A DNA stretch of 32,680 nt, taken from positions 1 through 32,680 of the forward strand of contig JAFGJG010000065.1 of NCBI GenBank assembly GCA_016929195.1, read 5' to 3'. The notes below the pieces were generated by a model. It searched no databases and was not told the origin of the DNA. It was given only the letters and a program-made list of their open reading frames with translations. This DNA is from Thermoleophilaceae bacterium. GTDB taxonomy: Bacteria > Actinomycetota > Thermoleophilia > Solirubrobacterales > Thermoleophilaceae. Each line of letters starts with the position of its first letter. The first letter of the stretch is position 1. The position numbers and the translations under genes are program-made. Shown in pieces: positions 1 to 32,680 of this stretch.

Positions 1-66
1 AACCCCGGGCGGTTCGTGGACACGCGAGAACTCTCTCCCGAGGAACTGGCCGCGCTCGGCTTCTAG
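1..66 (+). CDS. C-terminal end of an unidentified protein (partial)
   Basis: Only the last 21 codons are in the window. The frame is open from base 1 to a TAG at 64-66 and ends with the residues ELAALGF. Third codon positions are nearly all G or C, as in the clear genes of this window, so the frame is probably real. The visible tail is acidic and carries no recognisable motif, so no function can be given. Confidence 0.6.
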   Translation, partial: NPGRFVDTRELSPEELAALGF

Positions 67-343
67 TCGCCAGTCAGCCGAGGCCATGCGTGACCTGAGC
101 CACGCTTACGCCTCCAAGCCGCATCCGAGCAGCCTGCTTGCCATGCAGGCCCTCAGAGTACATACCTAGATGACATAAGTGTGAGCCACGTCACAGTCGG
201 GCGTCGGGGGCCGTCCCTACCGTGCCGCAGGCAGTCACCGGCGCAGACGGTCCGATAGCGGCCGCGCCGGTCCCCGCCGCGCCCCCTCCGGGTGCGGGCC
301 GCCCCAAGCAGCCGGCGGCATTCGACACGCGGAGGTGATGCGC
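67..343 (+). other. Intergenic leader before the Rpf-like gene; no gene seen
   Basis: No convincing coding frame lies here. At 133-149 there is a perfect 5-bp stem with a 7-nt loop whose 15 central bases (134-148) equal the anticodon arm of the tRNA-Gly at 16809. Bases 155-190 are AT-richer than the surroundings and could hold a promoter. The next 150 nt are very GC-rich and could fold. Rpf genes in actinobacteria are often controlled by ydaO-type c-di-AMP riboswitches, but I could not match the conserved core of that class here. A GGAGG at 331-335 serves the downstream gene. Confidence 0.4.
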
Positions 344-805
344 GTGCGCAAGCTGCTCGTCCCCATGCTCATAGCCATTGTCGTGCTCGTGCCCGCGGCC
401 TCCGCCGCGGTCGGCCCGTTGCCGGTCGCGTCGAGCGACGACGAGAAGAAGCTGGCCACGCCCGGCACCCGGCCGCTCGAGGCCCGTGCGGAGATTCGCG
501 GCGAGGCCCACAAGCAGAGCCGCGAGGCCCTTCGCCGCGCCAAGCGCAAGGCCAGGCCGCCCGTTCCGAAGGTCGTGGTCCCACCCCACCTCGAGGCGAT
601 CGCCCAGTGCGAGTCGGGCGGCGACCCGAGCGCCATCGGCGGCGGCGGCGCCTACCGCGGGAAGTACCAGTTCAGCTACTCGACCTGGGCGGCCGTGGGC
701 GGATCGGGCGACCCGGCGGCGGCGCCGGAGGCTGAACAGGACCGGCGCGCGGCGATGCTCTACGCGCGCAGCGGACCCGGGCAGTGGCCCGTCTGCGGCT
801 CCTGA
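344..805 (+). CDS. Secreted transglycosylase-like (Rpf-type) protein
   Basis: The 153-aa protein starts with a signal peptide (basic MRKLL, a hydrophobic stretch, then an AASAA cleavage region). A charged linker follows, and then a C-terminal transglycosylase-like domain of the resuscitation-promoting-factor type (PF06737). The domain begins at LEAIAQCESGGDP, with the catalytic Glu in CESGG, and continues through KYQFSYSTW to the terminal WPVCG. Both family cysteines are present, and they form a disulfide in Rpf proteins. Such enzymes cleave peptidoglycan outside the membrane and can promote growth or exit from dormancy. The start is chosen from GGAGG at 331-335, which sits 8 nt before this GTG. 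The in-frame ATG at 338 is only 2 nt from it, and a GTG at 335 overlaps it. No LysM or G5 domain is present, so this is a minimal form. Confidence 0.85.
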   Translation: MRKLLVPMLIAIVVLVPAASAAVGPLPVASSDDEKKLATPGTRPLEARAEIRGEAHKQSREALRRAKRKARPPVPKVVVPPHLEAIAQCESGGDPSAIGGGGAYRGKYQFSYSTWAAVGGSGDPAAAPEAEQDRRAAMLYARSGPGQWPVCGS

Positions 806-820
806 CGCCTCGCTCTCCGG

Positions 821-868
821 CAAGTGTCCTGACTATCGGTTGCAGAGCAACCACAGGGCAGGACGCTT
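821..868. repeat. 48-bp structured repeat, copy 1
   Basis: This copy is identical to 963-1010 except at one base (T here, G in copy 2, at the 16th position). It folds as a hairpin. The outer arms AAGTGTCCTG and CAGGACGCTT pair over 10 bp with one G-U, and an inner perfect stem GGTTGC/GCAACC closes on an AGA loop. The element lies just downstream of the Rpf-like gene, in a gap between two convergent genes. Confidence 0.85.
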
Positions 869-962
869 GGCAATGAAGACGCACGGGACCGTGACAACGG
901 CCCCGGGGCGCCGCGGCTCCCTCACCGCGGTCGTTCGTTACGGCCCTGTGCGCGGAGCGGAG

Positions 963-1010
963 CAAGTGTCCTGACTAGCGGTTGCAGAGCAACCACAGGG
1001 CAGGACGCTT
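963..1010. repeat. 48-bp structured repeat, copy 2
   Basis: This is the second copy of the hairpin element at 821-868, in the same orientation and 142 bp downstream. It ends 4 bp from the stop codon of the minus-strand MBL hydrolase. It could act as a terminator for one or both convergent genes or be a REP-type repeat. There is no T-tract, so a standard intrinsic terminator is not shown. Confidence 0.85.
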
Positions 1011-1014
1011 AGGG

Positions 1015-1749
1015 CTAGCGCTCGACGGCGCTGCCGGGCACGATGTCGTCCCGGCCGTCGTCCCAGCGGACCCAGGCCTTGTGGCCGCCGTCGTAGTCGG
1101 GCCCCCAGAGGATCAGCGTCCCCTCCTCCTCGCCGACCCTGCAGCGCTCCGTGCCCTCCTCGTCGAGGCCGCGCCAGAGGCGCACGAACGGGTTGTCCTC
1201 CCACTCGTCGCCGATCGTCGTCGGGTCTGTGTGACCCGGCCGCACCACGGTCTCGGGCGGCAGCTTCATGAGGACCTCCATGATCGATCGCTTGAGGTCC
1301 CCGAAGCTCGTGGAGCCGGGAGCGCGGACGCCGCCGACGGAGCCCTTGAAGAGCGTGTCACCCGTGAAGACCTCGCCGCCGGTCACGAAGTTGAGCATCC
1401 CGTCGGTGTGGCCCGGGGTGTGCAGCGACTCGATCCGCAGGCCGCCGGCCTCGATCGGCTCGCCGGGCTCGATCGTCCGGTCCACGTCGAGAAGCCGCGC
1501 GGCCTCCAGCGGGTGGGCCAGGATCTCGACCCCGTAGCGCTCCTTCCAGACGTGGTTCTCCGCCACGTGATCGGCGTGGTGGTGGGTCAGGAGCAGCAGC
1601 TTCACGTCCAGCCCGTTGCGCTCCGCCGCCTCGATCAGCGGCTCGGAGGGCCCGCCGGAGTCGATCACGACGCCGGTGCCGCCCTCCTCGTCCCCCACCA
1701 GGTAGGCGTTCGAGAGCCAATCGGCCTGCATGGATCGCTCGACGATCAT
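1015..1749 (-). CDS. MBL-fold metallo-hydrolase (glyoxalase II-like)
   Basis: The 244-aa metallo-beta-lactamase-fold protein carries the signature THHHADH at residues 55-61. The other metal ligands are H114 in HTPGHTDG, D131 in TGDTLF and H173 in RPGHTD. The arrangement fits glyoxalase II-like hydrolases with a two-metal site. About 50 residues after the fold (SH3-like in appearance, rich in W, D and G) form a small C-terminal extension. The substrate cannot be told from sequence; a thioester is the usual guess for this branch. The ATG start is 29 bp from the divergent aminotransferase start and has no strong Shine-Dalgarno. An internal ATG at codon 7 is possible. Confidence 0.88.
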   Translation of the reverse strand: MIVERSMQADWLSNAYLVGDEEGGTGVVIDSGGPSEPLIEAAERNGLDVKLLLLTHHHADHVAENHVWKERYGVEILAHPLEAARLLDVDRTIEPGEPIEAGGLRIESLHTPGHTDGMLNFVTGGEVFTGDTLFKGSVGGVRAPGSTSFGDLKRSIMEVLMKLPPETVVRPGHTDPTTIGDEWEDNPFVRLWRGLDEEGTERCRVGEEEGTLILWGPDYDGGHKAWVRWDDGRDDIVPGSAVER

Positions 1750-1764
1750 CTCGGGGCCGAAGCC

Positions 1765-1770
1765 TAGTAT
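1765..1770 (+). promoter_or_regulatory. -10 hexamer TAGTAT of the aminotransferase gene
   Basis: TAGTAT lies 8 nt before the GTG start at 1779. That puts the expected transcription start at or next to the start codon, i.e. a leaderless mRNA. No Shine-Dalgarno fits in the gap. The reverse strand reads ATACTA over the same bases, so the divergent MBL gene may use an overlapping -10. Confidence 0.5.
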
Positions 1771-1778
1771 CCGGTCGC

Positions 1779-2864
1779 GTGCATGAGCTTCGACGTGAGT
1801 TCCCGGTCCTGGAGCGCGTCGCCTATCTGAACGCCGGCACGAACGGCCCGGTCCCGGCCCGGGCGGTGGAGGCGGTCAGGGCGTCGGTCGAGGCCCAGGC
1901 GGAGCGGGGCCGGTCGGGAAAGGCCGTGTTCGAGCGGATGCTCGAGCGCGTGGAGCTGCTTCGCACCCGCGCCGCCGCGACGCTCGGCTGCCAGACGAGC
2001 GAGGTCGCCCTCACCGGCTCGACCACCGACGGAGTGAACGCGGTGCTCACCGCTCTGCCCCTGGAGGCCGGCGACGAGGTTCTGACGAGCGACCAGGAGC
2101 ATCCGGGGGTGCTCGCCCCACTGGCTGCGCTCAGGGACAGGTCCGGCGTGGAGGTCCGCATGGCGCCGTTCGATGCCCTGGCCGGCGCCGTGGGCGAGCG
2201 GACCAAGCTGATCGCCTGCTCGCACGTCTCGTGGCAGACGGGCGAGGTGGTGGACTGCGGCGCCCTCGTCGCGACCGGCGTGCCGGTCCTCCTGGACGGG
2301 GCGCAGGCGCTCGGCGCGATCTCCCTGAACGTGCACATGCTGTGCTGCGACTTCTACGCCGCGTCCGGGCAGAAGTGGCTGTGCGGCCCGAACGGCATGG
2401 GCTACCTCTACGTCCGCCCGGAGCGCTGCGGCGAGCTCTCGCCGCCGTGGCCCGGGTACGGCACGGTCGAGGATCCGCACGATCCGCTCGGCTCGCCGTT
2501 CCACGAGGACGCCCGCCGCTTCGACGTCCTCGGCTTCCCCGCCGACCAGCAGACCGCCTGGGCGCTCGCGGCGTTCGACGTGTTCGACGACCACGGCGGC
2601 CCGGGCGCGCTCCACGAGCGGGCCACGGCCCAGGCGGAGACACTCGCGGAGCGGCTGGCCGGGGCGGGCCATGAGGTCGCGCCGCGCGGGCACTCGACGC
2701 TGGTGTCGTGGCGGGCCGAGGATCCCCCGGCGCTCGTGGCCGCCATGGCGGAGCACGGGATCGTCCTGCGCGACCTGCCCGGGACGTCCTTCGTCCGCGC
2801 CTCGGTGGGCGCCTGGAACGACGAGAGCGACCTCGAGCGCCTGATCGCGGCGCTCGCCGCCTGA
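1779..2864 (+). CDS. PLP-dependent class V aminotransferase family protein
   Basis: The 361-aa protein has the Aminotran_5 (PF00266) fold, related to cysteine desulfurases and isopenicillin-N epimerase-like enzymes. Visible landmarks are LNAGTNGP at the N-terminus, TGSTTDGVN for phosphate binding (about 79-87), EHPG with the PLP-stacking His109, LLDGAQ with Asp173, and SGQKWLCGPNG with the Schiff-base Lys199. A mobile-loop cysteine like that of group I desulfurases is not evident, so a transaminase, lyase or epimerase role is possible; the substrate is unknown. The GTG start follows a -10 hexamer by 8 nt, which suggests leaderless translation. It is divergent from the MBL hydrolase and converges on the phosphate operon with a 4-bp gap. 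Confidence 0.88.
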   Translation: MHELRREFPVLERVAYLNAGTNGPVPARAVEAVRASVEAQAERGRSGKAVFERMLERVELLRTRAAATLGCQTSEVALTGSTTDGVNAVLTALPLEAGDEVLTSDQEHPGVLAPLAALRDRSGVEVRMAPFDALAGAVGERTKLIACSHVSWQTGEVVDCGALVATGVPVLLDGAQALGAISLNVHMLCCDFYAASGQKWLCGPNGMGYLYVRPERCGELSPPWPGYGTVEDPHDPLGSPFHEDARRFDVLGFPADQQTAWALAAFDVFDDHGGPGALHERATAQAETLAERLAGAGHEVAPRGHSTLVSWRAEDPPALVAAMAEHGIVLRDLPGTSFVRASVGAWNDESDLERLIAALAA

Positions 2865-2868
2865 GGCG

Positions 2869-3105
2869 CTACTTGTCGACCATCACGAAGATGGCGAACA
2901 CCAGCGACGCCAGCACCCCCGCGCTGCAGATCACTCCCAGCGCGCCGTAGGCGGCGGCCTCGAGCCCGCGGCCGGCGCGGCCGAACTCGATCGCGCGGTC
3001 GAGGCCGAGCAGCGCCAGCCCGTAGATGACCGTCACGCCCACGCCGGCGAGGATCGAGGTCCAGACGACCTCGAGGAGGTCGCCGGTGTCGATGATGGCG
3101 ATCAC
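2869..3105 (-). CDS. Small two-TM membrane protein, last gene of the phosphate operon
   Basis: The 78-aa protein has two hydrophobic segments (about residues 13-33 and 52-74) separated by a short charged loop containing DRAIEFGRAGRG. Its GTG start overlaps the TGA stop of the PiT permease (GTGA), so translation is almost certainly coupled. I do not recognise a named family. The position suggests an accessory to the permease, but that is inference only. Confidence 0.7.
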   Translation of the reverse strand: MIAIIDTGDLLEVVWTSILAGVGVTVIYGLALLGLDRAIEFGRAGRGLEAAAYGALGVICSAGVLASLVFAIFVMVDK

Positions 3106-4211
3106 GTCTCGGCCGCCGCGGTGCGGGCCGCCTCCTGTGCCCGGCGGACGAAGAGCAGCCCGGCGCCGCCCAGGATGAGCGTGGACACGACGATCGGGCC
3201 GGCCGCCCCCGTGCCGAATGCGCGCGTGATCACATATGTGATCGCGCCGATGGCGGCCGAGGCGGGGAGGGTCAGGATCCAGGCCACCACGATGTTCCCG
3301 GCCACGCCCCAGCGCACGGCGGAGAGCCGCTTGGCCGCGCCCGAGCCGATCACGGCGCCGGAGATCGTCTGCGTCGTCGAGAGCGGGAAGCCCACATGGC
3401 TCGACGCGAGGATCACCGCCGCCCCGGACCCCTGCGCGGCGAATCCCTGCGCCGCGTCCATCTTGTGGATGCGGCTGCCCATCGTCTTGATGATCCGCCA
3501 GCCGCCGACGTAGGTGCCGACGGAAATCGCCGTGGCGGACGTGATCACGACCCAGTCGGGAACGTGGAAGTCGCTCGAGGCGATCGTCCCGTTCGCGACC
3601 AGGGCGAGCGTGATCACGCCCATCGTCTTCTGGGCGTCGTTCGTGCCGTGCGCGAGCGCGAGCAGGCCGCCCGAGATCACCTGGCCGAAGCGGAACCCGC
3701 GGGTGGCGCGCGTGGGCCGCATCCGCCCGACGGCCCGGTAGATGAGCAGGATCGCGAGCCCGGCGACGGCGAACGCGAGCACCGGCGCGACGAGCGCCGG
3801 GATCATCACCTTCCCGAGAATCCCGCTGTCGAAGAAGATCGCGCCGGGCCCGTCGGCGACGAGCACGGCCCCGACGATCCCGCCGATGAGGGCGTGCGAC
3901 GAGCTGGACGGCAGGCCGAAGTACCAGGTCATGAGGTTCCAGGCGATCGCGCCCACGAGACCCGCAAAGATCGACAGCAGCCCGATCGACGCGGGGTCGA
4001 CCACGTCGTTCGCGACCGTCGCCGCGACCTCCAGGGACACGAACGCGCCGACGAAGTTGAGGATCGCCGCGTAGCCGACCGCGATGCGCGGCGGCATCGC
4101 GCGCGTGGAGATCGAGGTGGCCACGACGTTCGCGGTGTCGTGGAACCCGTTCGTGAAGTCGAATGCCAGCGCCGTGGCAACGACGATCACGACGATGACG
4201 TCGCTTCCCAT
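3102..4211 (-). CDS. PiT-family inorganic phosphate permease
   Basis: The 369-aa polytopic membrane protein of the PHO4/PiT family (PF01384) takes up phosphate with a cation. The two inverted-repeat signatures are present: DFTNGFHDTANVVA near residues 18-31 and HGTNDAQKTMG near 187-197. The paired loops PSSSSH (100-105) and PLSTTQT (275-281) are also present. About ten hydrophobic segments are visible. The length fits short bacterial PiT proteins. It lies 17 nt downstream of the DUF47 gene and overlaps the next small gene by 4 bp, giving the common DUF47-PiT pairing. Confidence 0.93.
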   Translation of the reverse strand: MGSDVIVVIVVATALAFDFTNGFHDTANVVATSISTRAMPPRIAVGYAAILNFVGAFVSLEVAATVANDVVDPASIGLLSIFAGLVGAIAWNLMTWYFGLPSSSSHALIGGIVGAVLVADGPGAIFFDSGILGKVMIPALVAPVLAFAVAGLAILLIYRAVGRMRPTRATRGFRFGQVISGGLLALAHGTNDAQKTMGVITLALVANGTIASSDFHVPDWVVITSATAISVGTYVGGWRIIKTMGSRIHKMDAAQGFAAQGSGAAVILASSHVGFPLSTTQTISGAVIGSGAAKRLSAVRWGVAGNIVVAWILTLPASAAIGAITYVITRAFGTGAAGPIVVSTLILGGAGLLFVRRAQEAARTAAAET

Positions 4212-4228
4212 GTCCGCCTACTGCCCGA

Positions 4229-4852
4229 TCAGGAGTTCTTGATGACGATGCCCTCGAGGATGTTCGCCACGTGCTCCGCGGAGTCGATGGCCTCCTCGAG
4301 TCGCTCGAAGATGTCCTTCCAGCGAATGACCACCATCGGGTCGATGCCGTTGTCGAAGAGCGAGGCGATCGCCTCCCGGACGATGCGGTCGCCGTCGTTC
4401 TCGAGGCGGTTGAGCTCGACCGTGTAGTGCGTGAGGTCCTTGAACCCGCGGAGGCGCGGCATCGCCTCTGCGATCTGCCGGCCGCACTGCTGGAGGACCT
4501 TTGCGAGCTCCTGCGCCTGGGACATCGGCGCCTCGATCTTGTAGAGGCCGAGGTAGTCCGCGACCTCCTCCGTGTAGTCCACGACGTCGTCGAGCGCCGA
4601 CGACAGCGCGAACACGTCCTCGCGGTCGATCGGCGTCACGAACGTCTGGTTGAGCCGCCGGATGATGTCGTGGGTGATCCGGTCGCCCTCCTGCTCGCAG
4701 ATCAGGATGTCGCGGGCCAGCTCGCTGCGCTCGGGGTACTCGCGGAGCATCTCCTCGAGCAGGCCGGTTGCCCGCTGGATGTTGCCCCCCGCCTCCTCGA
4801 AGAGGTCGAAGAATTCACGGTCCTTGGGTGCGAGGACCCTTGAGAGGCGCAC
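4229..4852 (-). CDS. DUF47 (PhoU-like) phosphate transport accessory protein
   Basis: The 207-aa all-helical cytoplasmic protein of the DUF47/PhoU_div family (PF01865) shows the acidic metal-binding patterns typical of PhoU-like folds: EQEGDRITHDIIRRL in the first half and RLENDGDRIVREAI in the second. These proteins are usually encoded beside PiT permeases and are thought to modulate phosphate import. It is the first gene of the three-gene operon. The GTG start has no clear Shine-Dalgarno, and TAGCGT sits 9 nt upstream, so the transcript may be leaderless. Confidence 0.92.
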   Translation of the reverse strand: MRLSRVLAPKDREFFDLFEEAGGNIQRATGLLEEMLREYPERSELARDILICEQEGDRITHDIIRRLNQTFVTPIDREDVFALSSALDDVVDYTEEVADYLGLYKIEAPMSQAQELAKVLQQCGRQIAEAMPRLRGFKDLTHYTVELNRLENDGDRIVREAIASLFDNGIDPMVVIRWKDIFERLEEAIDSAEHVANILEGIVIKNS

Positions 4853-4861
4853 GGCCTTGGC

Positions 4862-4867
4862 ACGCTA
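4862..4867 (-). promoter_or_regulatory. -10 hexamer TAGCGT of the phosphate operon
   Basis: On the minus strand TAGCGT precedes the GTG of the DUF47 gene by 9 nt, in the same geometry as several other genes in this window. No good -35 was found. Confidence 0.4.
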
Positions 4868-4887
4868 GCAAAGGGCACGGCGACGCC

Positions 4888-5568
4888 TCAGGCGGCGTCG
4901 AAGCGCGCCCGCTCGATGCGCCGGGCGGGCAGCTCGCCGGCCTCGCCCAGCACGTCGCGGACGGCGGCGGCGCTCGCCGCGTGGTCGTACGCCACGCGCC
5001 GCGGCTCCACGGTTCCGTCCTCGCGGACGAGCGCATAGGCGGCGCGGTGGTCGCCGTCGAACGGCATGCCCACGCTGCCCGGGTTGAGCAGCTCGACGCC
5101 GTGCGGCCCCGTGCGCGCGAAGGACACATGCGTGTGCCCGAACACGAGCCTCCGCGGCCGGGCGTCCGCGATCAGCTCCTCGTCGTCCGCGTGCGGATCG
5201 GGCATGAAGCTCCGCACGTCCGAGACCGGCGAGCCGTGCACGTAGAGGTCCTCGCCCTCGCTCAGGCTCGCCGGGAGCGCGGCGAGCTCGATCGCCGTCT
5301 CGTCGCCGAGCAGCTCCCGGCAGCGATTCAGAGCCGGCCGCGCGGGCTCGGGCGCCTCGGCCGAGTCGAGCGTCCAGCGGTCGACGTTTCCGCGCAGCCA
5401 GCGCGCGTCGAGCGTCCGGAGAAGCTCGACGGTCTCCGCCGGCCAGGCTCCGAAGGCGGCGTAGTCGCCGCCCAGGAGGAAACGGTCCGCGCCGGCGCCC
5501 TGGGCGTCGTCCAGGACCGCCTCGAGCGACGGCAGGTTCCCGTGGATGTCGTAGAGCAGGGCGAGCAC
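4888..5568 (-). CDS. Calcineurin-like metallophosphoesterase (YfcE/MJ0936 type)
   Basis: The 226-aa protein has the metallophosphoesterase motif set: D7-x-H9 in YDIHGN, GGDY with D35, GNVD with N61, H111 in YVHGSP, and GHTH with H145 and H147, then NPGSVGMP. These supply the ligands of a two-metal phosphodiesterase centre. The usual His of GNHD/GNHE is replaced by Val, which is common in this subfamily. It is a soluble cytoplasmic enzyme, and the substrate (phosphodiester or protein phosphate) is unknown. The GTG start lies 10 nt after the stop of the 53-aa gene, so the two are probably cotranscribed. Confidence 0.88.
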   Translation of the reverse strand: MLALLYDIHGNLPSLEAVLDDAQGAGADRFLLGGDYAAFGAWPAETVELLRTLDARWLRGNVDRWTLDSAEAPEPARPALNRCRELLGDETAIELAALPASLSEGEDLYVHGSPVSDVRSFMPDPHADDEELIADARPRRLVFGHTHVSFARTGPHGVELLNPGSVGMPFDGDHRAAYALVREDGTVEPRRVAYDHAASAAAVRDVLGEAGELPARRIERARFDAA

Positions 5569-5578
5569 CCGGGCGACG

Positions 5579-5740
5579 CTATCGCCCGAGTACCGCCTGG
5601 AAGCGCTCCACGCTCCGTGCGTGGTCGCGCTCGTCGACCTGCTGGTTGCCGCGCGGCCGCGTGTTGCGCCACGTGGGCGTCTGCTCCTGGCGCGGCTCCG
5701 GCCGGCGCTCCGGCGTCCGTTCCGGGGTGCGGTCGGTCAT
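5579..5740 (-). CDS. Small charged protein (53 aa), unknown
   Basis: The short reading frame has an excellent Shine-Dalgarno: GGGAGGAA ends about 4 nt before the ATG. The product begins MTDRTPERTPERRPEP, continues with a Pro/Arg/Gln-rich stretch, and ends with a more ordered acidic/basic segment, VDERDHARSVERFQAVLG. It has no membrane segment, cysteine or signal peptide. The gene sits 10 nt upstream of the metallophosphoesterase and is probably the first cistron of that unit. I do not recognise the family. A longer frame running upstream through the SnoaL-like gene is a shadow. Confidence 0.65.
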   Translation of the reverse strand: MTDRTPERTPERRPEPRQEQTPTWRNTRPRGNQQVDERDHARSVERFQAVLGR

Positions 5741-5818
5741 GTGTTCCTCCCTACGTCGAAAACCCTTCACAGAGAGCGTTCCGGTAAACGGCCAGGTCAA
5801 ACCTCGAAGTCGCGCGGT

Positions 5819-5824
5819 CATACT
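5819..5824 (+). promoter_or_regulatory. -10 hexamer CATACT of the SnoaL-like gene
   Basis: CATACT lies 6 nt before the GTG start at 5831. No Shine-Dalgarno occurs between them, so a leaderless transcript is likely. Confidence 0.45.
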
Positions 5825-5830
5825 CGCGGC

Positions 5831-6235
5831 GTGTCCAACGCCAACGTGGAGGTGGTCCGCGAGCTGTACGAGCTGTTCCCGGACCTGACCGGCGATCCGC
5901 CGCCCAGGATGCTCGAGCTGTTCCATCCCGAGGTCCGGATCGACCAGACCCGCAACGTCTTCAACCCGGCCGTCTTCGAGGGCGTCGACGGTCTGCTGAA
6001 CGCGCTCGCGCGTGTGCGGGAGACCTGGGACGCGTTCGTGCTCGAGCCGGAGCGCTACGTCGCGGCCGGCGACAACGTGGTCGTGGTGAACACCGTCCGC
6101 GCGCGCGGGACCGGCGGCGGAGTCGAGGTGATCGACCGCTCCGCGTCGCTGCACACGCTGCTGGACGGGAGGATCGCGTTCCTAGCGGTCTACCCGGATC
6201 CCGACGAGGGCCTGCGGGCGGGAGGCGTCGCCTAG
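5831..6235 (+). CDS. SnoaL-like / NTF2-fold protein
   Basis: The 134-aa protein resembles SnoaL-like polyketide-cyclase-fold proteins. It has an N-terminal helix (NVEVVRELYELFPD), then LELFHPEVRIDQT, FEGVDGLLNALARVRETWD, and beta strands including NVVVVNTVRARG and a terminal FLAVYPDPDEGL. This cone fold binds small hydrophobic molecules and has enzymatic or binding roles; nothing here fixes the ligand. The start is GTG at 5831 because the family N-terminus begins there and a -10 hexamer lies just upstream. The frame is open further upstream, but that stretch overlaps the 53-aa gene and looks non-coding. The end overlaps the convergent zinc-ribbon gene by 4 bp. Confidence 0.82.
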   Translation: MSNANVEVVRELYELFPDLTGDPPPRMLELFHPEVRIDQTRNVFNPAVFEGVDGLLNALARVRETWDAFVLEPERYVAAGDNVVVVNTVRARGTGGGVEVIDRSASLHTLLDGRIAFLAVYPDPDEGLRAGGVA

Positions 6236-6441
6236 GGCCGCGATGAGACGTTCTGTCCCGGCCGGAGCGCCTCCGTGACCTGCCAGCCGGCGGCCGTCCA
6301 GGCCAGCCGGTAGCGCCAGCCGCAGCTCCGGCACACGATCAGCTGCGCCTCGTCGCGCACCGGCTGCTTCGCCTGCCAGCGCGAGAACGCCGGTGACGGG
6401 AGATCCCGGTCGCAGTTCCAGCAGCGGAGCCTTGCCGCCAT
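6232..6441 (-). CDS. Small zinc-ribbon protein (69 aa)
   Basis: Two CxxC pairs, CWNC (7-10) and CRSC (37-40), are spaced as in a zinc ribbon. A Trp/Arg-rich strand region follows, GWRYRLAWTAAGWQVTEAL. The protein is soluble and basic. A GGGGG run lies directly before the ATG, so the Shine-Dalgarno is poor. I do not know the function; small zinc ribbons of this kind bind nucleic acid or partner proteins. It converges on the SnoaL-like gene with a 4-bp overlap. Confidence 0.65.
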   Translation of the reverse strand: MAARLRCWNCDRDLPSPAFSRWQAKQPVRDEAQLIVCRSCGWRYRLAWTAAGWQVTEALRPGQNVSSRP

Positions 6442-6517
6442 CCCCCGTGTTTCGGCGTCGCCGGCGCGTCGCCTGCTTGACTCGGGCCCCGGCCGCTGTT
6501 AGGCCACGCAGTGCCCG

Positions 6518-7384
6518 ATGAGAAAGCTGGTCACGATCCCGATGCTGGTCGCGGTTGCCGCCGTCGCGCCGGGATGCGCCACCGGCCTCGTCACGAAGCT
6601 GCCCTCCGCCGTGACGGAGACGAGCGCCACCGTCAACGGAGCCATCTGGACCACCGACGGCGGCCAGGTCTCCTACTGGGTGGAGTACGGCACCACGACC
6701 GCCTACGAACGGGAGACGGCCCGCCGCGCCGCCACGGTCGCCGAGGACACCCCGCACGACGTGTCGATCCCGCTCGATGACCTGACCCCCTCCACCACCT
6801 GGCACTACCGCATCTGCGCGGAGGACGCCCAGGCCGGGACCTGCAGCAGGGACGCCACGGTGTTCACCGGCGACTCCGTCACGGGGACGGCGGCGAACTG
6901 CCGCTCGCTCGAGGTCGACCTCTCGACCTGCCCACCGGACCTCCCGCTCAGCTACCTCGTCCTGACCGCGGGAGCCACCAGCGGCCCGTCCGGGCAGGAT
7001 CCGGCGGGCAGCATGACCTGGGTCGAGCGGTTCATTGGCGGAGGCGTGCTCGGCGAGACCCAGGTGACCTGCCTCGCGGTGACCGGCAACGTGGGGGTCG
7101 TCGGAGTGGCCGGCACTTGGACCATCGTCGGCTCCTTTGGACGCATCCCGCTGAGGGCCGCCGGGCTGATCCGAGTGACCGACGGCGGCGGACCGGCCTC
7201 CGGCCTGGACACCTACGAGCTCCACGTCGTCCACGACCCGTTTCCCCCGCAGCCGCCCGGACCGCCCCTGCCGGGTCCCACGGACTGCTCGTCCTTCCCC
7301 GCCGGAGCCGAGGTCAGGCGCAACCTCGGGGGTGACCTCGTCGTGACCGACGTCGATCCTGTGCCCGCGCCGACGGCGCGTTGA
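6518..7384 (+). CDS. Lipoprotein with Fn3-like domain (paralogue A)
   Basis: The 288-aa protein has a short signal with a lipobox-like VAPGC (Cys20). Residues about 28-115 form a fibronectin-III-like beta domain (TSATVNGAIWTTDGG, VSYWVEYGTTTAY, TTWHYRICAED). A second domain contains VTCLAVTGN, IRVTDGGG and a late Cys, ending VVTDVDPVPAPTAR. The same architecture recurs in the next gene and, decayed, at 8192-8510. The N-terminal domain is also shared with the SGNH hydrolase at 14530. The function is unknown; it is probably anchored outside the membrane. Its TGA stop overlaps the TTG start of the next gene (TTGA), so the two are coupled. Confidence 0.75.
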   Translation: MRKLVTIPMLVAVAAVAPGCATGLVTKLPSAVTETSATVNGAIWTTDGGQVSYWVEYGTTTAYERETARRAATVAEDTPHDVSIPLDDLTPSTTWHYRICAEDAQAGTCSRDATVFTGDSVTGTAANCRSLEVDLSTCPPDLPLSYLVLTAGATSGPSGQDPAGSMTWVERFIGGGVLGETQVTCLAVTGNVGVVGVAGTWTIVGSFGRIPLRAAGLIRVTDGGGPASGLDTYELHVVHDPFPPQPPGPPLPGPTDCSSFPAGAEVRRNLGGDLVVTDVDPVPAPTAR

Positions 7385-8166
7385 CGATTCCGCGCATCGC
7401 GTTCGCCGGGGCCATGCTCCTGTCGCTCGTGGCCCTCGGGGGTTGTTACGGGTCGACCGAGCCGGCGTCCGACGTGGGCCCGGAACGGGCCACGTTCAAC
7501 GGCCGCGGCACGGCGAACGACGGCCCGGCCAGCACAGTGTTCGAGTATTGGCAGACGGAGTCGGACGCCGATCACCGGTTCACCCCGCCGCTCAGGTGGC
7601 CGGCGGATGCGAGCGGGCCATTCTCACAGGCGGTCAGTGGGCTCGCCGCCGGCACGAGCTACTCGTTCCGCCTCTGCGGAGCGGACGACGGGACCGGCAA
7701 CTCCATCTGCGCACAGACGCGCGCGTTCACCACGCGGGAGGCCGTCGAAGACGCGGCGCTCGGCGGCACCGCGGCCGGCTGCTGCTCGAGCGTGAGCATC
7801 AACGCGCACGCCGATCCCGACGGCGCCCGGCCGCGGGGAAGCGTGCGCACGGTGAGCGGCGGCGGGGTCGGCCCGCGGATCGAGTTCAACGGCTTCGTCA
7901 GCTGCCTGGCGGTGGAAGGGCGCCGTGCGACGATCGGCGCGCTGGGAGTGGAGGACACCCTCGGCACTCCCCCTCCCAACCACTTCGACGCCAACCTCCT
8001 GATGACCATCGTCGACGGGCACACCGCCGGCGCGGACTCCTTCGCCCAGCGCCTGCGCGAGGGACACACGCCCCTGCCCGACTGTGAGGAGACGCTCGCC
8101 GCCCAGCCGCTCGGCACCACCGGCTTCGTGGTGAACGACGCCGCCGGTGAGCCGACCGCCCGCTGA
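7381..8166 (+). CDS. Lipoprotein with Fn3-like domain (paralogue B)
   Basis: The 261-aa protein has a clear lipoprotein signal: MTIPRIAFAGAMLL followed by LVALGGC (Cys22). The Fn3-like domain ends with SYSFRLCGADD and RAFTT. The second domain has VSCLAVEGRRA, MTIVDGHTAGAD and a terminal VVNDAAGEPTAR, matching the layout of the preceding gene. The start is a TTG overlapping the upstream TGA by 4 bases; this is the only start that includes the full signal peptide. It is an exported lipoprotein of unknown role, probably expressed from the same mRNA as paralogue A. Confidence 0.75.
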   Translation: MTIPRIAFAGAMLLSLVALGGCYGSTEPASDVGPERATFNGRGTANDGPASTVFEYWQTESDADHRFTPPLRWPADASGPFSQAVSGLAAGTSYSFRLCGADDGTGNSICAQTRAFTTREAVEDAALGGTAAGCCSSVSINAHADPDGARPRGSVRTVSGGGVGPRIEFNGFVSCLAVEGRRATIGALGVEDTLGTPPPNHFDANLLMTIVDGHTAGADSFAQRLREGHTPLPDCEETLAAQPLGTTGFVVNDAAGEPTAR

Positions 8167-8191
8167 TCTCCGAGCCTCGAGGCACCTCTGG

Positions 8192-8510
8192 GTGGGCTTC
8201 TGCGTTGCTGCGCTCTGCCTCGCGTCGGGCACGGCGACCTCGGGGACCTTCAGGTGTCCTGCCTGGGCGTGACGGGCGACCGGGCGACAGTCATCGCCCT
8301 CATCCCCTCCCCCTCCCGGAGGTGCCGGAAGGCGTCCGGATCGCGGTTCAGGACCGGGAGGCCGCCGCGGGTGGCGACGCGCTGAGCTGGACGTTCATCT
8401 ACACCCTGCCGAGCGAATGCCCGGCACCGGCCGAGGACGTGATCGGCCCGCTGTCCTCCGGGGCCATCACCGTGACCGACGCGCAGCCGTCGTCGGTCAG
8501 GCGCCAGGCC
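8192..8510 (+). pseudogene. Decayed third copy of the lipoprotein family
   Basis: Pieces of the same family are read in three different frames. From GTG 8192 one frame encodes a signal-like VGFCVAALCLASGTA. From about 8236 a second frame gives DLGDLQVSCLGVTGDRATVI, matching the VTCLAV region of paralogues A and B. After the C-rich tract near 8304-8318 a third frame gives PEGVRIAVQDREAAAGGDA, then a Cys and AITVTDAQP, matching the ends of A and B. The Fn3-like domain is missing and the family stop is lost; the third frame runs to 8633. At least two frameshifts plus a deletion make decay more likely than one sequencing error. Confidence 0.7.
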
Positions 8511-8641
8511 CGGCCGGAGTGCATCTTCATCCGAGCGGCGCACGGGCGAGCCGCCTTCCGTGCGTGGTATGGACGCGGCGCCCACCACCGTCACGCCATG
8601 GGCCGATGCGTCGACCGGCGCAGCAACGACTGAGCGGTCCG

Positions 8642-8677
8642 GCCGAAGGCTGACCTTCCGGCAAGGATCGCCTTGCC
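8642..8677 (+). promoter_or_regulatory. Two consecutive hairpins upstream of the AOC-barrel gene
   Basis: GCCGAAGG pairs with CCTTCCGGC (one bulge) around a CTGA loop. Directly after it, GGCAAGG (8660-8666) pairs perfectly with CCTTGCC (8671-8677) around an ATCG loop. The two hairpins share bases 8660-8662, so they could be mutually exclusive. They lie about 105 nt before the ATG at 8782. No T-run follows. They could be the remnant terminator of the decayed gene or part of a leader. Confidence 0.4.
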
Positions 8678-8781
8678 CTCCGGCGGTGGCCCTGCCTACC
8701 TCGCGCCCCTGGCGAAGCGGCCCCCGGGGAAGAGACCATCGCGAGGTGCCGATCCCATCCGAACAGTCAGGAGGCAGGTCG

Positions 8782-9246
8782 ATGTCGTCATCCAGAGGGT
8801 CCGTGGGGCGCAGAATCGCTGGGCTGGCCGCCGTCGGCGCCACGGCCACGGCGGCCTTCGCCATCTCCGCGGGCGCGGACTCCACCGGCGTGCTTCGCTT
8901 CGACGCGCGGCTCGCCGAGGGCGGGTTCGCCTCCCAGGACGAAGCGCCCCCCGGCGAGACGTCCGGCGACAGGCTGCAGTTCCGCGACCAGCTGAGCCGA
9001 GGAAGCAAGCTCGTGGGCCGCGACGCCGGGACCTGCACCCGGGTCTCAGCCGACGAGCAGGTCTGCACCTTCACGCTGATTCTCGGATCCGGGCAGATCG
9101 TGGCCACCGGCCTCGCTCGCGACGGCAACCGCGCATACACGATCCCCGTCGTCGGGGGCACGGGCCGGTACGCGCGCGCTCGCGGCACCTTCCGTGTGAC
9201 CGATGCTGCCGAGACCGTCGCGCACTACGAGGTCCGGCTGCGCTGA
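8782..9246 (+). CDS. Secreted allene-oxide-cyclase-barrel-like protein
   Basis: The 154-aa protein has a signal peptide (basic RGSVGRRIAG, then a hydrophobic Ala-rich core ending ISAGADS). A beta-barrel domain follows, of the type annotated as allene oxide cyclase barrel-like in actinobacteria: LQFRDQLS, GTCTRVSADEQVCTFTLIL, GQIVATG, IPVVGGTGRYARARGTFRV, ending HYEVRL. Two cysteines (in GTCTR and QVCTF) may form a disulfide. Plant AOC activity is not implied; the bacterial barrels have no agreed function. The ATG is selected by AGGAGG 7 nt upstream; a longer frame from 8560 is not supported. The stop is 12 bp from tRNA-Val on the other strand. Confidence 0.8.
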   Translation: MSSSRGSVGRRIAGLAAVGATATAAFAISAGADSTGVLRFDARLAEGGFASQDEAPPGETSGDRLQFRDQLSRGSKLVGRDAGTCTRVSADEQVCTFTLILGSGQIVATGLARDGNRAYTIPVVGGTGRYARARGTFRVTDAAETVAHYEVRLR

Positions 9247-9258
9247 GGCTTCGGATGA

Positions 9259-9331
9259 TGGGCCGTACTGGGCTCGAACCAGTGACCTCCGGCTTGTCGA
9301 GCCGGCGCTCTCCCAGCTGAGCTAACGGCCC
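9259..9331 (-). tRNA. tRNA-Val (anticodon GAC)
   Basis: On the minus strand all four arms form: acceptor GGGCCGT/ACGGCCC, D arm GCTC/GAGC, anticodon stem CCGGC/GCCGG with loop TCGACAA, and T arm ACTGG/CCAGT with TTCGAGC. The anticodon GAC reads valine codons, and A73 fits tRNA-Val. CCA is not encoded. Position 33 is C instead of the nearly invariant U. The 5' end lies 6 nt after the stop of the epimerase gene, so the tRNA is probably cut from a longer transcript. Confidence 0.93.
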
Positions 9332-9337
9332 GGGGAG

Positions 9338-10333
9338 CTAGGCGGCGACTCTAGCACCGGGCTGTGGAGCCTCGGCCGGGGTCGCGGCCGGCATCTTCCC
9401 GTGCGCGCGCATCGTGATCTCGAACGTCTCGCGGCTCGAGTGCGCGGGCGTCCAGCCGAGCGTCCGCTTGAGCTTCTCGTTCGAGACGATCCACGGGTAG
9501 AGCGCGAAGTCGACCTGGCCCGGGGGCGCCTCGGAGGCGCGCAGCCTCCACATGACGCGCGCGAGCGCCCGGTACGCCCACAGCGGCAGCTTCCGGACCG
9601 GGCTGTCGATCAGCTCGCCGCACTCGCGCATCGTCATCAGGCCGTCGCCGGCGACGTTGTAGGCGCCGCCGTGACGGCCGAGCAGGAGGCCGGTCACGGC
9701 CTCCACCACGTCCTCCTCGTGCACGAACTGGATCTGCTGGTCGAGGGTGCCCACGTCAGCCGTGAACGGCGTCTTCGTCCAGAGGCGGACGAGGTAGTTG
9801 TCCACGTTCGGCCCGAAGACGATGCAGGGGCGCACGATCGTGAGCACGCGGTCCGGGTGCTCGTGCCCCCAGAGCTGGCAGATGCGGTCGGACTCGGTCT
9901 TGTCGCGCGCGTACGAGAAGCGCGCCACGCCGCGCACGGGGTCGTCCTCCGTCAGCGGGACCGGGTTGTCCGGGAACGCGCCGTACGCCACCGCCGACGT
10001 CGTGACGAGCACCTGGCCGACGTTCGCCGCGGCCGCGGCCTCCAGCACGTTGTGCGTGCCGTTCACGTCGACGTCGTACATGAACCCCTCGTCGTGCGAC
10101 GGGTTGAGGATGAACGCCAGATGCACGAGCGCGTCGGGGCGGGCGGACTCCACCGCGGCCCGGACCGCGGCGCGGTCGCGCACGTCGACCTTCTTGAACT
10201 CCGTCTTCGGGATGAAGGTCTTGGGAGGCGCCACGTCGCAGATCACGATCTGCTCCGTGTCATCGCGGCGGGAGAGACGGTCGACTAGGCGGGTGCCGAT
10301 GTAGCCGGAGCCGCCGGTGATGAGGTAGCGCAT
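9338..10333 (-). CDS. NAD-dependent epimerase/dehydratase (extended SDR)
   Basis: The 331-aa protein has an N-terminal Rossmann motif, TGGSGYIG (6-13). VDVRDRAAV ends the cofactor-binding half, TTSAVAYG lies at 111-118, and the catalytic pair is YxxxK at Y141 and K145. This is an extended short-chain dehydrogenase/reductase, usually acting on nucleotide sugars or similar carbonyl substrates; the sequence does not fix the substrate. It lies 21 nt downstream of acs, but a TAGGGT hexamer 7 nt before its ATG suggests its own leaderless promoter as well. tRNA-Val follows immediately. Confidence 0.88.
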   Translation of the reverse strand: MRYLITGGSGYIGTRLVDRLSRRDDTEQIVICDVAPPKTFIPKTEFKKVDVRDRAAVRAAVESARPDALVHLAFILNPSHDEGFMYDVDVNGTHNVLEAAAAANVGQVLVTTSAVAYGAFPDNPVPLTEDDPVRGVARFSYARDKTESDRICQLWGHEHPDRVLTIVRPCIVFGPNVDNYLVRLWTKTPFTADVGTLDQQIQFVHEEDVVEAVTGLLLGRHGGAYNVAGDGLMTMRECGELIDSPVRKLPLWAYRALARVMWRLRASEAPPGQVDFALYPWIVSNEKLKRTLGWTPAHSSRETFEITMRAHGKMPAATPAEAPQPGARVAA

Positions 10334-10340
10334 GGGCTGG

Positions 10341-10346
10341 ACCCTA
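10341..10346 (-). promoter_or_regulatory. -10 hexamer TAGGGT of the epimerase gene
   Basis: TAGGGT on the minus strand lies 7 nt before the ATG at 10333, inside the 21-bp gap after acs. The same hexamer at nearly the same distance precedes the genes at 14530 and 26018. Confidence 0.5.
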
Positions 10347-10354
10347 CTACTGCC

Positions 10355-12340
<1,986 letters not shown>

Positions 12341-12384
12341 CTCCCCCTCCTGGTGGTCGCCTTCAAGAAGGGTTCTACCCGAAC

Positions 12385-12413
12385 GCGGAGGGGCGCACGC
12401 GGCGCCCCTCCGC
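12385..12413 (-). terminator. 12-bp perfect hairpin between actP and acs
   Basis: GCGGAGGGGCGC (12385-12396) and GCGCCCCTCCGC (12402-12413) pair perfectly around a 5-nt loop. The hairpin begins 13 bases beyond the actP stop in the direction of transcription. There is no U-tract on the acs side, so it may be a partial terminator, an mRNA 3'-end stabiliser or an attenuator that sets actP:acs ratios. Confidence 0.55.
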
Positions 12414-12425
12414 CCGGGCAGGGAT

Positions 12426-13997
12426 CTAGCCCTTCAGGCCGGTCGCGACCTCGGCTCCGAGACCCGTCTCGGAACGGACGTAGAGCTCGTCGAACTTGCG
12501 CTCTGCCGCCGGCTCGGTGGTCAGCACCGTGCCGAGCCAGCATCCGAGGAAGCCGAGCGGGATCGAGATGATCCCCGGCTGGGACAGGTCGTAGAACCCG
12601 AACAGGCCGCCCTCCGAGTCGGCCCCGGGCCACACCTTCGGGCTGATGATCACGAGGAACACCGAGCTGAACACGCCGGTGAGCACACCCACGATCGCGC
12701 CCGTCGTGTTGAACCGCCGCCACGTCAGCGCGAGCAGGAGCGCCGGGAAGTTGGCGCTCGCAGCCACGGCGAACGCCAGGCCGACCATGAACGACACGTT
12801 CAGGCCCGCCCCGCCGATCACGGCGATCGCGATCGCGATCGCGCCGATCGAGACCGCGGCGATCTTCGCGACCCAGACCTCCTCACGCTCCGAGTCGCGG
12901 CCCGCGCGCACCACGTTCGACCAGATGTCGTGTGCCACGGCCCCGGACGCCGAGATGACGAGGCCCGCGACGACCGCGAGGATCGTCGCGAACGCGACCC
13001 CGGCGATGATCGCCAGGAACAGGTCGCCGCCGAGCTCGTCGGCGAGGTTCGGAAGGGCGAGGTTGCCGCCCGTGCCGGCCGCCTCCTCGCCTGCCCTCCC
13101 CAGGATGGCGCGCGCGCCGAAGCCCAGGAACGTCGTCATCAGGTAGAAGGCGCCGATCAGCCCGATCGCCCACATCACGGACGAGCGGGCGGCCTTGGCG
13201 TTCGGCACCGTGAAGAACCGCATCAGGATGTGCGGCAGGCCGGCCGTGCCGAGCACGAGCCCGAGGCCGAGCGACACGGTGTCGAGCGGCGTCGCGAAGA
13301 ACAGGCCCGGCTCGAGGTACTTCTGGCCCTCGGCCGACTGGCCGCGCGCGTCCTTGAACAGGTCCACGGGGTTCGCGCTCGTCTTCGTCATGACCCAGAC
13401 CGTCATGACGACGGCGGCCGACATGAGCATGAACGCCTTGATGATCTGGACCCAGCTGGTGGCGAGCATCCCGCCGGCGATGATGTAGACGACCATGAAG
13501 GCGCCGGTGAGGACCACGGCGAGCGAGAAGTCGATGCCCACCAGCGCCTCGATCAGCACGCCCGCGCCGACCATCTGCGCGATCAGATAGAAGGCCACCA
13601 CGGCCAGCGTCCCGAGCGCCGCCGCCGACCGCGCCGGCTTCTGCTTCAGCCGGAACGTCAGCACGTCGGCGATCGTGTACTTGCCGCTGTTCCGCATGCG
13701 CTCGGCGAGCAGGAACAGCACGGTCAGGAACGCGACCAGGAAGCCGACGGAGTAAAGGAACCCGTCGAACCCGAACAGGTAGATCAGGCCTGCGATTCCG
13801 AGGAACGATGCCGCGGACATGTAGTCACCGGCGATCGCGAACCCGTTCTGCGGCCCGGTCAACGAGCGGCCGGCGGCCCAGAAGTCCGTGGCGGTCGACA
13901 CGCGCTTCGACGCGAGGTACGTGATGACCATCGTGATGCCGACGACGACCGCGAATACGACCAGCGCGGTCTCGTTGACGGAAGCGAGGAGCGTCAT
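12426..13997 (-). CDS. actP: Cation/acetate symporter (SSS family)
   Basis: The 523-aa sodium:solute symporter has about 13 hydrophobic segments. Typical ActP landmarks include TDFWAAGRSLTGPQNGFAIA at residues 37-56, GDYMSAASFLGIAGLI next to it, NSGKYTIADVLTFRL, and LGTAGLPHILMRFFTVPNAK. It imports acetate and related short carboxylates with a cation. The ATG overlaps the TGA of the DUF485 gene (ATGA), which is the standard yjcH-actP arrangement. The downstream partner is acs. Confidence 0.94.
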   Translation of the reverse strand: MTLLASVNETALVVFAVVVGITMVITYLASKRVSTATDFWAAGRSLTGPQNGFAIAGDYMSAASFLGIAGLIYLFGFDGFLYSVGFLVAFLTVLFLLAERMRNSGKYTIADVLTFRLKQKPARSAAALGTLAVVAFYLIAQMVGAGVLIEALVGIDFSLAVVLTGAFMVVYIIAGGMLATSWVQIIKAFMLMSAAVVMTVWVMTKTSANPVDLFKDARGQSAEGQKYLEPGLFFATPLDTVSLGLGLVLGTAGLPHILMRFFTVPNAKAARSSVMWAIGLIGAFYLMTTFLGFGARAILGRAGEEAAGTGGNLALPNLADELGGDLFLAIIAGVAFATILAVVAGLVISASGAVAHDIWSNVVRAGRDSEREEVWVAKIAAVSIGAIAIAIAVIGGAGLNVSFMVGLAFAVAASANFPALLLALTWRRFNTTGAIVGVLTGVFSSVFLVIISPKVWPGADSEGGLFGFYDLSQPGIISIPLGFLGCWLGTVLTTEPAAERKFDELYVRSETGLGAEVATGLKG

Positions 13998-14416
13998 TGC
14001 GGCAGCACCCTCCCGCTCGGCTGGGGCTGACGTGCGGGCTCCGGAGCGGCGGTCTCCGCCGCCGCGTGCTCACGGCCCTCGGCGCTCGCCACAGCGCGCT
14101 CCGCGAGCGGATCGAACACGCGATCCGCCTTGCGGAGATACATCCACCCGAGCACGAACGTCATCAGGAACTGGCTCAGCGCGAGCACGTAGCCGACTGT
14201 GAGCCCGTCCACGAGGAACTCGCTGCCCATGAAGTCGGGCGCGTAGCCCGCCAGGACGATGAAGCCGAGGTACCAGGCGAGGAAGAAGATGGTCCCCGGG
14301 ACGATGAACGCCCGTTTCCTCGACACCAGCTCTCGGAACTCCGGGGAGCGCTCGATGGTCTCCCAGTCGTACTGAGGTCTCCCGTCGGCGGGTAGGCCGC
14401 CTTCTGGAGCTGACAT
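13994..14416 (-). CDS. DUF485 membrane protein (YjcH family), ActP partner
   Basis: The 140-aa protein has two membrane segments (AFIVPGTIFFLAWYLGFIVL and LALSQFLMTFVLGWMYLRKA). It has the DUF485 signature in YDWETIERSPEFRELVSRKR and an Ala/Pro-rich C-terminal tail. DUF485 proteins are encoded just before actP and are thought to help the symporter. The ATG at 14416 has GGGAGGAA about 6 nt upstream, which rules out the longer upstream reading. It is divergent from the SGNH lipoprotein gene. Confidence 0.9.
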   Translation of the reverse strand: MSAPEGGLPADGRPQYDWETIERSPEFRELVSRKRAFIVPGTIFFLAWYLGFIVLAGYAPDFMGSEFLVDGLTVGYVLALSQFLMTFVLGWMYLRKADRVFDPLAERAVASAEGREHAAAETAAPEPARQPQPSGRVLPQ

Positions 14417-14515
14417 ACGCGTTTCCTCCCTCTCCCAGGGACGCGCTGCCCCCACAGCGCACGCCCTTTCGGCGCCAGATACCCGGAGCGGTCAAGTTCC
14501 ATTCGCAACTACCGG

Positions 14516-14521
14516 TAGGGT
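14516..14521 (+). promoter_or_regulatory. -10 hexamer TAGGGT of the SGNH lipoprotein gene
   Basis: TAGGGT lies 8 nt before the ATG at 14530, with no Shine-Dalgarno between. The spacing predicts a leaderless message. Confidence 0.5.
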
Positions 14522-14529
14522 CTCCGCCG

Positions 14530-15954
14530 ATGTCGGGAGCGGGGAGGGCACTGCGGGTCACGACGCTGGTCGCGATCGCGGCTGTGCTGCTCACCGGATG
14601 CACGACCTCGCGGACCGGCGGCACGAGCGAGGTCACGGCCCACCAGGCGCTGCTCGCCGGAGGGGTGACCTCGACGCGGACCGAGGTGGGGCAGTTCTGG
14701 TTCGACGTCGCGCCGGTCGGCGCTGCGTTCGGGGCGCCGGATCTGGCGAACGTGAGCCTCACGAAGGACGTCGAGGTTCCCGTCGAGTACCGAAAGAACG
14801 GGCTCGAGCCGGCGACGGAGTACCGGTACCGCGCGTGCTCGAGGGACACGGACGGCTCGAGCTGCGGGGCGGTCAGAACGTTCACGACCCCCGCCGCCCC
14901 GAGCGCGGCGGTCTCGCTGGGCGACTCCTACATCTCGGGCGAGGGCGGGCGCTGGGACGGGAACTCGATCAACGCCGCGGGAGGCCGCGACGGCACCGAC
15001 CGCGCGTTCACCGGGACCGGCTACGACACGACGCTGGCCTACGACCCGCCGTCGGACACGAACGGCTGCCACCGCTCCACGGTGGCCGAGATCAGGTCCG
15101 CCGCCCTGCCGGTGAACCGCACCTTCAACCTCGCGTGCTCCGGCGCGGCGACGTCCAACATCTTCCGCGCCGAGAGCGGCGGAGCCGGGCAGAACGGCGA
15201 GGCGGCCCAGGCCGACCAGCTCGCGCCCGTCGCACGTGACAACGACATCGACCTCGTCGTCCTGTCGATCGGCGGCAACGATCTGGGCTTTGCGGCGATC
15301 GTCACCGCCTGCGTCGAGACCTACGAGACGCTCCTCACCGCCACCTGCGAGGAGAGCGAGGGGCCGGGGCTCGCCGCGAGGTTCCCGCAGATGCGCGCGA
15401 ACGTCGGGAAGGCGATCGACGAGGTCCGCGCGGTCATGGCCGGCCTCGGCTACCTGCGCTCCCAGTACCGCTTCGTCCTCCAGTCGTATCCGTCCGCGAT
15501 CGCGCGGGGGTCGGAGCTCCGGGTGCCCGAGATCGATCGCGTCTCCCGCAGCACGGTCGACGGCTGCCCCGTGTACGACTCCGACGCGGACTGGGCCCGA
15601 GACACCGTCGTGAACCAGATCGCCGACAGCGTGAGGACGGTCGCGGAGGATCGCGGCGTGCAGTTCATGGACCTCCGGGACCTCTTCCAGGGCCGCGAGA
15701 TCTGCTCGGAGTCGACCAGCCTGGCCACGCCGCTCGAGCCGCCCTCCGGCACCACGAGCGAGTGGGCACGCTTCCTGAACGTCCCCCAGGTGGTCGCTCA
15801 GGGGACGCTCGAGGAGACCTTCCACCCGAACGCCTACGGCCAGCGCGCGATCGGGCGCTGCCTCTCCCTGATCTACGCCCAGACCGGGGACTTCGCCTGC
15901 CACAACACGCCGGGCGAGGGGCCCGCCGCCGTGGTACTCGCGCCCGTCGACTGA
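14530..15954 (+). CDS. Lipoprotein SGNH/GDSL hydrolase with N-terminal Fn3-like domain
   Basis: The 474-aa protein has a lipoprotein signal (VTTLVAIAAVLLTGC, Cys24) and an Fn3-like domain at about 35-120 ending ATEYRYRACSRD and VRTFTT. An SGNH hydrolase domain follows: block I SLGDSYISGEGG with Ser133, block III SIGGNDLG with Asn250, and block V HPNAYGQ with His432. The Gly-containing oxyanion region is in LACSGA. These enzymes are extracellular esterases or lipases acting on acyl or acetyl esters. Several cysteines suggest disulfides. The N-terminal domain resembles that of the lipoproteins at 6518 and 7381. A leaderless-type promoter precedes it. Confidence 0.88.
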   Translation: MSGAGRALRVTTLVAIAAVLLTGCTTSRTGGTSEVTAHQALLAGGVTSTRTEVGQFWFDVAPVGAAFGAPDLANVSLTKDVEVPVEYRKNGLEPATEYRYRACSRDTDGSSCGAVRTFTTPAAPSAAVSLGDSYISGEGGRWDGNSINAAGGRDGTDRAFTGTGYDTTLAYDPPSDTNGCHRSTVAEIRSAALPVNRTFNLACSGAATSNIFRAESGGAGQNGEAAQADQLAPVARDNDIDLVVLSIGGNDLGFAAIVTACVETYETLLTATCEESEGPGLAARFPQMRANVGKAIDEVRAVMAGLGYLRSQYRFVLQSYPSAIARGSELRVPEIDRVSRSTVDGCPVYDSDADWARDTVVNQIADSVRTVAEDRGVQFMDLRDLFQGREICSESTSLATPLEPPSGTTSEWARFLNVPQVVAQGTLEETFHPNAYGQRAIGRCLSLIYAQTGDFACHNTPGEGPAAVVLAPVD

Positions 15955-15995
15955 CCCGGCGTTAAGCTCCACACCCTTCCACTACATGGGAAAGG

Positions 15996-16220
15996 GTGAG
16001 CATTCAGGGGAACCGGCTCCCCTCCCCCGTCACCGCTGTCGCCGTGCTGGCCGTCCTCTCGGCGCTGAGCCTCGTCGCGTTCACCGCGGTGCGCGGATGC
16101 GTGCCCGAGGACAACGGCCTGATCCACGGGTGCTACTCGACGCGCAGCGACCGGATGCGCGTGGTCGAGCCCGGCTCGGGCTGCCGGCCCGGCGAGCGGC
16201 CGATCAACTGGACTCCGTAA
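15996..16220 (+). CDS. Small membrane-anchored protein with GLIHGCY motif
   Basis: The 74-aa protein has one N-terminal hydrophobic segment (about 11-31, VTAVAVLAVLSALSLVAFTA). The extracytoplasmic tail carries GLIHGCYSTRSDRMRVVEPG, then CRPGERPINW. That tail resembles a module found at the ends or in repeats of many actinobacterial secreted proteins (form GxIHxCY...LRVID...C...E..LxWN). Here it stands alone on a membrane anchor. Cys49 and Cys66 (approximate) may pair. The GTG start is preceded by GGGAAAGG, a weak ribosome site. Function unknown. Confidence 0.65.
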   Translation: MSIQGNRLPSPVTAVAVLAVLSALSLVAFTAVRGCVPEDNGLIHGCYSTRSDRMRVVEPGSGCRPGERPINWTP

Positions 16221-16245
16221 CACGCCGGCACGGCCGCAGGGCCGA

Positions 16246-16316
16246 AGGCGCCGACCGGAATCGAACCGGTGTAAACGGCTTTGCAGGCCGCTGCGTAACC
16301 ACTCCGCCACGGCGCC
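16246..16316 (-). tRNA. tRNA-Cys (anticodon GCA)
   Basis: On the minus strand the acceptor GGCGCCG/CGGCGCC, the anticodon arm GCGGC-CTGCAAA-GCCGT and the T arm ACCGG/CCGGT with TTCGATT all form. The anticodon is GCA, the discriminator is U73 as in tRNA-Cys, and CCA is not encoded. The length is 71 nt. Confidence 0.95.
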
Positions 16317-16327
16317 GGAGCGGCCCA

Positions 16328-16333
16328 AGCGTA
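16328..16333 (-). promoter_or_regulatory. -10 hexamer TACGCT of tRNA-Cys
   Basis: TACGCT on the minus strand lies 11 nt before the mature 5' end. This matches the geometry of the tRNA-Gly promoter (TATACT, 10 nt). Confidence 0.5.
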
Positions 16334-16385
16334 GCGTCGGCCCTGGCAGCCCAAGTTCGGCACCTTTCCGCGCTGCGGGGGCCGC

Positions 16386-16774
16386 GTGGGTCCCCCGAAG
16401 ACCGCGCCCCGCCGCCACCGCCGTGCTCGCCCTGCCGGCCAGCTCAGCCGCCGCGAGACGGTCACGATCAAGGCCACGTCGCAGATCGAGAAGGCAACGG
16501 GCCTCGACACGGGCCCGCGGGGGTGCTCGGCGGGAGACATGCTCGGGACCGATGCCGCGACCTGCGTGCGCCTGTTCGGCTCCGCGCCCTGCGCTGGGGT
16601 CCACGAGCTCCCGCGCGGACGGCCCCGACCTGCCTCTACGACCAGGCGATCACGGGCGGAACCGGCCGTTTCGCGGGCGCCCGCGGCACCGTGACGGTCG
16701 ACCAGCAGCCGACCGGCGACCGCTTCACGTTCAAGATCCGCGTGGACCGGCCGAAGCACAGGAAGCGCCGCTGA
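16386..16774 (+). pseudogene. Decayed AOC-barrel-like secreted protein gene
   Basis: Fragments of the family at 8782-9246 appear in different frames. A basic start VGPPKTAPRRHRR (16386) is followed, in another frame from about 16411, by a signal-peptide core AATAVLALPASSAAA. The first frame resumes with RETVTIKATSQIEKATG and an ATCVRLFG segment. From about 16635 a third frame gives TCLYDQAITGGTGRFAGARG, the signature GGTGRFAGARGT loop, and FTFKIRV to a TGA at 16774. At least three frame changes are needed and the middle of the barrel is missing. It lies between tRNA-Cys and tRNA-Gly. Confidence 0.7.
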
Positions 16775-16792
16775 GGGCGGCGCCGGCGGGGC

Positions 16793-16798
16793 TATACT
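16793..16798 (+). promoter_or_regulatory. -10 hexamer TATACT of tRNA-Gly
   Basis: A near-consensus TATACT lies 10 nt before the mature tRNA-Gly 5' end. No clear -35 was found at the usual distance. Confidence 0.65.
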
Positions 16799-16808
16799 CG
16801 CCGTTCGC

Positions 16809-16882
16809 GCGGCTGTAGCTCAGTTGGCTAGAGCGTCTGCTTGCCATGCAGAAGGTCGTGGGTTCGAATCCCATCAGCCGCT
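16809..16882 (+). tRNA. tRNA-Gly (anticodon GCC)
   Basis: The acceptor GCGGCTG/CAGCCGC, D arm GCTC/GAGC, anticodon stem TCTGC/GCAGA with loop TTGCCAT, and T arm GTGGG/CCCAT with TTCGAAT are visible. Anticodon GCC and U73 fit tRNA-Gly. CCA is not encoded. The length is 74 nt. It has its own promoter and is followed by an intrinsic terminator. Confidence 0.95.
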
Positions 16883-16887
16883 TCAGG

Positions 16888-16912
16888 AAAGCCCCGCAGA
16901 CGGCGGGGCTTT
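16888..16912 (+). terminator. Intrinsic terminator of tRNA-Gly
   Basis: AAAGCCCCGC (16888-16897) and GCGGGGCTTT (16903-16912) form a perfect 10-bp stem with a 5-nt loop, ending in TTTCGTGTTCT. It starts 6 nt after the tRNA. Confidence 0.8.
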
Positions 16913-17135
16913 CGTGTTCTCGGGGACAGTCGCCAGGACCGTTGTCCCAGTTTGCGGGCGGGCAGTCACAGGAAGGCGCCCCGTCACCTACGAACCCAGC
17001 TCCACGGCGACCCCAGCTGGCAGGACGCGCTCGACGAGCTCGACTCCGAGGAGACCCCGCTCGGACGCGTCGAGTCCAAGTAGCCGCTCGCTGTTCGCGA
17101 ATCGCGGGCCGCCGACAACCGGGACTCTCGGTTGC
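16913..17135. other. Intergenic; possible coding remnant
   Basis: No complete gene is visible. Bases about 17006-17083 in the plus frame ending at TAG 17081-17083 read GDPSWQDALDELDSEETPLG with coding-like third positions, but there is no start or upstream extension. It may be the tail of a lost gene. The rest shows nothing clear. The 3' end of the minus-strand operon starts at 17136. Confidence 0.35.
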
Positions 17136-18137
17136 CTAGTCGAAGGAGGTCGCCATCGGCCGCCGCTGTTCAGGGTCGGACGCGGCCTCCTCGGTCTGCG
17201 GCGAACGGGGTAGGACGCATGGGTTCGACGCGTAGTCGCGCGCCTCGGCGAAGATGCGGCGCAGGCTGGAGTCGGCCAGGCGCGTGTCGGCATCGAATCT
17301 CCGGAAGCGAGGCACGATGCTCGTCTCGATCCAGCGCCAGCGGTCTTCGAAGCGGGTGATCCTCGGCCAGGCCTGCTCACGAAGAGCCTGCGGGATCCCT
17401 CGCGTGAGCGAGTAGAGATAGAACGAGGTGAAGTACAAAGCCTCCTGGCGCACTCCACGCACCTCGAACGTCAGGGCCGAGCCGATGGAGAAGAGCCTCG
17501 CGAACGCGCACGAGAGGCGATCGAGGTTGGGTTGCACGAGAGCGCGCTGCTCGTGCTCGAGGAGCTGGACGTTGCCCTCCCAGATGAGATCCTCGGCTTT
17601 GCGCCGAGCCTCCGAGGAGGCCGTCGCGTCCTCCACCACACGGTGTCCTCGGTCGATCGCCTCGAAGCCGGCGAGGACCGCCGCATAGTGGGGCTCGGCT
17701 CCCAGGAGAGCGCGTAGACGTCCGATCCCGTCTTCGGCGGTGCCGTACGCGAGGTGCACCCAGAAGATGTCGTCGAAGATGGCGTTGTTCGTCTCGCGGA
17801 TCGTGTTCACGTCCTCCAACAGCAGCGCCCTCTGACGTCGCAGGCTGTGAGGGATGTCCACGTAGCCGGTGCGATCGGTGTCCAGCCGGAAGGGGAACAG
17901 CGCCAGCCGAACGTGGTGCGACGCGAACGCGGCCATCCCGGCCCACTTCAGGCAATCGGGGAGGAGCTTGTAGATCCAGGCGTAGCGCGAGGAGATCTCG
18001 ATGTTGCGGTGAAACGCGCAGGACTGGTCGGTGAGGAGACCGTCCGCAAGCGACTTCCACCCGGGGATCGAGTCGGGCGTGCCGTTCCGGAGCACGTACT
18101 CGTGCGGTTGAGGCACCAGCTCGCCGGGAGTGATCAC
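17136..18137 (-). CDS. Unrecognised 333-aa protein, last gene of the hydrolase/NDH-2 operon
   Basis: The protein is soluble and mostly helical, with no signal peptide and no clear transmembrane segment. Visible conserved-looking blocks are CAFHRNIEISSRYAWIYKLL (about 41-60), LKWAGMAAFASHHVRLALFP, ETNNAIFDDIFWVHLAYG, NVQLLEHEQRALVQPNLDRL, and near the end ITRFEDRWRWIETSIVPRF. The NI..SR.Y and HH/E patterns are distantly reminiscent of DUF2515-type proteins, but I am not confident. The start is GTG 18137, the first usable start after the upstream stop, 29 nt downstream of the dehydrogenase. A longer frame running through that gene is a shadow. Its place after a 3-hydroxyacyl-CoA dehydrogenase suggests a linked metabolic or sensory role. 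Confidence 0.75.
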   Translation of the reverse strand: MITPGELVPQPHEYVLRNGTPDSIPGWKSLADGLLTDQSCAFHRNIEISSRYAWIYKLLPDCLKWAGMAAFASHHVRLALFPFRLDTDRTGYVDIPHSLRRQRALLLEDVNTIRETNNAIFDDIFWVHLAYGTAEDGIGRLRALLGAEPHYAAVLAGFEAIDRGHRVVEDATASSEARRKAEDLIWEGNVQLLEHEQRALVQPNLDRLSCAFARLFSIGSALTFEVRGVRQEALYFTSFYLYSLTRGIPQALREQAWPRITRFEDRWRWIETSIVPRFRRFDADTRLADSSLRRIFAEARDYASNPCVLPRSPQTEEAASDPEQRRPMATSFD

Positions 18138-18166
18138 GTCGGCCGTCCCGGCATCGCCGACGCGAC

Positions 18167-19060
18167 TCAGACGAAGCCCGGCTGGGCGAAGGCCGGGTTC
18201 GGATAGCGGTAGAAGCCCTCGTTGGTCACCACACCGAGCAGGCCCTTCTGGATGTAGTGCTCGTCGAGGTAGCGGGCGGACTCGAGCGCTCGGCTGTCCG
18301 GCGTGGTCTCGGCGACGAGCTTCGCGACGTGGTGGACGACCCCGAGGCCCATGCGATCCATCATTCCGAAGGGGCCCATCCCGCTCTGCAGCGTGATCAT
18401 CCAGGTGCGGTCGATGCTCTGGTGGTCGCTCACGCCGCTCACCAGCAGCTCGAGCGCGGCCGTGCACCAGGGCACGAGCAGGCTGTTGACTATGTAGCCG
18501 CTCCGCTCCCTGCGAAGGGGGATCGGCACCAGGCCGATCTCGCCGGCGAACTCCAGCAGGTTCTCGAAGACGGTGGGGTCGGTGCCGGCGTGGCCCATGA
18601 CCTCGCCGATGTTCGAGTCCCACACGCCGATGGCGAAGTGCAGGGCCAGGAACCGCTGCGGCCGGTCGACGAAGCCCGCCAGCACGCTCGGTGCGAGGGT
18701 GGACGTGTTGGTCGTGAACACCGTCCGCTCCGGGGCGTGCGTGGAGGCCTCGCGCCAGAAGGACTCTTTGATGGACAGGTCCTCCGGCACGGATTCGCTG
18801 ATCAGATCGGCATCGCGCACCGCCTCCGCCAAGTCGGTCGTGTACGTGAGGCGAGCGAACGTGTCCTCGACCTCCCTCCGGCTGGCACCGCGCTGCTCGA
18901 CGAAGAGCGCCGCATACTCCTCGTGCAGCTCTCTGCCCTTCTCCAAGCCCGCGGCGATGGCGTCGTAGACGGTCACGTGCTTGCCGTGGAAGGCCATCTG
19001 CCAGGCGACCTGAGAGCCCATGGTGCCGGCGCCCGCGGTGGCGATCTTGGTGAAGCTCAT
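18167..19060 (-). CDS. 3-hydroxyacyl-CoA dehydrogenase family protein
   Basis: The 297-aa protein has the NAD-binding motif TAGAGTMGSQVA at the N-terminus and ESVPEDLSIKESFW. The catalytic His is in LALHFAIGVWDSN, with Glu in IGEVMGH; SGYIVNSLL carries the conserved Asn, and an all-helical C-terminal domain contains GPFGMMDRMGL. This fits 3-hydroxyacyl-CoA or 3-hydroxybutyryl-CoA dehydrogenases, which oxidise the hydroxyacyl group with NAD+. The usual HFFNP is replaced by HFAIG, so the substrate may differ from the standard enzyme. GGGAGG lies just before the ATG, and the start overlaps the stop of the NDH-2 gene by 4 bp (ATGA). Confidence 0.88.
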   Translation of the reverse strand: MSFTKIATAGAGTMGSQVAWQMAFHGKHVTVYDAIAAGLEKGRELHEEYAALFVEQRGASRREVEDTFARLTYTTDLAEAVRDADLISESVPEDLSIKESFWREASTHAPERTVFTTNTSTLAPSVLAGFVDRPQRFLALHFAIGVWDSNIGEVMGHAGTDPTVFENLLEFAGEIGLVPIPLRRERSGYIVNSLLVPWCTAALELLVSGVSDHQSIDRTWMITLQSGMGPFGMMDRMGLGVVHHVAKLVAETTPDSRALESARYLDEHYIQKGLLGVVTNEGFYRYPNPAFAQPGFV

Positions 19061-20403
19061 CCCGCCTCCCGCTCGAACGCAGGCACACCGGCCGGAGCAA
19101 ACCCTCGGTAGATGTCGCTGCCGCCGATGGACTCGACGGTGAACGCCCGCTGGTTCCGGGAGCGGCCGAGGAAGGCCCAGCCCCAGGCGATCAGTGCTCC
19201 GAAGCGGTTTCGGTGACCCGTGAGGAGGGCCAGATGGACGAAGAGCCATGAGAGAAAGCCCACCAGTCCCCCAAAGCGCAGGCGATGGAAGCTCACGATC
19301 GCGCGGCCCCGGCCGATCGTCGCCATGCTCCCGAGGTCGCGGTACCTGAACGGGTTTCCTCGCTCCCTGCCTTCGAGACGCTGCCTGATCGTCCGGGCAA
19401 CGTGAATCCCCTGCTGGACCGCCACGCCGCCGACGCCGGGGAGGCCGGAGAGCGTCATCGCGTCACCGATGACGAAGATCTCCGGGTGGTCCGGCAGCGT
19501 GCAGTCCGGTCGAACAACGACGCGCCCGGCACGGTCACGCTCGGCTCCGGCGGCCTCGGCCAGGATGCCCGCCAGGGGCGAGGCCTGCACGCCGGCCGCC
19601 CAGACGACCGTGTGCGTCGCGATGCGCTCCCGGCCGTTCGGCGACTCGACGTCCATGCCGTCGCCGTCGATGCCCGTCACCCGGGTCTCGGTGCGAATCT
19701 CGACTCCCATGCGCTCCAGCCCGTCCGTGGCCTTCCGGGACAGGCCGCCGCCGAACGTCCCGAGGATTTCCTTCCCGGCGTCGAAGAGCAGCACGACGGC
19801 GCTCGCGACGTCGATCGAACGAAAGTCCTCCTTCAGCGTCCGCTGGGCGAGCTCGGCGATCTGTCCTGCGACCTCGCATCCCGTCGGCCCGCCACCTACG
19901 ACGGCGAACGTGAGCCACCTGCGGCGCTCGGCCTCTGAAGGCGCGGTCTCGGCCAGCTCGAACGCGGCGAATATCCGCCGTCGCAGGTTGAGGGCGTCGT
20001 CGATCGTCTTCATCGGGAGGGAGTGCTGGGCGAGTTCCTCGTTGCCGAAGTACGAGGTCGTGGACCCCGGGGCGACGATCAGGCTGTCGTAGGCGAATGC
20101 GCACTCGGTCCCCCCGGGCCGGACGGCGACGACCGCCCGCTCCTCGAGATCGAAGCCGGTGACCTCGGCCAGCTGGACGTCGACGTTCTTGTGCTTGCGC
20201 AGGATGCCCCTCAGCGGTGGCGCGATCTGGCCGACCGAGAGGATTCCCGTAGCCACCTGGTAGAGCAGCGGCTGGAAGAGGTGATGGGTCGTCCGGTCGA
20301 CGAGCGTGATCCGGACGTCGCCCCTTCGAAGGAATCGCGTGGCGAACAGGCCGCCAAAGCCACCGCCCACGACGACCACGCGGTGGCCTCCCCCCGGCGC
20401 CAC
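19057..20403 (-). CDS. Type II NADH dehydrogenase (NDH-2-like FAD protein)
   Basis: The 448-aa protein has the FAD motif VVVVGGGFGGLFATRF (about 9-24), TTHHLFQPLLYQVATG, the second nucleotide motif VVGGGPTGCEVAGQIAEL (about 168-185), VVWAAGVQASP, and FVIGDAMTL near the C-terminal FAD loop. A hydrophobic C-terminal region (FLSWLFVHLALL) fits membrane attachment. NDH-2 passes electrons from NADH to quinone without pumping protons. GTG 20403 lies 2 nt after the upstream TGA (TGATCGTG) and gives a normal N-terminus; GTG 20379 has a better GGGGAGG and is a possible alternative start. It would recycle NADH made by the dehydrogenase encoded next. Confidence 0.9.
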   Translation of the reverse strand: MAPGGGHRVVVVGGGFGGLFATRFLRRGDVRITLVDRTTHHLFQPLLYQVATGILSVGQIAPPLRGILRKHKNVDVQLAEVTGFDLEERAVVAVRPGGTECAFAYDSLIVAPGSTTSYFGNEELAQHSLPMKTIDDALNLRRRIFAAFELAETAPSEAERRRWLTFAVVGGGPTGCEVAGQIAELAQRTLKEDFRSIDVASAVVLLFDAGKEILGTFGGGLSRKATDGLERMGVEIRTETRVTGIDGDGMDVESPNGRERIATHTVVWAAGVQASPLAGILAEAAGAERDRAGRVVVRPDCTLPDHPEIFVIGDAMTLSGLPGVGGVAVQQGIHVARTIRQRLEGRERGNPFRYRDLGSMATIGRGRAIVSFHRLRFGGLVGFLSWLFVHLALLTGHRNRFGALIAWGWAFLGRSRNQRAFTVESIGGSDIYRGFAPAGVPAFEREAG

Positions 20404-20405
20404 GA

Positions 20406-24243
<3,838 letters not shown>

Positions 24244-24302
24244 ATCTCGAGACCTCGGCCCGGCCGAGAAGCCGACCCCCGGCAGTCGTGGCCGACTGCG
24301 GG

Positions 24303-24308
24303 GATACT
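24303..24308 (+). promoter_or_regulatory. -10 hexamer GATACT of the second SnoaL-like gene
   Basis: GATACT lies 10 nt before the ATG at 24319, and no Shine-Dalgarno is visible. This predicts a leaderless or nearly leaderless message. Confidence 0.5.
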
Positions 24309-24318
24309 CGCCCGCGAG

Positions 24319-24714
24319 ATGTCACAGGAGAACGTCGACCAGTACCGCAGGGCGGCGCAGGCCTTCAACGACGGCGATCTCGACGCCCTGCTGGCGGTGA
24401 TGGACCCCGATGTCGAGGCCCTTCCGCGGCTCGCCCCGATAGAGGGCGGGTACAGCGGCCACGACGGCGTGCGGCGCTGGTTCGGGAGCCTGAGCGCCGC
24501 CTTTCCCGACTTCCACGCCACCATCGTGGACGTTCGCGACCTCGGAGACCTGACGTTCGCGGAGCTGCGCAACCGTGGCCGCGGTGCGGGGAGCGACACC
24601 CCGTTCGAGCAGAGCTCCTGGCACGTGGCCGAGTGGCGTGACGGCAAATGCGTCCGCTGGCGGGTCTACGAATCGCGGGCCGACGCGCTCGAAGCCGTGG
24701 GGCTGTCGGCCTAG
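24319..24714 (+). CDS. SnoaL-like / NTF2-fold protein
   Basis: The 131-aa protein is of the nuclear-transport-factor-2 fold. The N-terminal helices are NVDQYRRAAQAFNDGDLDA and LLAVMDPDVEALPRL. GHDGVRRWFGSLSAAFPDFH follows, then strands with FEQSSWHVAEWRDGKCVRWRV and the ending ADALEAVGLSA. The family includes ketosteroid-isomerase-like and SnoaL-like proteins; the ligand or reaction is unknown. It is unrelated in detail to the SnoaL-like gene at 5831. The stop overlaps the convergent esterase by 4 bp. Confidence 0.88.
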   Translation: MSQENVDQYRRAAQAFNDGDLDALLAVMDPDVEALPRLAPIEGGYSGHDGVRRWFGSLSAAFPDFHATIVDVRDLGDLTFAELRNRGRGAGSDTPFEQSSWHVAEWRDGKCVRWRVYESRADALEAVGLSA

Positions 24715-25979
24715 CGGCAGCCGCTGCCCGAGCGGATGCGCACCCTGGCCTTCCCATCCGAGCCGGTCCGGGCTCGGATGGCGAGCCGGCCGCGACGATC
24801 GGCTCTCGCGCTGACGGCCGCGCCGTCCACGGTCACCCTCGGGCACCTGGAGAAGCCCGCCGGCGTCCTCACCACGGCGGTTCCGCGGCCTTCGAGCGTG
24901 AAGCCGCGGCGGCTCGCCCGCACGAGCCTGGTGAACGCCAGCCCACCGCGGTGCCATGCGACCCGCCAGCCGAACACGGAGTAGCTCGGCAGCGCGCTCC
25001 GGTACGACACCCGCGCCGGAGGACGCGGCGGATGGCGCAACACGGCGAGGAGCGCCGGGAGCGTCTGCCTGAGGTCCCGGGCCCAGTAGGGCCACGTGTG
25101 GGTCCCCGGGCCGTAGTCGTCCCAGCGGTGGGCGATCCCGAGCGCCGTCAGCCGATGGTGCAGCGAGACGGAGTTGGCCCGGACGCCCGCCTCGATGGGG
25201 TCCGGCGTCGCGCCCGGAGCGTCGAGCGGGCCGGGCTCTCCGTTGCCGGTGAGGATGGTCAGGGTGAGCGGTCGCAGGTTCGCGGCCAGGTCCCAGGGGT
25301 TCTCTGACCGCCAGCGGATCTCGCTGGTGGCCCTGGGGCCCCACACCGAGCCGGCGTCTCCACCGTCGAACGACGGAAGGACGCCGTGCACGGCGCCGTC
25401 CGCGAAGTTCGAGTCCACCGCTCCGCTGAAAGAGGCGGCCGCGATGAACCTGTCCGGGTAGGTCGCCGCGTACTTCATCGCGCCGAAGCCGCCCATCGAC
25501 AGCCCGGCGATGACCCTGCCGGCGCGGGCCGCCCTCGTGCGGAACCGCGCGTCGATCCACGGGATCAGCTGCCTGACGTGGTAGGTCTCCCATTGCGGGC
25601 GGCCCTGGCTCCCGGCGTTCGCCCAGTCCGAGTACAGCCCTCCGCGCCCGCCGGCCGGCATCACCACGATGAGCGGCTTCCCCGCCGTCGCCTGCTCGGC
25701 CTCGCCGTGGGTCGTCCACGCCTGCGAGCCGTCGACGTCGGAATCACAGCAGCCGTGCAGCAGGTAGAGGACCGGATAGCGCCGGTGGGGGCGCTCGGCA
25801 TACCCGTCGGGGAGCAGGACGCGGACGGTCGTCGGCCCGGGGAGCGCCGGAGTCCGCAGCCGGTACTCGCGCAGGCGCGCGTCGAGCTTCTCGGAGCCCA
25901 CGACCTCGATGGCGCCGGCGGCCGGCGCGGCCGTGGCGGCGACAATCACCGCCAGGACGATCGGGAGGACGGCCCTCAT
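24711..25979 (-). CDS. Secreted esterase (antigen 85/esterase D family) with C-terminal beta domain
   Basis: The 422-aa protein has a signal peptide (MRAVLPIVLAVIVAATAAPAAG) and a PF00756 esterase domain: VLYLLHGCCDS, IVVMPAGGRGGLYSDW, the nucleophile AGLSMGGFGAMKY with Ser161, and GTHTWPYW with His294. An extra C-terminal region of about 100 residues (from VSYRSALPSYSVFGW) looks like a beta domain with a Cys pair (in SRCPR and the terminal GCR). Relatives include esterase D and mycolyltransferases; mycolic acid metabolism should not be inferred here. It is divergent from the secreted protein at 26018 with a 38-bp gap. Confidence 0.88.
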   Translation of the reverse strand: MRAVLPIVLAVIVAATAAPAAGAIEVVGSEKLDARLREYRLRTPALPGPTTVRVLLPDGYAERPHRRYPVLYLLHGCCDSDVDGSQAWTTHGEAEQATAGKPLIVVMPAGGRGGLYSDWANAGSQGRPQWETYHVRQLIPWIDARFRTRAARAGRVIAGLSMGGFGAMKYAATYPDRFIAAASFSGAVDSNFADGAVHGVLPSFDGGDAGSVWGPRATSEIRWRSENPWDLAANLRPLTLTILTGNGEPGPLDAPGATPDPIEAGVRANSVSLHHRLTALGIAHRWDDYGPGTHTWPYWARDLRQTLPALLAVLRHPPRPPARVSYRSALPSYSVFGWRVAWHRGGLAFTRLVRASRRGFTLEGRGTAVVRTPAGFSRCPRVTVDGAAVSARADRRGRLAIRARTGSDGKARVRIRSGSGCR

Positions 25980-26005
25980 CCGCGTAGAGGATCCCAGGAT
26001 CGCTG

Positions 26006-26011
26006 TAGGGT
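26006..26011 (+). promoter_or_regulatory. -10 hexamer TAGGGT of the secreted protein gene
   Basis: TAGGGT lies 6 nt before the ATG at 26018, predicting transcription starting at the start codon. A near-palindrome GATCCCAGGATC (25990-26001) lies just upstream in this divergent 38-bp region and could bind a regulator of both genes. Confidence 0.5.
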
Positions 26012-26017
26012 CGGCCC

Positions 26018-27079
26018 ATGACGAGCTCGCGGCGGGTCCTGGCGGTAGCGACGGTCTGCGCCCTGGGCACCTGGCTCGGCGTGGCCGAGGCGTGGGCGCG
26101 GCCGGTGCACATTCGCGGCACGGCGTACGAGTTCAGCAACACGAAGGTCAAGCTCGGGGGCGCGATCGTCCGCGTGGCCGAACGGCCGCGGGTCCGCGCG
26201 ACGGTCAGGCGCGACGGCAGCTACGACCTCGTCGTGCCCGACCGGGCGAGCATCACGCCCTACATCACGGCGGCCGGGTACCACACGATCTACCTCCAGA
26301 CCTTCCGGACGGCCGGCGAGGACCTGGCCCGTGTGAACTTCCAGACGCCCCGGGACGCCATCTACCGGGCGCTCGCCGGGCTGCTCGAGGTGCCGCTCGA
26401 CGAGCGCGGCGAGCTGCGCCAGTGCGCGATCGTGTCGACGTTCAGCACCCGCAACGTCCGCGACCTCTCGTTCAACGGCTTCACCGGCTACGGGGCCCAC
26501 GGCGTGGCCGGAGCCACGGCCTTCGCGCGGCCCGCCCTGCCGCCGCCGGTCTACTTCAACGAGGACGTGATCCCGGACCCGCTGCAGGAGCTCTCCTCGG
26601 TCGACGGCGGCGTCGTGTGGACCCGTGTTCCCGCCGGGGCCTACAGGATCCGCGCACGCCACCCCTCGACGCGGTTCGCGAGCTTCCTCGCGACCTGCAG
26701 GCCGGGGCGGGTCATCAACGCCAACCCGCCCTGGGGACTCCACGAGCTGGGTCTGCGCAACACCGCAAAGGTCTCACTGCGCTGGTCCGGCACCCGCCTC
26801 CGGCGCTTCCGGGTCACGAACCTCCCGCCCGCCGCGACCGTCCGCCTGAGCTGCACCGGCAGCGGCTGTCCCTTCAAGCGGCGGAGCGTCAAGGCGAACG
26901 ACCCGGTCCCGGTCGACCTGCTCGAGGGCCTCCGCCCCGGGCAGACGCTCGAGGTTCGCTTGACCGCGCACGGCTACGACGGCAAGCTGGTCCGCTACCG
27001 CCTGCGCAGCGGGCAAAGCCCGAAGCCGGTCACGCTCTGCCTGCCGCTCGGGAGCACGAAGCCCCGCCCACACTGCTGA
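26018..27079 (+). CDS. Secreted protein with carboxypeptidase-regulatory-like N-terminal domain
   Basis: The 353-aa protein has a signal peptide (VLAVATVCALGTWLGVAEAWA). Residues about 28-85 look like a carboxypeptidase-regulatory/Ig-like fold (GTAYEFSNTKVKLGGAIVRV, DGSYDLVVPD). The middle part has Cys residues and FSTRNVRDLSFNGFTGYGAHG. The end carries a beta domain with LRRFRVTNLPPAATVRLSCTG and GCPFKRRSVK, a module common in secreted proteins of Thermoleophilia-type actinobacteria. The function is unknown; a role in extracellular binding is a guess. It is divergent from the secreted esterase, so a shared extracellular context is possible. Confidence 0.78.
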   Translation: MTSSRRVLAVATVCALGTWLGVAEAWARPVHIRGTAYEFSNTKVKLGGAIVRVAERPRVRATVRRDGSYDLVVPDRASITPYITAAGYHTIYLQTFRTAGEDLARVNFQTPRDAIYRALAGLLEVPLDERGELRQCAIVSTFSTRNVRDLSFNGFTGYGAHGVAGATAFARPALPPPVYFNEDVIPDPLQELSSVDGGVVWTRVPAGAYRIRARHPSTRFASFLATCRPGRVINANPPWGLHELGLRNTAKVSLRWSGTRLRRFRVTNLPPAATVRLSCTGSGCPFKRRSVKANDPVPVDLLEGLRPGQTLEVRLTAHGYDGKLVRYRLRSGQSPKPVTLCLPLGSTKPRPHC

Positions 27080-27094
27080 CACGCTCGGAGGGAC

Positions 27095-27589
27095 ATGGCC
27101 GACAAGAGCCTGGACGTCTACCTGAACGACCACCTCGCCGGCGCCATGCTGGGAAGCGACCTCGCCGAGCAACTCGAGAAGGAGAACGAGGGCACGCCGC
27201 TCGGCGATCTCATGGCCAGGCTCTCGCGTGAGATAGAGGAGGATCGCCAGACGCTCATCGACCTGATGGAGCTGCTGGGCACATCGAGAAACCCCGTCAA
27301 GCAGGCCACGACCTGGCTGGCCGAGAAGACGAGCCGGGTGAAGTTCAGCGGCCTGACCTCAGGGGAGGCGGAGGTGGGCACCTTCATGGCGCTCGAGACG
27401 CTCACGCTCGGCGTCGAGGGCAAGGCCTCGCTCTGGAGAGCGCTGAAGGCCGTTCAGGCGAGGTACGAGCCGCTGAGGGGGATGGACCTCGACGCTCTGC
27501 TCGAACGCGCGGAGGCGCAGCACGACGCGCTCGAGGACGAGCGGATCGCAGCTGCCGGCCGCGCCCTGGAGGGCGACGCAGCTGCCTAG
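27095..27589 (+). CDS. Ferritin-like helical protein (164 aa), unknown
   Basis: The soluble, almost entirely helical protein has four long amphipathic stretches: SLDVYLNDHLAGAMLGSDLA, LMARLSREIEEDRQTLIDLM, FMALETLTLGVEGKASLWRA, and LLERAEAQHDALEDERIAAA. Glu and His residues in the helices (for example DH near the start, REIEED, MALE, AQHDALE) are arranged as in ferritin-like four-helix proteins, although metal binding is not proven. GGAGGG lies 4 nt before the ATG. It is the first of three small genes after the secreted protein, possibly stress-related. Confidence 0.75.
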   Translation: MADKSLDVYLNDHLAGAMLGSDLAEQLEKENEGTPLGDLMARLSREIEEDRQTLIDLMELLGTSRNPVKQATTWLAEKTSRVKFSGLTSGEAEVGTFMALETLTLGVEGKASLWRALKAVQARYEPLRGMDLDALLERAEAQHDALEDERIAAAGRALEGDAAA

Positions 27590-27652
27590 CGCCTGGCGTT
27601 TCGCGCCGCCGCTCGGGGTACAAGGGCCCCGTCCGAGAGAAGGGAGCACGAA

Positions 27653-27895
27653 ATGGCAAAGGACCACGGCCCGAGCGTGAAAGACGACAAGCAGTACGAG
27701 GGGCTGCGCAAGAAGGGCATGAGCAAGCAGCGGGCAGCCGCGATCGCCAACACGCCGGACGCCTCACAGAAGGGCGGCAGGAACTCGAGCGGCGGCGGAT
27801 CGAGCCAGAGCAGCAAGAGCAGCGGCCCGGGCAGCGGAGGGAACCGCGCCCAGAAGCAGCGCGCCGGTCGCAAGGGCGGGCAGAAGAGCAGCTGA
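27653..27895 (+). CDS. Small basic protein, DUF7218-like
   Basis: The 80-aa protein begins KDHGPSVKDDKQYEGLRKKG, followed by MSKQRAAAIANTP, a pattern I associate with the DUF7218 family of small actinobacterial proteins. The rest is a low-complexity Gly/Ser/Lys/Gln tail. It has a plausible Shine-Dalgarno, AAGGGAG, about 6 nt before the ATG. Function unknown; the very basic, disordered tail suggests nucleic-acid binding. It is related in context, not sequence, to the ferritin-like gene upstream. Confidence 0.8.
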   Translation: MAKDHGPSVKDDKQYEGLRKKGMSKQRAAAIANTPDASQKGGRNSSGGGSSQSSKSSGPGSGGNRAQKQRAGRKGGQKSS

Positions 27896-27904
27896 TCGCG
27901 GCGG

Positions 27905-27910
27905 GATGAT
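27905..27910 (+). promoter_or_regulatory. -10 hexamer GATGAT of the cupin gene
   Basis: GATGAT lies 6 nt before the ATG at 27917, in the leaderless geometry seen elsewhere in the window. Confidence 0.35.
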
Positions 27911-27916
27911 CTGCGC

Positions 27917-28333
27917 ATGCAGATCACCAGAGACGTCGTAGAGACCGCGATCGGGCCGAGCGACTGGTTCACCGGCTCGGTCTACATCGACATCGTCGCC
28001 ACGCCCGCCGTTCCCTCGCGGGTACAGGCCGCGATCGTCCGCTTCACCCCCGGGGCGCGCACCGCCTGGCACACGCACCCGCTCGGTCAGAACATCCATG
28101 TCACCGAGGGCGTCGGGCTCTGCCAGCGCCGCGACGGCCCCGTCGAGGTCATCCGGTCCGGCGACAGCGTCTTCTTCGAGCCCGGCGAGGACCACTGGCA
28201 CGGAGCCGCCCCGGACCGCTTCATGACCCACCTCGCGATCCAGGAGGCGGACGACCAGGGCAGCCCCGTCTCCTGGGGCCGGCACGTGACCGGCGAGGAG
28301 TACGGGGCCGCCCCCTCTTCCCTCAGCAGCTGA
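27917..28333 (+). CDS. Cupin-domain protein
   Basis: The 138-aa single-domain cupin has motif 1 FTPGARTAWHTHPLGQNIHV (metal-ligand candidates His52, His54 and Gln58) and motif 2 GDSVFFEPGEDHWHGAAPD (His93, His95). RmlC-type and related cupins of this sort bind a metal and act on or bind small molecules. The substrate is unknown; relatives are often annotated as carboxymuconolactone decarboxylase-associated or quercetinase-like cupins. The end overlaps the convergent secreted-protein gene by 11 bp. Confidence 0.87.
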   Translation: MQITRDVVETAIGPSDWFTGSVYIDIVATPAVPSRVQAAIVRFTPGARTAWHTHPLGQNIHVTEGVGLCQRRDGPVEVIRSGDSVFFEPGEDHWHGAAPDRFMTHLAIQEADDQGSPVSWGRHVTGEEYGAAPSSLSS

Positions 28334-28937
28334 GCACGATGTGGAACGGCCGGTCGGCCGCCGTGCCGTCCGCGTCGGCCGTGCCGACCTGCACCGCATT
28401 CGGGTTGGCCGCGATCGTGGCCGCGCCGATCAGCCCCACCGGCGGCGTCCCGCCGGCCGAGTCGACCAGCATCCCGGAGTAGGCGCACGCCGCCACCGAG
28501 CGGTCGAAGGTGACCTGGTAGACGCCCGTGCCGACGGTATGGGCCACGCCGTTCGAGGCAACCCCGCGGCCGGCCACGAGCTGGCCCTGGGCGTTCACCA
28601 CGGCCTGGAGCTGAGCGCCCGTCGCCTGGGGGACCGTGCCGAGCGTGGACTCGTCGACCTTCGTGCCGGTGACCGTGTCGTCCTTAAGCAGGCGGCCGGT
28701 GAGGCTGCCGGACTTGAGGGCCGAGGCCTTGATGGCATTGCCGCCGATCGAGTTCAGCGCGAACTTCGTGCCCTTGAGCGAGCGGTTCTTCACGTCGGCG
28801 CCCGTGATCGTGCCGTTGCGGATGCTGGCTCCCGTGATCGTGAGCGCATATGCCGACCCGCCGAGGGCCACGAACAGCGCCACGAGCGCCACGACCATCG
28901 CCGGCGAGGGCAGAGACGGCTTGCGGAACGACTTCAC
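28323..28937 (-). CDS. Secreted protein with degenerate hydrophilic beta repeats
   Basis: The 204-aa protein has an N-terminal membrane/signal segment (MVVALVALFVALGGSAYAL). A stretch of short repeats follows, of the kind ITGASIRNGTITGADVKNRS and LKGTKFALNSIGGNAIKAS, resembling beta-helix or pentapeptide-like 'GSLTG.DV.D.SL.G' repeats common in actinobacterial surface proteins. A C-terminal domain with two Cys (CAYSG and LSC) ends the protein. The GTG start is chosen by AAGGAG 7 nt upstream. Function unknown; probably surface-associated. Confidence 0.8.
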   Translation of the reverse strand: MKSFRKPSLPSPAMVVALVALFVALGGSAYALTITGASIRNGTITGADVKNRSLKGTKFALNSIGGNAIKASALKSGSLTGRLLKDDTVTGTKVDESTLGTVPQATGAQLQAVVNAQGQLVAGRGVASNGVAHTVGTGVYQVTFDRSVAACAYSGMLVDSAGGTPPVGLIGAATIAANPNAVQVGTADADGTAADRPFHIVLSC

Positions 28938-29005
28938 TGAGGTGCTCCTTGCGTCGACAACCTTGTCGTCCCCGTAACCGGCGGGCCCGGTGGAAGTCGC
29001 GCTCT

Positions 29006-29584
29006 TCAGCCGAGCTGCATGCGATGAACCGAGACGACGCCGCGGCGGCGCGTCTGAACCCGCCAGCGCATGCGCGCCCGCTCCAGGAACGGCTCCGCGG
29101 GCGGCCTGCCGGGCTCCGCCAGCCACGCCTCCGGCGCGAGCCGCGGCAACAGCGCGAGCAGCTGCGCCACCGCGGCGCGCTCGTAGAGCACGTCGGCGGC
29201 CAGGACGAGGTCGAAGGGACCGCGCGCCGCGAGGGCGTCGGGCTCGGACCAGTCCACGACCGCCGTCTCGACCTCCACGCCATTCAACCGCGCGTTGCGG
29301 CCGACGAGCTCGAGCGCCTCGTCGTCCATGTCGGTCGCGAGCACGCGGGCGCCGCCCAGCGCCGCGGCGATGCCGGGCGCCGCGAGCCCGCAGCCGAGCT
29401 CGACGACGCGCAGCCCGGCGAGCCGGGCATCAGAGACCTCCCGCGCCAGCGCGACTCCGCTGCGCCAGAGCACCGACCAGTATGGAGCCACCGGGGCCCA
29501 CTCCACGGGCCCGTCGTCGGGCAGTTCCGCGGACTCCTCCGGCTGGAGCAGCTGGAGCGTGCCCACTGACCGCCTGACGAGCAC
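29006..29584 (-). CDS. Class I SAM-dependent methyltransferase (Methyltransf_16-like)
   Basis: The 192-aa protein has motif I VVELGCGLAAPGIAAALGG (about 60-78), motif II ATDMDDEALELVGRNARLNG, and FDLVLAADVLYERAAV (about 124-139). An N-terminal WAPVAPYWSVLWRSG segment is typical of the lysine/nicotinamide N-methyltransferase-like group (PF10294). The acceptor is unknown. The GTG start directly follows the TGA stop of the flippase-like gene (TGAGTG), so translation is coupled and the two are in one operon. Confidence 0.87.
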   Translation of the reverse strand: MLVRRSVGTLQLLQPEESAELPDDGPVEWAPVAPYWSVLWRSGVALAREVSDARLAGLRVVELGCGLAAPGIAAALGGARVLATDMDDEALELVGRNARLNGVEVETAVVDWSEPDALAARGPFDLVLAADVLYERAAVAQLLALLPRLAPEAWLAEPGRPPAEPFLERARMRWRVQTRRRGVVSVHRMQLG

Positions 29585-30670
29585 TCAGGTGGCCGCCGGC
29601 ACGACACAGAGCTCCGGCCGCTCCGGGTCGTTCAGCCCGCGGCGCAGCGAGATGAACGCCACCGCTCCGAGGAGGAGCGGCAGCCAGAAGAGGATCACGC
29701 GGTAGGCGAGCACCGCCGCGGCCACGGGCGCCGCGGGGATCCCGTACACGATGAGCGTGCCGATCAGCCCGCCGTCGATTCCGCCGAGTCCGCCCGGCAG
29801 GGGGAGCAGCCCGCCCAGCTGCCCGATCAGATAGCCCATCAGGATCACGCTGATGTCCGGCGAGTAGCCGAAGGCGTGGAACGTGGCCCAGAGCACCGCG
29901 TTGTCCCAGGCCCAGTAGCCGAGCGCGCCCGTGATCACGAGGACGTTCCGCGAGCGCACGATCTGGACCGCCTCGCCCGTGCCGCCCACCAGCGCCTTCC
30001 GCGCCGCTCGCACCAGGCGCCGGGCGCGGCCCTCGTGGTCGGCGGCAGGCGCCCCGACCCCGAGCCTGGGCACCAGCAGCACCACTGCCATCGCGAGCAG
30101 CGCGAAGGCGGCCGGCACCGCTGTCAGCCACGGCGAGAGGTCGGGCCCCGCGAGCCCGAGGGCCAGCACCGTCCCGATCACGAAGACCGCCACGAAGTTC
30201 ACGGAGCTCTTGATGAGGAAGAACGCGACGGAGCGGCTCGCTATGCGCTCGGCGGGCATCCCGCCCTCGCTCAGGATCCACGCGCCCAGGGCGAGGCCGC
30301 CGGCGCCGCTCGCGGGCACGATGGACCCGGCGGCCAGCTCCGCCATCCCGATCTCCCAGCTCGTGCGCCACGGCATGTTGCGGCAGAAGATCGGCCGGAA
30401 CATCAGCACGTAGGAGATGCAGGACAGGGCCTCGAGCGCCACCGCGAGCGCGAGCCACTCCGGCTTGGCCCCGCTCAGCTGGTCGCGAACCTCACCGAGG
30501 CCCGGCGCGAGCAGCAGCACGAGCCCGACCACCGCGAGCACGGCGATGATCTGCAGCGTCCGCTTCGCGAGCCGCCGCGGGTCGAACTCGGCCGGCATCG
30601 AGACGCCGGCGGTGCGGTCGACCGGTTCCACATGGAAGACCCGTCCGTCGGCTGCCCTGACTTCCTCCAC
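29585..30670 (-). CDS. Flippase-like / LPG synthase transmembrane-domain protein
   Basis: The 361-aa protein has about eight membrane segments and belongs to the UPF0104/LPG_synthase_TM group (PF03706). It has GSIVPASGAGGLALGAW near residue 118 and LLPLPGGLGGIDGGLIG near residue 302. These two Gly/Pro-rich elements are the family hallmark. These proteins are associated with lipid flipping or lipid modification. It lacks the C-terminal synthase domain of MprF. The GTG at 30670 gives an N-terminal cytoplasmic extension of about 35 residues; an internal ATG at about codon 25 is possible. Confidence 0.82.
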   Translation of the reverse strand: MEEVRAADGRVFHVEPVDRTAGVSMPAEFDPRRLAKRTLQIIAVLAVVGLVLLLAPGLGEVRDQLSGAKPEWLALAVALEALSCISYVLMFRPIFCRNMPWRTSWEIGMAELAAGSIVPASGAGGLALGAWILSEGGMPAERIASRSVAFFLIKSSVNFVAVFVIGTVLALGLAGPDLSPWLTAVPAAFALLAMAVVLLVPRLGVGAPAADHEGRARRLVRAARKALVGGTGEAVQIVRSRNVLVITGALGYWAWDNAVLWATFHAFGYSPDISVILMGYLIGQLGGLLPLPGGLGGIDGGLIGTLIVYGIPAAPVAAAVLAYRVILFWLPLLLGAVAFISLRRGLNDPERPELCVVPAAT

Positions 30671-30735
30671 GCCCGCGAGTCTCGCATCCGCGGCGCGCGG
30701 AGCCCGGCGGCAGGCGCGCCCGGGGCGAACGCGAG

Positions 30736-30741
30736 TACGGT
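30736..30741 (+). promoter_or_regulatory. -10 hexamer TACGGT upstream of the 64-aa gene
   Basis: TACGGT lies 11 nt before the ATG at 30753, with TAGGTC overlapping at 30741. There is no Shine-Dalgarno, so this is a weaker example of the leaderless pattern. Confidence 0.35.
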
Positions 30742-30752
30742 AGGTCCACCGC

Positions 30753-30947
30753 ATGGCCACATCGCAGCTCCTATTGAGTACCGGCGACCTTCTCGAGGTC
30801 GAGGGATCCATGGACGAGGTCATGAAGACGCTCGAGAACGCGGCTCGCAGCAGTGCGGGCACGCTGGCGCGGCTCCGCGAGGCCGGCGGGCCCGAGGAGC
30901 TGGGCGTCAACCCGCTCCACGTGGTGACCGTCAGGCCGGGCGATTAG
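30753..30947 (+). CDS. Small conserved-looking protein (64 aa), unknown
   Basis: The short acidic protein contains QLLLSTGDLLEVEGSMDEV, MKTLENAARSSAGTLARL, and the ending NPLHVVTVRPGD. The stop-proximal segment looks structured (a strand) and the middle helical. No signal peptide. It resembles small proteins common in actinobacteria, but I cannot name the family. It ends at a TAG that overlaps the possible start of the next reading frame. Confidence 0.65.
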   Translation: MATSQLLLSTGDLLEVEGSMDEVMKTLENAARSSAGTLARLREAGGPEELGVNPLHVVTVRPGD

Positions 30948-31101
30948 CGCGGGCCGCGTCCGCAGAGCGCTCGCCCGCCTGAGCGGCTCGCCGCGAGCGG
31001 CCGGCGAGCGCGCGGCCGGTGCCGGACTGGCCATCGACCGGTACGACGCGATCAGCGAACGCAAGCTGATCGCGCAGCTCAACCGGCTCTCGCCCGACGA
31101 G

Positions 31102-31461
31102 TTGCTGGCGATCGAGGAGCACGAGCTGGCCCACCAGGCCCGACCTGCCGTGCTCGAGAAGCTCCGCTACGCGCGGCAGGGCGGCGCCGATGCGGAGGTC
31201 GTCGATGCGCTGCGCGAATACGAGCGCAAGGGGCGTGCCCGAGAAACGGCGAACGAGCTGGATGCGCTCACGCAGGAGGCGCGCTACCACCGCGAGCGAC
31301 TCGAGCTCTACAGGGCGAAGCTGTACGGGGGGCGCGCGGTCAGCGAGACGAAGCTGAGGGAGCTGGAGCGCTCCGCCGAGGGCGCCGAGGCGCGGCTCAG
31401 GCGGGCGCGCGACGCCGGCGGCGACGCCGGGAGCGGGAGCCAGAGCGGGACGGCGGGTTAG
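31102..31461 (+). CDS. Coiled-coil protein, start uncertain
   Basis: From TTG 31102 the frame gives 119 aa, largely helical and charged (LAIEEHELAHQARPAVLEKL, LRYARQGGADAEVVDALREY, RYHRERLELYRAKLYGGRAV). The same frame is open upstream to about 30928 with coding-like GC3, and reads LAIDRYDAISERKLIAQLNR, LSPDELLA across the TTG. So the real protein probably starts near 30943, but no ATG, GTG or TTG is present there; an ATT at 30943 overlaps the preceding TAG stop. Alternatives are a lost start or a sequencing error. The 3' end overlaps the convergent helicase by 65 bp. Function unknown. Confidence 0.6.
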   Translation: MLAIEEHELAHQARPAVLEKLRYARQGGADAEVVDALREYERKGRARETANELDALTQEARYHRERLELYRAKLYGGRAVSETKLRELERSAEGAEARLRRARDAGGDAGSGSQSGTAG

Positions 31462-32581
31462 GCGCACGCCGGCTCGGCGACTCGAAGTCGCCGTCCAGCG
31501 AGAGCCCGCGGGCGATGCCGCGCACCGTCTGCGCCTGATCGTCCGCGTAGAACGTGATGCCGGTGCCGGTCCGCCCGGCGCGGCCCGTGCGGCCGATCCG
31601 GTGGACGTAGCCGTCGCTGTCCTCCGGCGCGTCGAAGTTGATGACGTGGGTCACGTCGTCGATGTCGAGCCCGCGGGCGGCCACGTCCGTGGCCACGAGC
31701 GTGTCGACCTTTCCGGTCTCGAAGCTGAGGAGCGCCTTCTCGCGCTGGGCCTGCGACTTGTTGCCGTGCATGGCCACCGCCCGGATGTCGTGGGAGCCGA
31801 GGCGCTTGACGAGCCTGTCGGCGCCGCGCTTCGTCCGCACGAACACGAGGGTGAGGCCGCGCTCGAGTTCGCTCAGCTCGCGCACCAGCACGTCGAGCTT
31901 TCCGGCCTGAGTGACGCTCACGAAGCGGTGACGGACGTCGCCGCGCTGCTCTGCCGGCGCCCTGTGCTCGTGGCTGCGCGCCTCGTGCGTGTAGGAGCGG
32001 GCCAGCTTCCCGACGATGCCGTCGAGGGTGGCGGAGAAGAAGAGGGTCTGGCGCTTGCGCGGCGTCTGGCGCACGATCCGGTCGACGGCGGGCCGGAAGC
32101 CCATGTCGAGCATCCGGTCGGCCTCGTCCAGCACCAGGATCTTGATCTGCGCCAGCGAGAACGCCCCGCGCTCGATCAGGTCCTCGAGTCGGCCGGGCGT
32201 GGCCACCAGCACGTGCGCGCGACGGGCGAGCTTGCTCTGGCGGTCGATGCCCGCGCCGCCGTAGACGGCGGCCACCGACAGCGCTCGGGCGTGCGCGAGC
32301 GGACGCATGTCCTCGACGATCTGGGTCGCCAGCTCGCGGGTCGGAGCGAGCACCAGCGCGCTCGGGCGCGGGTCGGTCGCCTCGATCCGCTCGACGATCG
32401 GCACTGCGAACGCCAGCGTCTTCCCGGACCCGGTCGGGGACTTGACGAGCACGTCGCGCCCATGCAGGACGTCGGGGATGACGAGCTTCTGGACGGGGAA
32501 CGGCGTTTCGATGCCGCGCCCGCTCAGGGCCTCGGCCACGACGCGCGAGGCGCCGAGCCGCATGAAGGCTGGATCAGACAT
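31397..32581 (-). CDS. DEAD-box RNA helicase
   Basis: The 394-aa protein has the Q motif (PFPVQ, Gln31), Walker A SPTGSGKT (48-55), PTREL (80-84), TPGR (128-131), DEAD (152-155) and SAT (183-185). The second RecA domain has VFVRTKRGADRLV, TDVAARGLDIDDVTHVINF and HRIGRTGRAG. The C-terminus is an Arg-rich tail (SGSRSRRRRRRR) that likely binds RNA. It unwinds RNA with ATP and acts in ribosome assembly or RNA turnover; RhlE-type is the nearest guess. The ATG has AAGGAG 7 nt upstream; a GTG 24 nt earlier is not favoured. Confidence 0.93.
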   Translation of the reverse strand: MSDPAFMRLGASRVVAEALSGRGIETPFPVQKLVIPDVLHGRDVLVKSPTGSGKTLAFAVPIVERIEATDPRPSALVLAPTRELATQIVEDMRPLAHARALSVAAVYGGAGIDRQSKLARRAHVLVATPGRLEDLIERGAFSLAQIKILVLDEADRMLDMGFRPAVDRIVRQTPRKRQTLFFSATLDGIVGKLARSYTHEARSHEHRAPAEQRGDVRHRFVSVTQAGKLDVLVRELSELERGLTLVFVRTKRGADRLVKRLGSHDIRAVAMHGNKSQAQREKALLSFETGKVDTLVATDVAARGLDIDDVTHVINFDAPEDSDGYVHRIGRTGRAGRTGTGITFYADDQAQTVRGIARGLSLDGDFESPSRRAPNPPSRSGSRSRRRRRRRAPA

Positions 32582-32680
32582 GTGTGAACTCCTTGCCGGC
32601 GGCATTCGAGCCGCCTCTGACGATTCGGGAGATTCGACAAACCCGGATCGCCGGAGCGCACGAGAGAAGAACCTCGCGGG
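32582..32680 (-). other. Upstream region of the helicase gene to the window edge
   Basis: This is the 5' region of the helicase. AAGGAG lies at 32589-32594 (minus-strand reading). No other gene, promoter or repeat is clear before the window end. Confidence 0.4.

Follow-up and report, generated by a model that had tools for sequence, protein, structure and literature searches.

In elements of the IS200/IS605 group and their miniature derivatives, a small unit with a single gene has a subterminal hairpin at either end. For REP/RAYT systems, the sections available of two reports describe a gene capped by palindromes, dispersed cognate copies of these palindromes, co-evolution of both and a partner of the Y1 type (Nunvar et al., 2010, PMC2817692; Bertels and Rainey, 2011, PMC3116915), and in these sections the palindromes are tied to one enzyme class, the Y1 RAYTs. 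The available part of a report on CGTC-tagged REPs presents a super-family without a dedicated transposase, whose palindromes lie mostly behind coding regions and have an unpaired CGTC-like tag, a stem of 8-9 bp and a loop of 4-5 bases (Di Nocera et al., 2013; PMC3733652); the string 'actinobacteri' is absent from its main text. In the portion available of its description (Anantharaman et al., 2013; PMC3710099), the MTES_1575 domain, which has a bearing on the protein discussed below, belongs to a multidomain HEPN protein. Here we describe a pair of hairpins from a Thermoleophilaceae bacterium, known from a draft genome of 3.46 Mb in 193 contigs (97.6% complete, 3.2% contamination), and compare it with these systems. 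The window, i.e. the whole stretch of DNA that was analysed, comprises 32,680 nucleotides.

The hairpin pair and its dispersed copies

Two near-identical 48-bp hairpin elements between convergent genes had originally been predicted close to the start of the window, and closer analysis agreed with this description. Positions 820-868 and 962-1010 share 98% of their 49 bases, with a single difference, and 94 bp separate the two 48-bp repeats (821-868 and 963-1010). In the fold of each repeat, the outer stem is 10 bp long and includes one G-U pair, and the inner stem of 6 bp closes a loop of 3 nt. Fold z-scores of the two repeats were -4.8 and -3.4 on the plus strand and -4.2 and -4.3 on the minus strand, with 0, 1, 0 and 0 of 200 shuffles, in this order, folding as well. 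Hairpin A (822..868, plus strand; conserved core 826-864, plus strand) consists of the outer stem AAGTGTCCTG/CAGGACGCTT with one G-T pair, the inner stem GGTTGC/GCAACC and the loop AGA, and hairpin B (964..1010, plus strand; core 968-1006) has the same orientation as A and differs from it in one base. The pair is flanked by a gene for a transglycosylase-like protein (PF06737; 335..805, plus strand), which ends 16 bp before hairpin A, and by a convergent gene for a protein with a metallo-beta-lactamase fold (PF00753; 1015..1749, minus strand), the end of which lies 4 bp after hairpin B. No Rfam match covered the pair, and a CRISPR-DR20 match at 232-283 with 24.5 bits (cut-off 42 bits) was taken as chance. 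Elsewhere in the window, ordinary genes for tRNA-Val(gac) (9259-9331), tRNA-Cys(gca) (16246-16316) and tRNA-Gly(gcc) (16809-16882) were detected.

When the genome was searched with the core pattern GTCCTG-N6-GGTTGC-N3-GCAACC-N6-CAGGAC, allowing up to two mismatches, 38 places were found, as opposed to none with the reversed pattern that served as control, so the hairpin pair is far beyond chance. A local duplication is ruled out, because the 38 copies are dispersed in the genome. The core pattern with up to two mismatches was also matched in 3 of 60 relatives, and an exact scan of genome_contigs with a slightly looser pattern, in which records near the source genome are possibly absent, gave only three stretches, two in Candidatus Siliceabacter maunaloa (Solirubrobacterales) and one in a Thermoleophilaceae MAG. 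A covariance model, R1, built from 45 hairpin copies and run on 232 genomes of the order, was positive in 21 of them (E <= 1e-3). As at most the best 25 candidates per genome were scored and near-palindromes match on both strands, R1 counts per genome are not copy numbers.

Among 31 sites in the source genome, 28 lie between called genes, two at contig edges and one within a weakly scored ORF; the 5' hairpin of a gene-bearing copy described below overlaps its gene, unlike the extragenic copies. Of the two functions originally proposed, that of a REP-like family is thus the one that held, in that short palindromes occur in many dispersed, extragenic copies (38 in the source genome) and across the order, whereas a paired bidirectional terminator as the function of the family did not. 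Hairpins were also read in stretches from 14 other genomes. In 50 chosen hairpins from 14 genomes the stems covary strongly: 92.0% of the cells were paired, and 96 cells showed double changes, as opposed to 38.7 (s.d. 6.7) after shuffling and 10-24 when the partners were slid. The arms adjoining the core vary jointly by genome, with GTCCTG/CAGGAC nearly invariant. Such symmetric covariation fits a hairpin in DNA or RNA and equally a palindromic protein site. Two local arrangements were seen in addition: in G018 (L133, L134, L135, L136 and L139) hairpins stand in tandem at a spacing of about 72 bases, up to three in a row and with conserved spacer letters, and at L111 (G123) a separate near-perfect palindrome, TTAGGTGACCCTAAGATCTGTTAGGGTCACCTAA, lies about 10 bases behind the hairpin.

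The placement of the copies bears on the terminator question. With gene orientation called by a simple codon-usage gene caller, 20 of the 28 classifiable sites in the source genome were convergent (one of them the 3' hairpin of the gene-bearing element), seven tandem and one divergent, compared to 6 convergent cases among 33 other junctions of the window and 2 among 46 element-free junctions in the same loci (Fisher test, P 3e-5 against the window and 2e-9 against both backgrounds together). Together with the many copies found few bases behind a stop codon, this excess is what would be expected if the hairpins were bidirectional transcription terminators or stabilisers of mRNA 3' ends between convergent genes. 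An intrinsic terminator is a GC-rich hairpin followed by a T run, but none of the 76 flanking 8-nt tails in the source genome had five or more T, and the stretch 600-1200 yielded no terminator-like call. Enrichment between convergent genes recurred weakly in G058 (8/16, P 0.035) and was not seen in G123 (4/15), G018 (3/8), G110 (0/7) or G001 (1/5), counts that exclude one contig-edge case and the hairpins overlapping called genes (four in G123, one in G058, one in G110 and three in G001). As it is absent in four of five other genomes, the convergent-gene bias was rejected as a trait of the family. Moreover, the hairpin of the genes described below overlaps the start codon, which would be an odd location for a terminator, and neither the core motifs nor the link to a gene would be explained. 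Termination as the main function of the family is therefore not supported, and we regard this explanation as quite unlikely.

A hairpin-capped gene and its relation to the pairs

At six fetched loci, an ORF, intact or broken, begins at the hairpin. Three of the proteins, P0001 and its relatives P0002 and P0003 (64 and 65% identical to P0001), matched AbiEi_4 above the cut-off (30.8-43.2 bits) and the Vsr-type MTES_1575 domain below the cut-off. A search of the order with an alignment of P0001-P0003 gave at least 276 bits in 19 genomes and further fragments in G018 and G001, with related AbiEi-nuclease genes forming a background of at most 240 bits. In the source genome there is one strong member (447 bits), located outside the window contig on contig 55 (38433-39326); each end carries an R1 hairpin, and the two are equally oriented. 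The entire unit of 971 bp consists of the two hairpins flanking a gene for 303 amino acids, the GTG start of which lies at the apex of the 5' hairpin with two of its bases in the loop, while the TGA stop falls in the 3' hairpin, within its 5' arm. R1 hairpins on both sides of the gene likewise turned up in G058 and G123, and at none of ten generic relatives scanned.

For the contig-55 protein, the AbiEi_4 winged helix (PF13338) was matched with 39.2 bits (cut-off 25), and the PADLOC AbiEi models and PF13338 match the N-terminal winged helix and the middle region. The C-terminal third gave a weak match to MTES_1575 (PF18741) of 23.6-30.9 bits, with 24.0 bits for the copy of the source genome and a curated cut-off of 38.2. 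Asp230, Glu241, His248 and an Arg column are invariant in 15 clade proteins; the three acidic and histidine positions fit a working nuclease, with a catalytic role that is predicted from a sub-threshold domain match. A search of the PDB by sequence led to two matches (E 0.085 and 0.65), both taken as chance.

The window pair is one of six hairpin pairs in the genome. Start spacing is 141-142 in four pairs and 116-118 in two, and in all six, as in the gene copy, the hairpins are direct, i.e. in the same orientation. Within the window mini-element (hairpin A, spacer and hairpin B; 822..1010, plus strand), the core begins with CGCAC (880..884, plus strand), the first base of which is the 16th after core A, and ends with GTGCG (948..952, plus strand), which terminates 15 bases before core B; GTGCG is the inverted repeat of CGCAC and in the window copy belongs to a longer imperfect inverted repeat. 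Among the 38 hairpins, CGCAC exactly 16 bases after the core was found for ten, including the 5' hairpin of the gene-bearing copy, compared to four scattered occurrences elsewhere in the first 90 bases (mean 0.05 per other position). Likewise, GTGCG ended exactly 15 bases before the core of eight hairpins, one of which is the 3' hairpin of the gene copy, with no occurrence elsewhere within 90 bases, and both motifs were never found together on one hairpin (n = 38). This fixed register makes the pairs, and some of the solo hairpins, look like the termini of a single type of unit. The pairs thus resemble MITEs, in that they are non-coding and have their ends, hairpins as well as CGCAC/GTGCG in the same register, in common with the gene copy on contig 55. 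Pairwise alignment of the spacers with this copy was mostly not significant, the only exceptions being the two ends of C39 (P 0.019 and 0.001). At L156 (G001:C92), a broken, apparently internally deleted clade gene stands behind its start hairpin, and this copy is a possible step between a full copy and a mini-element.

The units may also be divided differently, with the core from CGCAC to GTGCG (47-73 bp; about 855 bp where the gene is included) as the real transposon and the hairpin with 15 bases on each side (69 bp) as its duplicated target. The left flanks of hairpins A and B of C107 are identical at 15/15 positions up to the motif and at 5/15 beyond this sharp edge, the right flanks at 11/15, and the left flanks of C39 agree at 12/15. 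This identity hints at the hairpin and its flanks as a duplicated target; a permutation over the six pairs gave P 18/720 for flank identity, and beyond the edge the flanks are not alike. In addition, the core ends of C77, which is the window copy, form a longer inverted repeat that none of 2000 shuffles equalled. Beyond the 5-base motif, inverted ends in the other five cores scored no better than in shuffles, and the joint P of 0.0085 therefore comes from C77. Four of the six pairs, including that of the window (only 8 and 7 of 15 identical, stem tips included), show little identity of the flanks though their hairpins stay alike, the flanks of the gene copy on contig 55 agree at only 6 and 4 of 15 positions, a target duplication of 69 bp would be very long, and across the clade the 5' hairpin is part of the gene. 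Taken together, we consider a target duplication somewhat unlikely. A comparison of the window locus with the orthologous loci in G001 and G002 showed different neighbours without synteny and no clean empty site, and no movement of the hairpin units was seen.

Association of gene and hairpin across the order

A clade of 28 genes, with membership defined by score, was compared to 27 rows of weaker relatives (26 distinct, as L232 repeats L195). In a tree of 54 rows, from which the repeated row had been dropped, the clade was separated from the other rows by a branch supported at 100/99. The start codon lies at the apex of a hairpin that exceeds the 99th percentile of shuffles in 22 of the 28 clade genes, compared to 3 of the 27 rows of weaker relatives, and the median score of the apex hairpin is 12.3 in the clade (null mean 5.2) and 5.6 in the relatives. 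The three apex starts outside the clade, L205 (G087), L242 (C27:23379-24263 of the source genome) and L244 (G046), have strong and quite different hairpins, which suggests that the apex-start habit is wider than the clade; L242, L205 and L244 may have hairpin families of their own. The 3' flank was the best match, among all 28, to the 5' flank of the same gene in seven genes and the second best in one more. With a 5'-related 3' flank in only 8 of 28 genes, it is therefore the 5' hairpin and the gene that are conserved, not a two-ended element. A GGGGGGCGAA-like motif upstream of the 5' hairpin was observed for many genes in L176-L198, and also for the relatives L195 and L198, which have no strong hairpin; perhaps it is a promoter or operator of the protein family.

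For all five genes with R1-type hairpins, the gene hairpin was closest to the dispersed copies of its own genome. In the source genome its likeness to own copies is 0.80, compared to at most 0.67 elsewhere; the closest margin was that of G058 (0.73 vs 0.69), and the comparison for G004 rests on two dispersed copies. A further case is G014 with at least six paralogues that have different start hairpins, among which the hairpin of L183 is unrelated in sequence to R1. As predicted for a hairpin dispersed in G014 only, a search with L183 led to four further places in this genome at E <= 0.0023 (C17, C10, C4 and C7), besides its own two hairpins, one place at E 0.03 and one chance-like match of 17 bases, and to none at E <= 0.1 in eight other genomes. 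The copies at C10, C4 and C7 are clearly palindromic, and the place on C17 resembles another gene start. A corresponding search with the gene hairpin of G047 found the query alone; it also missed the known 5' hairpin of that gene and is therefore insensitive and says little.

Gene and hairpin also co-occur. An intact clade gene was present in 13 of 21 hairpin-positive genomes and in 6 of 211 others (P 7e-12), a co-occurrence that is partly trivial because gene-borne hairpins count as matches. Of the genomes with at least three hairpin places among the matches listed, 8 of 9 contained the gene or a fragment, compared to 13 of 223 others (P 9e-9). Hairpin-positive genomes without clade gene or fragment were G003, G030, G080, G111, G118 and G140, three of which are less than 80% complete. 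Beyond the order, 16 stretches of viral contigs matched a peptide pattern and none was confirmed, plasmids gave no match, and a phylum sample of 396 genomes gave no match of clade strength besides the source genome itself; as this sample evidently contained no other clade genome, it says little about a wider spread.

The same association could be regulatory, in which case AbiEi-type genes would be controlled by the hairpin as an operator or in the 5' leader, and the dispersed copies would be binding sites or decoys instead of mobile DNA. This would agree with the AbiEi_4 winged helix and with the apex position of the start codon in 22 of 28 clade genes, and the palindromic covariation suits the site of a protein dimer as well as a hairpin. 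It is less easily reconciled with the 20 of 28 classified sites of the source genome that lie downstream of both neighbouring genes, and the conserved core ends of the mini-elements and the identical 15-base left flanks in C107 point to insertion. A purely regulatory role of the family is hence considered unlikely.

A possible mechanism and comparison with known systems

From the dispersal of the hairpins, their covariation, the link to the gene, the common end motifs and a hairpin that tracks its gene in the cases compared, all of which are observed, the window pair probably belongs, as a non-autonomous mini-element, to a palindrome family that is REP-like and linked to a gene (probability about 0.6). 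The best reading of the family is that of a system of mobile, REP-like palindromes that has a nuclease as partner, by which it would be mobilised, and this suggests that the partner enzyme of a self-spreading family differs from the one known for such repeats. The winged helix of the protein may recognise its own hairpin in the DNA, where the Vsr-like nuclease domain would nick or cut, and repair or copying at the break could then spread hairpin-ended units. Presumably, full copies would give rise to internally deleted mini-elements and these to solo hairpins, which would persist where they do little harm, in the source genome mostly behind stop codons between converging genes. Since the start codon lies at its apex, the hairpin probably has a second effect: by itself or through bound protein, it would restrict how much of the protein is made. 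A more far-reaching version, in which the AbiEi-type winged-helix/Vsr-like nuclease replaces the RAYT and cuts and spreads its own hairpin, the apex-start hairpin throttles translation, and many lineages of the order have private pairs of gene and hairpin, is tentative and in our view possible rather than probable. If true, such enzymes would be candidates for REP families without a known transposase.

If a RAYT (Y1 tyrosine transposase) moved the palindromes, as in an ordinary REP/REPIN system, they would likewise be dispersed and extragenic, with genome-specific subfamilies and some gene copies flanked by hairpins. Yet PF01797 (Y1) was not matched in the source genome (97.6% complete), while the same search was positive in 6 of 14 control genomes, GTAG was absent from the six bases before the core in all 45 aligned copies, and the six pairs and the gene copy are direct, as opposed to the two inverted palindromes of a REPIN. 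We therefore consider a RAYT-driven system very improbable. Within the literature covered, to which most subscription papers and all preprints did not belong, no description of a nuclease-linked REP was found.

As in REP/RAYT systems, to the extent of the sections available (PMC2817692; PMC3116915), the kind of palindrome that flanks the gene is also dispersed, variants are genome-specific, changes are compensatory, and singlets as well as doublets occur. Unlike in these sections, the partner is an AbiEi/Vsr-like protein and not a Y1 HUH transposase, there is no GTAG head, the doublets are direct, the hairpin overlaps the start codon, and 38 copies were found here instead of the usually over 100 given in the published abstract. 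With the CGTC-tagged REPs, as described in the available part of PMC3733652, the family shares the position of its palindromes mostly behind coding regions; it differs in that no unpaired CGTC tag was found and CGTC/TGTC letters, where present, are paired inside the two-step stem of 10+6 bp. Like IS200/IS605, the family has a small element with a single gene and a hairpin at either end; the absence of a Y1 match in the source genome and a gene for a predicted winged-helix/endonuclease protein set it apart. The partner protein resembles AbiEi antitoxins (PF13338; PADLOC AbiEi) in its N-terminal winged helix and middle region, but adds a C-terminal endonuclease-like domain, and its gene has hairpin ends. 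To the MTES_1575 Vsr-type REase domain (PF18741) it is related by the weak C-terminal match and the invariant Asp, Glu, His and Arg columns, with a score below the curated cut-off of 38.2, and the published domain, in the portion available, belongs to a multidomain HEPN protein (PMC3710099).

Here, a palindrome family is tied in a RAYT-like way to another kind of protein, a predicted nuclease, and the parallels are that the gene is capped by the palindrome, that in the cases compared each gene has a palindrome of its own, and that dispersed copies and miniature derivatives exist. If this link is functional, it would represent a second solution for the spreading of short palindromes and would assign a role to AbiEi-nuclease proteins.
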